Shown here piece by piece: positions 1 to 64,000 of a stretch of DNA of 64,000 nucleotides (position 1 is its first letter; the number at the start of each line of letters is the position of its first letter). A program made the translations under genes and the position numbers. The DNA lies in the NCBI GenBank assembly GCA_012840135.1, contig DUMA01000014.1:1-64000 (forward strand), written 5' to 3'. The notes below the pieces were generated by a model, which worked only from the letters and a program-made list of their open reading frames with translations, was not told where the DNA came from and did not search any database. The DNA comes from Thermoanaerobacterales bacterium. Lineage in GTDB: Bacteria; Bacillota; Thermosediminibacteria; Thermosediminibacterales; Tepidanaerobacteraceae.

Positions 1-1002
1 AACGCGCGGGTCCAGAGCGATGATTATGTCTGCGATTAGATTCAGTATGACATAAGCGCAGGCGGAAAATATTGTAACTCCCATTATGGCCGGATAGTCG
101 AGGCTTATTACGGCTGTCGCCACATAGTTGCCTATGCCCGGCCAGCTGAATATGGATTCCACCAGAAATGTGTTTACCAGTGTGTAACCTATTGACAGGG
201 TTACTACCGTGACTGTGGGCCCCAAAGAATTTTTGAGGGCATAGGACCATAAGACCATGCGCTCCGGCAGGCCGTAAGACCTTGCCGCTCTTATATAGTC
301 TTCGTTTAATATCTCCAGCAGTGCCGACCGTGTCATGCGGGCCACCAGCCCGATGGGATACAGCGCTATTGTTATGCCTGGAAGGATAAGGTGGGTCAGT
401 GCATCTTTAAAGACTATAAAATTGCCTGTAATTAGGCTGTCTAATGTTAGAAAGCCGGTTATTTTGGGGATGTTGTACATCAGTTTTATATTCATGCTCA
501 GCTGGTCGCCCATCGGCAGTATGCCCAGCCATCTGTAAAAAACAAGTTGAAGAAATATGCCTATCCAGAATGTTGGGAGGGATACCGCCCCTACGGAAAA
601 AAATCTGCAGATGTGGTCAATCCACTCGTCTTTTCTCTTTGCGGACATCACTCCCAGCGGCAGACCGATAAAGATCGCTCCTATTGTAGATAGGAGGACA
701 AGCTCCATTGTGGCGGGGATATATGTCTTTAATTCATTTAACACAGGTTGATGGCTCTTCAATGAATAGCCGAGGTTGCCCCTCAAAAGATTTTGTAAAT
801 ACTTTCCGAACTGAATGTATAAAGGTTTGTCCAGGCCCAGTTCTATCCTCGCTGCCTTTATCTGTTCCGCCGTAGCTCTCGGCCCCACCCATTGGGCTGC
901 CGGATCGGAAGGTATGACTCTTGTAAGTGTAAAAGTAATTAATATGACTCCAAACAATACCAGAATACCCAGTAGCAATCGTTTTGCAATAAAAGTCTTC
1001 AA
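1..1002 (-). CDS. ABC transporter permease, DppB/OppB type (3' end cut by window)
   Basis: This is an inner-membrane permease of a peptide/nickel-type ABC importer. The minus strand reads open from a TTG start at 1002 to base 1, 334 codons without a stop, ending in ALDPRV. That motif normally lies a few residues before the DppB C-terminus, so little is missing. The N-terminus KTFIAKRLLLGILVLFGVI is the usual first membrane helix, followed by the periplasmic loop with GLDKPLYIQF and the EAA-type segment around AARSYGLPE. An AGGGAAGTG sequence sits 6-8 bases before the TTG. It follows the binding-protein gene by 81 bp on the same strand, so the two probably form one transporter operon continuing beyond the window with DppC/D/F. 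Its base composition is clearly richer in GC than the binding-protein gene. The substrate cannot be told. Confidence 0.88.
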   Translation of the reverse strand, partial: MKTFIAKRLLLGILVLFGVILITFTLTRVIPSDPAAQWVGPRATAEQIKAARIELGLDKPLYIQFGKYLQNLLRGNLGYSLKSHQPVLNELKTYIPATMELVLLSTIGAIFIGLPLGVMSAKRKDEWIDHICRFFSVGAVSLPTFWIGIFLQLVFYRWLGILPMGDQLSMNIKLMYNIPKITGFLTLDSLITGNFIVFKDALTHLILPGITIALYPIGLVARMTRSALLEILNEDYIRAARSYGLPERMVLWSYALKNSLGPTVTVVTLSIGYTLVNTFLVESIFSWPGIGNYVATAVISLDYPAIMGVTIFSACAYVILNLIADIIIALDPRV

Positions 1003-1083
1003 TGTTTCACTTCCCTGAAGTTTATTTTAAAGCTTTTTTAGGTGAGAGAAGGGGAGTTTATTATATCTCCCCCATAATTCATT

Positions 1084-2679
1084 TTACTTTTCACGATACG
1101 TATCGTAGAAGAAAACAACATGAGGATATGCAGGATTGTCTTTATATCCTTTAAACGTTTTATTTAAAACTCTTACATTTTGTTTATCATATGCAAATAT
1201 TGCAGGAGCTTCTTCTATAAGGATCTTTTGAGCTTCTATATATTTCTTAGCTGCAGCGTTTCTATCTATTCCGCTAAGTTTATATCCCTCGTCTACTAAC
1301 TTGTCAAATTCAATGTTTTCCCAATAAGCTAAATTGTAATAAATATCTTCTTGACTATGAAATAATGTATATAAATAAGTATGGGGACTTGCAACATCAG
1401 GCCACCAATACATCACATATATGTCCTGACGTTTTTCGGGCTCTTTATTTCTACCCATTTCCCATTGAGATTCCCATGTCATGCCTCTTATTTCAAGATC
1501 TATATTCAATTTTGATAGCTCTGCTTTGAAAAGCTCGGCTGCTTTCTTTTCTGCTTCATCTCCAGACATATAAGTCAAAAGTAACTTAAAACCACCATTG
1601 GGATAGCCTGCTTGACTTAACAATTCCTTAGCCTTTTCCATATCATGTTTATACTGCATTAGGCTTTCACTATGACCCCATAAACCATATGGAACTGGCC
1701 CTTTTGATTGTTTTGCATAATTACCTCTAGTATATGCTACAACCTCTTCGTAAGGAAACGCATATGAAAGAGCTTGTCTCACTTTTATATTTTTAAGAGG
1801 TTCCTTTTTTGTATCAAAGAAGAACATTAAATTTTCAAATGAAGGATAGACTTCTATATTAACATTTTGATTATTTTTTAGTGCTTCAATATCTTCATAT
1901 GGCAATTCCATAGTAATATCAACTTCGCCTTTTTCAACCATCTGGCGTCTTGTAGCCGTTTCCGATATTTTCTTTATTATGACTTTATCAAATTTATTTT
2001 CCTGCCATCCCTGCCAATAGTCATCAAATTTCGTTAAAATAACCTCTTCGCCCATTTTAAAACTTTCAAGCTTATATGGGCCTGTCCCCGCTTCGTTACC
2101 TTGACTAATCCATCCTTCAGGATGTGATTTCACAGCTGTCGGAGACATAATAAATGCTGCATATGCCGACGATAATATTAAATCCAAAGCTGCTGGATAT
2201 TTTAACGTAATTTCAACAGTGTATTCATCTTTTACATTAATTTCTTTTATAGGCTCTAAAACAAAAGACGCCCCTTTACCAAGTTTAATCGTTCTCTCAA
2301 GCGAAAATTTTACCGCTTCGGCATTTAATTCTGTACCATCATGGAATTTTACACCTTTTCTTATATTAAAAGTCCAAATTAAACCATCTTTACTTTTAGT
2401 ATAACTTGTAGCAAGTAAAGGAATGATTTTATCCTGTAAAGGATCATATTTTAATAGAGTTTCATATATATTGTGTAAAACTATCACACCATTAGAAAAT
2501 TCGACGCTAGGATCCCAGTCTAATATAGGGCTACTATTATATGCATAAAATGCTATATTTAACTGTTTACTATTTTGTAAATTAGAGTTTGATTGATTAC
2601 AACCACTAATTAGAAAAGTAACAAACATAAATATCATTATAATTGTAAAGACCCTTTTTCTTTTCTTAAAATTTAACAT
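1084..2679 (-). CDS. ABC transporter substrate-binding lipoprotein, family 5 (peptide/nickel type)
   Basis: Extracellular solute-binding lipoprotein that would deliver substrate to the adjacent DppB-type permease. It has 531 residues, a typical SBP_bac_5 length. A positively charged N-terminus and hydrophobic stretch lead to the lipobox LISGC, with Cys27 as the expected lipidated residue. Family features include LATSYTKSKDGLIWTFNIR near residues 95-112 followed by GVKFHDGTELNAEAVKFSLE. The ATG is preceded by TAGGAGAGGTGAGC. A TATAAT-like -10 (minus strand, about 2699-2704) lies close upstream, but no convincing -35 is visible. The gene is markedly AT-rich, with many AAA, ATT and ATA codons, unlike the permease downstream, so it may have a different origin. 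Peptides, nickel or sugars are all possible ligands. Confidence 0.9.
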   Translation of the reverse strand: MLNFKKRKRVFTIIMIFMFVTFLISGCNQSNSNLQNSKQLNIAFYAYNSSPILDWDPSVEFSNGVIVLHNIYETLLKYDPLQDKIIPLLATSYTKSKDGLIWTFNIRKGVKFHDGTELNAEAVKFSLERTIKLGKGASFVLEPIKEINVKDEYTVEITLKYPAALDLILSSAYAAFIMSPTAVKSHPEGWISQGNEAGTGPYKLESFKMGEEVILTKFDDYWQGWQENKFDKVIIKKISETATRRQMVEKGEVDITMELPYEDIEALKNNQNVNIEVYPSFENLMFFFDTKKEPLKNIKVRQALSYAFPYEEVVAYTRGNYAKQSKGPVPYGLWGHSESLMQYKHDMEKAKELLSQAGYPNGGFKLLLTYMSGDEAEKKAAELFKAELSKLNIDLEIRGMTWESQWEMGRNKEPEKRQDIYVMYWWPDVASPHTYLYTLFHSQEDIYYNLAYWENIEFDKLVDEGYKLSGIDRNAAAKKYIEAQKILIEEAPAIFAYDKQNVRVLNKTFKGYKDNPAYPHVVFFYDTYREK

Positions 2680-2752
2680 AAATGCTCACCTCTCCTAAAT
2701 TATACCTAATGTGTTTTAACAATTGTATTATTTTGATTAAAATCATATCACC

Positions 2753-2947
2753 TCACATATGTTTTTCTCTAGTTTTAGCAGCAAGCATTGCTTTTTCTTC
2801 ACTTCTTACCACAAGGGCTCTGGTGATATAGGTCTTACCCCTGTAATCAAAACTTAAGTTTTTTTCTACACCAAAATAACCGTTACGCCCTTTGCTTGTA
2901 ACATAATCAATGGGTGAAAACTCTTCTTCATCTATGGAAAGGATCAT
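2753..2947 (-). pseudogene. short ORF, possible transposase or other gene remnant
   Basis: A 64-codon reading frame between the binding-protein gene and the ammonia-lyase. I do not recognise it firmly. The segment YRGKTYITRALVVRSEEKAM loosely resembles the hydrophilic linker of IS1634/IS4-type transposases. The preceding bases are open in a neighbouring frame (CPANHSHTYLSF and onward), which would fit a frameshifted fragment. There is no ribosome site before the ATG. It is a remnant or spurious; the function is unknown. Confidence 0.25.
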
Positions 2948-3112
2948 TCAATTTGTTTTTTTTAAGTTCGAAACTAGCATTTTCTATGTAAAAGCTGAGA
3001 TAAGTATGACTATGATTTGCTGGACAATCTTCTATTACTTGATTTCCTAAACATCCACTATTATATTATTGAAGCATATAATAATTGCCCAAAACATATC
3101 CACTTATTAGCA

Positions 3113-4648
3113 TTACATCAATTTTCCTACCAATTCTTCTATGGTTTTAGCCAACTGCCCACTATCTATAAACTTTGCCAAGGTTTTAACATCCTCACTC
3201 AATACTCTGTCTTCTTCTATTTGAGATACTTGTTTTCTCACCAATTCATATACGACCTGGGTCCCTTTGCCAAGTTTTTTAGGACGACCCATCTTTGCTC
3301 TTCTCAAATCTATAGCCTGTGTTGCGCATAAAAGCTCGATGGCCAGCACATTTTGGGTGTTCTCCACTATCTTCATGGCCTTTCTTGCCGCTATAGTGCC
3401 CATGCTGACATGGTCTTCCTGGTTCGCCGAAGAAGGGATAGAGTCCACGCTGGCTGGGTGTGCTAAAACCTTATTTTCTGATACCAGCGATGCTGCTGTG
3501 TACTGGCTTATCATGAGACCCGAGTTCAGGCCACCGTTTCCGATCAAAAAAGCGGGCAAGCCTTCATTTAAGTTGGGATTTACAAGACGTTCTATGCGAC
3601 GTTCTGATATATTTGCTAGTTCTGAAACAGCTATACCCATATAATCCATATTTATTGCTACAGGTTCTCCATGAAAATTTCCACCGGAAATTACTATCCC
3701 ATCATCTGAGAAAATAAGAGGATTATCAGTAGCGGAATTTATTTCGATTTCTATAACATTTTTCACATGTGAAAGGGCATCTTTAACAGCTCCATGGACC
3801 TGGGGCATACAGCGTAAAACATAAGCATCCTGAACTTTTAGTTCACCCTGTCTTGTAATAAACTCACTACCATCCAGTAACTTTCTTATGTTGGCGGCGC
3901 ATAACTTTTGTCCTGGATGTGGCCTTACTGCATGCACCTTTTCATCAAAGGCGTCTATAATACCGTTTAAAGCCTCAAAAGTTAAAGCCCCACAAATATC
4001 AGCAGTTTTAGAAAGATTAATAGCTTTGGCCAAGGCCAATCCCCCCACTGCAGACATGGTTTGAGTTCCGTTTATGAGGGCAAGGCCTTCCTTAGCTTCC
4101 AAGGTCACTGGATTTATTCCAGCCATTTTCATTGCCTTTCCTCCGGGCAAGACTTTACCTTTATATACAGCTTCACCTTCACCTATCATTACAAGTACCA
4201 AATGTGCTAAAGGTACTAGGTCGCCACTTGCTCCTAGCGAACCTTGACATGGCACTAAGGGCGTTACTTCTTCATTTAACATATCCACCAAAGTTTGCAA
4301 TATAGAAAGTCTTATGCCAGAATACCCCTTGGCCAAAGCATTTATCCTTAGAAGCATTATAGCCCTCACTATTTCTTCATGAAAATATTCTCCTACTCCA
4401 ACCGCGTGGCTTTTTATAAGGTTTAGCTGGAGTGTTCTGCTATCTTCCGGAGATATGATTACATTGCAGAATTTTCCAAATCCTGTTGTTATGCCATAAA
4501 CTATATCCTTTTTTTGTATGACTTGTTCCACAAACTTCCTAGATTTTTCTATTTTTTGTATAGATTCAGGTGAAAGTTGTACCTTTTCTCTCAATACTGC
4601 AACTCTTATTATATCTTGAAGAGTTAATTTTTCTCCGGTTACTATCAT
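3113..4648 (-). CDS. hutH: histidine ammonia-lyase (aromatic amino acid lyase family)
   Basis: Cytoplasmic enzyme that deaminates L-histidine to urocanate with a self-made MIO cofactor. The protein has 511 residues, the usual HutH length. Ala140-Ser141-Gly142 in GSLGASGDLVPLAHL forms MIO; YGITTGFGKF (51-60) carries the catalytic tyrosine, and QEDHVSMG lies in the C-terminal half. The start at 4648 is chosen because GGAGGTG sits 7 bases before that ATG; the frame is open 19 codons further upstream but without a ribosome site. No hutU, hutI or hutG is adjacent, so either only the first step is encoded here or the rest lies elsewhere. A tyrosine/phenylalanine lyase or aminomutase is a less likely alternative. 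The region is AT-rich, like the neighbouring binding-protein gene. Confidence 0.9.
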   Translation of the reverse strand: MIVTGEKLTLQDIIRVAVLREKVQLSPESIQKIEKSRKFVEQVIQKKDIVYGITTGFGKFCNVIISPEDSRTLQLNLIKSHAVGVGEYFHEEIVRAIMLLRINALAKGYSGIRLSILQTLVDMLNEEVTPLVPCQGSLGASGDLVPLAHLVLVMIGEGEAVYKGKVLPGGKAMKMAGINPVTLEAKEGLALINGTQTMSAVGGLALAKAINLSKTADICGALTFEALNGIIDAFDEKVHAVRPHPGQKLCAANIRKLLDGSEFITRQGELKVQDAYVLRCMPQVHGAVKDALSHVKNVIEIEINSATDNPLIFSDDGIVISGGNFHGEPVAINMDYMGIAVSELANISERRIERLVNPNLNEGLPAFLIGNGGLNSGLMISQYTAASLVSENKVLAHPASVDSIPSSANQEDHVSMGTIAARKAMKIVENTQNVLAIELLCATQAIDLRRAKMGRPKKLGKGTQVVYELVRKQVSQIEEDRVLSEDVKTLAKFIDSGQLAKTIEELVGKLM

Positions 4649-5007
4649 GTTTGCACCTCCGAAAATCTTTTTTAACGCGATAATGCTATGTATAATTACA
4701 ATCAATATAAAAGTCCTTAAAAATTATTAATTAATAGATTTAATAAGTATAATTTCTAGATTCTTTATAATAGTTAATTTTTAATTTTATGATACAACAA
4801 ACAATTTATTTCCTTTTTTTAAATATCTATGTTTAATTTTTAGTTTGTAGATATTTTTTCTATAAAAAAGTGAATTTACCTTCAAGATAAATATGTTTAT
4901 ATTAGCATTTTTTTGCTTTTTTGAATTTTCTGCTTTATCATATTACTAATTTACTATAGTAAAGTAGCATTGACATATAAAGAAATTTAACTTATATTAT
5001 AATTTAT
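4649..5007. other. AT-rich intergenic region upstream of hutH
   Basis: About 360 bases of very AT-rich DNA between the hutH start and the left end of the insertion sequence. It must hold the hutH promoter, but several TATTAT- and TATAAT-like hexamers occur and none pairs with a convincing -35. No open frame with a ribosome site and no hairpin terminator was seen. The last 9 bases (4999-5007, ATAATTTAT) are one copy of the IS target duplication. Confidence 0.5.
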
Positions 5008-7009
5008 GATTCTGGTGTAAAAACCCCATTCTCCTCCCATCCATATTTATCCAAATGCAACTTGAAAAATAAAAACTGACGAAAAACAACTAAAACTACC
5101 ATATTATCATGATTTATGGTATAATATGCAGGGACAAGGGCTAAAATGGAACATATAAGCCACAAATCATGATAAATGAGGTGCAAGAAATGTTCAGAGA
5201 AAATGTTAACCATCTTCAAGAATCAATATTTGAAAGTACCAACTGGATGAACCCCAGGATAAAGACTAAATTGGACAAATCTTGGGCCCCCATATTCTAT
5301 AAATACGTATTCTGCAACATAGATGAAAAGCCATTTTCAGTACTTTACAGCGATACCGGAAGACCCAACTTCCCAGTAAACATAGCCTTATCCCTGGAAT
5401 ACATAAAGCATTTAAAAAACTACTCCGATGATGAGCTAATCGACAACTTCTACTTCAACTACCTGGTAAACTATGCAGTAGGAATCAGAGTACTGGGAGA
5501 ACTAAACCTGGCAGAAAAAACCCTTTATGATTTCAGAGCAAGAATATATCGCTATCTGGTGCAACACCCTGAACAGGAAGATTTAATCTTTGCTTCATTT
5601 TTAAACCTCACCAAAAACTTTATCAAACAAGCCGGTATATCCACCGAAGAACAGCGCATGGACTCCACCATGTTTATGTCAAACATCAAGAAAGCCGGGA
5701 GAATAGCATTGGCATTTGATGTTCTGGAAAGAGCAGTAAAATCAGTGCCTGAAAACCTTCTTACACCAAACCTCAAAGAAGTCCTAAAACCCGAATTCAA
5801 AACAGATGTAATCTATGAAGCAAAACCATCGGAAAATGAAAGCAAACTCGACATGCTCCTGAATCTGTGCCTTGAAATCAAGAACATCATAGAAAAAACA
5901 GATGAAATAAAAGATCCCGATATCCTGAGGATACTTGAAAGATTCATATCAGAACAATCCGTATTTGATGAACAAAAAAACAAACTCAAAGCCAAAGACA
6001 ATAAAGATATTCCTACCAACTCCCTGCAGTCTGCCTATGACGAAGATGCCACATACAGGAAAAAGGGTGACAAAGCCCAAAGCGGATATACACTAAACAT
6101 TGCATAAACCTGCTCCAAAGAAAACCCAGTCCAGCTTATTACAGACTACAAGATAGCTCAAAACATCAAAAGCGATGTAGATCTGGGTAAAGATAGAATA
6201 CCAGTTATCAAGGAAAATACCGACTGCAAACACCTTTATATGGATGGAGGATACTACTCCCCCGACATAATAGAAAAAGGCAAAGAAAACGAAATTGAAC
6301 TTCACTTCACCAACCTCAATGGCAAAAAACCTCAAAAACACTTATCGGTAACTCGGTTTGAAATAGATGAATCCACAGGTATAATAACAAAATGCCCTGA
6401 AGGTATAGCACCCACACATGCAGGTATAACCAAAAGCCAGATTGTAGCTCATTTTCCTTTGAATGTATGTGATACATGTAAACACAGAAAAGATTGCTAC
6501 TGCAAAAGGCAGAAAAAAGACTATGTGGTCCGTATAAATCTAAAAGCCATAGAATCGGCAAAACAACGTCAGATAGTAGAACAAGATCAAAAAGAAAATA
6601 CCAGCATGAGGGCAGCCATTGAAGGAACCAACTCAGCATTAAAGCGTGGGTATGAGCTTGATAAACTTAAAGTAAGGGGTATTGTAAAATGCAGCATTGT
6701 TGTGGGGTTTAAGGTATTAGCTCATAACTTCAAGAAGTTTGCAAACTACATTATACAAAAATCCAAAGAACTTATACCTCAAGACAAAGGGGAAAGTCTG
6801 CCTATTTTAGCCCAGTAAATAGTGAAAGACTCCGAATTTAAGATAACAAAAGAGAAATAACCCCAGAAAAAATGAAAAAATATCAAAGTTTAGGTGCAGA
6901 TATACCGAAAAATTGATACCAAAGTCTAAATCATTTTCCAGGATGTTCCTTATGAAATTTTCAAGGATCGGAAAAAGGGGTAAAAAAGCAGGGTTTCTAC
7001 ACTAGAACC
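5008..7009 (+). mobile_element. IS1182-family insertion sequence with target duplication
   Basis: A 2002-bp element. The left end 5008-5027 (GATTCTGGTGTAAAAACCCC) and the right end 6990-7009 are imperfect inverted repeats, matching at 16 of 20 positions. Directly outside both ends lies the same 9-bp word ATAATTTAT (4999-5007 and 7010-7018), as expected for a target-site duplication. Inside is one transposase gene with DUF772 and DDE features of the IS1182 family. The ends are intact, but the transposase has an internal stop codon, so the copy is probably immobile unless helped in trans. Confidence 0.85.
5190..6818 (+). pseudogene. IS1182-family transposase interrupted by an in-frame TAA
   Basis: DDE transposase of the IS1182 group. 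The first part (5190-6107) has the DUF772 region SVLYSDTGRPNFPVNIALS and the first catalytic Asp in MDSTMF. The rest has the second Asp in MDGGYYSPD, a Cys-rich segment (CDTCKHRKDCYCKR) and the Glu region in IEGTNSALKRGYELDK. Both halves are in the same frame. The stop at 6105-6107 falls in a stretch reading NIA-stop-TCSKENPVQLITDY, where relatives have Glu, so one GAA-to-TAA change explains it. The start at 5190 follows GAGGTG; the frame opens 7 codons earlier. The break lies between the first and second catalytic residues, so neither half should be active. Confidence 0.85.
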
Positions 7010-7070
7010 ATAATTTATAACAATTCTAATATCAAAAAAGATAAAAGTTATATGCTGAGGGGATATTTTC

Positions 7071-7571
7071 ATGAGCCATATACCTATCATTTCATTTGTG
7101 GCAAAATCCGGCACGGGAAAGACCACTCTTCTGGAAAAGGTGATAAAAGAACTCAAAAATCGCGGTTTAAGAATTGCCGTAATAAAGCATGCCCATGAAT
7201 TTGAAATAGATCATCCGGGTAAAGACTCCTGGCGGCATGCACAGGCGGGAGCGGATATAGTAGCTGTATCCTCGGAGGATAAATTCGCGCTTATAGAAAA
7301 ACGCCAAAAAGAAATGACCCTGGATGAAATTGCATCCAGGATTTCCGGTGTAGATTTGATTCTTACAGAGGGTTTTAAAAAAGAAAAGACTCCAAAAATC
7401 GAAGTCTTCAGATCTGAAGTCAGCAGCCAGCTTTTATCAAAACCGGAAGAACTCATTGCCATTGCCAGCGATGTGAGATTGGATTTAGAGGTCCCCTGTT
7501 ATGATATAAATGATGCATCAGGCATAGCCGGAGAAATTCAGAATTACATTTCAAATTTTAGTATGAATTGA
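7071..7571 (+). CDS. mobB: molybdopterin-guanine dinucleotide biosynthesis protein B
   Basis: GTP-binding accessory protein that helps MobA attach GMP to molybdopterin. It has 166 residues with a P-loop AKSGTGKTT at residues 11-19, the IAVIKHAHEFEIDHPGKDS segment typical of MobB, and ILTEGFKKEKTPKIEV further on. TGAGGGG precedes the ATG by about 9 bases. It stands alone, with no mobA, moeA or moaA nearby. The only Mo/W-type enzyme in the window is the aldehyde:ferredoxin oxidoreductase 41 kb away, a family whose pterin cofactor is generally not a dinucleotide, so a link is not supported. The 3' end overlaps the convergent pyrophosphatase gene by 14 bp. Confidence 0.92.
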   Translation: MSHIPIISFVAKSGTGKTTLLEKVIKELKNRGLRIAVIKHAHEFEIDHPGKDSWRHAQAGADIVAVSSEDKFALIEKRQKEMTLDEIASRISGVDLILTEGFKKEKTPKIEVFRSEVSSQLLSKPEELIAIASDVRLDLEVPCYDINDASGIAGEIQNYISNFSMN

Positions 7572-9183
7572 TGGCAGAAATAATTCGGGGTATTACCTGT
7601 TTTTTCCTGGATACGACCATGGGCAGGAAAAAGCTTTCCCCTTTTATTTCTACATCAAAAGCCCTGCCGAGCAGCTCCTTATAATCCCCAACGTATAGAA
7701 ATTCCGAACCTTGGGCTATTATATCCGTAAGCATGAGTAAAAGCAGGTCATAATTTTTCTCATTTTTAAGTTTTTCCATAAACATTATCATCCTGTTCTT
7801 CAAGGATTCGGATATTTTTTGAGATATGTTCACCTGGCTGACCCCTATCTTGTATTTATTTATGCTGAAATCTTTAAAATCGGTATAAAAAATTTCTTCT
7901 TCACTCTTTCCTTCCAGCGATGTGCCCGCCTGAAACATTGCCGCTGAAAACTGCTCTATATCTATACCTGCTATTTGCGCCAGCTTCTTTGCAGTAATGA
8001 TGTCTTCCTGAGTGCATGTGGGAGATTTGAAAACGAGGGTATCGGACAATATGGCGGCGCACATCAATCCAGCCACAGTCTTATTCGGAGTCAATCCTTT
8101 CTGCTCGTAAAGTTCAAATATTATGGTAGCAGTACAGCCTACCGGCCGGTTTATAAAAATGATGGGCTGGTCGGTCTCCATACAGCCAATCCTGTGATGA
8201 TCTATGATCTCCAGTATCCTGGCCTCCTCGAGACCTTTAACCGACTGCGACATCTCGTTGTGGTCTATAAGTATGACGTTTTTTCTGGTATGATCGAGGA
8301 TATGGCGCCTTGCCAGCATTCCCGCGGGTTTCTGGTTCTGGTCCAGAATGGGGAAATTTCTGTATTTATGTTTCAGCATAATTTCCTTGACATCATCTAT
8401 CAAATCATCTGTGCTAAAGACAATAAGATCATCCTTTTTCATGATGTAATGGATCGGAATGATCTGATTTATGAGTTTTACAGTATTGAAAGTATCGTAC
8501 GGAACTTTTATAACATTGACGCCCTTCTGACCTGCCCTCTCGAGTATGAGTTCTGATACACCGTGATTTCCCGTTACAATAAGGACCCTGGCGCCATATT
8601 CAACCGCCAGAAGTTGAACATCTTCCCTGTTGCCCGTAATCAGCAGGTCGCCTTTTTTCAGTCTTTTTTTTACATCATCGGCTTGCATGGCAGCTACCAC
8701 AATATTTCCACTGAAAAAGTCATCATTTAAAAGTACAGCTTCTCCATTCAAAGTCTTTATAATATTCTGCATCGGCACTTTGTATCTGGAAAAATCTCCG
8801 GTTGATTCCAGATATGCCTTTGCTATATCCCCAAGGGTTGCAAGACCTATGAATTTTCCGCTTTCGTCGATGATATTTACGGTCCGCGCATTGTGTTTCA
8901 TCATGGTTTCCCATGTTTCCGACAGCGGTGAATCTTTCAAAATGTTGATGGGTTTGTCAAAGGCAATATCGGCTATCTGGGTGTAGACATTTTCGATGAG
9001 TTCCGGTTCGGGCACCTTAAAAAAGTCCAGGACGAACTGGGTCTCTCTGTTCGTGGGACCCAGCCTGGCGGGTATGAAATTATGTTCTTTTTTTGAAGCT
9101 CTTTTAAGCTCGGCATAGGCTATTGCCGAACATACCGAATCAGTATCCGGGTTTTTGTGACCTATTATATATACCGTGCTCAT
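7558..9183 (-). CDS. ppaC: manganese-dependent inorganic pyrophosphatase with CBS-DRTGG-CBS insert
   Basis: Hydrolyses pyrophosphate to phosphate; the CBS insert makes such enzymes adenine-nucleotide regulated. Its 541 residues divide into an N-terminal DHH domain with GHKNPDTDS (8-16, metal ligands His9, Asp13, Asp15), a first CBS motif at about 70-125, a DRTGG domain at about 130-245, a second CBS motif at about 248-300, then VILIDHNE and IIDHHRIG (DHH at 328-330). The C-terminal DHHA2 domain ends with VVSRKKQVIPRI, whose SRKK is the substrate-binding motif. All catalytic motifs are present. The length matches the CBS-PPase subfamily, which is common in clostridia. It is monocistronic and convergent with mobB. 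Confidence 0.95.
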   Translation of the reverse strand: MSTVYIIGHKNPDTDSVCSAIAYAELKRASKKEHNFIPARLGPTNRETQFVLDFFKVPEPELIENVYTQIADIAFDKPINILKDSPLSETWETMMKHNARTVNIIDESGKFIGLATLGDIAKAYLESTGDFSRYKVPMQNIIKTLNGEAVLLNDDFFSGNIVVAAMQADDVKKRLKKGDLLITGNREDVQLLAVEYGARVLIVTGNHGVSELILERAGQKGVNVIKVPYDTFNTVKLINQIIPIHYIMKKDDLIVFSTDDLIDDVKEIMLKHKYRNFPILDQNQKPAGMLARRHILDHTRKNVILIDHNEMSQSVKGLEEARILEIIDHHRIGCMETDQPIIFINRPVGCTATIIFELYEQKGLTPNKTVAGLMCAAILSDTLVFKSPTCTQEDIITAKKLAQIAGIDIEQFSAAMFQAGTSLEGKSEEEIFYTDFKDFSINKYKIGVSQVNISQKISESLKNRMIMFMEKLKNEKNYDLLLLMLTDIIAQGSEFLYVGDYKELLGRAFDVEIKGESFFLPMVVSRKKQVIPRIISAINSY

Positions 9184-9333
9184 AAAATCTCCTCTTCGCT
9201 GCTGGAATTAACTGCATTAAAACTTCAACCTTAGCTTAGAAAAATATGAAGACGTTGTAAAAAATTATAGCGCAGAATAGCAACAAGAGCAAGTCTGTAA
9301 AATAATATAGTGAGTGAGGGGAGTGATTTAATT

Positions 9334-9570
9334 ATGACCTATCGGCAGGAATTCGGCAGCAGAATATTGCGCCGGGGCATGCGGGGAGACGATGTAAGGG
9401 AACTCCAAAGCAAGCTACAGAGCCTGGGCTATAATGTAGGACCTATAGATGGCATATTCGGTCCTCTTACCGAAAAGGCTGTAAAACAGTTTCAAAAAGA
9501 TAATGGATTAAAGGTGGACGGTATAGTGGGCCCTCAGACCTATGACATGTTGGAAAGGCTTATTCCATAA
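9334..9570 (+). CDS. small peptidoglycan-binding domain protein
   Basis: A 78-residue protein that is almost entirely one PG_binding_1 domain: RGMRGDDVRELQSKLQSLGY then GPIDGIFGPLTEKAVKQFQ and VDGIVGPQTYDMLERL. There is no signal peptide or catalytic domain, so it is a stand-alone wall-binding module, of a kind often associated with spore cortex or spore coat proteins. The ATG at 9334 is preferred because GGAGTG precedes it; an in-frame GTG at 9310 is possible. It is followed directly by a terminator, so it is a single-gene unit. Confidence 0.85.
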   Translation: MTYRQEFGSRILRRGMRGDDVRELQSKLQSLGYNVGPIDGIFGPLTEKAVKQFQKDNGLKVDGIVGPQTYDMLERLIP

Positions 9571-9597
9571 AAAAATCCGCTGCAAAAGCGGTTTTTT
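9571..9597 (+). terminator. rho-independent terminator after the PG-binding gene
   Basis: CCGC-TGCAAAA-GCGG stem-loop extended by A/T pairs and followed by TTTTTT, starting at the stop codon. Confidence 0.85.
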
Positions 9598-9664
9598 CAA
9601 TTATAGATATGATTTTTCTCCCGATATAAGGAATTTTCATAATATGTCGAATTATATTTATATA

Positions 9665-9725
9665 GACCCCACCTTCCTATTGAGTTTTTTTACTCAGCCT
9701 GTGTAGGATGGTGAGGTCTTTTTTT
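9665..9725 (+). terminator. two-tier hairpin with T-run
   Basis: Nested stem: GACC/GGTC, CACC/GGTG and TCCTA/TAGGA, with an inner TGAG/CTCA hairpin, followed by TTTTTTTT at 9718-9725. It is oriented as a second plus-strand terminator. The stem can form on either strand and also faces the end of the minus-strand gene at 9778. Confidence 0.65.
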
Positions 9726-9777
9726 ACTTACTTGGCAATTTTCCTGCATTTTGACATAATAAAATTTTACGCCGCCC

Positions 9778-9966
9778 TTATGGGTCCATAGACCCGCCCA
9801 TCAATAATTCCCTTATCATGCGCATTTCTTCCCTTTCACGGGCTATAGCATTTCTCAGCATCCGCCTCATGCTCTCGTTGGGTGCCGTTGCCATCAGATT
9901 TTCCCAGAGAGCCAGTTCCTGTTCATCCAGCCTCAGAATCCTGTTGAGCCCTTCTCTCCAGTCCAT
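9778..9966 (-). CDS. small hypothetical protein, MDW family A
   Basis: A 62-residue, highly charged and probably helical protein of unknown function. It begins MDWREGLNRILRLDEQEL and contains LMATAPNESMRRML and a run of Arg, Glu and Met. The start at 9966 is chosen over the ATG two codons upstream because AAGGAGGG then sits at normal spacing. It lies 34 bp downstream of another small gene whose protein also starts MDW and also has a TAP motif at the same depth, so the two look like diverged tandem paralogues of one operon. Closeness to sspI suggests, weakly, a spore-related role. Confidence 0.6.
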   Translation of the reverse strand: MDWREGLNRILRLDEQELALWENLMATAPNESMRRMLRNAIAREREEMRMIRELLMGGSMDP

Positions 9967-10000
9967 TTTCATCCCTCCTTTGCTTTACCTAAAATGTATT

Positions 10001-10267
10001 TTATTTTTGCCCTTCCTTATTCTCATCGGCCGTAAACGGAGTTCCGTACGGAGGTTGATTATATTCGTAATCATAGTGTGACTCCGTATATCCGGGTCTC
10101 ATCATAAGCATCATATGCCAATGCATGGCTTCCATCAATTCTTCCATCATAATCATCAGTACGCTGTGTGCTACCGGCCCCGGAGCTGTCCTGGCCACTT
10201 CGGTCAAGATCCTGATCTCCTCAAGATCTATTTCATAGGCCTTGTAAACGCCATGATACCAGTCCAT
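10001..10267 (-). CDS. small hypothetical protein, MDW family B, Met/His-rich
   Basis: An 88-residue protein of unknown function with a strong GAAGGAGGG ribosome site. It begins MDWYHGVYKAYEIDLEEI, has TEVARTAPGPVAHS, then a methionine-rich helix (MEELMEAMHWHMMLMM) and a polar tail. The helix contains Glu-Ala-Met-His, an ExxH spacing seen in ferritin-like helices, but with one such motif this is only a hint. The first half aligns by eye with the downstream 62-residue protein around TAP. The two genes form a likely bicistronic unit. Confidence 0.6.
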   Translation of the reverse strand: MDWYHGVYKAYEIDLEEIRILTEVARTAPGPVAHSVLMIMMEELMEAMHWHMMLMMRPGYTESHYDYEYNQPPYGTPFTADENKEGQK

Positions 10268-10341
10268 CCCTTTATTCCCTCCTTCTCTCTGGTCTAATAC
10301 AATATATGAGTATGTTGCCGAAAATGTTATGTTTAAGACAA

Positions 10342-10439
10342 AGCCCGCATGTATTTGCTACGGACACGCTCGCACGCCGTTTGCAGCAGCAGAGCTGACG
10401 GCATCTGAGAAACTAGTCCGGCCATAATACACGCGGGCT
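10342..10439. ncRNA. nested inverted-repeat element, candidate structured RNA
   Basis: A GC-rich 98-base segment in an otherwise AT-rich gap with a coaxial series of complementary arms: AGCCCGC (10342-10348) with GCGGGCT (10433-10439), GTAT with ATAC (10351/10427), CGGAC with GTCCG (10361/10416), GCCGT with ACGGC (10376/10398), and CAGC with GCTG innermost. No T-run follows on either strand, so it is not a simple terminator. The gap 10268-10485 holds nothing else. I do not match it to a known riboswitch or ncRNA class, and the strand is undecided. Confidence 0.45.
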
Positions 10440-10485
10440 AAGTGTGTTTGTCAAGAGTTTTTGTGACATTTTTTATAAGTATTGT

Positions 10486-10710
10486 TTAAGATACAGGCTG
10501 ATTGTTTATGGTCTCCATGATCTTGTCCATCATGCTGTTTCTTTCTTTTTCATTGGATTTTTGCCATACGGTCTCAAAGAGAATCCCCATGCCTGGAAGG
10601 GCCTCTTCTTCCCGGGTCTCAATGGTTTCGTTTATATAGCCCTCCACTTCATCCCTGCTGCTGCCAGCCAGGTTCTTCAGCACCAGACTTCGGATGTCAA
10701 TGGCCGTCAT
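10486..10710 (-). CDS. sspI: small acid-soluble spore protein SspI-like
   Basis: Spore-core protein of the SspI family, made in the forespore. It has 74 residues from the start at 10710. The body DIRSLVLKNLAGSSRDEVEG, then EEEALPGMGILFETVWQKS and the end NSMMDKIMETI, follows the Bacillus SspI pattern (ALPG-G-LFE-W). The start MTAIDIRS is preferred for agreement with the family and a GGCAGGG sequence upstream; the frame extends 13 codons further. It is a useful marker that this organism sporulates. No sigma-G promoter was verified. Confidence 0.85.
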   Translation of the reverse strand: MTAIDIRSLVLKNLAGSSRDEVEGYINETIETREEEALPGMGILFETVWQKSNEKERNSMMDKIMETINNQPVS

Positions 10711-10805
10711 CGTATCCCTGCCTTTCACATATTTTTCTCTATATATCATTCCCTTCTATCCCTGTTTTAAATCCTTAAAAATTTTTTATCTTTCATCTCC
10801 GAAAT

Positions 10806-11546
10806 TTAAAATCCGACCTCCGACTTCCGGTCTCCGGCTTCAGCTTTTTGCCCCAGATATGATTCCTGAATGGTGGGATCTTCTATGAGATCCGCGGCTT
10901 TTCCGGCCTTGACTATCTTCCCCTGTTCCAGCACATAGGCCCTGTCGGCGGTGGAAAGGGCTTTATAGGCATTTTGCTCTACCAGAAGTATGGTTTTGCC
11001 GATTTTTTTAATATCCTGTATTACGGCAAAGATGGTATCCACCAGGATGGGCGCAAGGCCCAGGGAAGGCTCATCCAGCAGCATGAGCTCAGGATCGCTC
11101 ATGAGGCCCCTGCCCATGGCCAGCATCTGCTGTTCGCCTCCGGAAAGGGTTCCAGCCAGCTGTTTTTGCCTTTCCGCAAGTCTTGGAAAAAGTTCGTAAA
11201 CTTTTTCCAGATCTTTTTTGATGCCTTTTTTATCTTTTCGCAGATAAGCCCCCAACAGGAGATTATCCTTCACCGTAAGGTTAGCAAAAACAAGCCTCCC
11301 TTCCGGAACCTGGCAGATGCCCTTCATCACAATATGATGGGGCACCGGTCGCAGGAGGCTGCCTTTAAAAATAATCCTGCCTTCCCTGCTCCTTACAAGC
11401 CCCGATATGGTATTGAGCAGCGTGGATTTTCCGGCTCCGTTGGCTCCTATAATGGTCACTATCTCGCCTTTTTCCACCGAAATATCAATTCCCTTGAGGG
11501 CGTGAATGCCTCCGTAATACACATGAAGGTTTTCCACCTTAAGCAC
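10806..11546 (-). CDS. livF: branched-chain amino acid ABC transporter ATP-binding protein LivF
   Basis: Cytoplasmic ATPase, one of the two that power a LivKHMGF-type importer. It has 246 residues with Walker A GANGAGKS at about 34-41, signature LSGGEQQM, and Walker B LMLLDEPSLGL. The GTG start at 11546 is chosen because AGGGGG precedes it and its GTGCTTAA overlaps the stop of livG by 8 bp, the usual arrangement for these genes. It is the last gene of the operon. The C-terminus ends with EAGDRKSEVGF. Confidence 0.93.
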   Translation of the reverse strand: MLKVENLHVYYGGIHALKGIDISVEKGEIVTIIGANGAGKSTLLNTISGLVRSREGRIIFKGSLLRPVPHHIVMKGICQVPEGRLVFANLTVKDNLLLGAYLRKDKKGIKKDLEKVYELFPRLAERQKQLAGTLSGGEQQMLAMGRGLMSDPELMLLDEPSLGLAPILVDTIFAVIQDIKKIGKTILLVEQNAYKALSTADRAYVLEQGKIVKAGKAADLIEDPTIQESYLGQKAEAGDRKSEVGF

Positions 11547-12309
11547 CCAACTTCGCCCCCTCTCCAAGATACGCCTCGATGACCTGCGGATCCCGCTGCA
11601 CCATTTCCGGCGGCCCTTCGATGAGCTTTCTGCCGAAATTCAGCACCATGATGTTTTCACATATCCCCATCACCAGGTCCATGTGGTGTTCTATTATGAA
11701 AATTGTACACTTGAATCTATCCCTTATCTCCCGGATAAGGTTCATCAACTGGAGGGTTTCATCGGGATTCATTCCGGCTGCGGGTTCGTCCAAAAGCAGC
11801 AGCTCCGGCTTTACCGCCAGGGCCCTGGCTATCTCCAGGCGGCGCTGCAGTCCATAGGGCAGGCTGTGAGCCGTATGGTCGCGCCACTTTGAAAGGCCCA
11901 TTATTTCCATTAAATCTTCGGTATCCTGTCTCAAATTTCTTTCTTCTTTTTTATATCTCCCCAGCCTCAATACCGATTCCATTAAATTATACCCGGCATT
12001 GCGGTGACATGCGGTAAGGATATTATCATATACCGACAATTTTTTAAAGAGCCGGATATTCTGGAAAGTGCGCGTAATGCCCATACCGGCAATCCTGTGA
12101 GGCTCAAGATTCTGAATAGGTATCCCTTTGAAAATAATTTCTCCCCCGGTAACTTTATAGATGCCTGTTATGAGATTAAATATGGTGGTTTTCCCCGCAC
12201 CATTAGGCCCTATAAGGCCTGAAATGGAATCTTTCCTCACTATAAAATCAACCTTTTCTACCGCAGTCAAACCGCCAAATGTTTTTGTCACATTTTTCAA
12301 CTCGAGCAT
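11539..12309 (-). CDS. livG: branched-chain amino acid ABC transporter ATP-binding protein LivG
   Basis: Second ATPase of the transporter, 256 residues. It has Walker A GPNGAGKT, the LivG-type signature region LPYGLQRRLEIARAL, and Walker B LLLLDEPAAGMNPDE, followed by EHHMDLVMGICE. AGGAGG lies upstream of the ATG. It is 17 bp downstream of livM and overlaps livF by 8 bp, so translation is probably coupled. Confidence 0.95.
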   Translation of the reverse strand: MLELKNVTKTFGGLTAVEKVDFIVRKDSISGLIGPNGAGKTTIFNLITGIYKVTGGEIIFKGIPIQNLEPHRIAGMGITRTFQNIRLFKKLSVYDNILTACHRNAGYNLMESVLRLGRYKKEERNLRQDTEDLMEIMGLSKWRDHTAHSLPYGLQRRLEIARALAVKPELLLLDEPAAGMNPDETLQLMNLIREIRDRFKCTIFIIEHHMDLVMGICENIMVLNFGRKLIEGPPEMVQRDPQVIEAYLGEGAKLGA

Positions 12310-12326
12310 CTTTTCTTATATGCCTC

Positions 12327-13205
12327 CTAACCTTCTGCAGCTTTTCCGGAACGTTTTCTAATATTAAGCAGCCTGATGAACCCCTTTAAAGTGATTTCCT
12401 TTCCGCCCATAAGGCCTTCGGGCCTGCTTATCATTATAAAAATAACTGCCGCTCCGTAGGCTACCAGCCTCCAAAGAGCAAAAGCCCGCAATATCTCGGG
12501 CAAAGCGGTCAGAAGCAATGTCCCCAGCACGCTGCCGGAAATGCTGCCTATACCGCCAAAGATTACAATGATGGTAAGTTCCGTGGATTTATTCATGCTG
12601 AACATTTTGGGCTGCAAAAACCCTGTATAATACCCCACCATGCCGCCGGCTATGCCCGCATATACGGCACTTATAAAAAGAGAAATCATCTTGTGTTTAA
12701 AAGTATCTATCCCAATGGTTTTGGCGGCCAGTTCTTCCTCCCGGACTGCAATCATATTCCGTCCGTGGCGGGAATTTATGAGATTTATGAGGATAAGAAT
12801 TCCGACAACGTTTATTATAGCCACATTCCACAAATCTATCTTCAGGGGAATGCCCGGCCAACCTCGGGCACCGCCGAAATACTGGACGTTGTCCAGGATC
12901 AGGCGGATTGCCTCACCAAAACCCAGAGTGGCAATGCAGAAATAGTCGCCTTTCAGGTTTAGAGTCAATTTGCCGATGAAAAGACTTATTACTCCGGAAA
13001 TCAATCCACCGATTAAAAGTGATGGAATGAGGGGCAATCCTAGTTTAATCCCCATCGTGGCCGCGGTGTACGCCCCTATGGCCATAAAGCCCGCATGGCC
13101 GAAGGAAAAGAGCCCCGTAAATCCCGTCAGAAGGGAAAGTCCCAGGACCGCCATGAGGTTTATGCCGGACAATATGAGGATGCCTTTGATGTAAAACCAG
13201 TCCAT
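12327..13205 (-). CDS. livM: branched-chain amino acid ABC transporter permease LivM
   Basis: Inner-membrane permease of 292 residues with about eight hydrophobic segments. Typical LivM motifs are GLSLLTGFTGLFSFGHAGFM near the N-terminus and ARGWPGIPL, TIIVIFGGIGSISGSVLGTL and RPEGLMGGKE toward the end. GGAGGG precedes the ATG at normal spacing. It starts 10 bp after livH and pairs with LivH as the transmembrane heterodimer. Confidence 0.94.
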   Translation of the reverse strand: MDWFYIKGILILSGINLMAVLGLSLLTGFTGLFSFGHAGFMAIGAYTAATMGIKLGLPLIPSLLIGGLISGVISLFIGKLTLNLKGDYFCIATLGFGEAIRLILDNVQYFGGARGWPGIPLKIDLWNVAIINVVGILILINLINSRHGRNMIAVREEELAAKTIGIDTFKHKMISLFISAVYAGIAGGMVGYYTGFLQPKMFSMNKSTELTIIVIFGGIGSISGSVLGTLLLTALPEILRAFALWRLVAYGAAVIFIMISRPEGLMGGKEITLKGFIRLLNIRKRSGKAAEG

Positions 13206-13215
13206 TCTATCCCTC

Positions 13216-14094
13216 CTATGCCTTTTCCTCGGTGGATTTTCCCATCAGCCCTATGGGCCTGAACACCAGGATGATTATGAGCAGGCTGAAGGAAATAAGG
13301 TCCCTAAACTGAGATGAAAAATATCCCGAGATCAGTGTCTCCAAAATGCCCAGGATCACCGAACCAATCACCGCCCCGGGAAGGCTGCCCAGGCCGCCGA
13401 AAACCGCCGCTATAAAGGATTTTATGGTTATAAATCCTATCTGAGGGTAAACCGTATACTTCATGCCGAAAAGCACCCCGGCAATGCCAGCCAGAAATCC
13501 TCCTATGGCAAAAACCGTAATGACTATTAGATCAGTATTTATGCCCATCAGAGCGCTGGCTCTGGGGTTGAAGGCGGTGGCCTGAATGGCTTTTCCCATT
13601 TTAGTAAAATCGATGAAATAGATTAACGCCGCAAGACATATGGCGGAAATAACAAACATCATGGTATCGAGCCTGCCGATGAAAAGCGGGCCTAAACGGA
13701 AGGGCTCCCGGGAAAACACGGCGGGATATGTCTTGAAAGTGGGGCCTATGGTAGCTATGACAAAGTTTTCTATAAACATGGAGGCTCCCATAGCTGAAAT
13801 GATGAAATATAAAAACGGGGCGTTGCGCATCCTCAATGGCTTATACGCCACTCTTTCCACCAGCACTGCCAGTGCGGCGGCACATATGGCCGCTCCAAGA
13901 AAAGCCACGGCAAAAGGCCAGTTAAATAGTGTCAAAAAGAAAAAACCAAAATAAGCTCCCAGCATTATGATACCGCCATGGGCAAAATTGGAAAAGTTCA
14001 TGATGCTGTATACCAGTGAATAACCGACGGCCATTAGCGCATATACGCTGCCGATGGACAGGCCGTTTATCATCTGCTGCAAAAATTGAATCAA
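13216..14094 (-). CDS. livH: branched-chain amino acid ABC transporter permease LivH
   Basis: Inner-membrane permease of 292 residues from a TTG start at 14094, which has GAAGGAG at normal spacing. An upstream in-frame start at 14151 would add a non-family extension. The protein begins LIQFLQQMINGLSIGSVYAL and has the LivH motifs YSLVYSIMNFSNFAHG and FGGLGSLPGAVIGSVILG. It is the first permease after the binding-protein gene, separated from it by a 144-bp gap that holds a strong hairpin. Confidence 0.94.
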   Translation of the reverse strand: MIQFLQQMINGLSIGSVYALMAVGYSLVYSIMNFSNFAHGGIIMLGAYFGFFFLTLFNWPFAVAFLGAAICAAALAVLVERVAYKPLRMRNAPFLYFIISAMGASMFIENFVIATIGPTFKTYPAVFSREPFRLGPLFIGRLDTMMFVISAICLAALIYFIDFTKMGKAIQATAFNPRASALMGINTDLIVITVFAIGGFLAGIAGVLFGMKYTVYPQIGFITIKSFIAAVFGGLGSLPGAVIGSVILGILETLISGYFSSQFRDLISFSLLIIILVFRPIGLMGKSTEEKA

Positions 14095-14130
14095 GGATAT
14101 CGCTCCTTCACTATGCGCAAATTGCAGTTC

Positions 14131-14191
14131 GGGGGCGTATCTCCATATCAAGGAGTGCTCAAAAAATTGCAGGAGATGGAGAGACGCCCCC
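14131..14191 (-). other. intercistronic stem-loop between livK and livH
   Basis: GGGGGCGT (14131-14138) is complementary to ACGCCCCC (14184-14191). The hairpin has no T-run, so it looks like an mRNA stability or processing element that lets the binding protein be made in excess of the membrane subunits, as in many binding-protein operons. This role is inference. Confidence 0.5.
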
Positions 14192-14238
14192 CGTTAAAAA
14201 TATTCGAAGCTAAAAGTTTATAAAACTCTTACCCTTAT

Positions 14239-15456
14239 TTAATTGCTCGGGGCGTATTTTTGCTGGAATACGTACTTGCCATCCACTATCTTTATGATAG
14301 CCGCTTCTTTTCCTTCGGGGTTGTGGGTATCTTTACCAATTTTAATATTGCCCGTTATACCCTGAATTTTGGTGGTCTCCAGGGCATCGCGTATCGCAAC
14401 CGGGTCGAAACTGTTGGCTCTCTTTACCGCGTCTACAAACATTAAAAACGCATCATGGGCCAGGTATCCGTTCAACTCCACCTTTCTATCATACTTTTTC
14501 ATGTACCTGTTCTTGAAGTCCTGGACTGCCGGGTCGTCAAAATCCACGTGATTTACAAAGTAGCTGCCGTTTACCGCATCTTTGGCCATCTCCAGAAGCA
14601 CTTCAGAAGGCCAGCCGTCTCCGCCCATGAGGACGGCATTGATGCCCAGCTCCCGGGCCTGGTTGGCACTCAGAGCCACTTCCTTAAAGAAATAGGGCAT
14701 AAAAATTATATCGGGGTTGGCGGTTTTTATCTTGGAAAGCTGGGGCCTAAAGTCGGTATCCCCTGATTTGAAGGCTTCTTTTGCCACTATTTCTCCACCC
14801 TTTTCGGTGAATGTCTTGATAAAAAACTCGGTCAACCCCTGAGAATAATCATCGGCCACATCATAGAGCACCGCAGCCTTTTTAAATTTCAACACATCGG
14901 CGGCATATCCCGCTGCAACGGCACCCTGATAAGGGTCTATAAAGCACACCCGGAAGTTGAAGGGTTTTGTCTTTCCGTCTACCACAGTAACTTTGGGATT
15001 GGTAGCCACCGTCGCGATATCCGGCACCTTCATTTCCTCCAGCACCGTGGAAATGGGGATGGCCTGGCCGCTGGCATTGGGGCCTATAATGGTCACAACT
15101 TTATCCTGGCTGGTGAGACGTCTTACGGCATTCACCGCTTCCATGGCATCGCCCCGGGTATCATATCCTACGGCTTCCAGTTTTTTGCCCAGAAGTCCTC
15201 CTTGCGCATTTATTTCCTCCACCAGCATCTTTACCGTGTTAAATTCGCACTGGCCCCAAACAGCCTGGTCTCCTGTCAGTGAACCGATCCATCCGACTTT
15301 CACCACATCTCCTGCAGTTTCCTGTTTGGCTTCTTCTTTGGGAGCCTCCTGTGTTTTTTGTTCCTCCTTCGCAGCCTCCTGCTTCTGGCCGCATCCAACT
15401 GCCACGATAGAAACTACCAGCACTAAAACTAAAAATATCCCCCAGAATTTTCTCAT
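14239..15456 (-). CDS. livK: branched-chain amino acid type ABC substrate-binding lipoprotein
   Basis: Extracellular periplasmic-binding-protein type I lipoprotein of 405 residues that captures the substrate for LivHMGF. The signal peptide ends in lipobox VAVGC (Cys22) followed by a Lys/Glu-rich linker. The mature part starts VKVGWIGSLTGDQAVWGQ, has VTIIGPNASGQAIPIS, and ends with the IQGITGNIKIGKDTHNPEGKE type segment common to this family. It is the first transporter gene and lies 27 bp downstream of the glutamine-amidotransferase-like gene. Leu/Ile/Val is only a family default; the neighbours suggest a gamma-glutamyl compound or another amino acid. Confidence 0.93.
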   Translation of the reverse strand: MRKFWGIFLVLVLVVSIVAVGCGQKQEAAKEEQKTQEAPKEEAKQETAGDVVKVGWIGSLTGDQAVWGQCEFNTVKMLVEEINAQGGLLGKKLEAVGYDTRGDAMEAVNAVRRLTSQDKVVTIIGPNASGQAIPISTVLEEMKVPDIATVATNPKVTVVDGKTKPFNFRVCFIDPYQGAVAAGYAADVLKFKKAAVLYDVADDYSQGLTEFFIKTFTEKGGEIVAKEAFKSGDTDFRPQLSKIKTANPDIIFMPYFFKEVALSANQARELGINAVLMGGDGWPSEVLLEMAKDAVNGSYFVNHVDFDDPAVQDFKNRYMKKYDRKVELNGYLAHDAFLMFVDAVKRANSFDPVAIRDALETTKIQGITGNIKIGKDTHNPEGKEAAIIKIVDGKYVFQQKYAPSN

Positions 15457-15483
15457 AACGCACCTCCGATTTTTCTTGAAATA

Positions 15484-16236
15484 TTATGATACACTACAGC
15501 TTCTGACAAACTCTTTAAATAAAACCAGGTACTCCGGATAGCGTTCTATCATAGTTTCGGGATGCCACTGCACAGCTACAACAAATCTGTTTCCTGGCGA
15601 TTCAATCCCTTCAATAAGGCCATCCGGCGCTATCATAGTCGCCTCGAAATCACCTCCTATTGTTTTAATGGCCTGATGATTAAAGCTGTTTATCTTTATT
15701 CTGTCTTTTCTGAAAATCTTATGAAGCTTGGAATCCGGCTTGATTGCCGCTTCATGCATAGGATAGTCCTTCGGGACGTTAATCAGAGTATGGTTAAAAC
15801 CCTCGCTCCTATACCGTTGCAGATCTTGATATAATGTACCTCCAGCAGCTACATTTAACAATTGTATTCCTCTGCAGATGCCTAATACTGGAATTGAGGT
15901 TTCAAACAAAATTTTTTTTGCCAAAGCAATTTCATGTGAATCTCTAAAAGGAGTCACCGTTCTGAGACCGTATTGAGGCAACTCCCCGTAATATGAGGGA
16001 TCTATGTCTGAGCCTCCGGAAAATAATATGCCGTCTAAAATAGGCAATATTCTTTCTGTATTTTCGAAATCTTCCACGACGGGAATTATTAAAGGAGAAC
16101 CTCCAGCCAATTCTATAGCTTTAATATAATCATTGGCTAATAACTGCCACTCCTGCTTCGGAAATCCCAATTCTGTAATTATGCCTATTTTATCGTCTGT
16201 TGCATAATTGGCGCATATTCCTATAATTGGCTTCAT
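15484..16236 (-). CDS. gamma-glutamyl-GABA hydrolase-like class I glutamine amidotransferase
   Basis: Peptidase C26 family enzyme of 250 residues, probably splitting a gamma-glutamyl amide in the cytoplasm. The nucleophile is Cys121 in VLGICRGIQLLN; His225 and Glu227 in VQWHPE complete the triad. FSGGSDIDPSYYGE is the oxyanion region typical of PuuD. It sits directly upstream of livK in the same direction, so imported substrate may be a gamma-glutamyl amino acid or amine. GAAAGGAG precedes the ATG. A perfect palindrome upstream is a likely control site. Confidence 0.88.
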   Translation of the reverse strand: MKPIIGICANYATDDKIGIITELGFPKQEWQLLANDYIKAIELAGGSPLIIPVVEDFENTERILPILDGILFSGGSDIDPSYYGELPQYGLRTVTPFRDSHEIALAKKILFETSIPVLGICRGIQLLNVAAGGTLYQDLQRYRSEGFNHTLINVPKDYPMHEAAIKPDSKLHKIFRKDRIKINSFNHQAIKTIGGDFEATMIAPDGLIEGIESPGNRFVVAVQWHPETMIERYPEYLVLFKEFVRSCSVS

Positions 16237-16279
16237 ACGAGGACTCCTTTCGCAATTGCTAATTTTTCATAATTTGTTA

Positions 16280-16303
16280 AGTTAATATATTATTATATTA
16301 ACT
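16280..16303. promoter_or_regulatory. perfect palindrome, candidate operator of the amidotransferase-liv operon
   Basis: AGTTAATATA-TTAT-TATATTAACT: ten-base arms that match perfectly around 4 bases, 44-67 bases before the start at 16236. A minus-strand promoter candidate (TTGTTT, 17-base gap, TAATAT) overlaps it, as expected for a repressor site. The rest of the 162-bp gap is AT-rich without other signals. Confidence 0.5.
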
Positions 16304-16398
16304 CAATATTAGCACAAAAACAAGCATTTGTCCATTTACGATAAATTATAAATATATAAAAATATTTATATTTATGCAAACTTATTGGATTATTCATT

Positions 16399-17517
16399 TC
16401 ACTGGCCCGGCGGTTTGCGGAAGGAGCCGCCCCGCATATCGATGTATATTGTTTTTTCTATCCTGCCATTTCTATGTCCGATAAGATAATCGGTCATATT
16501 AGCAGCAGAACAGGCATGGTTGGGAATAACCCTCACTTTATCTCCCACCTTTATCTTGGTTTTTCCCAATAATTTTATTTTGCCCACTTCTTCAGACAAA
16601 TCTGTTATGAGCAGCTCGGGATGGCCTTTTATCATCCCGTATCCTTTCACCATGGAAATGCCGTGGGCTCCTTTATCAAGCCCCAGGCACTTGCTGCCCA
16701 CATCCATGATAAAAGTATCTTCCCTGGGATGGGATACAATCGTGCCGAGCACGGTGAGAGCGCATCTCGATTCCGGAACAACTCCCAGAGCCATCTGGAT
16801 ATTATCATAAAACACGAAGTTCCCGGGCCGAAGCACCGTGATATTTTCATCTTCAGCCACATACGTCGCTGTAGGAGTGCTGCCGGTGGCCACGATGTCA
16901 ACTTTGTATCCTGCAACTTCCAGATTTTTCTTTGCCCGCTTCATGGCTTGCCTCTCTTCGCCTGCTACTTTTCTGACCTCCTCAGGACTTGAGGAGCCGT
17001 ATACATGGCCGGGATGGGTGCCTATACCGACTAGCTTTAGATACTCCAAAACCGATAAATTACTGGCCAGTTCCACCGCTTCTTCAGGCAAAACCCCAAA
17101 GCGGTGAAGGCCACTGTCGATGATGATGAGATATTCTAAAGTCTGACCATGGCACTTTGCTGCATCATTTAAAACCCTTGCAGCATCAATGCCATCCAGG
17201 CTGAGGATAACACGGGCTTTTTTTGCCAGATTTACCGCTCTTGCAACATTCTCTTCCCCGGCCACAGGATATGCCAGCATAATATTCAAAAACCCTTCCT
17301 GCACAAGTTTTTCCGCCTCATCCAGAGTTCCTACAAGAAAGCCTTCAGCTCCAGCCGTCTGCTGCATGAGCGCAATTTGAGTGCTCTTGTGAGTCTTTAT
17401 CATGGGCCAGAGCTTTTTATTGTTCCTACTGCAAAGATCGGTCATATCCTCTATGTTTTTTTCCAGAACATCCAGATCCACCAGAAAAGCTGGTGTAGTC
17501 AGTTCCTTTATATCCAT
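16399..17517 (-). CDS. D-threonine aldolase / D-serine dehydratase-like PLP enzyme
   Basis: Fold-type III PLP enzyme of 372 residues (alanine-racemase-like N-terminal barrel plus DSD1 C-terminal domain). It begins ELTTPAFLVDLDVLEKNI; Lys41 in MIKTHKS is the expected PLP lysine. VIPNHACSAANM near the C-terminus carries the His and Cys that bind the metal in this family. It would cleave or dehydrate a D-hydroxy amino acid such as D-threonine. It lies upstream of the amidotransferase and liv genes on the same strand, but a 162-bp gap with a palindrome suggests its own control. Several related activities exist, so the exact substrate is open. Confidence 0.85.
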   Translation of the reverse strand: MDIKELTTPAFLVDLDVLEKNIEDMTDLCSRNNKKLWPMIKTHKSTQIALMQQTAGAEGFLVGTLDEAEKLVQEGFLNIMLAYPVAGEENVARAVNLAKKARVILSLDGIDAARVLNDAAKCHGQTLEYLIIIDSGLHRFGVLPEEAVELASNLSVLEYLKLVGIGTHPGHVYGSSSPEEVRKVAGEERQAMKRAKKNLEVAGYKVDIVATGSTPTATYVAEDENITVLRPGNFVFYDNIQMALGVVPESRCALTVLGTIVSHPREDTFIMDVGSKCLGLDKGAHGISMVKGYGMIKGHPELLITDLSEEVGKIKLLGKTKIKVGDKVRVIPNHACSAANMTDYLIGHRNGRIEKTIYIDMRGGSFRKPPGQ

Positions 17518-17622
17518 GATTATGCCCTCCTATCATTCAAAATTTCATTTTGGTATAAAAAGTCGATTTTGGTGGTTGTGGCGGCCTGGCACCTGACCGT
17601 TCAGCCAGACGTTCAAAAGAAA

Positions 17623-17651
17623 TTTACTCTTGATGATAAGAATGATATAAT
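17623..17651 (+). promoter_or_regulatory. sigma-A type promoter of corA
   Basis: TTTACT (17623-17628), 17-base spacer, TATAAT (17646-17651), 28 bp before the start codon. Confidence 0.6.
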
Positions 17652-17679
17652 ACTTCTATGGAAAAAAAGGGGTGAAAAA

Positions 17680-18639
17680 ATGCTTAACATCTTTAAAACT
17701 GTCGAAAGCGGTGAACTGAAAAAACTTACATATTATGAAAAAGGTAGCTGGATACACATCGTGAATCCAACCGACGAAGAAGTTTCATTTGTCGAACAAA
17801 TTCTGAACGTACCCGCTGAAGTAATAAGGTACGCCCTGGACGAAGAGGAGAGTTCCCGCATAGATTATGACGACAATTACGTATTGATCATTACAAAAAT
17901 CCCTGTAATAAGCAACGACATATACGACACCCTGCCGCTGGGGATAATCATAACGGAAGACTGTTTCCTGACCGTCTGTTTGAATGACAACCCCATAATG
18001 GACGAGTTTATAAAAATCAGGCAAAAAGATTTTTATACTTATAAAAAGACCCGGTTTTTGCTTCAGTTTCTTTTTAAAACGGCCGTGTATTATTTGAGAT
18101 ACCTGAAACAAATCGATAAAAAGAGCGAAGAAATTGAGCAAAGGCTCCACCAGTCCATGAAGAATGAAGAGCTCATACAGCTCTTAAAGCTCGAAAAAAG
18201 CCTCGTCTATTTTACCACGTCTTTGAAAGCCAATGAAATTGTTATGGAAAAGCTGTTGAAATCCCGCCTCCTGAAAGGATTGCACGTACCGGTAAATAGC
18301 GGTCTCATCAAGATGTACGAAGAGGATGAGGATTTGCTGGAAGATGTAATAACCGAGAACAAACAGGCCATAGAGATGAGCGAAATTTACTCCAGCATTC
18401 TGAGCGGCACCATGGACGCTTATGCTTCGGTTATATCCAATAATTTGAATATAGTGATGAAATTTCTTACATCCATAACCATCGTTATTTCCATACCGAC
18501 CCTAATCGCAAGTTTATACGGCATGAATGTGCCGATTCCGTTCCAACAATCTCCTTTTGCTTTTACAGGGATTCTTGTGGCCTCATTTGTAATATCGCTG
18601 GTGACCGTAATCGTATTTATTAGATGGAAGATGTTTTAA
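17680..18639 (+). CDS. corA: CorA-family divalent cation transporter
   Basis: Magnesium/cobalt channel of the 2-TM-GxN family, 319 residues from the ATG at 17680, which has AAGGGGTG at good spacing. The long cytoplasmic part contains the helical LIQLLKLEKSLVYFTTSLKA region. The end has two membrane helices with the signature YGMNVP between them and a short basic tail. The frame is open far upstream, but that portion lacks a start signal and overlaps the D-threonine-aldolase-like gene antisense. It is monocistronic with a clear promoter. Confidence 0.93.
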   Translation: MLNIFKTVESGELKKLTYYEKGSWIHIVNPTDEEVSFVEQILNVPAEVIRYALDEEESSRIDYDDNYVLIITKIPVISNDIYDTLPLGIIITEDCFLTVCLNDNPIMDEFIKIRQKDFYTYKKTRFLLQFLFKTAVYYLRYLKQIDKKSEEIEQRLHQSMKNEELIQLLKLEKSLVYFTTSLKANEIVMEKLLKSRLLKGLHVPVNSGLIKMYEEDEDLLEDVITENKQAIEMSEIYSSILSGTMDAYASVISNNLNIVMKFLTSITIVISIPTLIASLYGMNVPIPFQQSPFAFTGILVASFVISLVTVIVFIRWKMF

Positions 18640-18655
18640 CTTAAAAGACTATTTT

Positions 18656-19528
18656 TTACGGCACAAGATTCATGGATTTCATCTTTTCAAGACACATTTC
18701 CAGGGCTTCTTCCCACGGCGGAAGTTTAATGCCCAGCGTAGCCTCCAGTGCAAGGTTGTGCATGGCCACATACCGCTGTCTTACGGCAGGCCGATTCATG
18801 TTCACATCCGAGGCCGGAATCAGATTGGAGTCATCCATCCCCAAAAATCTCAGCACTGCCTTATGAAATTCATATCTGGAAGCCGAACCGGAATTGGATA
18901 CATGATATATGCCGTAATACTTGGTCTCGATCAACCTTTCAATGACATCGGCCACCATGTCCACGTAGGTAGGCTGGCTGTACTGGTCGGCCCCGGCCAC
19001 CACTTTTTCTCCATTTTTAATTTTGCCCACGGTTTTTAAAATGATATTATCCTGAGGCTTGCCGGTATATCCAAACAGAAGCGGCAGGCGCACGATAAAA
19101 TAATTTTTTATGAGGCTCATGGTGATTTGCTCCCCCATGAGCTTTGTCTGTCCGTAGACATTTACCGGGTTGGGCTTCTCGTATTCATAATATGGCGCCC
19201 TCTTTTCCCCGTCAAACACCGACTCGGTGGATATGTACAGCATCTTTGCCCCGGTTTTTTGGGCCGCCAGGGCTACATTCCTGACACCGATACAGTTTAC
19301 AAGATACGCCATCCTCGGGTCCTTTTCGGCAGTATCCGGGTCCTTTATGGCAGCGGCGTGAACTACCACATCCGGATTAAAATCATCTATTTTCCCAATA
19401 ATATCACCCGCATCGGTGATATCCCCGTCGGCTCTGCCTTTTAGCGCCTTTACTTCATGATTTTTTTGGACGGCATTGCAGATGGCCTCTCCTAGAAGCC
19501 CCGATGCACCGGTAACTAAGACTCTCAT
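18656..19528 (-). CDS. NAD(P)-dependent sugar reductase, dTDP-4-dehydrorhamnose reductase-like
   Basis: Extended short-chain dehydrogenase of the RfbD (RmlD) family, 290 residues. The nucleotide-binding motif GASGLLGEAI follows the start; VVHAAAIKDPDTAEKDP and the catalytic YGQTKLMGEQ (Tyr-x3-Lys) are clear. The start at 19528 is chosen because AAGGGTG lies upstream and the glycine motif is then N-terminal. No other rhamnose genes are nearby, so a stand-alone SDR with another sugar-nucleotide substrate is possible. It is convergent with corA, 16 bp apart. Confidence 0.82.
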   Translation of the reverse strand: MRVLVTGASGLLGEAICNAVQKNHEVKALKGRADGDITDAGDIIGKIDDFNPDVVVHAAAIKDPDTAEKDPRMAYLVNCIGVRNVALAAQKTGAKMLYISTESVFDGEKRAPYYEYEKPNPVNVYGQTKLMGEQITMSLIKNYFIVRLPLLFGYTGKPQDNIILKTVGKIKNGEKVVAGADQYSQPTYVDMVADVIERLIETKYYGIYHVSNSGSASRYEFHKAVLRFLGMDDSNLIPASDVNMNRPAVRQRYVAMHNLALEATLGIKLPPWEEALEMCLEKMKSMNLVP

Positions 19529-19621
19529 AGTAAGTATCACCCTTCCCTTTACTGTGTCTTTTAATTCCAGTATAACATAATTCAAAATTTTTATCCAACA
19601 TTTCGGTTCATAAAATAAGTC

Positions 19622-19651
19622 TTGGACCAGCAATCAAAATTTTGTTATAAT
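19622..19651 (+). promoter_or_regulatory. sigma-A type promoter of the diguanylate cyclase gene
   Basis: TTGGAC (19622-19627), 18-base spacer, TATAAT (19646-19651); a GAGGGGG ribosome site follows before the ATG at 19697. Confidence 0.65.
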
Positions 19652-19696
19652 AACATAAAAATTGTTCCCAAAGGCTAATAGAGGGGGTAGGACCAT

Positions 19697-20884
19697 ATGA
19701 GGATTGTTTTTTCCAAACTGGTTGGTAACACTTCCAATTTTCCGCTACAATACAGATTTTTCCACGTCATTGCCCTTATAGGGTTTTTCATGTCTTTTTC
19801 GGCAAGTATAATAAACTATCTATTAGATCTTGGAATCTTTACGGTAATTATCCCTTTTGTTTGCGGTATCATATCGATTTATCTTTATTATTTATCAATG
19901 TACAAAAAAAAGTACACACTTTCAGTATATTTAGCTCTCATCATGTTGACTTTTATATTTTTTCCCACAATGTGGTTAATCAACGGCGGGTCCTTCGGAA
20001 GCATCCCCTATTATCTGATAGTATATTCCGCATTTATTGCCGTTTTGCTAAAAGGTTTTAAAAGAGTGCTGGCCATTATTCTGTTTTTAGGAACCATCAT
20101 GGCTCTTTTTATATTTGAATACAAATTTCCCTGGTTTGTTCATGGATATGATTCAATCTTATCCAGATACTTAGATGTGTTTTTCGGATTTATTATTGCC
20201 GTCATTTTCAATGCAGTGACCATGGCAGCGGTAATAAACGGTTACAACATGGAACATGAGCGGGTCATATTATATCTGAGCGAAGTGGAAAAACAGAGAA
20301 AAGAAATAGAACAAAAAAATTACCTTCTCGAAAAAAACAACGAAGAGCTGAAAGAAGCAAAACAAAAAACGGAACAGCTGAACCTTAAGCTCAGGGAAAT
20401 CTCAGTCATCGACAGCCTGACCGGTACATATAACCGGAGGTATCTTCTGAAATGTCTGAATTCGCTAAGAAAAACAGCTGAGAAATATGGCCAAACATTT
20501 TCTGTTATTCTCCTGGATATAGACCATTTCAAAGCAATCAACGATACTTTTGGACACGTTGCAGGTGACAAGGTTTTGAAAAAAGTATGCAGGACCATAA
20601 AGAACAACATTAGAGAAACGGATATATTCGGTCGTCTGGGCGGTGAGGAATTCATGGTGATTTTGCCTGAAACTCATAAAGAGCAAGCATTTGTTGTAGC
20701 CGAAAGAATAAGGCAGGATATTTCAAATATAACCTGGGCGGGTCAGGATATGAAAATAACCGTCAGCGGTGGTGTCTATCAATACAACAATGAAAAATTA
20801 ATCGAGCTTTTAAAAAAAGTGGATAACTTCCTTTACCAGGCGAAAAACAGCGGAAGAAATAGAATAGAATCAGATATCTCCTGA
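19697..20884 (+). CDS. membrane-bound diguanylate cyclase
   Basis: Makes cyclic di-GMP from two GTP. It has 395 residues. About six hydrophobic segments fill residues 20-185, then a coiled coil (EKQRKEIEQKNYLLEKNNEE) leads to a C-terminal GGDEF domain with DSLTGTYNRRYL, LLDIDHFKAINDTFGH and the active-site loop FGRLGGEEFMV. RETD five residues before the loop matches the RxxD inhibitory site, so product feedback is likely. The membrane part is not a sensor family I recognise. It ends 15 bp inside a small minus-strand gene. Confidence 0.92.
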   Translation: MRIVFSKLVGNTSNFPLQYRFFHVIALIGFFMSFSASIINYLLDLGIFTVIIPFVCGIISIYLYYLSMYKKKYTLSVYLALIMLTFIFFPTMWLINGGSFGSIPYYLIVYSAFIAVLLKGFKRVLAIILFLGTIMALFIFEYKFPWFVHGYDSILSRYLDVFFGFIIAVIFNAVTMAAVINGYNMEHERVILYLSEVEKQRKEIEQKNYLLEKNNEELKEAKQKTEQLNLKLREISVIDSLTGTYNRRYLLKCLNSLRKTAEKYGQTFSVILLDIDHFKAINDTFGHVAGDKVLKKVCRTIKNNIRETDIFGRLGGEEFMVILPETHKEQAFVVAERIRQDISNITWAGQDMKITVSGGVYQYNNEKLIELLKKVDNFLYQAKNSGRNRIESDIS

Positions 20885-21116
20885 CGGACTTTTTCTGATA
20901 TCCTTCAAAATTTCCATTATCTCCTGCCGGTAAGATTCCAGAGAGCCCACATAACCCCATCCTCTCACCGTCTGATATATGCCGTTGTAGACAATATCAT
21001 GATAAGATCTTATCACGTGCGGTATACTCCGCTCGGTCAATATGGAATCCAGAAAGACGCGCTTCAATCTCATTTTCCAACACGGCAATTTTAATGTATT
21101 TTTCGTTTTCTTCCAT
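20870..21116 (-). pseudogene. small conserved-looking gene with a +1 frameshift
   Basis: From ATG at 21116 one frame reads MEENEKYIKIAVLENEIEAR. Near 21052-21060 the sense continues in the next frame as FLDSILTERSIPHVIRSYHD, then YNGIYQTVRGWGYVGS and LKDIRKS. Removing one C in the sequence GCGCGTCTTTCTGG joins them into a single protein of about 81 residues whose layout fits a single compact domain. I do not know its function. It is either a recent pseudogene or a base-call error in the assembly. The 3' end overlaps the diguanylate cyclase by 15 bp. Confidence 0.5.
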
Positions 21117-21160
21117 AATATCTCATATCCAGTTTCAGATTTCTTAATACCCATCACACA

Positions 21161-21210
21161 AGAGCATGCATTTGATACGTTTCTGGACGAAGTTTAAATG
21201 CATCTGCTCT
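21161..21210. other. long stem-loop upstream of the RNA methyltransferase gene
   Basis: AGAGCA-TGCATTT (21161-21173) pairs with AAATGCA-TC-TGCTCT (21196-21210), 13 pairs with a 2-base bulge, around a 22-base loop. No T-run follows on the plus strand. The remainder of the gap 21117-21397 shows no further structure. Role unknown. Confidence 0.4.
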
Positions 21211-21397
21211 AGACGGACTTGCTCATTAGCTTATTATATCACAATTTTTACATAATTATCGAGTAAACATTAAAAATAGCCTCACAGATTTTGTATCTTA
21301 TGCATAATCTGGTATAATTGTCATGGTAGCAGGTTTAACAGATATATGAATACCGCCTTACCCAGATTAAAACTGAATGATTGGAGAATAAGCTAAA

Positions 21398-22543
21398 ATG
21401 ACAGAAGTAGAATTGGTGGCGCCAACACTTTTCGGGATAGAGTCTGTGGCAGCCCGGGAACTGAAAAAGCTGGGATATACGAATGTAAAAGTGGAAGACG
21501 GCAGGGTAACCTTTAAAGGCGATGAGACTGCCATATGCCGGGCGAACCTATGGCTTCGAACCGCCGAGCGGGTACTGGTGAAAGTAGGAGAGTTTAAAGC
21601 CACTACCTTTGACGAGCTCTTTGAAGGCACTAAAGCATTGCCCTGGGATGAGTGGATACCCATGGAGGCAGCATTCCCCGTAAAAGGCCATTCCCTAAAA
21701 TCAAAGCTCTTCAGCGTACCCGATTGTCAGGCCATAGTGAAAAAGGCTGTTGTGGAAAAACTCAAGAATAAATACAAAAAGAATTGGTTTGAGGAAAAAG
21801 GCCCCCTTTACCGCATTCAGTTTTCTCTCATGAAGGATAGGGCCACGCTGATGATAGACACCAGCGGAGAAGGACTGCACAAAAGGGGATACCGGGCCCT
21901 TTCCAATGAAGCTCCGTTAAGGGAAACTCTTGCATCCGCTATGGTGCAGTTATCGGGCTGGAAATATGACAGGCCCCTTCTTGATCCCTTCTGCGGTTCT
22001 GGCACCATACCCATCGAAGCAGCTCTCATCGGAGCCAACATCGCTCCAGGAATCGATAGGGAATTCGCTGCGGAAAAATGGCCCAATATCCCCAGAAAAC
22101 TCTGGTGGGATGCTAGAAAAGAGGCCCACGAATCTATAATAAAGAATGTGAATCTTCAAATCTTCGGCTCCGACATCGATGAAAAGGCTGTTAAACTTTC
22201 TACGGATAATGCCCGAAAGGCCAATGTAGATCAATACATTACTTTTGAAAAAAAAGATGTGAGAAACATAATTCCTCCGGACAACTATGGATGCATCATC
22301 TGCAACCCGCCCTACGGCGAAAGGCTTGGAGAATTAAAAGAAGTTGAAAAACTTTACAGGGATATGGGTCATATATTTAAAAAGCTCGATACCTGGTCTT
22401 ACTATATCCTTGCATCTCACGAGGGTTTTGAAAGACTCTTCGGCAGAAAGGCGGATAAAAACCGAAAGCTCTATAACGGCATGATAAAATGCTATTACTA
22501 CCAATATTTTGGGCCAAGGCCGAAAGGGAACATAAATGCCTAA
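21398..22543 (+). CDS. THUMP-domain class I SAM-dependent RNA methyltransferase (RlmL/YpsC type)
   Basis: Predicted 23S rRNA guanine-N2 methyltransferase, 381 residues. The N-terminal part starts MTEVELVAPTLFGIES and continues into a THUMP domain at about residues 45-155. The catalytic domain has LLDPFCGSGTIPIEAALIG (SAM binding), IFGSDIDEKAV and CNPPYGERLG (the NPPY catalytic motif). Length and order match Bacillus YpsC. TTGGAG lies upstream of the ATG. It overlaps the convergent nuclease gene by 4 bp. Confidence 0.92.
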   Translation: MTEVELVAPTLFGIESVAARELKKLGYTNVKVEDGRVTFKGDETAICRANLWLRTAERVLVKVGEFKATTFDELFEGTKALPWDEWIPMEAAFPVKGHSLKSKLFSVPDCQAIVKKAVVEKLKNKYKKNWFEEKGPLYRIQFSLMKDRATLMIDTSGEGLHKRGYRALSNEAPLRETLASAMVQLSGWKYDRPLLDPFCGSGTIPIEAALIGANIAPGIDREFAAEKWPNIPRKLWWDARKEAHESIIKNVNLQIFGSDIDEKAVKLSTDNARKANVDQYITFEKKDVRNIIPPDNYGCIICNPPYGERLGELKEVEKLYRDMGHIFKKLDTWSYYILASHEGFERLFGRKADKNRKLYNGMIKCYYYQYFGPRPKGNINA

Positions 22544-23604
22544 ACTTTTGTCCACCGGCTTTTCTTACCCCTACCCATTGAAGTAATCAATCCTTCTTTT
22601 TTAAGGTCCCTCAGCACCCTTTTAATGGTGCTATCTGGGGCATCTGGAAATCTATCTTTTAATTCCGCCGAGGTGAATTCACTTATCGATTCATCCAGGA
22701 TATATTCTCTAATATCATAATAAATGCCTCCCTTAAAGTCCGGCGGTGGCCCGTATTCTTCAGCTATTTCGGCCACCTTCTCCGGCAGGGCGTCCCTTTC
22801 ATGGGATTCAATAGCTTGAAAAAATCTCAAGGTCCATTCATTCGCCAGCTTCCTGTTGCCCGCAAATACTATCTTGGTGCCGGGATGCAGTGCGGAAAGC
22901 TCTGCCAGGACTTTAGCCGCATATGTCGGAGTATAAACTGTCAGTTTTTTCGGATTCAAGAAATCAGAGTAATTGGCCTCCACCACCAGCGCCGAATGAG
23001 CGTACGCTTCCAGTTCTCCAAGTTTTTGGTGCAGTATGGCTATATCATTAAAGTTGCTTCTGAGGTTCTCGAAGGTCTTCCTTTCCACCACCGCCGCAAT
23101 CCCGTCATCCCTCAATAGAGCATAATCGCCAGCCGGGAGGGCTTTTCTCTCCACGACGCATTCTTGAAATTTCCAGGGGTATTTTTCGTTGATATCTATC
23201 AGCACGTGAATCCTTGCATCTCCTCTGGCGGTGAGCTTTACCCTGGGCTTTCTCTCCTTTAATCCCTGCTGGGTTCTCCAGAATATCTGCTCGTACTCCC
23301 CTTGCTTTGTCTTATATTTCTTTTTTAAAAATAAAAATTCGCACCTTTTGTTGGTAGGCCTGTCCAGAACCACCGAAAGGCGCTTGCCATAGCGGTTTAA
23401 AGATACCACTGGCACCCGCTCTATCTCTTCCAAAGGGTTTGAATAATCCTCCAGATCCCTCAAACAAAAGATCTGACTTCCGGCTCCAGGCCACCTGCTT
23501 TGAACCCGCAGGCAAAGGAGAGTCTTATTTTCTTTTTTTATGCTGAGCCTGTAAGGGAATTTATTATTATCCGTCGACTCAAGAATCCACCACAGATAAT
23601 TCAT
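22540..23604 (-). CDS. ERCC4 (XPF/Mus81-type) nuclease domain protein with winged-helix C-terminus
   Basis: Predicted structure-specific DNA endonuclease of 354 residues from 23604. An unrecognised N-terminal region of about 130 residues (YLWWILESTDNNKFPYRL, LRVQSRWPGAGSQIFCLRD) precedes the ERCC4 domain, which has VLIDINEKYPW, the LPAGDYAL turn and the active-site VVERKTFENL. The last 60 residues (ELKDRFPDAPDSTIKRVL, LKKEGLITSMGRGKKS) look like a winged helix. The frame is open to 23703 without a ribosome site; 23604 has a GGGAG at somewhat long spacing and begins MNYLWW. The archaeal and eukaryotic relatives cut branched DNA; the bacterial role is not established. Confidence 0.8.
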   Translation of the reverse strand: MNYLWWILESTDNNKFPYRLSIKKENKTLLCLRVQSRWPGAGSQIFCLRDLEDYSNPLEEIERVPVVSLNRYGKRLSVVLDRPTNKRCEFLFLKKKYKTKQGEYEQIFWRTQQGLKERKPRVKLTARGDARIHVLIDINEKYPWKFQECVVERKALPAGDYALLRDDGIAAVVERKTFENLRSNFNDIAILHQKLGELEAYAHSALVVEANYSDFLNPKKLTVYTPTYAAKVLAELSALHPGTKIVFAGNRKLANEWTLRFFQAIESHERDALPEKVAEIAEEYGPPPDFKGGIYYDIREYILDESISEFTSAELKDRFPDAPDSTIKRVLRDLKKEGLITSMGRGKKSRWTKV

Positions 23605-23782
23605 CGATATATTATAGCTCCCTTTTTTTAGTGCTTTATTGCCTCCAAACGTCAAACACACTTTAGTCGGTATATGCTTTTGCCCCTTTATAAAAGGCAT
23701 CAATTAAATTATACGTTTTTATAATGATTCATACAAGCCAGTATAAAACAAAATATGTTATCCATAAGCAAAAATTTCATCA

Positions 23783-24016
23783 ATGCGGAACAAAAAGGCA
23801 GAACATATCCTGATTATATTGTTGGAAGCGATTGACCAGAACCCCGATAAAGAGATGGAAACGATAATACTAAAATTAAATCCACATTATATGGTTTCAA
23901 GATACCCGGATGCTGCTGGAGGCCCTAGCCATAAGATGTATAACGAGCAAATTGCTCTGGAGTTTTTGAAAGAAACTGAGAGGGTGCTGGAATGGTTAAG
24001 ACAAAAAATGAAATAA
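23783..24016 (+). pseudogene. HEPN-domain protein, C-terminal part only
   Basis: A 77-residue frame with LNPHYMVSRYPDAAGG and LKETERVLEWLRQKM, the C-terminal helices of the HEPN domain that pairs with minimal nucleotidyltransferases. The first helices (about 50 residues) seen in full HEPN proteins are missing, and the upstream 80 bases give no continuation in any frame that I could fit. No ribosome site precedes the ATG. It overlaps the following nucleotidyltransferase gene by 25 bp, the normal arrangement of such toxin-antitoxin pairs. I read it as a truncated remnant. Confidence 0.55.
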
Positions 24017-24320
24017 TTAAAATGATAAATGACTATATATCGAAGTTGAGCGATTACGAAAAAATAGATAGAGTTATCATGTTTGGTTCATATGCAAGAA
24101 ATGAAGCATTGAGCTCCAGCGATGTGGATATTTTTTGGTGGTGTCCCGGGACTTTAAAGATATGAGTTTCTTTGAAAGGCTGGAACTGCTCCAAAGGTTA
24201 TGGAGTTACGACATAGGTGCCGATATACTGGGATATACTCCCGAGGAAATTGAGGAAAAATCGAAAAAAATCAGCTTTGTGTCGGAAATATTAAAAACGG
24301 GTATAGATATTTTTCAATAG
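23992..24320 (+). pseudogene. minimal nucleotidyltransferase (MNT) with frameshift
   Basis: Antitoxin-type nucleotidyltransferase of an HEPN/MNT pair. The first frame reads from ATG 23992 through VIMFGSYARNEALSSSDVDI, with the catalytic GS-x-D-x-D motif complete. At the T6 run (24131-24136) the sense shifts to a second frame, VVSRDFKDMSFFERLELLQR, that ends at 24320. Changing the run by one added or two removed T would restore one protein of about 109 residues. It could be decay, slippage or an assembly error. The end overlaps the convergent HAD gene by 50 bp. Confidence 0.6.
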
Positions 24321-25116
24321 CCCAGGCAGCACCCCTATCTTGAAATCCCGGGGGAGTAACTTGAACATGGGGAGGAAGCTCCGGCAAATGCTCAGAATGC
24401 CTGACAAATACCGAATGACCAGCAAAGGCCAGCATGGGGATATCGGTCTCCCCATCCCCCACCGCCAGCACTTCCTCGGGCAAAATTCCAAGTTTTTCGC
24501 ACAGGATCTTAAGGCTGCGACCTTTGTCGCACCGGCCGCTGTTTATCTCGCAAATATAAGGGTACGAGCGGCTGCAATTTAGATGAGATAGGCTCGGCGG
24601 CCACATATCAAGAATTTCTCGGGCACGATCTTCAGATCCGGTTATCAGCATAACTTTAGTAACCTTCTGCCGTGGAATATCTTCAGGATTTTTGGCTTCC
24701 CTTACTCGAATCATATCAAAAACCTCAAATTGTTTCATAACATAATCCCTATCCACGCAAGCATTCAGATAAAAATGGATTATGTCGGGTTGAAATATGC
24801 CGGCCACCGCTCCGGAAAGTTGAGTGCTGAATTTTATAACACCGTCAGCGTCTTCCGGGGCGAGAAAGTCTTCCCATATCAATTGATCTCCGGAATATAT
24901 CAAGGCGCCGTTGTTTGCAATCAGCAGAGTTTCGTGATCAAGCCCCAGAACCTCCGCGATTTTTTTCACTCCATCTCGATGCCTGCCCGTGACAAGGGCT
25001 ACCTTAATACCGTTCGAAAGAGCTTTTTTTACTGCCATCTCGTTGGCCGGTGATACTACATTATTACCATCCACCAGTGTTCCATCCACATCAAGGGCAA
25101 TTAATTTAATCATCAT
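24271..25116 (-). CDS. Cof-type HAD hydrolase
   Basis: Haloacid-dehalogenase superfamily phosphatase with a C2B cap, 281 residues. Motif I IALDVDGTLVDG is N-terminal (nucleophile Asp9, Asp11). LVTGR is motif II, RCDKGRSLKIL holds the motif III lysine, and AVGDGETDIPML is motif IV. It would dephosphorylate a sugar phosphate or cofactor phosphate. The tail beyond residue 255 overlaps the frameshifted nucleotidyltransferase gene. It is divergent from superoxide dismutase; the gap 25117-25423 holds a promoter region and one doubtful ORF. Confidence 0.9.
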   Translation of the reverse strand: MMIKLIALDVDGTLVDGNNVVSPANEMAVKKALSNGIKVALVTGRHRDGVKKIAEVLGLDHETLLIANNGALIYSGDQLIWEDFLAPEDADGVIKFSTQLSGAVAGIFQPDIIHFYLNACVDRDYVMKQFEVFDMIRVREAKNPEDIPRQKVTKVMLITGSEDRAREILDMWPPSLSHLNCSRSYPYICEINSGRCDKGRSLKILCEKLGILPEEVLAVGDGETDIPMLAFAGHSVFVRHSEHLPELPPHVQVTPPGFQDRGAAWAIEKYLYPFLIFPTQS

Positions 25117-25382
25117 TAGTTCACCACTTAACTAATTTTATACTTAGCTTTCTGCTCTTTAGAGTCTTTATAGAGCGAGGCTGATAGAGTCCTCCAGATC
25201 CAGACCACGCAAAATTGCTGCCCTGCAAAAATATTTGCAAAATCCGAATCGTCATATGCGCAATGACCACCATCTCATTAAAAGCCTTAGCTCTTATTTC
25301 TGGCAGGGATTCAATAAACATACCAGTATAAAGCATTATATTCAGCTTTTTTATAATATCAGAATACAATATATTATAGACT

Positions 25383-25399
25383 TTATCAATCATTGATAA
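25383..25399. promoter_or_regulatory. perfect palindrome before sod, Fur/PerR-like
   Basis: TTATCAAT-C-ATTGATAA, eight-base arms around one base, about 25-40 bases before the start codon and just after a TATTAT -10-like hexamer (25372-25377). Its size, spacing and AT-richness resemble 7-1-7 boxes of the Fur/PerR family, known to control oxidative-stress genes. The assignment is inference. Confidence 0.5.
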
Positions 25400-25423
25400 T
25401 AACTTTTGGGAGGTTTTAAGGAC

Positions 25424-26047
25424 ATGTCAATTTCAAGCAGGGCCATAAACCCAATTTCGCTCAACCCCAAGTTACTTTCCATGCCCGGCTTTTCGGAGCG
25501 CCAGATTTTGGAACATTTCAACGTGCTTTACAAAGGCTATGTAAATAAGATAAATGAAATCCGGGAAAAGCTTCAGTTCGCCATTCGCCAGGAAGCCAAT
25601 GCGACTTACAGTGAATACAGAGGCCTCAAAAAAGGAGAAACTTTTGCCATGGATGGTGTCATATTGCACGAACTTTACTTTGAAAACCTGGGTGGCTTTG
25701 GAGGTATGCCTGAAGGAAGCCTGCTGCGCCGGATCGAAAATGATTTTGGCTCCTTTAACGACTGGCTCCAGGATTTCAGAGCAGCGGGGATGGCGGCCAG
25801 AGGGTGGGTGGTGCTTGCTTTTAACCCCCGCGATAGGCGCATTCACAATTACCTTCAGGACGCCCATGACCAAGGCGTTATAATCAATACTGCAGCCCTG
25901 TTGGTGCTGGATGTCTACGAACATGCCTACTTCATAGACTACGGCACCAGAAAGGCCGAATATATCACCGCATTCATACAAAACATTGATTGGTCAGCAG
26001 CAGAAAGAAGGTGGGAAAAGTTGAAAACGCAACCGGATCCTTCTTGA
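25424..26047 (+). CDS. sod: iron/manganese superoxide dismutase
   Basis: Converts superoxide to oxygen and peroxide. It has 207 residues from ATG 25424 (GGGAGG upstream). All four metal ligands of the family are visible: His31 in LEHFNVLYKGYV, His82 in GVILHELYF, and Asp163 with His167 in LVLDVYEHAYFIDYG. The second-shell His of the HxxxHH segment is replaced (LY in its place), an unusual variant of the first helix. Its C-terminal coding sequence is partly duplicated 1.4 kb downstream. Metal choice cannot be read from the sequence. Confidence 0.92.
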   Translation: MSISSRAINPISLNPKLLSMPGFSERQILEHFNVLYKGYVNKINEIREKLQFAIRQEANATYSEYRGLKKGETFAMDGVILHELYFENLGGFGGMPEGSLLRRIENDFGSFNDWLQDFRAAGMAARGWVVLAFNPRDRRIHNYLQDAHDQGVIINTAALLVLDVYEHAYFIDYGTRKAEYITAFIQNIDWSAAERRWEKLKTQPDPS

Positions 26048-26052
26048 CTCCA

Positions 26053-26421
26053 TTATTTATCGACATTATCAGTATTATCAGACCAGTAACTTGTACCTAA
26101 AAGTATATCAATGAGTTTTAATTGTTCTTCGAGTTTTTCTCTATCTGCAGAATCACTTTTTCTTGCCTCAAAGCCGTATCCCTCAAGTTCCCATGAAAAA
26201 GATTTAAAATGGAAGACATCCTTTCTTCTTTTTATTTCAAAAACAATATTTTCTATTTCCGAATATCTGATATCATTGTTTTCTCTCCATTTTTTATAAG
26301 TTTCTAAATCAGCCAGGCCTTTAATAGATTCCGCTATTTTTAGACGGTATTCATTTTTTTCCAAACCGGCTTTATTAAGCTTTATAAAATTTTTATAATT
26401 CTTGCAAAACTGTCTATACAT
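26053..26421 (-). CDS. hypothetical protein, 122 residues
   Basis: I do not recognise this protein. It is charged and mostly helical in appearance, starting MYRQFCKNYKNFIKLNKAGL and ending DILLGTSYWSDNTDNVDK, with FHFKSFSWELEGYGFEARK in the middle. The start at 26421 has GAGGAG at 7-base spacing; the frame opens 5 codons earlier. It is AT-rich like the HicAB genes next to it and unlike the flanking sod and ZIP genes, which suggests an acquired segment. It is convergent with sod, 5 bp apart. Confidence 0.6.
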   Translation of the reverse strand: MYRQFCKNYKNFIKLNKAGLEKNEYRLKIAESIKGLADLETYKKWRENNDIRYSEIENIVFEIKRRKDVFHFKSFSWELEGYGFEARKSDSADREKLEEQLKLIDILLGTSYWSDNTDNVDK

Positions 26422-26575
26422 TATATTTCTCCTCAAAGTTTTTTACATTTTTACCCTCTCACATACGAATATGCTCTTTCCCATATTCACTTCTGATAAC
26501 TCTCAGCATCTTCCGAATATTATTTGACACATGCTTTTTACAGGTGTTATAATATAGTTATCTGGAGGATAGGAT

Positions 26576-26758
26576 ATGAAACCAAAAGAACTGATTAAAA
26601 TATTAAAAGAACACGGATGGCAAATCAAGAATCAGAGAGGGTCACATATACATATGGTTCATCCTTCTAATCTTAGCAAAATACAAATCCCATATCATAA
26701 TAAAGATTTAAAGCCTAAAACATTAAATTCAATATTAAAACAAGCAGGGCTTAAATAA
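26576..26758 (+). CDS. hicA: HicA mRNA interferase toxin
   Basis: Type II toxin, 60 residues, a small dsRBD-like RNase that cuts mRNA. It begins MKPKELIKILKEHGWQIKNQ, followed by GSHIHMVHP where His24 is the expected catalytic residue, and IPYHNKDLKPKTLNSILKQAGL. CTGGAGGAT precedes the ATG. It is 49 bp upstream of hicB in the same direction, the classic order. The length is standard and the reading frame intact. Confidence 0.9.
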   Translation: MKPKELIKILKEHGWQIKNQRGSHIHMVHPSNLSKIQIPYHNKDLKPKTLNSILKQAGLK

Positions 26759-26807
26759 TACTTTTTACTAAAGTCTCAATATAAATCATAAAATGGAGGT
26801 TTAAAAA

Positions 26808-27218
26808 ATGGCTGATAAATATATATTTCCTGCTATCTTTGATCCGGATGTTGATGGAGGCTATACAATCACCTTTCCTGATTTACCCGGATGCATTACT
26901 GAGGGAGATAACCTGGATGAAGCACTTTATATGGCAAAGGATGCATTAGAGCTTTATTTATATAGTTTAGAAGAAAATGAAGAACCTATTCCAACGCCTA
27001 CTCCACCGGAAAAAATAAAAGTCCCTAAAGGTGCCTTTTTAAATCTAATTGAAGTCTATATGCAACCTGTCCGGGATGAAATGGCGAATAAAAGCATAAA
27101 CAAAACACTCACCCTTCCCCGTTGGCTGAACGATGCGGCGGAAAAGGCAAATATTAACTTTTCTCATGTGCTTCAATATGCACTAAAAGAAAAACTCGGC
27201 ATTCATGATAGGCCATAA
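26808..27218 (+). CDS. hicB: HicB antitoxin
   Basis: Antitoxin partner of HicA, 136 residues. The N-terminal HicB domain (IFPAIFDPDVDGGYTITFPD, then LPGCITEGDNLDEAL) has the partial RNase H fold. The C-terminal part TLTLPRWLNDAAEKANINFS and LQYALKEKLGI is a DNA-binding domain that represses the operon. GGAGG precedes the ATG. Immediately after its stop the sequence becomes a fragment of a superoxide dismutase gene, so a rearrangement ended exactly here. Confidence 0.9.
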   Translation: MADKYIFPAIFDPDVDGGYTITFPDLPGCITEGDNLDEALYMAKDALELYLYSLEENEEPIPTPTPPEKIKVPKGAFLNLIEVYMQPVRDEMANKSINKTLTLPRWLNDAAEKANINFSHVLQYALKEKLGIHDRP

Positions 27219-27219
27219 T

Positions 27220-27360
27220 AGGCACAATTACCTTCAGGATGCCCATTACCATGGTGTCATAGTCAACTCTACCGCTATATTGGTATTGGATGTATATGAA
27301 CATGCATATTTTATAGACTATGGCATAAGAAAAGCCGACTATCACGGCGTTCATACAAAT
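27220..27360 (+). pseudogene. detached C-terminal fragment of a superoxide dismutase gene
   Basis: In the plus frame this reads HNYLQDAHYHGVIVNSTAIL followed by VLDVYEHAYFIDYGIRKADY. The same segment of the intact sod gene reads HNYLQDAHDQGVIINTAALL and VLDVYEHAYFIDYGTRKAEY. It begins 2 bases after the hicB stop and fades after about 140 bp. There is no start or N-terminal part. The DNA is clearly diverged from the intact copy, mostly at third positions, so it is an old duplicate or the tail of a second sod gene displaced by insertion of the intervening genes. Confidence 0.85.
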
Positions 27361-27375
27361 GCAGCCCCTTTTTTA

Positions 27376-28134
27376 TTACATCAATGTATCCAATATGGTC
27401 ATCAGGATAAAGCCGATGACCAGTGAAAATGTTGCCAGCCTTTGATGTTCTCCGGAATGGGTTTCGGGGATTACTTCATCGCTGATCACAAAAAGCATGG
27501 CACCTCCCGCAAAGGCAAGAGCATAGGGCAATATGGATGAGGAGATGCCTACCAGGCTTGCTCCCAGTATTCCGCCCACCGGTTCAGCAAGGCCCGAAAG
27601 AAAAGCTATCAATACGGCATAACCGACTTTATATTCAGCTGCTGCAAGAGCGGCTGCCACTGCAAGACCTTCAGGGATATTTTGCGCCCCAATGGCAAAA
27701 GCCAGAGAATAGGCGTGCTTTGAAAATCCTCCCACCCCCACAGCCAGTCCTTCGGGGAAATTATGTATGATTATGGTAAAGACAAACAGCCATATTTTTT
27801 TAAGGCGACTTATGCCGGGTCCCTCATGACCCTTAACGAAATGATTATGGGGAATTATCTTGTCCATGCGGTCCACAAACAGGACTCCCATCATCATTCC
27901 CACGATCAGGGAGATCATGCCTCCCTCTTCTATGGAAGCCAGCACCAGACTGAACGCCGTAGCAGCCAGCATCACTCCCGCTGCAAACCCCAGGGATGCA
28001 TTGATTGCATCACTTGAAAACCTCTTTCTGACAAACAGCAACGGTAGCGCTCCCAGGCCCGTTGCCATACCTGCCACTATGCTTAATATAATTCCACGAT
28101 CAAACGATGAAGTATGGTTTAAAAAATCCAGCAT
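27376..28134 (-). CDS. ZIP-family metal transporter
   Basis: Membrane transporter for zinc or other divalent metals, 252 residues, about eight hydrophobic segments. The family motifs HNFPEGLAVGVG and GAQNIPEGLAVAAAL carry the metal-binding His, Asn and Glu residues, and HNHFVKGHEG is the His-bearing cytoplasmic loop. GGGAGGAGG precedes the ATG at 28134; the frame opens further upstream into the PTS terminator and is rejected there. The product belongs to the GufA-like branch. It is downstream of, and probably separate from, the PTS operon. Confidence 0.9.
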   Translation of the reverse strand: MLDFLNHTSSFDRGIILSIVAGMATGLGALPLLFVRKRFSSDAINASLGFAAGVMLAATAFSLVLASIEEGGMISLIVGMMMGVLFVDRMDKIIPHNHFVKGHEGPGISRLKKIWLFVFTIIIHNFPEGLAVGVGGFSKHAYSLAFAIGAQNIPEGLAVAAALAAAEYKVGYAVLIAFLSGLAEPVGGILGASLVGISSSILPYALAFAGGAMLFVISDEVIPETHSGEHQRLATFSLVIGFILMTILDTLM

Positions 28135-28209
28135 TAAATTCCTCCTCCCTGGAATTAATTTTTCTACATCCATTTCCAATTTTCCTGCCAAAAGAGCACA
28201 GTATAAATA

Positions 28210-28234
28210 TAAAAAAACCCCGAATTTTTCGGAG
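28210..28234 (-). terminator. rho-independent terminator of the ascorbate-type PTS operon
   Basis: On the minus strand CTCCGAA-AAA-TTCGGGG is followed by TTTTTTT, downstream of the EIIC stop. Confidence 0.85.
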
Positions 28235-28252
28235 TTGGAGCCCAACAAAGTT

Positions 28253-28274
28253 ATGCCCGGGAAATCCCGGGCAT
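28253..28274. other. hairpin preceding the terminator
   Basis: TGCCCGGG-AAATCC-type palindrome (TGCCCGG pairs with CCGGGCA) just after the EIIC stop. No T-run follows it directly. It may protect the mRNA 3' end together with the next hairpin. Confidence 0.5.
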
Positions 28275-28287
28275 TGAACTTTTTTAT

Positions 28288-29652
28288 CTATGCAGTTTTT
28301 TGCGATTTTACAGCATTCCCTTTAGAAAATGCCGGTATGAAAAGAATGAGCAACAATATTACAACAAGAATATATATTCCGGTACTTCCAAAAAATCTTG
28401 CTACATTTCCTGTTATTATTCCTGTAACTGTAAAATCAGCATCGCTAAAAGTAGTGTTGGCAAATCCCAGATTGCCAAGAACCGGCATTAACCATACCGG
28501 TAAAAATGTTATCAATAAACCGTGAGCAAAAGAACCTATTACTGCTCCTCTTCTGCCTCCCGTAGCATTTCCGAATACTCCCGCTGTAGCTCCACAGAAG
28601 AAATGAGGTACAACTCCAGGAATTATAACTGTGGCTTTCAAGGCTATCAGAATAAACATTCCCACTATTCCCGCTAAAAAGCTCGTTAAAAAACCGATTA
28701 AAACTGCTGTCGGCGCATAAGGATAGACAACCGGGCAGTCCAGTGCAGGTTTGGCATTTGGCACGATTTTAAGGGCAATACCCCTGAAAGCAGGTATTAT
28801 TTCACCGAGAATCATGCGCACACCGGCCAGAATGACATACACACCAGCTGAAAATGTTAGTGCTTGAATTGCTGAAAAAACTAAATAGTTCATTCCTCCG
28901 CTTAATTCTTTCTCAACATAACCTTTTCCTGCAAAAAGGGCTGTAATAATATATACCAGCATCATCGTGGTACCGATAGCAACCGTGTTATCTCTCATAA
29001 ATGTTAATCCCTTTGGTAGTTTTATATCTTCGGTGGATTTACTTTTATCACCAATATATTTTCCTATATAACCAGATAAAATATAGCCAATAGTTCCAAA
29101 ATGAGCAAATGCAACCTCGTCGCTGCCGGTTATTTGTCTCATTATAGGATGGGCCAGCGCCGGAAAAATTACCATTGTCATTCCTAAAAGAATCGAACCC
29201 GCAACAACTAGGGATACTCCCTTAAAACCCGCTGCTAGCAATATGGCTGCCAGCATGCAGGCCATATAAAACGTATGGTGTCCTGTAAGCCAGATATACT
29301 TGTATCGCGTGAATCTCGCAAGTAAAATATTTACGGCCATACCGCAAGCCATTATCAGTGCAGTCTGCGAACCTATAGTCTGTATTGCCAGCGCCACGAT
29401 GGCCTCATTGTTAGGAACAACCCCTGTAATATTGAATCCTTTCTGAAACATTGTACCGAAGTGGCTCAGCGAGCCCACAACTATATTGGCACCACCGGAG
29501 AGTATCAAAAATCCAATTATCGTTTTGATTGTTCCGGTTATAATCTGTTCCACAGGTTTTTTCTGAGCCAGTAGACCGACAAGTGCGACCAGACCTACCA
29601 GAACAGAAGGTTGACTTAACACATCATTCATAAGGAATTTAAAAAATAACAT
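28288..29652 (-). CDS. ulaA: PTS EIIC, ascorbate family (UlaA-like)
   Basis: Membrane channel component of a phosphotransferase system of the L-ascorbate/SgaT family, 454 residues with about eleven hydrophobic segments. It begins FLMNDVLSQPSVLVGLVALV; the family motif TIGSQTALIMACGMAVNILLAR is near residues 90-115, and a long GVVPHFFCGATAGVFGNATG segment lies in the C-terminal half. It follows the EIIB gene by 38 bp. No lactonase or ascorbate-phosphate catabolic genes (ulaG/D/E/F) are near, so the substrate may be another acidic or pentose-type sugar. Confidence 0.92.
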   Translation of the reverse strand: MLFFKFLMNDVLSQPSVLVGLVALVGLLAQKKPVEQIITGTIKTIIGFLILSGGANIVVGSLSHFGTMFQKGFNITGVVPNNEAIVALAIQTIGSQTALIMACGMAVNILLARFTRYKYIWLTGHHTFYMACMLAAILLAAGFKGVSLVVAGSILLGMTMVIFPALAHPIMRQITGSDEVAFAHFGTIGYILSGYIGKYIGDKSKSTEDIKLPKGLTFMRDNTVAIGTTMMLVYIITALFAGKGYVEKELSGGMNYLVFSAIQALTFSAGVYVILAGVRMILGEIIPAFRGIALKIVPNAKPALDCPVVYPYAPTAVLIGFLTSFLAGIVGMFILIALKATVIIPGVVPHFFCGATAGVFGNATGGRRGAVIGSFAHGLLITFLPVWLMPVLGNLGFANTTFSDADFTVTGIITGNVARFFGSTGIYILVVILLLILFIPAFSKGNAVKSQKTA

Positions 29653-29690
29653 ATAAATTCCCCTTTCCGATATACTTTATGTTTACTACT

Positions 29691-29969
29691 TTACTTTTTT
29701 AGCTTATTAATAGCCTCTATTAATTTTGTTTTCATGCTTTCAGTATCGATCATATTATCTAGCGACACTACTTCTGGCCCCATATCATAAAGTTGAACGG
29801 CAATGTCTCTTGTACCAACAAGTATGTCTGCACCAGATCCTTTTGCCGATCCCAGATCTGCATGATCTACTTCTGCTTTCAATCCCAATTCCTGCAAAAC
29901 CTTTTTTATATTCATCTCAATTAAAAAACTGCTACCAAGGCCGCTGCCACATACTACAAGAATTTTCAT
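29691..29969 (-). CDS. ulaB: PTS EIIB, ascorbate family (UlaB-like)
   Basis: Cytoplasmic phosphocarrier of 92 residues. The phospho-cysteine is in VVCGSGLGSSF near the N-terminus, the P-loop of the lactose/ascorbate EIIB fold. It starts 4 bp inside the end of the regulator gene, and AGGTGG sits before the ATG, so translation is coupled. It passes phosphate from the EIIA domain (fused to the regulator) to substrate bound in EIIC. Confidence 0.92.
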   Translation of the reverse strand: MKILVVCGSGLGSSFLIEMNIKKVLQELGLKAEVDHADLGSAKGSGADILVGTRDIAVQLYDMGPEVVSLDNMIDTESMKTKLIEAINKLKK

Positions 29970-32137
29970 TTTAGATCCACCTCCGCATTAGAACAATTAT
30001 TAATTATTTTCAATACTTCGTTTATTTCTAAAGTATTAATAACCGATTCAGTATATGCTTTGCTGGTAAAAAGATTCATCAGTTGGGAAAGTGCCTGCAG
30101 ATGGGTGTGATTGTCAATCGCTCCAAATTCAATGACCAGTTTCACCGGATCATTTGCCTCATTTCCGAACTTTACCGGCTCTTTCAATGTTATCAAACTC
30201 ATACACACCTGTTTTACTCCATCTTCCGGGCGGGCGTGGGGCATGGCTATGCCCGGAGCGATTACGATGTAGGGGCCCATTTCCCTGACGGTCCTGATCA
30301 TGGCATCTACGTAGCGTGGCTCTACAAAACCGTTTTCTACTAATATCTCACCTCCTATTCTTACGGCTTCTTCCCAATTTTTCGCTTCTACATTTAATTT
30401 TATGGTCTTTTCCGTCAGCAAATCTTTTAACACCGGCTTGACAACTCCCTTCGAGCATTCATGTAGCGGTATTTTTAAATAGTCCGCCAGCTCCGATACA
30501 AGTTCCCCTCGGGCCCTTATGGTACAGTATTTCTCTATGATCATTAGGATTTCTTCCATAGAAGGCTTAAAGCCCTGTTTTGTTTTAGAATTTTTTGGAG
30601 GATGAAGTTTTATATGCCATTTAATCTTTTCCACGTCTTCCGACGGCAGCAGGGGGTTTACGATTATTTCCGGTATGCTGCCGCAGCAGGTGGGCACCGT
30701 TGATATAATAAGATCGATATTCTTATCTTCATCCAGCAGTCTTTCTTTTACCTGATGGCTGGCTACAGTGCCAGCTATGCTGATATTAGCAAATTCTGCC
30801 TTTAATCTTGATGATAGCAGCTTTGCCGTGCCTATGCCTGTGCCGCAGACTACCAGAACTCTGTATAGTCCAGTACCGGTTGATTTGTTTCGTTCCAATG
30901 CCGCTCCAAAGTGGATGGCTATATATCCTGCTTCTTCATCAGGGATTTTCGTTCCCGCATATTTCTCCAGCACCCTCAGGCCACTTTTCACCGCGTGAAA
31001 TATGTGTTCATAATTCATCTTAATTTCTTTTAGAATGGGATTTTTCAAAGGCAACCCGTGTTTTAAGCGGTATATAGTGGGCCCCAGGTGTTCCATCAAT
31101 CCTTTGTAAAGTTCATCATCCGCCGAAAAATCTACTCCAAGCTTGCTCTGAATGACTTCTATGATTTTTGCTGTCAGAGTCTGGAGCACTGCCCAATTTT
31201 CTTTCATGTACATTTCTGAAGCCGCAACCTTGCCGCCAAGCAGGTGGATGGTAATATATCCGATCTCGTCCGTCGGAATTTTTAAATTATAACTTTCTTC
31301 TAATCTTTTGACCATACTTGATGCTACGGCAAATTCTTTCGTAAGGCGGAGATTTGACAGTTCTTCTTTCGGCATTGTGATATCTTTCCCCAACTGGATT
31401 CTCTTTAAAGCCAGAGCCAGATGTATGACAAGGCCCGAATATGCTCCATCTGAAAATACCGTCCCCAGTTGTTCTTCCGCCAGGCGTACAACCTCTTCAA
31501 TGGGATCGATATCCAGGTCTTCAAACAATTTCTTTAGCTGTCGGTCCATGGCCAAACCCGTGCGCCGGTAAATGGGTGCTTTTATTATATTAAGAGCTTT
31601 TTCCATCTCCAGATTTTCTGTAAGTATATTTACAACGGCCCGGCGGAGGTCTTTTTCGTCTCCAAGGACCTTGATGCCGTATCGCGGCGAGGATTCAAGT
31701 TCCAGATTCTGCCCTGCCAGCCATTCTCTTACCTTTTTCAGATCATTTATCACGCTCCCCCGGCTTACGGAAAGCACTTTTGCCAGATGATCTATGGTTA
31801 TATAATCCTTTGCCTGAAAAAGTTCGCTCAAAATGACTTTTTGCCTTTCTTCGGGAGACAGCACGTAATTATAGCTGTCAATACCTTCCAGTAAAGACAG
31901 GATTTTTTCTTTTAATTCGCCGGAACCTGTAAACTGCACGCCGCAGTTCGGTTTTCTCGCCAATTGTGGCAAATTGTTGTCCATTAAAAAATCGTCTATT
32001 CTGTCCAGATCATAGCGGATAGTCCTGGGCGACACATTAAACTGTCTCGCCAGATCGGATATCCTGACAGGCTTTTCGGCCGAAATTATGGTATTTAGAA
32101 GTTGTGCGCACCTTTCATCCATTTTCCATCGGCCCAT
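29966..32137 (-). CDS. BglG/MtlR-type transcription regulator with PRDs, EIIB-like and EIIA domains
   Basis: PTS-controlled activator of 723 residues. Order: HTH_11 winged helix (about 8-60, ISDLARQFNVSPRTIRYDL), second HTH (about 105-150), PRD1 (about 195-300; His239, His298), PRD2 (about 310-415; His350, His409), EIIB-like domain with Cys431 in VLVVCGTGIGTAK, and EIIA domain with phospho-His634 in MPHARPEDG. No separate EIIA gene is present in the operon, so this domain may serve as EIIA for transport as well as regulation. AGGAAG precedes the start. It is the first gene of the three-gene operon, and a TTGATG-16-TATAAT promoter lies upstream on the minus strand at 32226-32253. Confidence 0.9.
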   Translation of the reverse strand: MGRWKMDERCAQLLNTIISAEKPVRISDLARQFNVSPRTIRYDLDRIDDFLMDNNLPQLARKPNCGVQFTGSGELKEKILSLLEGIDSYNYVLSPEERQKVILSELFQAKDYITIDHLAKVLSVSRGSVINDLKKVREWLAGQNLELESSPRYGIKVLGDEKDLRRAVVNILTENLEMEKALNIIKAPIYRRTGLAMDRQLKKLFEDLDIDPIEEVVRLAEEQLGTVFSDGAYSGLVIHLALALKRIQLGKDITMPKEELSNLRLTKEFAVASSMVKRLEESYNLKIPTDEIGYITIHLLGGKVAASEMYMKENWAVLQTLTAKIIEVIQSKLGVDFSADDELYKGLMEHLGPTIYRLKHGLPLKNPILKEIKMNYEHIFHAVKSGLRVLEKYAGTKIPDEEAGYIAIHFGAALERNKSTGTGLYRVLVVCGTGIGTAKLLSSRLKAEFANISIAGTVASHQVKERLLDEDKNIDLIISTVPTCCGSIPEIIVNPLLPSEDVEKIKWHIKLHPPKNSKTKQGFKPSMEEILMIIEKYCTIRARGELVSELADYLKIPLHECSKGVVKPVLKDLLTEKTIKLNVEAKNWEEAVRIGGEILVENGFVEPRYVDAMIRTVREMGPYIVIAPGIAMPHARPEDGVKQVCMSLITLKEPVKFGNEANDPVKLVIEFGAIDNHTHLQALSQLMNLFTSKAYTESVINTLEINEVLKIINNCSNAEVDLK

Positions 32138-32250
32138 CCTTTCTTCCTAATTCTAAATTATATGCTGTTATCACTTTTATGAAAAGTCTAACATATTTCA
32201 AGGCTATTGTGGCAAAATTAGATTATATTATGTAAAAAATATTCATCAAA

Positions 32251-32342
32251 TTGCAGGCAAAAACCTGTCGTGCAAAGGCGAAAGCATAAACGCTGTCTGA
32301 GCGGTCTGTGCCAGGATATTGCATCCACAGAATTGACTTTTT
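32251..32342 (+). ncRNA. candidate structured leader with terminator-like hairpin and competing pairings
   Basis: In the 328-bp gap between divergent genes. TTGCAGG/CCTG...TGCAA hairpin (32251-32275), GC-GAAA-GC, CGCT-GTCTG-AGCG (32291-32303) and TCTGTG...CACAGA (32305-32331) followed by TTGACTTTTTT. TGCAA at 32271-32275 can pair either with TTGCA at 32251 or with TTGCA at 32319, so two folds exclude each other, as in a switch or attenuator. It is oriented toward the gene at 32466. I could not assign it to a known class. Confidence 0.4.
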
Positions 32343-32465
32343 AAAAAAAATCACTTTTTCAGTGAGGTAACGTTAAATATTTACGGGAAATTTAAATATG
32401 ATAAAATGGTTTTAAGCGAGAAAAACGCATTAAGAAATGCTGCTCGTAAAAAACGGGGGGTTTTT

Positions 32466-33140
32466 GTGAATAGGATAGTTGAAATTGACTTTTTCCGCGG
32501 AATTGCTATATTGCTGATGATGATTTTTCACATGGTATTTGACCTTAGTTATTTTTTTGGTATGAACATAGAATATGCCAGTGGCTTCTGGTATTATGAG
32601 GGAAAGCTCTCGGCCATAATGTTTATGGTTCTTGCCGGCATCGGTTCAAATCTCAGCAAAAGGACAACAAAAAGAGGGCTCAAGCTCTTTGCCCTCGGCA
32701 TGCTTTTAACAGCCATAACCTTTTTGCTTGACAGAAAAACATATATAAAATTCGGCATTCTTCATTTCATGGGTATCAGTTACTTGCTTTCACCTCTGTT
32801 AAAAAAAATAGATACGGGAATATCATTTCTTGTAGGAACAGCTGTGATAATAATTGGCGATATTTTTTATGAATTGACGGTTATATCTCCTCATCTGTAC
32901 CCCCTGGGGCTCATGAATAAAGATTTTGTATCCCTCGATTATTATCCCCTTTTCCCATATCTCGGAGCGTTCATATTTGGAATCATTTTTTATAAATTAG
33001 TGTATATGCGGGGAAGGAGAATACTTCCCGTCGACTTAAAACCCAATCCATTATCGGAAATGGGCAGGCATTCCCTCACCATCTATCTTGTACACCAACC
33101 CATAATACTGGGTTTTCTCTACCTTTTAAGACTATTATAA
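32466..33140 (+). CDS. heparan-alpha-glucosaminide N-acetyltransferase-like membrane protein (DUF1624)
   Basis: Integral membrane protein of 224 residues with about seven hydrophobic segments. The N-terminus NRIVEIDFFRGIAILLMMIF and the following HMVFDLSYFFG match the HGSNAT catalytic-domain family, related to acyltransferase-3. The histidines in the first helix and the C-terminal MGRHSLTIYLVHQPIILG motif are conserved. The GTG start at 32466 has GGGGGG upstream; an ATG at 32406 lacks one. It probably acetylates a cell-surface sugar, but the substrate is unknown. Confidence 0.82.
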   Translation: MNRIVEIDFFRGIAILLMMIFHMVFDLSYFFGMNIEYASGFWYYEGKLSAIMFMVLAGIGSNLSKRTTKRGLKLFALGMLLTAITFLLDRKTYIKFGILHFMGISYLLSPLLKKIDTGISFLVGTAVIIIGDIFYELTVISPHLYPLGLMNKDFVSLDYYPLFPYLGAFIFGIIFYKLVYMRGRRILPVDLKPNPLSEMGRHSLTIYLVHQPIILGFLYLLRLL

Positions 33141-33156
33141 TCGCACCACTCTGCTC

Positions 33157-34050
33157 TTAATTTTGGCGTTTAGATTTTCTCCCGAGATAAATTCTGTCGG
33201 GATCCACCTTCATGCGAAGTATCATAAGTTCTTCCGCCGTAGGCGGCTCCATTACCTTGGCTCTGGATACATCCAGGTCCCAGCCTGTATTTTCCTTTAC
33301 ATATTCCGGGTCCACGCCGGGATATATCTCGGACATGTACAAGATCCCCGTCTCCGGATCCGGTCTCATCTTGCAAAGATCGGTTATTACCACCAGATCC
33401 CCGCCCCTGTAGAGGCCATAATCAAAGCGAGTTTCACCTCTTGCGCCCCGCACGCCTGCCGGTGTCGTGAGATACTCGACCTTTTCCGGCATACGGCGCT
33501 TCTCATGCACCATCATGGCTATGATCCTGTCCGCCACCGATGCAATGCTGTTGGCACCGCCGCTACCGGTGAGTCTTACTTCGGGGCCTTTCCCGGTTCC
33601 CGAGACTCTGGCAGGCCAGTATCCTCCGATGGAAGTGGAATTTAAATTGCCGTAGCTGTCGCATTCGGCAGCCCCCAGCACCCCCAGAGTGCAAAATCCG
33701 CGGTTGGCTATGGTGCCAAAGGCATCGGCCAGGGTGGAAAGGGTCGAAGCCTGAAAGGCCGCCCTGGGATCTGCCACCGAAAGGGGGATATGCTCTATCT
33801 TCGGTCCTACCGTTCCGGCTTCAAGGATAATGGTCATATCAGGCGCATGCATGTGCTGGGCCAGCATGGCAGCCATCAGCGGTAAGCCAGTCCCCACGAA
33901 GGCAAAGGAACCATCGGGCATTTCCCTGGCGGTGCCCACCGCCAGAAGTTCCATGTTGGTATATTTATTCTCTTCAAGCCCCATTTTCTCAAGATAGGCT
34001 TTATACTCCTCCATATCTATATTAATCACTTGCTGGTAGCTCCTTTCCAT
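33157..34050 (-). CDS. CoA-transferase family I, beta subunit (glutaconate CoA-transferase B-like)
   Basis: Cytoplasmic subunit of 297 residues of an acyl-CoA:carboxylate CoA-transferase. MTIILEAGTVGPKIEHIPLS carries the glutamate at the place of the family's active-site E-x-G motif. GSGGANSIASVADRIIAMM is the GctB-type glycine-rich loop. ERSYQQ and MERSYQ start after GATGG; GGAAAGGAG-type sequence is weak here. It pairs with the alpha subunit encoded 169 bp upstream. Together with the symporter it would import a carboxylate and turn it into its CoA thioester. Confidence 0.87.
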   Translation of the reverse strand: MERSYQQVINIDMEEYKAYLEKMGLEENKYTNMELLAVGTAREMPDGSFAFVGTGLPLMAAMLAQHMHAPDMTIILEAGTVGPKIEHIPLSVADPRAAFQASTLSTLADAFGTIANRGFCTLGVLGAAECDSYGNLNSTSIGGYWPARVSGTGKGPEVRLTGSGGANSIASVADRIIAMMVHEKRRMPEKVEYLTTPAGVRGARGETRFDYGLYRGGDLVVITDLCKMRPDPETGILYMSEIYPGVDPEYVKENTGWDLDVSRAKVMEPPTAEELMILRMKVDPDRIYLGRKSKRQN

Positions 34051-34219
34051 CAGAGTATAAGATAATATAACGAATTTCTCATAAACTCAAAAAACAGCAG
34101 CGGCTCAGATATCTATTGATATATCCACCTGCTTTGCTCTGCCAAAATCAAGAATGATACAGGTGTAAAAACTCCTGTTTCTTGGTTCGTGACAGCCAAA
34201 GGCATAGATCATATGAGCC

Positions 34220-35344
34220 TTAACCCTTGGAAAACCGGTCCAATTCCGGGTTATAATGGTATTCCGGCTTTGTTCTGAGGGAAAACAGTTTTTCCATGCC
34301 AACCCTTTTATAAAGATAGTCCCACTCGTCAGTGGTTTTCCCCACGTGCTCCTGCCAGAACTGCCGCACTTTTTCCACAGGCTGATGGTTGATCTCTTTG
34401 GCATACTGTCTGAACCAGGAATAATCATAATCGTAATAGTTCGGAACCGCGCTGGGGTATGCCCCGAAGGGCTGCTCCACTATGGCGTGGACAAAGTGGG
34501 CCGCAATCTGATTGTGTTCCGGCACCGCCCGGAGTTCCTCCGGCGGACATATCCTTTCACATTCCACGATAAGGATTCTGCCGCACAAAGATTGGTCCAC
34601 ATCCGGCCCGATTAAACCTTCTATCCTCACCGTACCGTCAACGGCCACCCGCTGGGCATGGATAACGCATACTTCCGGTAAAAGCGGCGGCACCAGCAAG
34701 ACTTTAACGCCCTCCCTGCCGGTATATTTATCCGACTTTATTTTTCCGTCCCTGTAGGCATTGGTCCTGTTGCCGCAGGTGTCTTCACCGGCATTAAACC
34801 TCCTGGGCCGCAGACCGAAACCTTCGAAGGGATCGTCTATAACCTCGTATTTTTTCGGCGGGATGCCCGGATGTATGAATTCCCCGTTTTCATCCCTGCC
34901 CCGCAGGCCCGCTTTTCCAAAAGTGTCATAGTTCAGTATATCGCTGCCCAGATCCCCCATGCACGGCATGAAAGGTAGGCCGTATTTCCCGGCCAGAGTT
35001 CTCTGGGCAAAACTCCAGTTGCTGTAGTCTTCCACCAGTTCTATATAACCCATCTCAATCCCCTGCCTCATGGCATAAGCCACCGGCATGCCGCCTTCCA
35101 GTCCCAGGTATGTAGTCTCCAGCCATTTGATGAGACCCGCTCCCGCCAGCATTTCCTCCACCAGGGTGCCGCCGTTCATGGTCACGAAAAGTTCTCCTAT
35201 GCCCTGCCTGACTATTTCCCGGGCAATGGCCATGGGCCGCCTGAGTATGGTAAATCCTCCAAAAGCGATGTGAGTTCCGGGTTTTATGAATCGCCGGACA
35301 GCTTCCTTCGCGGTCATGATTTTTTTATTTATATCACTTTTCAA
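34220..35344 (-). CDS. CoA-transferase family I, alpha subunit (glutaconate CoA-transferase A-like)
   Basis: Partner subunit of 374 residues. KKIMTAKEAVRRFIKPGTHI and AFGGFTILRRPMAIAREIVR give the glycine-rich CoA-binding start of the alpha subunits. LVPPLLPEVCVIHAQRVAVD and VQIEGL-like RIEGLIGPDVDQSLCGR follow in the second half. The TTG start at 35344 has GGGGGTG at good spacing. It is longer than classical GctA (about 320), with a C-terminal extension rich in Tyr and Trp (YYDYDYSWFRQYAKEIN). The gap to the beta gene shows only a small ACAGG/CCTGT hairpin. Confidence 0.87.
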   Translation of the reverse strand: MKSDINKKIMTAKEAVRRFIKPGTHIAFGGFTILRRPMAIAREIVRQGIGELFVTMNGGTLVEEMLAGAGLIKWLETTYLGLEGGMPVAYAMRQGIEMGYIELVEDYSNWSFAQRTLAGKYGLPFMPCMGDLGSDILNYDTFGKAGLRGRDENGEFIHPGIPPKKYEVIDDPFEGFGLRPRRFNAGEDTCGNRTNAYRDGKIKSDKYTGREGVKVLLVPPLLPEVCVIHAQRVAVDGTVRIEGLIGPDVDQSLCGRILIVECERICPPEELRAVPEHNQIAAHFVHAIVEQPFGAYPSAVPNYYDYDYSWFRQYAKEINHQPVEKVRQFWQEHVGKTTDEWDYLYKRVGMEKLFSLRTKPEYHYNPELDRFSKG

Positions 35345-35462
35345 AGATTACACCCCCAGCATTAAAGTCGTTCAATGACAATACTTGATTTCGGTTTAAA
35401 AAGTTATTGCCATCGCCCCATTTTCGTCAAACCCCGGTTTTTCACCTGAATCAAGTTTAATC

Positions 35463-35759
35463 CTAATGAAACCGTATTGTTGTTTTCATTATCTGTGTTA
35501 GATTTTCCAGCAAGGCAAATAATTCTTCTTCCAGCTCGGTTAATTTTTTGCCGGTATTCCTCATATAGGCGAGGGAGTTTTCAATCTCCTTCTTAACAAT
35601 GGCTGCTTCCTCCCCTGTAAGGTCCATTTTCTTTAGTTTATCATCCAGTTCCTTTGCCTTTTGAAGGGCATTCTGGGTCAAAAGCCCCGGCTCGTGGAGG
35701 CTGTTGACCTGGGCATTTAAAAGCCAGATAAAATCCATAAATTCAGCTATTTTCCCCAT
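35463..35759 (-). CDS. small coiled-coil hypothetical protein in symporter/CoA-transferase operon
   Basis: 98 residues, unknown function. It begins MGKIAEFMDFIWLLNAQVNS and then is a long amphipathic helix (LQKAKELDDKLKKM, LTGEEAAIVKKEIENSL, TELEEELFALLENL), a probable coiled coil. GAGGTG precedes the ATG. It is 22 bp downstream of the symporter gene, so it is certainly in the same mRNA. It might be a symporter accessory subunit, but nothing in the sequence proves it. Confidence 0.7.
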   Translation of the reverse strand: MGKIAEFMDFIWLLNAQVNSLHEPGLLTQNALQKAKELDDKLKKMDLTGEEAAIVKKEIENSLAYMRNTGKKLTELEEELFALLENLTQIMKTTIRFH

Positions 35760-35781
35760 ACCTTAACACCTCGCTATAAAA

Positions 35782-37212
35782 TCATGTCTTGCTTTGGAAA
35801 TCGACCGGTTTCCATTTGTCCGAAACCTTTTCCTTTATATTTTCCCATATGAATCCGGCTAAAACGGCAAGAAAATTCATTGCTATCCCCAGGAAGAGAG
35901 GATCAAAATCCTTCGGCAAAAGATTTTTGCCAAAAATCATGGAAAGCGGCCCTATCACCATCGAAAAGACGGCGAAATTTTTGTTTATCCTCCCCTTGAA
36001 AAAAAGGGCGGCGCATAGCGGAATAAATATCCCCGCACCCCTGAGCCCCATGGACATGAAGTTCCAGTCAAGTATCAGAGATTTAATGTTGCCGGCTATA
36101 AATATCAGTGTCATTGCCAGCACAGAAACTATCATGAATCTCGTAAATCTCAGCCTCGATGCGTCATCGGCATCTTTATTTATATAGCGGCCATAAATGT
36201 CATTGGTGAAAATGGTGGCGATGCCCAGGGCCAGACCCGCTCCCCCTCCCACCGTGGCTATGAGGAGGGTCGCCAGCACTATACCTCCAAACCACGGGTT
36301 CAGCGTTTTGAGCACGAAGTAAGGAAATGCCAGGGCGGGATTAATATCGGGAAAATGCATCCTCATATAAAGCCCGATAAAAGTTCCTGCCACGCCTATG
36401 GGTGGAATCACCAAAGCGCTTATTAGCGCTCCGGCTCTTGCTTCTTTCAAACTCCGCCCCGAAATGAGCGCCTGTATATAGGTCTGGGTAGACAGCACCC
36501 CTATTATCAGGGAAAAGCCCGCAGCAAAATCTATCCAGAATCCCCGGCCGAAAAGACTGAAATACGGAAAAGCCGGGAATGCAGCCCGATAACCCGCAAG
36601 TCCACCTCCGCCAGAAAAGGCTATGATGCCTCCCACCAGCATGGAAAGGTAAATCAGCAAAAGTTTTGCTATTCCCACGAGGCCCGTGCCCCAAACGCCG
36701 CCAAATACCACGTAGGCCGCCATTAGAATGATCGATACCATCGCAGCCGAAAGGGGCGATATATTCAGCATGGCCGTCAAAAGGGCTACTGCGGATAGCA
36801 CCTGGGCCACAACGCTCAAAAATATCCCCAGGGAAGAAAAAAGGCTGGAAATGGGGCCGGCTCCGGTCCCAAACTCTTCTACCAGCATCTGGGGGACGGT
36901 ACATTTATTCGTATTATAGAGAGGTTTCGCGAAAAACAATGCAAGAATCAGACATCCCATCCCGGCGCCAAGATTAAACCACCAGGCGGAAAAACCGTAT
37001 ACAAAGGCCAGTTGTGCGGTCCCGATGGTTGACGCTCCGCCCACCAGAGTCCCCATGATGGTGCCCGCCACTATGAGAGAACCGGCTCTGCGGCTTCCTA
37101 CGGCAAAATCGGCGGAGCTTTTTATGTTTCTGCCGGAATATATCCCCACCAGGGTGATGCCTGCCAGCGTGATGAAAATACCTGTTATATGCGCTGCATT
37201 TAAATCCAGCAT
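35782..37212 (-). CDS. sodium:solute symporter (SSS family)
   Basis: Membrane cotransporter of 476 residues with about thirteen hydrophobic segments. Family features include the second-helix ADFAVGSRRAGSLIVAGTIM and GTLVGGASTIGTAQLAFVYG, and the later LIATVGGGAGLALGIATIFTNDIY, which holds Na+ site residues. GAGGTG precedes the ATG. It is the first gene of an operon with the coiled-coil protein and both CoA-transferase subunits, so a short-chain or dicarboxylic acid is the likeliest substrate. Confidence 0.9.
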   Translation of the reverse strand: MLDLNAAHITGIFITLAGITLVGIYSGRNIKSSADFAVGSRRAGSLIVAGTIMGTLVGGASTIGTAQLAFVYGFSAWWFNLGAGMGCLILALFFAKPLYNTNKCTVPQMLVEEFGTGAGPISSLFSSLGIFLSVVAQVLSAVALLTAMLNISPLSAAMVSIILMAAYVVFGGVWGTGLVGIAKLLLIYLSMLVGGIIAFSGGGGLAGYRAAFPAFPYFSLFGRGFWIDFAAGFSLIIGVLSTQTYIQALISGRSLKEARAGALISALVIPPIGVAGTFIGLYMRMHFPDINPALAFPYFVLKTLNPWFGGIVLATLLIATVGGGAGLALGIATIFTNDIYGRYINKDADDASRLRFTRFMIVSVLAMTLIFIAGNIKSLILDWNFMSMGLRGAGIFIPLCAALFFKGRINKNFAVFSMVIGPLSMIFGKNLLPKDFDPLFLGIAMNFLAVLAGFIWENIKEKVSDKWKPVDFQSKT

Positions 37213-37265
37213 CTAATACAACACCTCGTCAAGCAAATTTAAATTATTATTAAAATCTTTCAATT

Positions 37266-37321
37266 GTGAAATTGTTCACTTTCTACATTTTTATAATACT
37301 ACAGCCTTTTGAAATAATCAA
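37266..37321 (-). promoter_or_regulatory. promoter and inverted repeat of the symporter/CoA-transferase operon
   Basis: Minus strand: TTGATT (37316-37321), 17-base spacer, TATTAT (37293-37298), then GTGAA-CAAT-TTCAC (37266-37279) overlapping the expected transcription start. The repeat is a candidate repressor site. Confidence 0.6.
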
Positions 37322-37398
37322 TCGGATCAAGACTTCAATTTCTATGAAAGTGAGCCCCGGTTTTGCCTCAAAATTTATAATCCTTCTTAGCCGCGGAT

Positions 37399-38325
37399 TT
37401 ACCCTATGTCAGAACTCTTTATTGCCTCCCGTTTCCTGCCGCAGCGGTTGGTCCCCCAGACCCCTAGCAAAATCATGATCCCTCCCACAGCATTGAACCA
37501 GTAAAAGGGCTCGTGGCCTAGGGTAACTCCTGCAAATATGGAAAATACCGTGGCCAGATTGGTAAATACCGAGGACCTGGCGGCTTCCACCTTTGAAAGC
37601 ATGAAATTCAGTAGTAGATAGGCCACAACAGAGGAAAGAAAGCCCAGATATCCTATGGAAACTACAACTTTTATATTCCCCAGTGGTGCAAAGTATTGCT
37701 GAAGATTGCCGCTGATTACGTGCTGTGCCACAGAAATGCCGTTGAATACCACGGCACCCACCCACATCATCACATAGGTGATTTCCAGCGGGGAATATTC
37801 CAAAGACAGCTTTCGTGAAAGAACATTGTAAATGCCCGCGCAAACCACGGCTCCCATCACTACGAAAGTTCCGATGAGGTTTCTGCCTATCTCCATGCTG
37901 CCCTTCATGGCAACTATAAAGACCACCCCCGCCACTGACAGCAGGATAAATGCCATCTGGGCTGGCGAAGGTTTTTCATTCAGAAATATCATCCCCAGCA
38001 AAGTGGTAACCACCGGCACCATGGCAATCATCATGCCCGTTTCCGAGGAGGAAGTCATTTTTATGCCGATGGTTTCACAGACGAAATAAGTCACAGGTTC
38101 TACGGCGGAAAGCAGGAGCAGCATGCCGAGGTTCTTTCCTTTTAAATCTATTTTGACCGAGCCGGTCAGGCGCAGCAACGTGAATACAACCACTGCCAGG
38201 CCGAAGCGGAGTCCCAGCAGGTGAAAAGGAGCAAGCACCGCCAGGCCTTCCTTCGTAAAAAGAAATGAAAAGCCGAATATAAACGCCACCCCGAGCCCTG
38301 CGAATAATGCGGAGTTTTCAGCCAT
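37399..38325 (-). CDS. EamA/DMT-family transporter
   Basis: Ten-helix drug/metabolite transporter, 308 residues with two EamA repeats. It begins ENSALFAGLGVAFIFGFSFL followed by PFHLLGLRFGLAVVVFTLLR, and the second repeat has a similar GYLGFLSSVVAYLLLNFML. The start at 38325 has AGGAGG. The frame opens 86 codons upstream, but that portion contains the promoter. Such proteins export amino acids or other metabolites; the substrate is unknown. Confidence 0.9.
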   Translation of the reverse strand: MAENSALFAGLGVAFIFGFSFLFTKEGLAVLAPFHLLGLRFGLAVVVFTLLRLTGSVKIDLKGKNLGMLLLLSAVEPVTYFVCETIGIKMTSSSETGMMIAMVPVVTTLLGMIFLNEKPSPAQMAFILLSVAGVVFIVAMKGSMEIGRNLIGTFVVMGAVVCAGIYNVLSRKLSLEYSPLEITYVMMWVGAVVFNGISVAQHVISGNLQQYFAPLGNIKVVVSIGYLGFLSSVVAYLLLNFMLSKVEAARSSVFTNLATVFSIFAGVTLGHEPFYWFNAVGGIMILLGVWGTNRCGRKREAIKSSDIG

Positions 38326-38397
38326 GATTTTCCTCCTGCCAAAAAAGTATGTTTCGGCATTTTTATAAAACGCATATTTACCGGAGAACATATATAA

Positions 38398-38426
38398 AGT
38401 ATACCCATACATAAAACAATAGTCAA
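38398..38426 (-). promoter_or_regulatory. sigma-A type promoter of the EamA gene
   Basis: Minus strand: TTGACT (38421-38426), 17-base spacer, TATACT (38398-38403), about 70 bases before the start codon. Confidence 0.75.
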
Positions 38427-38553
38427 TTATTTTAAAATTTGTACTTGTAAGGCAGATAATGACCTGGCTTCCGTTTTTATTGAATTTTGTCATGCAGGAT
38501 GATATATTATCTTTAACAGCATTTTCAATAAATTCATTTTGGAGGTTCGGTTC

Positions 38554-39093
38554 ATGAGGATCGGCATTGTCAGCGATACCCACGGCAGCCTTACTGCTTT
38601 TAAAAAGGCGCTGGAGGCTTTAGGGCCATGCGATTTTATTTTGCACGCAGGAGACATACTTTACCACGGTCCCAGGAATCCTCTTCCGGAAGGTTACGAC
38701 CCCCGGGAACTGGCCCAAACTATAAATCGGCTGGAAATCCCTTTTATAGCCGCTGCAGGCAACTGCGACGCCCCTATAGACCAGGTGCTGATTGACTTCC
38801 CCATCCAGGCCCCCTATGCCCTGTTTTGTACGGAAAAATTAAGAGTGCTGATAAACCACGGCCATGAAAAAAGTGTGGAAGAACTTGTGGACCTGGCATC
38901 AAGATGGCGCATGGATATTTTGGTCACGGGACACACCCATGTAAAGCGGTTGGAAAGAAAGAACGGCCTTTTGATTGTAAACCCCGGTTCGTGTTCTCTT
39001 CCCAAAGACGGTATACCTTCGGCAGCGGTAATGGACGAAAATGGTATAAAGTTGATAAATATCCTGGACGGAAATGTAATATCGGTTTTCTAA
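38554..39093 (+). CDS. YfcE/MJ0936-type metallophosphoesterase
   Basis: Binuclear-metal phosphodiesterase of 179 residues. The metal motifs are IVSDTHGS (D-x-H), HAGDI (GD), AAGNCD (GN-D in place of GNH-type), NHGH and TGHTH. NPGSCSLPKDG is the characteristic C-terminal stretch of YfcE. GGAGG precedes the ATG at 38554; an in-frame TTG at 38539 is too close to it. Length and motif order match the family, which hydrolyses phosphodiesters, usually 3'-terminal or cyclic ones. It ends in a terminator. Confidence 0.9.
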   Translation: MRIGIVSDTHGSLTAFKKALEALGPCDFILHAGDILYHGPRNPLPEGYDPRELAQTINRLEIPFIAAAGNCDAPIDQVLIDFPIQAPYALFCTEKLRVLINHGHEKSVEELVDLASRWRMDILVTGHTHVKRLERKNGLLIVNPGSCSLPKDGIPSAAVMDENGIKLINILDGNVISVF

Positions 39094-39131
39094 AACTAAG
39101 AAATTTTATTTCTAATATTTATAAATTGAAT

Positions 39132-39158
39132 CGGCTGCTATCAGCCGCCTTTTGTTTT
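39132..39158 (+). terminator. rho-independent terminator after the phosphoesterase gene
   Basis: CGGCTG-CTAT-CAGCCG followed by CCTTTTGTTTTT. Confidence 0.8.
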
Positions 39159-39294
39159 TATTAAAACAAACATCTGCGGCTTTGAATCATATCTTACGGT
39201 CAAGCATAAATCCATATCGATCCTGGGATTTAAACACGCTCAAGGTCCCATGATAAACCGTTTCTAAGTTTTAAAAATCCAAGGTCCTGCCGGT

Positions 39295-39334
39295 GCCGGT
39301 TTATCAACCGGCCGGGACGGGTATGATTTTTGCA
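39295..39334 (+). promoter_or_regulatory. sigma-54 promoter with an adjoining perfect inverted repeat
   Basis: GG (39320-39321), ten bases, GC (39332-39333) in GGTATGATTTTTGCA, matching the invariant -24/-12 spacing and the TTGCA end of the consensus. Just upstream is GCCGGTT-TATC-AACCGGC (39295-39312). The transcription start expected near 39345 lies before the TTG start at 39391 and excludes the ATG at 39334. A sigma-54 activator gene lies 4 kb downstream. Confidence 0.75.
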
Positions 39335-39390
39335 TGAGTACAGTTTACGGATACTGTAAAATGCAACTGCGTGGAATTGGAGGGAGCACA

Positions 39391-39708
39391 TTGCGCGTAT
39401 TACATCATCCCATTCTTGGAGATGAAACAAGAAAAACCAATGCCACCATAACGGTGGACGGTAGAGAGATTCCCGCCATTGAAGGCGAGCCCATCGCCGC
39501 CGCCCTTCTTGCCGCGGGGATAAAAAAATTCAGGGAGACCCCTAAGCATCACAAGCCGCGGGGCATTTTCTGCGCCATCGGACGGTGTACCGACTGCGTC
39601 ATGATCGTGGACGGTGTCCCCAACGTCAGGACTTGCGTCACTCCTGTGCGCGACGGCATGATAATTTACACTCAAAAAGGACTTGGAAAGTGGGGTGTAG
39701 AAAAATGA
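39391..39708 (+). CDS. 2Fe-2S subunit of an amino/imino acid dehydrogenase complex (HcnA/small-subunit type)
   Basis: 105-residue plant-type [2Fe-2S] protein related to HcnA and to the small subunit of proline/octopine-type dehydrogenases. ATITVDGREIPAIEGEPIAA leads to the cluster: Cys61, Cys66, Cys69 in FCAIGRCTDCV and Cys82 in VRTCVTPV. The TTG start at 39391 has GGAGGGAG at ideal spacing. It overlaps the next gene by 4 bp (ATGA). It is the first gene of five that are coupled by overlaps or gaps of 2 bp, so the products should form one complex. Confidence 0.87.
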   Translation: MRVLHHPILGDETRKTNATITVDGREIPAIEGEPIAAALLAAGIKKFRETPKHHKPRGIFCAIGRCTDCVMIVDGVPNVRTCVTPVRDGMIIYTQKGLGKWGVEK

Positions 39709-40799
39709 AGAACACGGAAATAGCAATCATCGGCGCAGGGCCTGCAGGCCTTTCCTGTGCGGTAGAAGCCGCCAGGGCCGGCGCGCAGGTTACCGTCCTC
39801 GATGAAAATTTAAAACCAGGGGGACAGCTGTTCAAGCAAATCCATAAGTTTTTTGGGTCAAGAGAGCATCAGGCCGGTATCCGTGGATTTCGCATAGGGC
39901 AAAACCTCCTGGAAGAAACCGAGAAACTGGGGGTAAACGTTCTGCTTTCAGCGTCGGTCTATGGCATATACGAAGACGGTCTCATAGCTTATATTAAGGA
40001 CGGAAGGGACCATACCCTTAAAGCAAAAAAAATCGTCATAGCCACCGGAGCTTCCGAAAACGCCCTGGCCTTCCCCGGCTGCACGTTGCCGGGTGTCATG
40101 GGAGCTGGGGCCGCCCAGACCATGATAAACGTGAACAGGGTGCTGCCCGGTGAAAAAATCCTTATGGTGGGCTCCGGCAACGTGGGACTCATAGTCTCTT
40201 ACCAGCTGTTGCAGGCCGGAGCCGATGTGGTAGCCTTGATCGAAGCGGCGCCAAAAATAGGAGGCTACGGGGTTCACGCTGCCAAAATTAGGCGCGCCGG
40301 GGTCCCCATATACACTTCCACCACGATAAAAGAAGTCCTGGGCGAAGAAAAAGTAGAAGGGGTCGTAACCGTAAGTTTAGATGAAAAGTGGAGACCTTTG
40401 GAAGGCAGTGAAAAAGAGTTTAGGGTGGATACCGTCTGCCTTGCCGTAGGTCTTTCTCCTCTGACTGAACTTGCCTGGATGGCGGGGTGCGAATTCACCT
40501 TCATTCCAGCTCTGGGCGGTCACGTGCCCATTCATGACAGTAATATGGAGACTACCGTCCCCGGCATTTACGTGGCGGGAGACGTAACTGGAGTGGAAGA
40601 AGCATCTTCGGCCATGGAAGAGGGGAGGCTCGCAGGAGTGGCCTGTGCTGAAAGCCTGGGTTACTTTGAAGGGCAAAAGGCCCTGGAACTGAAGCAGGAA
40701 ATATGGAGGCGGCTGGATGCCCTCAGGACGGGACCTTTTGGAGAAGCGAGATTCAGGGCAAAAAATGAGCAGCTTAATGCAAGGAGGAAACTGGCATGA
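39705..40799 (+). CDS. FAD/NAD(P)-binding oxidoreductase subunit (HcnB-like)
   Basis: 364-residue flavoprotein. The FAD-binding motif IAIIGAGPAGLSCAVEAARA is N-terminal, a second dinucleotide-binding motif MVGSGNVGLIVSYQL lies in the middle, and GIYVAGDVTGVEEASSAMEE is near the C-terminus. It fits the pyridine-nucleotide-disulphide-oxidoreductase-like subunit of the proline, sarcosine and hydrogen-cyanide dehydrogenase complexes. The ATG overlaps the preceding stop. It probably relays electrons from the substrate-oxidising subunit through the Fe-S subunits to a carrier. Confidence 0.9.
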   Translation: MKNTEIAIIGAGPAGLSCAVEAARAGAQVTVLDENLKPGGQLFKQIHKFFGSREHQAGIRGFRIGQNLLEETEKLGVNVLLSASVYGIYEDGLIAYIKDGRDHTLKAKKIVIATGASENALAFPGCTLPGVMGAGAAQTMINVNRVLPGEKILMVGSGNVGLIVSYQLLQAGADVVALIEAAPKIGGYGVHAAKIRRAGVPIYTSTTIKEVLGEEKVEGVVTVSLDEKWRPLEGSEKEFRVDTVCLAVGLSPLTELAWMAGCEFTFIPALGGHVPIHDSNMETTVPGIYVAGDVTGVEEASSAMEEGRLAGVACAESLGYFEGQKALELKQEIWRRLDALRTGPFGEARFRAKNEQLNARRKLA

Positions 40800-41305
40800 T
40801 GCAAAAACAGGGTGTGATATACCAGGGATACCCTTCCGAAGAAGAACTTTCCAGGATACCCGGCGTCCCTTCGGATGAAAGGATAAAAAAAGGCCCCGTA
40901 GCTTTTATAGAGTGCGCCCAGGAAATCCCATGCAACCCGTGCGAAGAAGCTTGCCCCTTTAAAGCCATAACCGTGGGTAAGCCCATCACCAATTTACCGG
41001 CATTGGATGAAACAAAATGCACTGGCTGCGGCACGTGTATAGCGGCCTGCCCGGGCCTTGCCATCTTTGTCGTGAACGGCTCAAAGGAGAAGGCCGAAAT
41101 CAGCTTCCCTTACGAATACTATCCCCTTCCGGAAAAGGGCGATGAGGTGGATTGCGTGGACCGGGAAGGCAGGGTGGTGACCGGGGGCACTGTGCTGAGA
41201 ATCGCAAAAAGTCAAAAATACGATGCCACGGCGGTGATAACGGTTCAGGTGCCCAAGGAATACATTAAAATCGTCCGCGGCATAAAACGACTGGGGAGGT
41301 CTTAA
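40796..41305 (+). CDS. 4Fe-4S ferredoxin-type subunit of the dehydrogenase complex
   Basis: 169 residues with two ferredoxin motifs: Cys46-x2-Cys49-x3-Cys53-Pro in IPCNPCEEACPFKAITV and Cys75-x2-Cys78-x2-Cys81-x3-Cys85-Pro in KCTGCGTCIAACPG. Cys40 may complete the first cluster. The first 38 residues and the last 75 (KGDEVDCVDREGRVVTGG) are specific to this subunit type. It overlaps the previous gene by 4 bp. The two clusters would let the complex talk to ferredoxin, unlike aerobic HcnABC relatives. Confidence 0.88.
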   Translation: MMQKQGVIYQGYPSEEELSRIPGVPSDERIKKGPVAFIECAQEIPCNPCEEACPFKAITVGKPITNLPALDETKCTGCGTCIAACPGLAIFVVNGSKEKAEISFPYEYYPLPEKGDEVDCVDREGRVVTGGTVLRIAKSQKYDATAVITVQVPKEYIKIVRGIKRLGRS

Positions 41306-41307
41306 AA

Positions 41308-41571
41308 ATGAAGGATGAATACATCTGCCGGTGTGAAGAAGTTACCCGACAGGAAATAGAAGAAGCCATCGCCGACGGCGCCACCACCATTTCAGGCATA
41401 AAGCGGAGGACCCGGGCGGGAATGGGCCTGTGTCAGGGCAGGACATGCCGCCGGCTCATCACTCAGATGCTTTCAAAGGTAAAAGATGCCGCTGAAATAA
41501 CTCCCCCCACCTCAAGGCCGCCGGTCAGGGCCATAAAGATAGGCGAAATACTGGAGGGAGAAGACGATTGA
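41308..41571 (+). CDS. BFD-like 2Fe-2S subunit
   Basis: 87-residue protein with a BFD/Fer2_BFD domain: Cys7-x-Cys9 in YICRCEEVTRQEIEEAI and Cys42-x4-Cys47 in GLCQGRTCRRLI form the cluster. In aerobic relatives this domain is fused to the flavoprotein; here it is a free subunit. GGGAGG precedes the ATG. It ends overlapping the next gene by 4 bp. Confidence 0.87.
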   Translation: MKDEYICRCEEVTRQEIEEAIADGATTISGIKRRTRAGMGLCQGRTCRRLITQMLSKVKDAAEITPPTSRPPVRAIKIGEILEGEDD

Positions 41572-42737
41572 AAAAGAATGCGGAGATAATAGTGATAGGT
41601 GGAGGTGTCATAGGCACATCCATTGCATATCATCTTGCAAAGAGAGGGCGAAGGGTGACCCTGCTGGAAAAAGACGACCTGGCCTCCGGATCCTCCGGAG
41701 CCTGTGACATAGATATCATACTCCAGTCAAAAAACCCCGGCATACACCTTCAGCTGGCCATGAAGAGCGCCGAGCTCTACAAGGAACTTGCCCGGGAACT
41801 GGACTGCGATATAGAATACGAAAATACCGGCGGCATGATCCTCATCGAAGATGAAAAACAGATGGGAGCCATGAGGGAGTTTGTCAGCAGGCAGAAGGCC
41901 ACCGGACTTGAAGTGGAGCTTTTGGACTTTAAGGAAGCGTCAAAACTTCAAAGGGGCCTTTCTCCGCACCTGCTGGGTGCCACCTACAGTTCCATGGACG
42001 CCCATGTAAACCCCATGAGGCTCTGCTTCGCCTTCGCCCGGGCAGCCCGCCAAATGGGAGCAGAGATCTTAACCGGCACTCCGGCAGTGGATATAAGGGT
42101 GAAAGGCGGCAGGGTAAAATCGGTGCTAGCGGGCAGCGAAGAGATAGAGACTGATACGGTTATAAATGCCGCTGGAGTTTACGCCCCGGCTATATGCAAA
42201 ATGGTGGGGCTTTCGGCTCCCATAAAGCCCCGGCGCGGTCAGATAATAGTGACGGAGCCGGTGCCCAGGTTTGTCATGGGAGATGTGCTCTCGGCAAGAT
42301 ACATCGCTGCAAAGTACAACCCCCGGCTTCTAGAAGGCTCCGACGACCTCGAGACCCGATTGGGCGTAGGGCTTTCCCTGAGCCAGACCAGAAATGGAAA
42401 CCTCCTGATAGGAGGATGCCGGGAATTTGCAGGGTACGATAAAAAAACCACTTACGAGGCGCTGAAAGCCATATTAACTCATGCCACAAGGCACGTTCCC
42501 TTATTGAGGGGCATCCATGTCATCAGGTCTTTTGCCGGCCTGAGGCCGTACACCCCCGACGGCCTGCCCATCCTGGGGCCTGTGCGGGAGGTGGAAGGTT
42601 TTATAATGGCTGCCGGGCACGAGGGCGACGGCATAGCCCTTTCTCCCATCACAGGCAAGATCATTTCCGACCTGGTGGTGGACGGAAAGAGCGATATAGA
42701 CTTAAAACCCTTGGGCCTCGAGAGGTTTGCAGTTTAA
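41568..42737 (+). CDS. FAD-dependent amino/imino acid dehydrogenase, catalytic subunit (DAO family)
   Basis: 389-residue D-amino-acid-oxidase-family flavoprotein, the likely catalytic subunit. The FAD motif EIIVIGGGVIGTSIAYHLA is N-terminal; LASGSSGACDIDIILQSKNP, KPRRGQIIVTEPVPR and the C-terminal FAGLRPYTPDGLPILGP are as in sarcosine/glycine oxidase and proline dehydrogenase beta subunits. The TTG start at 41568 has GGAGGGAG and overlaps the BFD gene. It is closely similar over its whole length to the gene product at 45699. The substrate is unknown; D-amino acids, N-methyl amino acids and proline-like compounds are candidates. Confidence 0.9.
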   Translation: MKKNAEIIVIGGGVIGTSIAYHLAKRGRRVTLLEKDDLASGSSGACDIDIILQSKNPGIHLQLAMKSAELYKELARELDCDIEYENTGGMILIEDEKQMGAMREFVSRQKATGLEVELLDFKEASKLQRGLSPHLLGATYSSMDAHVNPMRLCFAFARAARQMGAEILTGTPAVDIRVKGGRVKSVLAGSEEIETDTVINAAGVYAPAICKMVGLSAPIKPRRGQIIVTEPVPRFVMGDVLSARYIAAKYNPRLLEGSDDLETRLGVGLSLSQTRNGNLLIGGCREFAGYDKKTTYEALKAILTHATRHVPLLRGIHVIRSFAGLRPYTPDGLPILGPVREVEGFIMAAGHEGDGIALSPITGKIISDLVVDGKSDIDLKPLGLERFAV

Positions 42738-42801
42738 AGGATATTTACCGGTGGGCGCCGTTTTTCAAAATTTCTTTTTTAATTGAGAAGGGTGGGTCTG
42801 A

Positions 42802-43533
42802 ATGATCGTAAGAGGAGGTACCACCAACTACGGTGAAAGTATGGGAATCCTCATGCTGGACACCCGATTCCCCAGAATACCCGGAGACATAGGGAATGCA
42901 CTGACCTTTGACTTCCCGGTAAGATATAAAAAGGTGGAAGGCGCCACTTCCAGCAGAGTGGTGAAGGATGCCGATCCTGCCCTGATAGCCCCTTTCAGGG
43001 AAGCGGCCAGGGAGCTGGAACGGGAGGGGGTATTAGCCATTACCACCAGCTGCGGATTTCTCGCCATATTTCAAGAAGAACTGGCCGGTGCCGTCCGCGT
43101 GCCGCTGTTTACCTCCAGCCTCCTGCAGGTGCCCCTGATATACAGGATGTTGGGAAAGGATAAAAAAGTGGGCATCATGACTGCCAGCAAACCCCACCTG
43201 ACCCCCCTCCATTTTAAAGGCGCCGGAATGTGCGACATCCCTGTTGTGATCTACGGGATGGAAAAGGAAGAGGAGTTTCCGCGGGTGTTCCTGCAAAACG
43301 GTGAAACAATGGATGTGAACAGGGTCAGGGAAGAGATGGTGAGCGTCGCTCGGCGCATGGTAAAAGAAAATCCCGACGTGGGGGCCATCGTATTCGAGTG
43401 CACCAACATGCCGCCCTTCAGGCGGGCCGTGCAAGAGGCCGTAGGCCTTCCGGTCTTCGACATAGTGACATTGACCCAATGGGTGTACGCTGCCGTAAAA
43501 CACAGGCAGCCTCTTATCGATACCATCTTGTGA
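42802..43533 (+). CDS. aspartate/glutamate racemase family protein
   Basis: 243-residue cofactor-independent racemase-family enzyme. Two catalytic cysteines are expected at AITTSCGFLAIF and VFECTNMPPF, both present. It begins MIVRGGTTNYGESMGILMLD with no signal. GAAGGGTGG lies upstream of the ATG. It follows the dehydrogenase catalytic subunit by 64 bp and is followed by a terminator, so it closes the operon. I infer that it converts the L- and D- forms of the substrate used by the dehydrogenase. Hydantoin racemase or maleate isomerase-like activity cannot be excluded. Confidence 0.85.
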   Translation: MIVRGGTTNYGESMGILMLDTRFPRIPGDIGNALTFDFPVRYKKVEGATSSRVVKDADPALIAPFREAARELEREGVLAITTSCGFLAIFQEELAGAVRVPLFTSSLLQVPLIYRMLGKDKKVGIMTASKPHLTPLHFKGAGMCDIPVVIYGMEKEEEFPRVFLQNGETMDVNRVREEMVSVARRMVKENPDVGAIVFECTNMPPFRRAVQEAVGLPVFDIVTLTQWVYAAVKHRQPLIDTIL

Positions 43534-43538
43534 TTGAT

Positions 43539-43560
43539 CCGGCATTAGCCGGTTTTTTTT
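43539..43560 (+). terminator. rho-independent terminator after the racemase gene
   Basis: CCGGC-ATTA-GCCGG followed by eight T. Confidence 0.9.
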
Positions 43561-43710
43561 GTAAAAGTGCGGGTACAGGCGAAGCATTTAAAATATATAT
43601 CATAAAAAATTCTTTTTCGTAAATTCAATTATTGTATCTTTCCCGAAGGAGGAATTATCCGAAATTTGTAGAATATAAAAGGCTAATACTTTTTTCGGGA
43701 GGCAGGATTT

Positions 43711-45408
43711 GTGCAGAAATTAAGAGTCGGCATTATAGGGGCCGGCAAAGGCGGCAGTGCCCTGCTGGAGGCTTTCAGAGACTTTAAGAATATAGAAGTA
43801 GTAGGTGTGGCCGATATAAACCCACAGGCACCGGGCATAAAAATTGCCCGCCGCCTGGGCATAAAGTGTTTTGATATTTTTAGCAAACTGCTTTGCGAAA
43901 GTGAAGTGGACGTGGTTTTCGACGTAACCGGCGACGAGGCTGTGGCTTCCACGCTCCGCAATTCATTGTCCCAGAACACAACCCTGGTGGAGGGCAGGGC
44001 TGCGAATATTTTGCTTGCCATCATCCGAGAGAGAGAACAGCTCCTGAAGATAAAGGAGACAAAGGAACAGCTTTCCATTATTTTAAATTCCGCCCAGGAA
44101 GGCATTCAGATGGTGGATGCACAAGGAATCATCCAGTACGTAAATCAGGGCTATACCAGGATCACAGGAATACCCGCGAGAGAGCGAATAGGCAAAAATG
44201 TGTTCGAAGTATCTCCCGATGGCGCCCTGGCAGAAGTGCTCAGGACCGGAAAGCCGTGCATCGGCAAGCGGAACAAGGCCGTGGGGTCCAACGCCGAGGT
44301 AATCTCAAACGCATCGCCCATTATCGTGGACGGCAAGATGACCGGGGCCGTGGTCGTATTTCAGGATATTACGGACATTATAAAACTCACAGAACAGCTG
44401 AAACATTCCAATTCCGTAATAAGCGGCTTAAAGGCCGAGATAAAAAAAATGAACGAAGGCTGCGGCAGATTCGAAGATATTGTTTGCGGGAGCGACAAGA
44501 TGAAGAGCGTGATACTTCTTGCCAAAAAAGCCGCCCGGGAAGATTCCACCATTTTGATCACCGGTGAGACAGGCACGGGCAAGGAGATATTTGCCAATTC
44601 CATCCATGCGGAAAGTTCCCGCCGGGACGGCCCTTTCATCAAAGTGAATTGCGCCGCCATTCCTGAAAATCTGCTGGAAAGCGAGCTTTTCGGTTACGAA
44701 GCCGGAGCTTTCACCGGTGCGAACCGGTTGAAACTGGGAAAATTCGAACTGGCCTCGGGAGGCAGCATTTTCCTGGATGAAATAGGTGACATGAGCCCTG
44801 TGCTTCAGGCAAAGCTGTTAAGAGTAATTCAGGAACAGGAAATAGAGCGCATCGGCGGCACCCGCCCCATAAAGATAGACGTAAGAATCATTTCCGCCAC
44901 AAACCGGGACCTTTTGAATCTGATACGGCAGGGAAAATTTCGGGAAGATCTTTATTTCAGATTGAATGTAATAAATATTCACATTCCACCCCTCCGGGAG
45001 AGAAGAGAAGACATAATGCCTCTGGCAGATGTGTATTTAAAGTATTTCAACCGCAAATTTTATAAAAATATAAAAGGCTTCACCGACAGTGCAAAGCAAT
45101 TGCTGCTATCCTACCACTGGCCCGGCAACGTCCGGGAACTTATGAATATCCTGGAGCGCACTGTTCTCATGGCCGAAGGTGATTGGATTACAGAAGAACT
45201 GCTGCTTCCCTATTTCGACCGGCTCCAGCGGGATGTGCAGGACGGTGCGGGTATAATACCTCTGGAAGAAATGGAAAGGCGCATGATAAAAAAGGCACTG
45301 GAAGAGTACGGTACCGGAGTAAAGGGCAAGAAAAGGGCAGCGGAAGCGCTGAAAATTTCCCTGGCCACTTTCTACAACAAAATAAAAAAATACAACATCC
45401 GGGTTTGA
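43711..45408 (+). CDS. sigma-54 activator with N-terminal Rossmann domain, PAS, AAA+ and Fis-type HTH
   Basis: 565-residue enhancer-binding protein. Residues 1-115 are a dinucleotide-binding Rossmann domain (VGIIGAGKGGSALLEAF, GxGxxG at 10-15, then VVGVADINP and VDVVFDVTGDEAV). Residues about 117-230 are a PAS domain (LNSAQEGIQMVDAQGIIQYV). The AAA+ domain has Walker A GETGTGKE (285-292), the sigma-54 contact loop GAFTGA (332-337) and Walker B GSIFLDEIGD. The end (EALKISLATFYNKIKKY) is the HTH. The GTG start follows GGGAGG. It lies between two blocks that both have -24/-12 promoters, so it almost surely controls them. The Rossmann domain suggests NAD(P)-linked sensing; this is inference. Confidence 0.9.
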   Translation: MQKLRVGIIGAGKGGSALLEAFRDFKNIEVVGVADINPQAPGIKIARRLGIKCFDIFSKLLCESEVDVVFDVTGDEAVASTLRNSLSQNTTLVEGRAANILLAIIREREQLLKIKETKEQLSIILNSAQEGIQMVDAQGIIQYVNQGYTRITGIPARERIGKNVFEVSPDGALAEVLRTGKPCIGKRNKAVGSNAEVISNASPIIVDGKMTGAVVVFQDITDIIKLTEQLKHSNSVISGLKAEIKKMNEGCGRFEDIVCGSDKMKSVILLAKKAAREDSTILITGETGTGKEIFANSIHAESSRRDGPFIKVNCAAIPENLLESELFGYEAGAFTGANRLKLGKFELASGGSIFLDEIGDMSPVLQAKLLRVIQEQEIERIGGTRPIKIDVRIISATNRDLLNLIRQGKFREDLYFRLNVINIHIPPLRERREDIMPLADVYLKYFNRKFYKNIKGFTDSAKQLLLSYHWPGNVRELMNILERTVLMAEGDWITEELLLPYFDRLQRDVQDGAGIIPLEEMERRMIKKALEEYGTGVKGKKRAAEALKISLATFYNKIKKYNIRV

Positions 45409-45429
45409 AAACCCGGATTTCTATTTTTT
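45397..45429 (+). terminator. rho-independent terminator at the end of the sigma-54 activator gene
   Basis: ATCCGGGTTT-GA-AAACCCGGAT, a perfect 10-bp stem that includes the last codons and stop, followed by TTCTATTTTTT. Confidence 0.9.
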
Positions 45430-45519
45430 AGAAGTATTTTTATATTTTTAAGAAATATAATAAAGTATATTCATTTTATAAATCAGTCGCAAAATTTAGA
45501 ACCACATATTATAAAAACT

Positions 45520-45581
45520 AGAAATCTGCTGGGAAAGTTTTTTTAGAATCTGCTTATGTTTCTTTCGGCATGGAACTTGCA
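45520..45581 (+). promoter_or_regulatory. sigma-54 promoter with upstream direct repeats
   Basis: CGGCATGGAACTTGCA at 45566-45581: GG (45567-45568), ten bases, GC (45579-45580), TTGCA at the -12. Upstream are AGAAATCTGCT (45520-45530) and AGAATCTGCT (45545-45554), two near-identical words 25 bases apart, candidate activator sites. It reads into the gene at 45699. The rest of the gap is AT-rich. Confidence 0.8.
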
Positions 45582-45698
45582 TCAAAATCTGTCAAAACTT
45601 AAGGATACTTTTATTTTTGATGGTGATGCGTTTTGTATTCATGGATGTCTAACTATAAACAAATTTATTATATCCATAAAGCTGAAAGGGGTAATCCA

Positions 45699-46916
45699 AT
45701 GCGGTCATCCGATGTAGTAGTAATCGGTGGTGGCGTTATAGGCTGTTCCGTAGCATATCACCTGGCAAAAAAGGGTTTTACCGTCGCCATTGTCGAAAGG
45801 GAAGACATTGCCTCGGGGACTTCAGGCGCCTGCGACAAAGCGGTGCTGCTCCAGTCCAAAAACCCCGGGTTGCATTTAAAGCTGGCTCTGGAGAGCATAA
45901 AGCTTTTCCCGGACCTTCAGAAGGAATTTGACATAAACATCCAATACAAGAACAACGGCGGAATGATTGTAGTCCAGACGCCACAGCAGTGGGAGGTGAT
46001 GCGGGAATTCGTTTTGCGGCAAAAAAACACAGGTCTGGAGGTGGAACTTCTGGACAGAGAAAAGGCTCTAGAAAGACAGCCGGCCTTTTCAAAAGACATA
46101 GCAGGTTCCACCTGCTGCCCTATGGATGGCGAGGTAAATCCCATTTACCTGACGCTGGCTTTTAAAAGGGCCGCCGAAAAGCACGGGGCCAGGATTTTCT
46201 TACACACCGAAGTCAAGGGAATAAAGGTTGAAAATGGCGAAGTTCATTCTGTAATTACTTCCGAAGGGGAGATAAAGACGCAGTTTGTGGTAAATGCCTG
46301 CGGTGTATATGCTCCTCACATCGGGCGGATGGTGGGTGTTGATATTCCCATAATCCCCCGGAAGGGTCAGATTATTGTGACCGAACCGGTGCCCCCCCTG
46401 ATACACGGCGATGTCAACTGCGCCCGCTACATAACAGCCAAGTTCAGGCCGGATCTTCTGGGAAACAGTGAAGATGCCAGATTGGGAGTGGGCCTTTCTC
46501 TGGGGCAGACGGAAAATGGAAATCTGCTAATCGGCGGTACGAGGGAGTTTGCAGGATACGACAGGAGGACTACCCACAGGGCCCTGCGGGCTATATTGAA
46601 ACATGCTGCGTCCCTGGTCCCGGCTCTGAAGGATATAAGCATAATCCGCAGTTTTGCGGGCCTGAGGCCCTACACTCCCGATGGACTTCCCATTCTTGGA
46701 GAGGTTGAAGGGGTGAAAGGATTTGTAATAGCCGCCGGCCATGAGGGGGACGGCATAGCCCTTTCGCCCATCACCGGCAAGATTATTTCAGAAATTATTG
46801 CCGGTAACCTCCCATCGGTGGACATAGATATTTCTAAACTATCACTGGAAAGATTTAAAGGATTAGATACCAATGGATTTCGCCAGATTCATAATTGCTA
46901 TGGCTTTGCCGTTTAG
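45699..46916 (+). CDS. FAD-dependent amino/imino acid dehydrogenase, second paralogue (DAO family)
   Basis: 405-residue flavoprotein, a clear paralogue of the catalytic subunit at 41568: VVVIGGGVIGCSVAYHLAKK, IASGTSGACDKAVLLQSKNP, RKGQIIVTEPVPPLIHGDV and FAGLRPYTPDGLPILGE match it block by block. It carries an extra C-terminal tail ending QIHNCYGFAV. AAAGGGG precedes the ATG; the frame extends 22 codons upstream without a start signal. No Fe-S partner genes accompany it, so it may dock onto the same partners as the first paralogue. It is first in a unit with the symporter and AOR. Confidence 0.9.
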   Translation: MRSSDVVVIGGGVIGCSVAYHLAKKGFTVAIVEREDIASGTSGACDKAVLLQSKNPGLHLKLALESIKLFPDLQKEFDINIQYKNNGGMIVVQTPQQWEVMREFVLRQKNTGLEVELLDREKALERQPAFSKDIAGSTCCPMDGEVNPIYLTLAFKRAAEKHGARIFLHTEVKGIKVENGEVHSVITSEGEIKTQFVVNACGVYAPHIGRMVGVDIPIIPRKGQIIVTEPVPPLIHGDVNCARYITAKFRPDLLGNSEDARLGVGLSLGQTENGNLLIGGTREFAGYDRRTTHRALRAILKHAASLVPALKDISIIRSFAGLRPYTPDGLPILGEVEGVKGFVIAAGHEGDGIALSPITGKIISEIIAGNLPSVDIDISKLSLERFKGLDTNGFRQIHNCYGFAV

Positions 46917-47009
46917 AGAAAGGAGGGATCGTATGAGCAAAGGATAAATATAAGTCCATAACTACCCTATTGTAAAGTTTTTTAAAAACTTGACAAAGGA
47001 GGATTCAAT

Positions 47010-48455
47010 ATGGGGCTTGGTACATGGCTGTGGATAGTGACCACGGTGCTGGGTATATTATTCCTCTGGATTTCATTTAAGATGAAGGATAAGGCAAGCG
47101 AAAGCTTTTCCAACTATGCTATTGCAGGTAAAACTCTTCCGTTTTTTTTGATATTTTTCACCGAATTTGCAAATATAATGGGAGTCGGTAATTTTGTAGG
47201 CCATGCCGGAAAGGGGTATCAATTTGGATTGCCATGGCTTGCCTTTGTATTGGGAGAGCAGGGTTCAAAAATAATTTTTGCGCTTGTTTTTGCAGGCTTT
47301 GCGGGAAAATTCGCCTACAATACATTCATCGAAATGATCGACGACCTTATTGTAAGGGACAAAGTAACGAGAGTCCTGGGAGCCATCCTGGCATCAATGA
47401 TAATGATTGCCTGGCTGGGTGGTCAATGTAAGGGGTTTGGGAATATCTTCAATGTCATAACGGGTGCAGATCCCATTCCCATAGTGCTTTTGTTTTCTGT
47501 TATATTTATCATTTATACTACGGTGGGCGGATATTTTTCCCTGGTATGGATGGACTTTGTTTTGGGCCTCATGGTTGTAGTATTCGGTTCGATATTTTAT
47601 ATATATGCCTTTTCCCCGGTCCATTGGAGCTTCTCAGAAATTGGATCTCGCCTGGCCGCCCTCGGTAAAGCGGAGATGTGGAGTTTTGCCGGAACTGATG
47701 TCGCAAGTTCGCTTACAAAATTCATAACCGGATGCGTGGGAATACTGGCAGCCCAGATGTACTGGCAGAGCTGCTTTGCGGCGAAAGACAGCAGGACATC
47801 AAGAAACGGTCTTCTTTCCAGCGGAATAATTGCTTTATCAATGGTCATGCTGTCGGCATTTGTAGGTATGGTCATATATACAATGAATCAGGGGTTAAAA
47901 CCCGATGATGCCATGCCCTGGTTTATGATGAATTATGTTCCCACCATCGTATCCGTTATGATATTTATGCTTATACTGGCGGCTGGAATGTCATCGGCAG
48001 ACTCGAATCTGAATTCCGCCACCGTGCTTATAACAAATGATATCGTAAAGGTGTTTAAGCCCGATTTGACAGAAAAGCAACTCGTAGCTTATGTCAGGTA
48101 TCTTACTGTTATAATAGGATTTTTATCGGCAATAGTTGCAATATACTCCAGTTCAATATTGAGTTTGTTCTCAAAAGCATATGAAATGGCTGGGGGTGGC
48201 CTTGTCCCCCTGCTGCTGGTAGGACTTCTGTGGAAAGAACGGTCAAATGAAGAATTTCAAATGGGCAGGAAAAACAGCAGAGTTACCCCCTGGGGGGCCA
48301 GAGTGGGGATGGTGACAGGTTCGGTATTGACACAGATAAGTGCACTGGGACCCAACAGGATGTTTATAGCTCTCGGGGTTTCAATCGTGCTCATCATACT
48401 GGTGTCACTTGCTACAGCTACCAAAATAAATTCAAATCAGGTGGCGGCCTCATAA
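47010..48455 (+). CDS. sodium:solute symporter (SSS family)
   Basis: Membrane cotransporter of 481 residues with about twelve or thirteen hydrophobic segments. It begins MGLGTWLWIVTTVLGILFLW; FTEFANIMGVGNFVGHAGKG is the unwound first core helix, and LAAGMSSADSNLNSATVLIT holds the Na+-binding serines. AAAGGAGG precedes the ATG. It sits between the amino-acid-oxidase paralogue and AOR in the sigma-54 controlled block, so it most likely imports the amino-acid-type substrate. It differs from the symporter at 35782, so it is not a recent copy. Confidence 0.9.
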   Translation: MGLGTWLWIVTTVLGILFLWISFKMKDKASESFSNYAIAGKTLPFFLIFFTEFANIMGVGNFVGHAGKGYQFGLPWLAFVLGEQGSKIIFALVFAGFAGKFAYNTFIEMIDDLIVRDKVTRVLGAILASMIMIAWLGGQCKGFGNIFNVITGADPIPIVLLFSVIFIIYTTVGGYFSLVWMDFVLGLMVVVFGSIFYIYAFSPVHWSFSEIGSRLAALGKAEMWSFAGTDVASSLTKFITGCVGILAAQMYWQSCFAAKDSRTSRNGLLSSGIIALSMVMLSAFVGMVIYTMNQGLKPDDAMPWFMMNYVPTIVSVMIFMLILAAGMSSADSNLNSATVLITNDIVKVFKPDLTEKQLVAYVRYLTVIIGFLSAIVAIYSSSILSLFSKAYEMAGGGLVPLLLVGLLWKERSNEEFQMGRKNSRVTPWGARVGMVTGSVLTQISALGPNRMFIALGVSIVLIILVSLATATKINSNQVAAS

Positions 48456-48485
48456 TGTCAAAGTCCTTCACCTAAATCTTATTGC

Positions 48486-48545
48486 GGCCGCATGTACGGC
48501 AGTCCGTATGATCGGTATGAGACAACTTTTGCCGTATCTGCGGCC
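48486..48545 (+). other. long hairpin between symporter and AOR genes
   Basis: GGCCGCA-TG-TACGGCA (48486-48501) pairs with TGCCGTA-TC-TGCGGCC (48530-48545): two seven-base stems separated by a 2x2 internal loop, with a small CCG/CGG stem inside. No T-run follows. It may be an mRNA processing site or the core of a cofactor-sensing leader for AOR; I cannot decide. Confidence 0.5.
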
Positions 48546-48579
48546 CGTTTATTTGCTTTTGACGAGGGGTGGAGTATAG

Positions 48580-50367
48580 TTGTTCGGGAAAATTCTTGTT
48601 ATAAATTTAACCGAAGAAACTTATTCGGTACATAAAGTGGATTTTTCTGTAATCCGCGCCTTTATAGGCGGTAAAGGGCTCGGCGCATATTTGCTTTACA
48701 AAACATTAAAAGGCGGAGAAGACCCGCTTTCTCCTGCAAATCCGCTGATGTTTTTGACCGGGCCTCTCACGGGCACTACTTTCCCTACCTCCGGAAGGTC
48801 GGTGGTCGTTTCAAAATCACCGCTTACCGGGATTTTTGCCGATTCCCACTTCGGCGGCTACTTCGGGCCGGAACTCAGAAAAGCGGCATACGACGGGTTG
48901 ATAATAACCGGCCGCAGTAAAAAACCCCGGTACGTCTTTATAAACGACGGTATGGTGGAGTTTAAAGATGCGGGAAATATCTGGGGGCTTCCCGTGGATG
49001 AAACCGTCCTGAGAGTCAGGAAAGAAACCAATCCAAAAGCCCGGGTGGCGTGTATAGGCCCCGCCGGAGAAAATCTGGTAAGATTTGCTGCCATAATGAT
49101 GGACAGAGACGGTGACGCTGCCAGAGCCGGAATAGCCGCCAGGGGCGGTCTCGGTGCGGTAATGGGGTCAAAAAACTTGAAGGCCGTCGCCGTTAAAGGC
49201 ACCGGGAAAATACAAGTCGTAGACGAAGAAGGACTTCGAGCCGCGGCAGTCACGGCCCTGCAGGTGATAAAAGAAAATACCTTTATACCCACCAGGACCC
49301 GCTTTGGCACATCCTACTGGGTGGAGCCTATGAACCGGCACGGCATACTTCCGACCCGGAATTTCCGCACCGGCTTCATTGAAAATGCTGAAAGGCTTTA
49401 CGCCGATCACCTGGACGGTCTTGCAAAAAAAGATGTAACCTGTTTTAATTGCCCCATAAGGTGCGGAAAAAAAATTCATATCGAAGAAAGACCGGTGAAG
49501 GTGGAATATGAAGATATAGCCCTTCTCGGCAGTAACAACGGCATAAAAGCTATGGAGGATGTTGCAAAGGCCCTGATGCTGTGCAACAATCTGGGTCTTG
49601 ATGCCATATCCACCGGCAATGTGGTGGGCTTTGCCATGGAATGCGGAGAAAAGGGAATTTTAAAAAACATGCCCGGTTTCGGTGATGCCGAGGGGCAAAG
49701 GGAGCTGATTAGAAACATCGCCTGCAGACGGGAGATAGGCGACATCCTGGCGGATGGTGTCAGGGAAGCCGCTAAGAAAATCGGACGGGATGCCGAAAAA
49801 TTTGCCATGCATGTAAAAGGTATGGAGATTCCGGGATATGAACCCAGGAGTTCCTGGGGCATGGCCCTGGCCTATGCCACTTCGGACCGGGGCGCCTGCC
49901 ACCAGCGGGCGTGGACCGTAGCCTCGGAACTTGCCGGGCATCTTAAAAGATTCGATTTCGAAGGAGTGCCTGCCTTCGTAAAAGATGTGCAGGACGAGCG
50001 TGCTGCGGCCTATTCTTTGATCGTGTGCGATTTTGCACCGCTTATCATGCGTAATGTCAGTCAGGCACTGAAGTGCTCGACAGGGATCGATTTAAATGAA
50101 GATGAATATAAGAAGGCCGGCGAGAGAATATGGAATTTGACGAGACTTTTCAACGCCCGCGAAGGCATGTGCCGCAGAGACGATACCCTGCCGGCAAGGG
50201 TTTTTGAAGATCCTCTCCCAATGCCGCTCGGTGACGGAATAAAACCTCTGAGTTTGCCACGGGATAAATTCGAACAGGCCCTCGACGAATACTATACCCT
50301 GCGGGGGTGGGACACCGACGGCATCCCATCCCGGGAAAAATTGGCGGAACTCGGGCTCGATGAATAA
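48580..50367 (+). CDS. aor: aldehyde:ferredoxin oxidoreductase (tungsten type)
   Basis: 595-residue cytoplasmic enzyme that oxidises aldehydes to acids with ferredoxin as acceptor, using a tungsto-bispterin and one 4Fe-4S cluster. The N-terminal domain shows FIGGKGLGAYLLY, LTGTTFPTSGRSVVVSKSPL and GPAGENLVRFAAIMMD; the cluster motif Cys-x2-Cys-x3-Cys is in TCFNCPIRCGKK. The pterin-contact region GYEPRSSWGMALAYATSDRG is intact. The TTG start at 48580 has GGGGTGGAG. It would burn the aldehyde formed from the amino acid or its keto acid. A strong terminator follows, inside the convergent hlyD gene. Confidence 0.93.
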   Translation: MFGKILVINLTEETYSVHKVDFSVIRAFIGGKGLGAYLLYKTLKGGEDPLSPANPLMFLTGPLTGTTFPTSGRSVVVSKSPLTGIFADSHFGGYFGPELRKAAYDGLIITGRSKKPRYVFINDGMVEFKDAGNIWGLPVDETVLRVRKETNPKARVACIGPAGENLVRFAAIMMDRDGDAARAGIAARGGLGAVMGSKNLKAVAVKGTGKIQVVDEEGLRAAAVTALQVIKENTFIPTRTRFGTSYWVEPMNRHGILPTRNFRTGFIENAERLYADHLDGLAKKDVTCFNCPIRCGKKIHIEERPVKVEYEDIALLGSNNGIKAMEDVAKALMLCNNLGLDAISTGNVVGFAMECGEKGILKNMPGFGDAEGQRELIRNIACRREIGDILADGVREAAKKIGRDAEKFAMHVKGMEIPGYEPRSSWGMALAYATSDRGACHQRAWTVASELAGHLKRFDFEGVPAFVKDVQDERAAAYSLIVCDFAPLIMRNVSQALKCSTGIDLNEDEYKKAGERIWNLTRLFNAREGMCRRDDTLPARVFEDPLPMPLGDGIKPLSLPRDKFEQALDEYYTLRGWDTDGIPSREKLAELGLDE

Positions 50368-51659
50368 TTTATCACCCTTTTCCCCTGCTCCAGGCCTTCG
50401 AGCTGGGGATTTTTTATGACTATGTCCCCTGGTTTAAGGCCTTGCTCGATTACTACCAGTTCATCGGTTTCCATGCCTTTTGTTACTTTCCGAATCTGCG
50501 CACGGCCGTCTTTCACGATCCACAGGGCATCTCCGTTTTCATAAGGAAAGAGGCATGTTTTGGGCACAGCCAGTTTATTTTCCTGCGAAAGCACTGAAAA
50601 CTCCACATCCAGGGCATATCCCGGTCGAAGTTCCGGTATATTCCCCCCGGGCTGGATGGTGACTTTCACCCTTCGCTCTATCATCCCCAGCGCTGACACT
50701 TTTTCGACGGCAGAGGGAGCGACGGATGTCACGGTACCGTAGAACTTATAATCCCGGTCCTTTCTTTTCTGAATAAGCGCAACCTTCATACCCTCCTTGA
50801 TATAAATCACGTCTTCTGTGAGAAGGTACGCATTTACCTCCAACCCTTCGTTTCCGATAATTTTCATTAGCTCCGTCTGCGGTGGAACCATCGCTTTTTC
50901 TTTAACATAAATTTCCTCCACCACTCCTTCAATGGGAGCGGTGATGCGAGCACTTTCAATCTGGTGTTCCAACTGTTTTATCTGCGCATCTACCGCTTCG
51001 ATCATACCCTGAAAATACTGTTTTGTAGCGGTATTCACCTTTGCATTGCCCGTAGAGCCGCTTCCGGAAATTTCGATCCCTGCGGAACCGGCCTGTTCCA
51101 GCAGCAGCTCGAGCCTTGTCTGCTGCTGCGACAGTTCGCTTTCAAGCTGTTTTACCGCGCTTTCGGCATCATCGAGCTCTGTCTTTGAAATCGCACCGGC
51201 TTCATAGAGCGACTTTGCCTTAGCATAATCTTCCCGGCTCTTTTCCAACTGACGGTTTATCTCTTCTATTGCCAGCTGCTGCTGTTTTATCTGCTGCCCG
51301 ATTTCCTGGAATGATTTTTTTTCCTGCCCTTCAAGGCTTTTTCGTTGTGCCTTTAATTGAGCCAGCTGATATTCCATATCCTTCGTGTCAATCTGCACAA
51401 GTAAGTCGCCTCTGGATACACGCTGGCCTTCCTTCACTGCAAGGTTTACTATTTCGCCGCTGACCGTGGCATATACAGGGCGATCCAATGTAGTTTCCAC
51501 AATTCCTTCTTCTTTAAAAACCAGTGACACCGTTTGCGGTTTTACTTCTATGAGCTCTGCTTTAAGGGGCTTTTTTGCGTTGAACACGGCATATACCGCC
51601 ACCACCGCAATGATGATAATCGTCAATACTAACTTCACGGTCCTTTTCACGTTCTCCAC
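50292..51659 (-). CDS. HlyD/MacA-type efflux adaptor protein
   Basis: Membrane-fusion protein of 455 residues that links the MacB-like permease to the outside. An N-terminal membrane anchor (TVKLVLTIIIIAVVAVYAVF) precedes a lipoyl half (VYATVSGEIVNLAVKEGQRV), a long coiled coil (about residues 90-190), the second lipoyl half (ITAPIEGVVEEIYV) and a beta-barrel domain. The last 20 or so residues (SSSPSSANFSRDGM and on) are beyond the usual C-terminus and come from reading antisense into the AOR gene by 76 bp. It is the last gene of the tetR-ATPase-permease-adaptor operon. Confidence 0.9.
   Translation of the reverse strand: MENVKRTVKLVLTIIIIAVVAVYAVFNAKKPLKAELIEVKPQTVSLVFKEEGIVETTLDRPVYATVSGEIVNLAVKEGQRVSRGDLLVQIDTKDMEYQLAQLKAQRKSLEGQEKKSFQEIGQQIKQQQLAIEEINRQLEKSREDYAKAKSLYEAGAISKTELDDAESAVKQLESELSQQQTRLELLLEQAGSAGIEISGSGSTGNAKVNTATKQYFQGMIEAVDAQIKQLEHQIESARITAPIEGVVEEIYVKEKAMVPPQTELMKIIGNEGLEVNAYLLTEDVIYIKEGMKVALIQKRKDRDYKFYGTVTSVAPSAVEKVSALGMIERRVKVTIQPGGNIPELRPGYALDVEFSVLSQENKLAVPKTCLFPYENGDALWIVKDGRAQIRKVTKGMETDELVVIEQGLKPGDIVIKNPQLEGLEQGKRVINYSSSPSSANFSRDGMPSVSHPRRV
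50382..50415 (+). terminator. rho-independent terminator of the AOR block, inside hlyD codons
   Basis: CCCCTGCTC pairs with GAGCTGGGG (one T-T mismatch) around CAGGCCTTC, followed by ATTTTTT. It lies within the antisense C-terminal coding region of the convergent adaptor gene. Confidence 0.8.
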
Positions 51660-51669
51660 TCCTTCGAAA

Positions 51670-54036
51670 TTACTCTCTTTCCTTCAACACGCTCACGATA
51701 TTAAGTTTTGCCACCTTGCGAAAGACCCACCACTGAGCAATACCGATGGCAAGTATTGTCCCAATAAAAGCCAGGAGCAAAGCCGACGGTGTTGTTACGG
51801 CAGGAAGGGAATAAAGGTCGCTGCTCATGCTGCTGGAAAGAGCCTTGTTCATGGCAAAGGTCAGGGGAATGCCCGCCAGAATACCCACTGCGCCTATAAA
51901 CCACTGTTCCACCGAGATGACTTCCATTACCTCCTGAGGCCTCATCCCCAGCACCCGGAGCGAAGCCAGTTCCCTTTCTCTTTCCGCCATCGTTATGATG
52001 CTTGAATTGTAAACAATGGCAAAGCCCGTGACAACTGCCATTGCAGCCATGATCCACATGACGTATCTCGAGGAACCCATCAGCTCATTATACAGATCTA
52101 TGCTTTGCTGCCTTTCTTCCAGGTTGCCGATATATTTTGAATCATAATATTTTTGCTTTAATGCCGGTATCTGTGCCTTATCCATTGATATAAACGCAGA
52201 AGTGGCGATATCGCCCTGCCCCAGCAGGGTCTGCAGCGCGTCCTGGTTCATATACACACTGGAACCCAGATACTGTGGAATGATTCCCACCACATCCACA
52301 TAGACCGGCGATTCCCTGGCCCATATGCTTTCAACCTGCAACCTGTCTCCTATTCCGGCTTTCAGGCTGCCGGCAACCTGTTCGGAAAGCAACATCCCAT
52401 CCTTGGGTATTCGCACCCGGTTACCCTGCTTGTCAATAGGAGTATATAGTTCTGAATCCGGAATCAATCCCAAGGCCACAACGTCCTTTTTGCGATGCTC
52501 TTTTTGCAAAGTTACCGGCACTTCCACCAAAGGCTCAACGCGCTTTGCTCCCTTGACGTTCTGCAGTTCCCTTACCACTTCGCTTAAAGGAAGGGGAGTT
52601 GAAAAACTTATTTTAATATCGTATTTCTGCACTCTGGTAAACTGGTCCAACACCATAATATCCATTATGTCATACATGGACCATAGAGCCGCCATCATGC
52701 TGAACGTAAATACAATGCCGATAAAAGTAAAAAAGCTCCGGCTTTTGTTTCTCCACATATTTCTTATGGCCATGCGGCCCTGAACCGTAAAAAATGCCCA
52801 GAAGCCCGGAATCTTTTCCAGCCAGAACCTTCTGTGGACCGCAGGCGCCGGCGGGCGCATGGCTTCTACAGGCTTTAATCTCAAGACGGATTTGGCTCCC
52901 TGAAAAGATGCAATCAGGCTGAATGCCGCCGATAAAATTATTCCTGATAAAAAATACCGCCATGAAAACCTTCCAACAAGATCGGGCAAGTTGTAATACT
53001 GCTGGTATATTTTAGTAAATGATATGGAAAGAGCCGTGCCCGAAACTCCTCCAAGGACTCCACCCGCCAGCCCCACCATCAGGCCGTAGGAAAGGTAATG
53101 TAAAAGGATCTCATTATTCCTGTACCCGCAGGCCTTTAAGGTGCCTATCTGCCCCCTCTGCGACTCCACCATCCTCTTTAACATGATATATAAGATGATG
53201 GCCGCAATGGTCAGGAACATGATGGGAATGCTGCGGGATGTTTTTTCCAGCTGCTTTAATTCTTCGGTTAGCATGGCATTGCTGGACTGGTCTTTTTGGG
53301 CCACAAGGCTTTCCATGCCGTACTTCTCCAGCTCTGTCTTCAGCGTCTGTTCTACATCCTCGAACTTGAAACCGGGTTTTATAGTAAATGTTATGTCATT
53401 GACCGTCCCCTTTTTGGCAAACAGACTCTCCATTACTTCATAGGGCATATACGCTACTTCAAAGGCCTCGGGGTCCGGAAATATATTCTGCCCGTCCCTC
53501 ATGGCATAAACAAACTCCGGGCTTTGACCGGTTCCCGATATTTTAAGCTCGACCTTTTTTCCTTCGATGATCACAGTAAGAGGTTTGCCCAGGGAAAGGC
53601 CATGAGCTTCATAGAACTTATCAGCCAGGAGAATCGATCTATCATTTCCTTTCGGAAAAGAGCCCTTCAACAGTTTTACTCCGTTTAAATTGTAAGGCCT
53701 TTCTTGCTTTAATGATATTAACCTTAAATATATATTCTTACTTTCATCAAGGCCCAGCACTCTTACATCTTCCACCAGCCGCCCCTGAACCTGGTCTATG
53801 CCCTGAATATCCTTCAATTTCCCCACTTGAGAGTAAGGCATTGACTTTACCTTTGCAAAACCGTCGGCCAGGTGATACTGCCTGTAGAAGCTCTCCCTGG
53901 CTAAAAAAAGGTTGTCCCTGGCCATCTGCATCGAAGTGTAAGTCATCAATCCGATGATTACCACGATGACGCACGCTATATAAGACATTTTATTCTCGCC
54001 GATATCTCTCAGCATCTTTCTCCTCAATATCACCAT
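51670..54036 (-). CDS. ABC transporter permease, FtsX/MacB superfamily
   Basis: 788-residue permease with two FtsX repeats. It begins MVILRRKMLRDIGENKMSYI and has a first helix, a large extracytoplasmic domain (about 45-260), three helices around residues 265-385 (IMFLTIAAIILYIMLKRMVE), then a second N-terminal helix, a second external domain and three helices at the end. Both halves have the full fold, so one polypeptide does the job of a dimer. It overlaps the ATPase gene by 7 bp and is followed by the adaptor after 10 bp. It probably exports a lipophilic drug or peptide. Confidence 0.92.
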   Translation of the reverse strand: MVILRRKMLRDIGENKMSYIACVIVVIIGLMTYTSMQMARDNLFLARESFYRQYHLADGFAKVKSMPYSQVGKLKDIQGIDQVQGRLVEDVRVLGLDESKNIYLRLISLKQERPYNLNGVKLLKGSFPKGNDRSILLADKFYEAHGLSLGKPLTVIIEGKKVELKISGTGQSPEFVYAMRDGQNIFPDPEAFEVAYMPYEVMESLFAKKGTVNDITFTIKPGFKFEDVEQTLKTELEKYGMESLVAQKDQSSNAMLTEELKQLEKTSRSIPIMFLTIAAIILYIMLKRMVESQRGQIGTLKACGYRNNEILLHYLSYGLMVGLAGGVLGGVSGTALSISFTKIYQQYYNLPDLVGRFSWRYFLSGIILSAAFSLIASFQGAKSVLRLKPVEAMRPPAPAVHRRFWLEKIPGFWAFFTVQGRMAIRNMWRNKSRSFFTFIGIVFTFSMMAALWSMYDIMDIMVLDQFTRVQKYDIKISFSTPLPLSEVVRELQNVKGAKRVEPLVEVPVTLQKEHRKKDVVALGLIPDSELYTPIDKQGNRVRIPKDGMLLSEQVAGSLKAGIGDRLQVESIWARESPVYVDVVGIIPQYLGSSVYMNQDALQTLLGQGDIATSAFISMDKAQIPALKQKYYDSKYIGNLEERQQSIDLYNELMGSSRYVMWIMAAMAVVTGFAIVYNSSIITMAERERELASLRVLGMRPQEVMEVISVEQWFIGAVGILAGIPLTFAMNKALSSSMSSDLYSLPAVTTPSALLLAFIGTILAIGIAQWWVFRKVAKLNIVSVLKERE

Positions 54037-54734
54037 GATACCTCCTCCGGCGATACGGGATTTGCCACGCTCTCAACACGTACAAGTTTCCCATCTTTCA
54101 GGTAAAAAACCCGGTCTGCCATTCGCGCGATGGACGCATTATGCGTGATAATGAGCACCGTTTTTTTATATTTCTCATTAAAATTCTTAAGAACTCTCAG
54201 CACCTGTATCCCCGTAGATGAATCCAGTGCTCCCGTAGGTTCGTCGCACAAGAGTATTTCCGGGTTTTTGGCAACAGCCCTGGCGATGGCCACTCTCTGC
54301 TGCTCTCCACCCGACAGCTGCACCGGAAAATGGTCTGCCCTGTCGGCAAGGCCCACCTGCTCAATGACATCTTTTGCTTTTAAAGGATTTTTTGCGATTT
54401 CCACGGACAACATCACATTTTCATAGGCGGTTAAATTTGGCATGAGGTTGTAAAATTGAAAAACAAAACCCACCACATCCCTCCTGTACTCCGTAAGGAC
54501 TCTTTCCATTGCGCCGTGGAGGGGTCTGTCTCTGTAGTAGATTTCTCCGGAGCTTGCCACATCCATGCCGCCTATGAGGTTCAGCATGGTGCTTTTTCCC
54601 GAGCCGCTGGGCCCCAGCACTACCACGAATTCACCGGCATATATATCAAAATCCACTCCTTTTAATGCTTCCACCTTAACTTCACCCATCTGATAGTATT
54701 TGGTGAGGCCCCGGGCTCTTAGAATGATATCCAT
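54030..54734 (-). CDS. ABC transporter ATP-binding protein, LolD/MacB type
   Basis: 234-residue ATPase of the efflux system. Walker A GPSGSGKST, Q-loop VFQFYNLMPNLTAYENV, signature LSGGEQQRVAIARAVAKNP, and Walker B EILLCDEPTGALDSSTG are all intact and typical of the LolD family. It starts MDIILRARGLTKYYQMGEVK. GGGGGAG precedes the ATG. It is 19 bp after tetR. Confidence 0.95.
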   Translation of the reverse strand: MDIILRARGLTKYYQMGEVKVEALKGVDFDIYAGEFVVVLGPSGSGKSTMLNLIGGMDVASSGEIYYRDRPLHGAMERVLTEYRRDVVGFVFQFYNLMPNLTAYENVMLSVEIAKNPLKAKDVIEQVGLADRADHFPVQLSGGEQQRVAIARAVAKNPEILLCDEPTGALDSSTGIQVLRVLKNFNEKYKKTVLIITHNASIARMADRVFYLKDGKLVRVESVANPVSPEEVSW

Positions 54735-54753
54735 GGCTCTCCCCCTTTCTATT

Positions 54754-55341
54754 CTATCCGGTCGCTTGAATACCCCGCCAGAAGTTCTCCATTAAAGTAT
54801 TTATATTTTTTTCCAACCTTTCTTCTTCAAAATATATTGAATACAGAGCGACACCTTTCAGAGATGCAATGAACATAATGGCCGTCCCTTCACAATCAAG
54901 ATCACTCCGCAATACACACTTTCTTTTTTCTTCTTCGAACATCTCTTTTAAAATATCAATACATTCTCTTCCCATGGAAAGGGCTTTGTCAAAGAGCCGA
55001 TTGTTGTGCTTTTTCAACTCATTCCAGAAAATATCATAATTTAATGCAACCTTTTTTACTTCTTCACTGGCGTATATCTCCACCATCTTTTTCGCGATAA
55101 AATCCAGTTTTTGTTTAACATCCATATCATTTTTAAAAAAAGCCAAAAACATATGAGTATATCTGACTATAAAATCCTCCACAACCTGCGAAAACAGTTC
55201 CTCTTTGCTGCGGAAATAGTGGTAAAAACCTCCTTTTGTAATACCCACCTCTTTTACGATGTCATTTATGGATACATCCCTGTATGTATTATTTAAAAAA
55301 AACTCCAGCGCCACCTTTAAAATCTTTTCCCGAGTATTAAT
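54754..55341 (-). CDS. TetR-family repressor, probable AUU start
   Basis: DNA-binding repressor of the efflux operon. The HTH is SINDIVKEVGITKGGFYHYF, and the C-terminal domain is ligand-type. The first ATG/GTG/TTG in frame (GTG, 55314) would remove the first part of helix 1. Reading further upstream gives NTREKILKVALEFFLNNTYR, the normal TetR N-terminus, and GGAGGG (55348-55353) lies 6 bases before an ATT at 55341-55339. A start at AUU, as known for infC, therefore fits best and gives 195 residues. Alternatively a start-codon mutation reduced expression. The operator lies about 75 bp upstream. Confidence 0.8.
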   Translation of the reverse strand: MNTREKILKVALEFFLNNTYRDVSINDIVKEVGITKGGFYHYFRSKEELFSQVVEDFIVRYTHMFLAFFKNDMDVKQKLDFIAKKMVEIYASEEVKKVALNYDIFWNELKKHNNRLFDKALSMGRECIDILKEMFEEEKRKCVLRSDLDCEGTAIMFIASLKGVALYSIYFEEERLEKNINTLMENFWRGIQATG

Positions 55342-55414
55342 ATAAATCCCTCCAAATTATTTTCATATTTGATGCCTTCTTGCAATTAATGTCAGTTCAC
55401 GGCGAACATTTCGG

Positions 55415-55436
55415 ACATACCTACCGGTCGGTATGT
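55415..55436. promoter_or_regulatory. TetR-type operator palindrome
   Basis: ACATACC-T-ACCGGT-C-GGTATGT: a 22-bp palindrome with one imperfect pair, the shape of operators bound by TetR/QacR-type repressors. It lies between the tetR leader and a TATAAT-like -10 (minus strand, about 55448-55453), so it should give autoregulation of the efflux operon. Confidence 0.75.
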
Positions 55437-55456
55437 GTTTGGGATAAATTATATCA

Positions 55457-55616
55457 CAGTCTTTGATTTTTGCATATCCTTAATTATAAGGTTGACTGTG
55501 ATGCGCCTTCGTGCGGCTTCGCCGCAGTCGGCTAATCTCAGTCTTTGATTTTTGCATATCCTTATTATAAGGTTGACTGTGATGCGCCTTCGTGCGGCTT
55601 CGCCGCAGTCGGCTAA
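55457..55616. repeat. tandem duplication of about 79 bp with internal hairpins
   Basis: Copy 1 is 55457-55535, copy 2 is 55539-55616, identical by eye except one base missing in the palindrome CCTTAATTATAAGG (CCTTATTATAAGG in copy 2). Each copy has that palindrome, the pair GACTG/CAGTC and the stem TGCGGC-TTC-GCCGCA. The 3 bases TCT separate them. The GC-rich hairpin half stands out from the AT-rich surroundings. It lies between the tetR promoter and the gene at 55687. Confidence 0.85.
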
Positions 55617-55686
55617 GAAGCATATTTACAAAATATTGGTAAAATGATATCATGATATTTGAAATAAATCCGGGATGGTGTGAAAA

Positions 55687-56868
55687 ATGTACAGGAAGGA
55701 TGAAATAATAGAGATCATCAGAAACGGAGAAAATTCTTTTGTTGAATTCAAGCTCGAAGATGCACATAATATAAGGCTCGCAAGAGAAATAGCAAGTTTT
55801 GCCAATGTTTCAGGAGGATTATTGATAATCGGCGTGGATGATGATAAAAATATCGTTGGTATTTCTGAAAATAAACTGGAAGAACGGATAATGAATATTT
55901 GCTATAATATCATTGAACCGCCTTTAATTCCACTATATTATGAACTCACCGTTAATGATAAGACCATAGCGGTTGTTGAGATCGAAAAGGGCATCAATAA
56001 GCCATACTGTGTTAAAAATGAGGGACGAAAGGAATATTATATCCGTTTCGGAAGTACCAATAGAGAAGCTACCAGGGAACAACTATTAAGGCTTTTTCAG
56101 ACCTCAGGTATGCTTCATTATGAAATTAATCCGGTACCCGCTGCATCCTTTGGAGATCTTGATTATGATAAATTAAAAGATTACTTTTATAATTATCGAA
56201 AAATCAATATAAGTGATCTCGAGCAATTTGAGCTTTTAAACCTATTAAAAAACACTGATATAATGGTAGAATATGGAGAACAATCTGCAGCCACCCTGGC
56301 GGGCCTCCTTTTATTCGGGAAAAACCCCAAAAAATTTTATCAGGGGTGCGGCATCAAAGCTATAAAGATAAATGGCAATAAATTCACCGATCCGGTAATA
56401 GATCATAAATTCTTTGAACGAAACATTTTTGAAAACATCGAAGACACAATGATTTTTTTCAAGAACAATACAAGACACGGGTTTGAGGTTACGGATTTGC
56501 AGAGGACCGATATAGTAGAGTACCCCGCAAGAGCAATAAGGGAACTTATAGTAAATGCGGTGGCTCACAGGGATTATACCATATCCGGTTCTCAAATATC
56601 TATGATAATCTATGAAGACCGAATAGAGATAAAAAGTCCCGGAAAAATACCCAACACTTTGACCATAGATAAAATGAAACAAGGATTGAGCTACCATAGA
56701 AACCCCGTTATTCTGCAGTTTTTATACGATGCAAGATATGTGGAGAGGTTAGGCAGGGGGATACCTATGGTTATCGAAGAAGTCCGAAAAAACAACCAAC
56801 CGGAACCAATTTTCAAAGAAGATGGAGACGAATTTATTGTTACCATATATAAAAAGGCTGTGGTTTGA
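55687..56868 (+). CDS. AlbA_2/Schlafen-type putative DNA-binding protein with HATPase-like domain
   Basis: 393 residues. The N-terminal AlbA_2 domain has GENSFVEFKLEDAHNIRLAR and IASFANVSGGLLIIGVDD. The middle part, PARAIRELIVNAVAHRDYTI, is the histidine-kinase-type ATPase signature of the HATPase_c_4 group, with YEDRIEIKSPGKIP and RLGRGIPMVIEE following. A full-length, intact frame; GGTGTG is the only weak ribosome site before the ATG. Such proteins are annotated as transcriptional regulators, and some belong to defence loci, but neither role is shown here. Confidence 0.85.
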   Translation: MYRKDEIIEIIRNGENSFVEFKLEDAHNIRLAREIASFANVSGGLLIIGVDDDKNIVGISENKLEERIMNICYNIIEPPLIPLYYELTVNDKTIAVVEIEKGINKPYCVKNEGRKEYYIRFGSTNREATREQLLRLFQTSGMLHYEINPVPAASFGDLDYDKLKDYFYNYRKINISDLEQFELLNLLKNTDIMVEYGEQSAATLAGLLLFGKNPKKFYQGCGIKAIKINGNKFTDPVIDHKFFERNIFENIEDTMIFFKNNTRHGFEVTDLQRTDIVEYPARAIRELIVNAVAHRDYTISGSQISMIIYEDRIEIKSPGKIPNTLTIDKMKQGLSYHRNPVILQFLYDARYVERLGRGIPMVIEEVRKNNQPEPIFKEDGDEFIVTIYKKAVV

Positions 56869-56906
56869 CAAACCCAGCCTTTAGAAGATTTTGTGGAGGT
56901 CTAAAA

Positions 56907-58145
56907 GTGAGAGATGCCGGACTTAATAAAAGAACACTGGTATTTTTAGCTGCACTATGTGCAGGCTGGACCTTGCTTTATGCCGATAGAACCGCACTGT
57001 ATCCACTACTTTCCGTTATAGGAGAAGATTTTAATTTGAGCAATACTCAAATAGGCACCATTACAAGCAGCTATTTCCTGGTATATGTGGCAATGCAAAT
57101 ACCCTCAGGTATCCTGGCTGACTGGGTCGGAAAAAAACAGCTGTTAATGCTTACCTTTTTTATTGCAGGAGTTGCTTTACTGGGTTTTGGTACGTTTGCT
57201 CGAAGCTATATATTATTGCTGCTTTTTACTGCTTTCCACGGTTTTGGTGCTGGAGCTTACTACCCCAGTGCATACGGAATTATGTTAAAGACCGTAGATT
57301 CGGGACAATGGGGTATAGCTGCAGCTATAGTTAATCTGGGTATGTCCTTCGGGCCTATCATTGGTTTGACAATAAGCGGCCCTTTATATTTGTACTTTAA
57401 AAGCTATTCAGGCATATTTACCGCATTATCCCTTTTAACCTTATTGGCAGCTCCGCTCTTTTATAAAGTCCTCCCGGACGTGGGTAAAGACAGTGAGGGT
57501 AATTCCCATGCTTTTCCCGTTGTTAAAATCTTAAAGAATAGTAATATTCTGCTCATAAATCTGGCTCAATTTTGTGCCCTTTATGGATACTGGACTGCCG
57601 TAACCTGGGGTGCTACCTTTTTCCAGGAGGAGCGGGGCATCGGCATGGGACTTGCCGGCCTTTTTGTTGCTATCGTAGGAATAAGCGCCATACTCCCGAG
57701 CCTTGTCATGGGCAAGGTCTCCGATAAAATTGGACGAAAAAAAATAGCTCTTATATTGTTCCCTCTGGGGGCCACAACTATCTTCCTGATGGCTTACGCT
57801 CGCTCTACCTTTGCCATATTACTATCCCTTGTCGCTTACGGCATTGTGGGAAAATCCTCCTGGGATCCTATAGCGGTGGCTTGGGCCGGCAGCCATGCCA
57901 TAGCTATGGATAAAAATGCCTTGGGCACCGCCATGGGGGTTTTCAACTTTTCCGGCATGATGTCAGCTGTGGTAGCACCAGTTGTCACCGGGTTTATAAG
58001 AGACATTACCGGTTCACTGGTAACGGCCTATTATGTGGCAGCTCTCGTATCAATACTGGGAGGAGTTTTGGTTATGTTTATTCGCGAAAGACCGGAAAAT
58101 TACCCGAGCAGCCGTATAACGAAAGAAAGTCGAGCATCAGCTTGA
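56907..58145 (+). CDS. MFS transporter
   Basis: Twelve-helix major facilitator of 412 residues. TLLYADRTALYPLLSVIGED is the first helix and loop; GILADWVGKKQLLML is the conserved loop 2-3 motif A, repeated as GKVSDKIGRKKIALIL in the second half. The GTG start at 56907 with GTGGAGG is chosen; the frame overlaps the previous gene if read from 56865. The family of the closest members (ACS-like sugar-acid or organic-anion transporters) is plausible but not certain. Confidence 0.88.
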   Translation: MRDAGLNKRTLVFLAALCAGWTLLYADRTALYPLLSVIGEDFNLSNTQIGTITSSYFLVYVAMQIPSGILADWVGKKQLLMLTFFIAGVALLGFGTFARSYILLLLFTAFHGFGAGAYYPSAYGIMLKTVDSGQWGIAAAIVNLGMSFGPIIGLTISGPLYLYFKSYSGIFTALSLLTLLAAPLFYKVLPDVGKDSEGNSHAFPVVKILKNSNILLINLAQFCALYGYWTAVTWGATFFQEERGIGMGLAGLFVAIVGISAILPSLVMGKVSDKIGRKKIALILFPLGATTIFLMAYARSTFAILLSLVAYGIVGKSSWDPIAVAWAGSHAIAMDKNALGTAMGVFNFSGMMSAVVAPVVTGFIRDITGSLVTAYYVAALVSILGGVLVMFIRERPENYPSSRITKESRASA

Positions 58146-58154
58146 ACCCCTGAC

Positions 58155-59243
58155 TTAGGAAATAATTACAGTGTAAGCCGCATTTAGAATCTTACATGCC
58201 GAAGCCGCATCTTCGAAGTCCGGTGGATCAATATACTGGAACTGTTGGCCGTTGATTTTTAATAAAAAGCTGTAAAGCGAAGCCATGTGGCAATTGACCA
58301 TCCAGCCCAGAGAGAACTTCCCGGAGGGCCAGATTTTTTTCAGATCTCCTTCAACTTCTTTATATGTTACAAAGCCACCCTGCTTCCTGGTATTTTCTCT
58401 CCACAGGCAAACTTCTGGCCATTCAGGATTTTTTATATCTATTTTTATGGAACCCTCTGTACCGAAAATCTCAAATACGGTATCTTCATCTTTGCCCGCC
58501 GCCAGCCTGGAAACTTCCAAAACTCCGCATATCCCTCTATCAAGCGTTAAATCAAGATGTGTAAAATCATCCACGTCGACCGGCGATATTCCTCTGTCGG
58601 AACGCCTCTTATTGATTACTGTTTTGGTAACACCTCTCACTTTTTTTATGGGTCCCAACAAATATTGGACCAAATCAATCAAATGAATTCCCAAATCTAC
58701 TATAGCCCCGCCCCCGCTTTTCTCTTTTTGCAGCCGCCATGATATCGGTCTGTCAGGGTTTAAATAACTTTGATGGTACATATGGCAATTAAAATTAATG
58801 ATTTCCCCTATCAAACCATCCTGGAGCATCCTTTTTGCCCGGACTACTGCAGGCAAGAATCTTAAAACCAGGCCGACCTGATTATTGACTTCTTTAACAC
58901 TGACCAAGGAGACCAGTAGTTTTTCTTCTTCTTCATAAATACCTGTCAACGGCTTTTCGCAATATATATTCTTTATATCACAGGCAATTGCTTTTTCTAT
59001 CTGTTCGCGATGCATAAAGTTCGGTGTACAGATGTCTATAACATCAGTATGCAAATTCTCCAGAGTTTTAACATGAGTCTTATATCCGGTATACTCCGTA
59101 TTTAATTCTCTGGAAGTTATTAGTTTATCAAAGATAATATAAAATGGAAAATCGTCATAGCATAAAGGCATACTCCTCACGGCAACGGTATGCAGCTTCC
59201 CCATATAGCCAAAACCTGCAACGGAATAATTTATTTTATTCAT
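58155..59243 (-). CDS. Gfo/Idh/MocA-family oxidoreductase
   Basis: 362-residue NAD(P)-dependent sugar dehydrogenase. The dinucleotide-binding motif is VAGFGYMGKLHTVAV, the catalytic lysine is in NIYCEKPLTG, and GGGAIVDLGIHLIDLVQYLL is the substrate-site helix of the family (His at the end of GIH-type). It is the last gene of the mannose-family PTS operon, 64 bp after the SIS gene, with a short terminator between, so its product may be made at a lower level. It probably oxidises or epimerises a sugar delivered by the PTS. Confidence 0.9.
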   Translation of the reverse strand: MNKINYSVAGFGYMGKLHTVAVRSMPLCYDDFPFYIIFDKLITSRELNTEYTGYKTHVKTLENLHTDVIDICTPNFMHREQIEKAIACDIKNIYCEKPLTGIYEEEEKLLVSLVSVKEVNNQVGLVLRFLPAVVRAKRMLQDGLIGEIINFNCHMYHQSYLNPDRPISWRLQKEKSGGGAIVDLGIHLIDLVQYLLGPIKKVRGVTKTVINKRRSDRGISPVDVDDFTHLDLTLDRGICGVLEVSRLAAGKDEDTVFEIFGTEGSIKIDIKNPEWPEVCLWRENTRKQGGFVTYKEVEGDLKKIWPSGKFSLGWMVNCHMASLYSFLLKINGQQFQYIDPPDFEDAASACKILNAAYTVIIS

Positions 59244-59288
59244 CTTGCTACCTCATTTTCTAAGATTTACATCTCTTATATGGCAAAA

Positions 59289-59304
59289 GAGCCGTATTCT
59301 GGCT
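59289..59304 (-). terminator. short hairpin after the second SIS gene
   Basis: Minus strand GAGCC-AGAATAC-GGCTC followed by TTTT. It is weak and probably gives partial termination before the dehydrogenase gene. Confidence 0.55.
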
Positions 59305-59307
59305 CCT

Positions 59308-60045
59308 TTACCACATCTTGATCCTCCCCCAGTATTTGTCTAGAAGCTTCTGATTTACTTCTTTACAGTTGTCCAGGTTCCCGGATAAAAACACAGGAGG
59401 CTCGATCCCATTTTTTATAAGGATTTGAGCAGCCTCTATTGTGATGGCGTGTATAATACAATTTCCAATTATGTTAGATGTGGAACCCATAGGCACTTTT
59501 GATCCTTCAAGATATACAGTTGCATCCCCGAAGACTCCACAATTGTCTATTACAATATCAGCTACTTCATAGAGTTTTTTCCCCGAAGAATGCCTGGAAG
59601 CAACATTTTTCGCATATTCCAGCGAGGTAATGGCAATCGTTGGGATTCCTTTCTTCTTGCATTCTATAGCCATTTCAATCGGAGCTCCATTTCTTCCGGA
59701 ATTGGAGATTATAATCATACAATCCCTTGAAGTAACCCTTCTATGCTCCAAAATTACTCTGGAAATCCCTTCTATCCTTTCAAGCTGCTCGCTCTTTACC
59801 ACATCCGTAGTTCCCGTTAAAGAAGGTTCTAAAATAGCATCGATGGGAGCCAGACTTCCGGCTCGATATGTCACTTCTTCCGCCACACAATGGGAGTGGC
59901 CAGTGCCGAAGGTATACACTATACCGTCATTTTTAATAGTATCTGCTACCACTTGAGCTCCCATCTGAATTTTTTCTTTCTGGGTGGCCTCCACCTTATT
60001 TAAAATCCTCTTTACATTGTCAAAAAAGACTACCGTAAAATCCAT
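59308..60045 (-). CDS. SIS-domain sugar-phosphate isomerase-like protein (UPF0309 type), copy 2
   Basis: 245-residue protein with one SIS domain. IVYTFGTGHSHCVAEEVTYR and LAPIDAILEP match the UPF0309 group; MIIISNSGRNGAPIEMAIEC holds the SIS serine-rich phosphosugar-binding motif. It is similar all along to the product of the gene immediately upstream, so the two are tandem paralogues and may form a heteromer. The likely role is isomerisation or cleavage of the sugar phosphate made by the PTS. Confidence 0.87.
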   Translation of the reverse strand: MDFTVVFFDNVKRILNKVEATQKEKIQMGAQVVADTIKNDGIVYTFGTGHSHCVAEEVTYRAGSLAPIDAILEPSLTGTTDVVKSEQLERIEGISRVILEHRRVTSRDCMIIISNSGRNGAPIEMAIECKKKGIPTIAITSLEYAKNVASRHSSGKKLYEVADIVIDNCGVFGDATVYLEGSKVPMGSTSNIIGNCIIHAITIEAAQILIKNGIEPPVFLSGNLDNCKEVNQKLLDKYWGRIKMW

Positions 60046-60069
60046 GATTGTCCCTCCAAATCTTTTAGG

Positions 60070-60777
60070 TTATTTTCTAAAGAGCCTATCTGCATATTTT
60101 TCTACCAATTTCTGATTAAATTCCGGACCTCCATCCACATTGGCGCTCATATATACCGGCGGTGTATATCCCTTCGCCAGCATGATCTCTACGGCTTCTA
60201 CAATGGTGGCTTGAAGCAGTACGGCGGCTGCCACTGAAGAAGTAGGGCCGATCTTAACCGGCATGCCTTCCAGCTGGATGGCGGAGTCCCCCTCCACTCC
60301 GCGGTTATCCAGTATAACGTCGGCAAACTGGTAAAGGTTCTTTCCGGATGAATGTCTGGATTTCAGTTTCCTGGATACATCTAGAGATGTGACGGCTATA
60401 AGTTTATTCCCGTTTTTTTTCACAAAATCCGCAACTTCTATTACTAAAGGATTTCTTCCCGAATTGGAAATAATAATAAAACAATCATTCGGGCGCAAAT
60501 CGTAATTTTCCATCAACTTTGCCCCGACGCCTTCAACGGTTTCATATAATCCGCGGGACGGCTCTTCTACGGCTTTGGCCGGAATCAAACCTCCCGCTCT
60601 TCCCGCTACTTCTATCGCTGCGGCATAAGAATGACCGCTGCCGAATGCGTGCAAAATGCCCCCATTGATGATGGATTCGGCAATGATGTGTCCAGCTTTT
60701 TTAATGTTGTCCTGTTGTGTCTCTTTAAGTTCTTTAATCAGTTTTTCTATTACATCGAAATATTTTAAAAAGCTCAT
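60070..60777 (-). CDS. SIS-domain sugar-phosphate isomerase-like protein (UPF0309 type), copy 1
   Basis: 235 residues. ILHAFGSGHSYAAAIEVAGR, LIPAKAVEEPSRG and FIIISNSGRNPLVIEVADFV are the SIS motifs. Both paralogues keep the GHS and SNSGRN residues, so neither looks inactive. GAGAGGGG precedes the ATG. It is 18 bp after the EIIB gene and 24 bp before the second SIS gene, so it is in the PTS operon. Confidence 0.87.
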   Translation of the reverse strand: MSFLKYFDVIEKLIKELKETQQDNIKKAGHIIAESIINGGILHAFGSGHSYAAAIEVAGRAGGLIPAKAVEEPSRGLYETVEGVGAKLMENYDLRPNDCFIIISNSGRNPLVIEVADFVKKNGNKLIAVTSLDVSRKLKSRHSSGKNLYQFADVILDNRGVEGDSAIQLEGMPVKIGPTSSVAAAVLLQATIVEAVEIMLAKGYTPPVYMSANVDGGPEFNQKLVEKYADRLFRK

Positions 60778-60795
60778 AAGTATTCCCCTCTCGTT

Positions 60796-61281
60796 TTATT
60801 GAAGTTTGTTAATTAAAGCCATTAAATCCGTTTTTGGTTCATCAGGTACCATGATGGCGGTCAACTCAACACCCATAGCATTCAGCTCCTTGAAAGCTTC
60901 AATCTCATCCTGAGTCACATTAATCGATCTTTTTATCTGCACGGTTCCCTCGCGATGCGCCATATTTCCTACATTTATCATCTTGATATTTACTCCAAGT
61001 TTGATTAAATCTATGGCGTCTTTTGGCCCTTTCAAGATTAAAAACACTCTTTCCGCATCATATTTGCCTGCCTTAATATTTGCCGCCGCTTTCTCTTTTG
61101 TGATGATAGAAGTATTTACACCGGGTGGAGCTACCATCCTGAGAGCACTTTTTTGCAGTTCGTTGTTGGCCACTTCATCATTGGCTACCATTATTCTGTT
61201 GATTTTCATGCTGTTGCACCAGAATGCGGCGACCTGACCATGAATCAAACGGTCGTCTATTCTGACATGAACAATTCCCAT
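60796..61281 (-). CDS. PTS EIIB, mannose/sorbose family
   Basis: Cytoplasmic phosphocarrier of 161 residues. His14 in RIDDRLIHGQVAAFW is the phosphorylation site. The length and VNIKMINVGNMAHREG region fit the EIIB-Man fold. GGAGGG precedes the ATG. It is separated from the EIID gene upstream by 205 bp that contain a terminator-like hairpin and an inverted-repeat insertion, unusual inside a PTS operon. Confidence 0.92.
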   Translation of the reverse strand: MGIVHVRIDDRLIHGQVAAFWCNSMKINRIMVANDEVANNELQKSALRMVAPPGVNTSIITKEKAAANIKAGKYDAERVFLILKGPKDAIDLIKLGVNIKMINVGNMAHREGTVQIKRSINVTQDEIEAFKELNAMGVELTAIMVPDEPKTDLMALINKLQ

Positions 61282-61302
61282 TATGCAATCCCTCCACTAA
61301 TT

Positions 61303-61427
61303 GGGGACATTCCTCCGCCTCCCCCAGAAAATGTAAAATGTGAAATGGAATATTGGAAGCGAGAATAGGACTAAATTGCACCTCAAACCTCTCACCTCAC
61401 AATTCGCACAGGAGGAGGTGTGTCCCC
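61303..61427. repeat. 125-bp inverted-repeat element, possible MITE/REP remnant
   Basis: GGGGACA-TT-CCTCC (61303-61315) at one end and GGAGG-AGGTG-TGTCCCC (61411-61427) at the other are inverted repeats with 95-100 bases between. The GGGGACA/TGTCCCC ends resemble the borders of short REP-like or transposase-associated repeats seen in clostridia. It interrupts the EIID-EIIB spacing. No ORF is inside. Confidence 0.5.
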
Positions 61428-61437
61428 TTTCCTTTAT

Positions 61438-61473
61438 AAGAAAAATGTTGCATCCGAATCGCTTCGGATGCAA
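61438..61473 (-). terminator. strong hairpin after EIID
   Basis: TTGCATCCGAA (61448-61458) pairs perfectly with TTCGGATGCAA (61463-61473), 11 pairs; on the minus strand CATTTTTCTT follows. It is a terminator or attenuator within the operon, downstream of the EIID stop. Confidence 0.8.
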
Positions 61474-61486
61474 AGTATCGATATAT

Positions 61487-62287
61487 TCAGCCTAATATTT
61501 TGAAGTTATAGCATATTATGGCTAAAAGTATCAGTAAAAATATGGCTTTAGTCGAATTCATGCCTTTCCTCCCAAGCAGCCAGTATACAAATGCGACCAA
61601 TCCTACAGGAATCAGAGCGGGCATTATTTGATTCAAAATATCCTGGAGTTTCATAGTAACTTCGCCAGATTTAAATACATAAGGCACATCCGCTCGAATA
61701 ACCGTGGGAATCAATGCGCCGATGACAGTCAGGCCCAGTATTGCGGCACCTTCGGTAATTTTTTGAATCGCACCGCCAAAAGAAGTCACCATCTTGGCTC
61801 CCTGCTGGTATCCAAGATTTATAAACCACCAGCGGATAACCCATCTAAAAATCATCCATAAAGTCCAAATCCAGATACCCAGAGTGTTTCCGTTTAAGGC
61901 CATGTAAGCCGCAATGGAACCGAAAACTGTTCCGGCAATAACGCCATAGATGGTATCGCCGACACCGGCAAAAGGTCCCATCAAACCGGTTTTAATACCC
62001 GTTATGGCGTCTTCCGCTTCTATCCCCTTTTCTTCTTCAATAGCCAGGTCGGCACCAATTATCAGATGCGCCATATCCGGTTCGGTGTTAAAAAATTGAA
62101 GATGTAGCTTTAAAGCTTTTATCAATTCTTCCTTTTCAGTATAAAATTTCTTTAATGCCGGCGTCAAAACATAACAGTAAGGCAAGCCCTGCATTCTTTC
62201 ATAGTTCCATCCGTACTGACCGGCAATCAACCAGCGCCAGTTTATCCTCCACAAATCTTTCTTTGTCAATTTTTTAGTCTCACTCAT
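61487..62287 (-). CDS. PTS EIID, mannose/sorbose family
   Basis: 266-residue membrane subunit. It begins KKLTKKDLWRINWRWLIAGQ, and the GIKTGLMGPFAGVGDTIYGV segment is the EIID family motif. Hydrophobic stretches fill the C-terminal half (LIPVGLVAFVYWLLGRKG). It overlaps the EIIC gene by 8 bp. It forms the membrane channel with EIIC. Confidence 0.94.
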   Translation of the reverse strand: MSETKKLTKKDLWRINWRWLIAGQYGWNYERMQGLPYCYVLTPALKKFYTEKEELIKALKLHLQFFNTEPDMAHLIIGADLAIEEEKGIEAEDAITGIKTGLMGPFAGVGDTIYGVIAGTVFGSIAAYMALNGNTLGIWIWTLWMIFRWVIRWWFINLGYQQGAKMVTSFGGAIQKITEGAAILGLTVIGALIPTVIRADVPYVFKSGEVTMKLQDILNQIMPALIPVGLVAFVYWLLGRKGMNSTKAIFLLILLAIICYNFKILG

Positions 62288-63050
62288 CTCCGCTCACACC
62301 CCCTCCGGCAATTGTCGCCCCAGCACTTTTATACTGAAAGTTGATAAGGGCCAGTGCAAAACCCGCCAGTGCTACGCCAACCATTGATACTTTCAAATAT
62401 GCAGCCAGGATAAAACCGATCAGCAGATAAGGAATGTACGTTTTCGAAGGCAGATATCTTAACAATATTGCCACACCGAGGGCAGGAAGTATGCCTCCTG
62501 CTACTTTCAATCCACCCATCAACCAGTCCGGGAATACTTTTAGAAGGTTCTGCACTATTGTAGATCCAAATATCAATGCCAGGAATACGGGGATAGCACG
62601 GGATAACCCCCATGGCAGCGCCCCTAACAGGTTCATTATTTCGATACCTCTGGTATTTCCTTCTTCGGCATATTTGTCCGCACGGTGTTGAAAATATGTG
62701 TTAGAGAACCTTGCTAAAACATCGAGCTGGACAAGGAACAATCCGATAGGCACCGCCAATCCCAGGGCAAATTCCAGACCCTTCCCCGATATAACCCCAA
62801 AAGCCGTTCCCAAAATAGCACCTGTTGTAAAATCCGGAATCGATGCACCACCGTAAGTTCCCACACCAAGAATCATCAACTGTAGTGTGGCGCCAACAAG
62901 TAGTCCCAATTTAACATCACCCAGAACCAAACCGGCAACAAACCCCGCTTGAATCGGTCTTCCCAATCCAATGTCCGGTCCCAGCATGTCGAGAATAGAA
63001 AAAAATGCGTACAAAGTCAACACAATGATTTGCCAGGCGCTGATTTCCAT
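62280..63050 (-). CDS. PTS EIIC, mannose/sorbose family
   Basis: 256-residue membrane channel subunit with about seven or eight hydrophobic segments. ALYAF-like LTLYAFFSILDMLGPDIGLG and GRPIQAGFVAGLVLGDVKLG are typical; GATLQLMILGVGTYGGASIPD follows. AAAGGAGGG precedes the ATG. A second AGGAGGTG sits 50 bases further upstream, opening a frame that overlaps this gene out of phase, which I do not consider real. Confidence 0.93.
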   Translation of the reverse strand: MEISAWQIIVLTLYAFFSILDMLGPDIGLGRPIQAGFVAGLVLGDVKLGLLVGATLQLMILGVGTYGGASIPDFTTGAILGTAFGVISGKGLEFALGLAVPIGLFLVQLDVLARFSNTYFQHRADKYAEEGNTRGIEIMNLLGALPWGLSRAIPVFLALIFGSTIVQNLLKVFPDWLMGGLKVAGGILPALGVAILLRYLPSKTYIPYLLIGFILAAYLKVSMVGVALAGFALALINFQYKSAGATIAGGGVSGDE

Positions 63051-63160
63051 TTAAAAATTTCCCTCCTTTTGTAAAAAATGATTGAATTATAACGACAATA
63101 AAATTTGTAAATTTCACCTCCTTGTCAAAATCCTGAATTCTTAGATTGTTTATTTATTAC

Positions 63161-63187
63161 AAAACTCAGGCGGAAAGGCTGAGTTTT
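63161..63187 (-). terminator. hairpin at the EIIA stop codon
   Basis: AAAACTCAG and CTGAGTTTT form a 9-bp stem that includes the EIIA stop. The flanking T-rich stretch on the minus strand supports partial termination or mRNA processing between EIIA and EIIC. The rest of the 63051-63160 gap holds only ribosome sites. Confidence 0.55.
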
Positions 63188-63599
63188 ATTCCTCCGGAAC
63201 GGAAGTCTCAATATCATTTATACTGATAATGCTATTCTTCCCCACCTGTTTTAATCTGTCTGTCAATTCTTTCAAAGGAATATGCCTGTTAATAAACGCG
63301 TCTAAAAGCATCGGCAAATTTACTCCACTCAGAATCTCTATTTTTTCATAACAGCCAAGGACTCCTAAAATTGCGGCATTGGTAGGTGTGCCGCCAAAAA
63401 GATCGGCCAGAATCAAGATCCCGTCTTCCTGATACAGTCTGGCACAAACCGATCTTATCCTTTTTTTCAGGCACTCCAGGCTTTCATCCGGTTCCAGCCC
63501 CAGAGCAACAACATTTTTTTGTTCTCCCATAATGAGTTTGCTTGTATTCAGCAGTTCTTCAGCCAATTTTCCGTGAGAAATTAGTATGATGCTTACCAA
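63186..63599 (-). CDS. PTS EIIA, mannose/sorbose family
   Basis: Cytoplasmic phosphocarrier of 137 residues. His9 in IILISHGKLAEELL is phosphorylated by HPr. ILILADLFGGTPTNAAILGV is the family-specific loop. It follows the ceramidase-like gene by 21 bp and precedes EIIC by 136 bp. With EIIB, EIIC and EIID it makes a complete mannose-type permease. Confidence 0.92.
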   Translation of the reverse strand: MVSIILISHGKLAEELLNTSKLIMGEQKNVVALGLEPDESLECLKKRIRSVCARLYQEDGILILADLFGGTPTNAAILGVLGCYEKIEILSGVNLPMLLDAFINRHIPLKELTDRLKQVGKNSIISINDIETSVPEE

Positions 63600-63620
63600 T
63601 TGCTGTGCCTCCCAATATTT

Positions 63621-64000
63621 TTAATATATTTTTTCTTCGATACTCAAGACCTGTTCTACAAGGACAGTTCCGGCTTCCGATGCAAACGGCGAGGCCCAGG
63701 CTTCGTATCCTCCCCTTTTCGCCTCTTCCGGTGTATAGACATAACCCAGATAATCGTTGGCATATCCGATGATAATAGGGTTTTTGCTGCGGGACTTTTG
63801 TTTTATTGAAAGACCGTATTCCACAAATAATTCTACCGGGAGGCCGATCAATTCCACATCGCCTATCTTTAATATTTGAATTTCTCCTGATAAATTTTTA
63901 CAAAGTTTTCCTGATTCTATCATTTTGACCGTTATATAAGCCCCCTGATAACGTGTGAATGCCAATCGAGTTTCGCTGAAAGGTCTTTTTTCTGCAATCG
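63621..64000 (-). CDS. neutral/alkaline ceramidase-like protein, C-terminal part (5' end beyond the window)
   Basis: The minus strand is open from the window edge (AEKRPFSETRLAFTRYQGAY) to the stop at 63621, about 126 residues. GLPVELFVEYGLSIKQKS, PIIIGYANDYLGYVYTPEE and AKRGGYEAWASPFASEAGTV match the end of the N-terminal domain of neutral/alkaline non-lysosomal ceramidase family proteins. In PTS neighbourhoods such proteins probably act on glycoside substrates or sugar amides rather than on ceramide. It is 21 bp upstream of EIIA, so it is in the same operon. Confidence 0.75.
   Translation of the reverse strand, partial: IAEKRPFSETRLAFTRYQGAYITVKMIESGKLCKNLSGEIQILKIGDVELIGLPVELFVEYGLSIKQKSRSKNPIIIGYANDYLGYVYTPEEAKRGGYEAWASPFASEAGTVLVEQVLSIEEKIY

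Follow-up and report, generated by a model that had tools for sequence, protein, structure and literature searches.

The 98-nt element at positions 10342–10439 forms a strong secondary structure in the window, i.e., the whole 64,000-nt stretch of contig DUMA01000014.1 (Thermoanaerobacterales bacterium) that was analysed here. Its minimum free energy is −43.6 kcal/mol on the plus strand (z −4.22) and −51.4 kcal/mol on the minus strand (z −4.81). The five nested complementary segments described in the original prediction are present, and a chance fold is ruled against, as none of 200 dinucleotide shuffles folded as well on either strand. The element had also been described as free of ORFs, lacking a T-run and adjacent to sspI, and these points hold: no ORF of ≥40 aa overlaps 10342–10439, no T-run directly follows the hairpin, a terminator search of 10342–10439 returned no terminator-like site, and SspI is encoded at 10486–10749 on the minus strand (Pfam SSPI, 6.4e-26). 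On its other side, the element adjoins the MDW genes (88 and 64 aa), for which Pfam gave no match. Both neighbours of the element lie on the minus strand. The features of the locus, named according to our preferred interpretation, are the following.

10342..10439, plus strand: folded core of the probable MITE copy, comprising the inner stem and the conserved hairpin and folding on both strands, with 20 further copies in the genome
10351..10427, plus strand: inner hairpin module ('cap'), common to genomes across the phylum (model R1, 47.3 bits, E 3.9e-13)
10342..10355, plus strand: left inner-stem arm, in a 14-nt inverted repeat with 93% complementarity
10426..10439, plus strand: right inner-stem arm, the other half of this 14-nt inverted repeat
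10337..10341, plus strand: GACAA, probably what remains of the outer terminal inverted repeat on the left (intact copies: CAGCTTGTAGACAA)
10447..10454, plus strand: TTTGTCAA, probably what remains of the outer terminal inverted repeat on the right (intact copies: TTTGTCAACGGTCTG)
10486..10749, minus strand: sspI (Pfam SSPI); in G001, a relative of the same genus, a terminator-like hairpin lies downstream of it at the place of the window element

Positions 10342–10439 cover only the folded core. The parent element reaches ~14 nt further to the left and ~22 nt further to the right, and only GACAA and TTTGTCAA remain of these outer parts in the window copy, which lacks full outer ends as well as a target duplication. 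The window copy matches the full-element model R2 at 10340–10441 (60.8 bits, E 3.8e-13).

The element is a dispersed repeat of its own genome. BLAST of the 98 bases against this genome (3.18 Mb, 56 contigs) returned 21 places at E ≤ 2.6e-4, query included, the covariance model also found 21 copies, and an additional right-end remnant is located on contig C14. In the flanked alignment of the copies, CAGCTTGTAGACAA precedes the core and AAGTGAGTTTGTCAACGGTCTG comes after it, so the repeat is longer than 10342–10439; its length is ~142 bp, with a long hairpin inside the outer inverted repeats CAGCTTGTAGACAA / TTGTCAACGGTCTG. These properties correspond to MITE traits: the repeat is short, dispersed and multicopy, is non-coding judging from the window copy, and carries terminal inverted repeats, the outer CAG..GACAA ends being present in most copies and partial in the window copy. 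Among the options offered in the original prediction, the palindromic mobile unit is the one borne out by the 21 dispersed copies and their IS-like outer ends, and the search of the genome and relatives that it proposed also revealed further copies in other genomes of the phylum. The other own-genome copies adjoin other genes. A crude ORF count classified the copy settings as 7 convergent, 12 tandem and 3 divergent, the 'divergent' label of the window copy being an artefact of an antisense ORF. A second dispersed repeat of the family is present at ~9660–9772 of the window, consisting of the terminator-like hairpin GACC(C/T)CACC..GGTGAGGTC, a T-run after it and then a conserved tail, with matches in G001, G003, G004, G006 and G009.

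The MITE has its ends in common with an autonomous transposon of G001. We searched the NF033551 profile (IS1182-family transposase; cut-off 270 bits) in four genomes, and G001 contains full-length genes of this family (466.9 bits) and eight copies of an IS1182-family IS of 1610–1612 bp. The left end of this IS, CAGCTTGTAGACAAA, is identical to the MITE left end over 15 nt, and the right end, TTTGTCGACAGTCTG, agrees with TTTGTCAACGGTCTG of the MITE at 13 of 15 nt; the common sequence is limited to the terminal ~15 bp. Exact duplications of 18–25 bp, each a palindrome with a 7–11 bp stem, flank seven of the eight IS copies, in line with the palindromic target of some IS1182-family members. The eighth copy has two different flanking hairpins, as would be expected from recombination between copies. 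The IS has a terminator-like hairpin of its own directly after the left end, where the MITE has its stem, and the MITE may therefore be derived from an IS by internal deletion. Two IS copies of G001 (L097 and L098; 2062154–2065394) follow each other in tandem at a single duplicated terminator. The search of the own genome for a partner IS yielded no intact copy and just two short end-like matches to the G001 IS, one of which shares its terminator with the adjoining C35 MITE. The IS1182-like gene of the window (5319–6746) was considered as the MITE partner and rejected because its ends differ. This plus-strand gene, with one in-frame TAA, lies in a degenerate IS1182-like insertion sequence at ~5005–7000, the ends of which, assigned by eye, are TTCTGGTGTAAAAACCC / GGGTTTCTACACTAGAA, unlike the MITE ends.

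Well-preserved MITE copies are flanked on both sides by the same intrinsic-terminator hairpin. The direct repeat in the flanks, i.e., the target site duplication, exceeded all of 100 shuffles at 6 of 22 own-genome places (C18a, C48, C52, C51, C35 and C29), with the repeat at C52, AAAGGCCGGTTCCCCGGCCTTT, being identical at 22/22 positions; at the other 16 places, the window copy among them, the repeat was not above shuffles. The 32-nt segments that flank 20 of the 22 copies folded at ≤ −10 kcal/mol in 55% of cases, compared to 11% of 1861 control pairs (p 7e-6). We further surveyed duplications at 39 loci of other genomes, leaving out L208, which is cut by a contig end, and the G318 copies. Hairpin duplications were present at 17 of 20 sampled copies in G135 and at 3 of 7 in G106, and terminator-hairpin duplications were absent from the sampled cap copies of G100 (0/6) and G168 (0/6), one G168 locus having a direct repeat without a strong hairpin. 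In 3 of the 20 G135 copies (L178, L182 and L185), the stem and core have the opposite orientation with respect to the MITE outer ends.

Genomes without the element at the corresponding site reveal the state of the target. G001 has the same gene order at the window locus and no element; its sequence matches the window up to 10342 and resumes from 10472, with CTCCGGTTTTAAGGCCGGAG in between, the terminator-like hairpin downstream of sspI that is gone from the window. The C52 site has a single terminator in G001 and G004 and two around the MITE in the own genome. At the C48 site, flanks ~142 bases apart in the query both align to one and the same 26-bp segment of G001; G004 carries an unrelated insert there and provides no empty-site information. 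A deletion through ACAAA at the window locus is suggested because TTTAAAACAAA of G001 corresponds to TTTAAGACAAAG of the window.

The window element is very probably a decayed, non-autonomous MITE of an IS1182-type system that enters terminators, duplicates their hairpins and carries a structural cap. An IS1182-family DDE transposase acting in trans would bind the outer ends, and cutting at the foot of the terminator palindrome would lead to duplication of the whole hairpin. As a terminator would remain on either side for the adjoining genes, terminators would be a low-cost target. Judging from the hairpin present in G001, the window copy may have entered the terminator downstream of sspI. Both terminator copies and the outermost ends would later have been lost, probably via the short ACAAA homology on the left, and an immobile hairpin would have been left behind.

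The element also occurs in other genomes of the phylum. It was detected in 4 of 61 genomes and, in a wider scan in which two candidates per genome were scored, in 10 of 398 (own genome counted in both); G009, from the same family as the window genome, is one of the carriers. The scan with model R1, in which 11 candidates per genome were scored, also found the inner hairpin in 10 of 398 genomes of the phylum, and the other 388 had none at E ≤ 1e-5. In ten genomes picked for having hits, the R1 copy numbers at E ≤ 0.01 were 145 in G318 (at least 145 inner-hairpin copies), 54 in G135, 52 in G106, 46 in G390, 40 in G168, 38 in G100, 21 in G000, 11 in G140, 5 in G059 and 1 in G001. Several genomes match in the inner part only and differ in the outer sequences; the inner hairpin thus occurs inside different outer stems and ends. 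The sampled G318 copies have longer flanks in common. In G390, a tandem array (L217, 424–976) consists of 6.1 copies of a 90-nt unit with 98% matches, each unit comprising the same apical hairpin, a second GC hairpin and a T-run. Phages and plasmids gave no match to the element, three pattern scans of viral contigs gave 0 hits, and the pattern scan of named genomes returned one MAG only, with three loci. A T-box leader was met at L017 (1038–1222, minus strand; RF00230, 118.4 bits).

Compensatory changes among homologues, a check proposed in the original prediction, were not above shuffles among close copies and were strong among divergent relatives. In 29 close copies, two-sided change did not exceed shuffles (10 pairs vs. 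7.5; 72/500 shuffles), and RNAalifold on the gapped close-copy alignment gave 7 pairs only. Among 13 divergent core rows (alignment A3), 8 of 25 pairs changed on both sides. Alignment A4 contains 30 divergent rows with the full stem, representing 77 copies found by similarity or by model R1. In this alignment, 84.9% of cells pair compared to 74.0 in shuffles, two-sided change affects 131 cells compared to 50.2 in shuffles (0/500 as high; best slid control 53), and the covariation score is 0.276 compared to 0.108 for the best slid control. The outer stem changes on both sides at 14 of 16 pairs, and this covariation was not made by row choice because R1 holds just 3 of the 16 outer-stem pairs.

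Selection at the RNA level is expected to leave more G-U than A-C. The core has 23 G-T and 6 A-C cells overall, mostly from one helix; without helix 4, there are 4 G-T and 5 A-C among 539 cells, and the outer stem has 13 and 17, respectively. A strand bias was rejected, as the excess came mostly from helix 4 and neither strand is favoured without it. Since G-U is not in excess outside helix 4, a DNA hairpin or arm-to-arm palindrome correction fits at least as well as RNA. The mean column identity is 0.81 in the unpaired core compared to 0.68 in the outer stem, with four unpaired core columns conserved in 30/30 rows, and the kept unpaired columns point to sequence recognition. The inner hairpin most likely acts at the DNA level as a structural module, i.e., an extruded or single-stranded hairpin, carried by the MITE and by differently ended repeats. 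We propose only tentatively that this ~80-nt hairpin is a functional structured module in its own right, present in several differently ended mobile repeats of six phylum families and amplified to at least 145 copies in one genome, the reason being that it favours mobility or shields the host locus. The compensatory changes of the cap could instead have arisen without selection, through arm correction by template switching (quasi-palindrome repair), in which both members of a pair change in one event. This process is compatible with the MITE reading and agrees with the missing G-U excess and with the outer stem being most variable, yet two-sided at 14/16 pairs; however, it leaves the conserved unpaired core columns unexplained, and we consider it a possible but somewhat doubtful source of the changes.

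Other explanations of the window element are less likely. An RNA acting in cis (as a leader or in the 3'UTR) or a small RNA for sspI or the MDW genes, selected at this locus, would account for the significant fold on both strands and for the compensatory changes across the wide family. However, G001 has the same genes in the same order without the element, the 20 other genome copies lie beside other genes, and G-U does not exceed A-C outside one helix. Rfam gave 0 matches in the window at the gathering threshold, none at the site (9200–11200) at E ≤ 1 and none for the inner-hairpin repeat module; by covariance-model match, the window element belongs to no Rfam RNA family or riboswitch. The riboswitch-like leader of the MDW genes suggested in the original prediction finds no support, given the same gene order without an element in G001, the settings of the other copies and the Rfam result, and a local riboswitch or ncRNA was rejected on these grounds together with the lack of close-copy covariation, leaving a locus-selected RNA extremely unlikely. 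The terminator-like hairpin of G001 at the place of the window element could also indicate a bidirectional transcription terminator kept to terminate sspI, but the window hairpin has no T-run directly after it and received no terminator call, which makes this role very improbable. The strong hairpin conservation, the G390 tandem array with the same apical hairpin and the sampled G100 and G168 copies without terminator duplications are consistent with a REP/BIME-like element moved by a Y1 transposase (IS200/IS605 or RAYT-type) via hairpin recognition, without target duplication. Such an origin is unlikely given the IS1182-type ends and palindromic duplications in the own genome, G001, G009, G059, G106 and G135.

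The MITE of the IS1182-type system can be compared with several known repeats. RUP has a mobiliser other than the one proposed for the window MITE. BOX, RUP and SPRITE of pneumococcus are also small interspersed folded repeats, some of them terminator-like, with sequences that differ from the window MITE in the cited parts of the sources (PMC3049150; SPRITE: PMC10969869). REP/BIME and RAYT systems, as presented in the cited part of PMC2817692, are alike in forming high-copy intergenic palindromes, sometimes in tandem, whereas the repeats of the window lineage have ends of the IS1182 type and duplicate their target. The prokaryotic MITEs in the sections of the review considered here (PMC10969869) are likewise short, multicopy and folding, with terminal inverted repeats and no ORF; in contrast, the window MITE family has a terminator target, whole-hairpin duplication and a hairpin common to differently ended repeats, and the review does not contain the term IS1182.

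Targeting of terminators and stem-loops by the IS1182 family is already known from the cited parts of two studies (PMC4923244, PMC5678879). The staphylococcal elements IS1272 and TnSha1 described there belong to the same transposase family as the G001 IS and target stem-loops, often gene terminators, with no sequence consensus. TnSha1/IS1272 insertions into hairpins, several of which are RNA-seq-confirmed terminators, involve deletion without duplication in the portion of PMC4923244 used here. For IS1272, an inverted-repeat-replacing model has been proposed, with hairpin duplication drawn as an alternative branch in a figure legend (Wan et al., Fig 13 legend, PMC5678879), and IS1182-related transposases are said in the relevant part of PMC12056078 to work with or without target duplication. 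While IS1272, as described in these excerpts, deletes or replaces the hairpin without duplication, the whole palindrome is duplicated in 7 of 8 copies of the G001 IS. Five core sequence strings had no occurrence in the literature searched. The new parts are the whole-hairpin duplication by an IS with its MITE and the shared inner hairpin. The copies clearly document how, in nature, an IS1182-family element and its MITE inserted into terminators with duplication of the entire hairpin; in the cited parts of the IS1272 literature, this outcome figures only as a branch of a model. They also suggest a way in which such elements could spread at little cost to the host.
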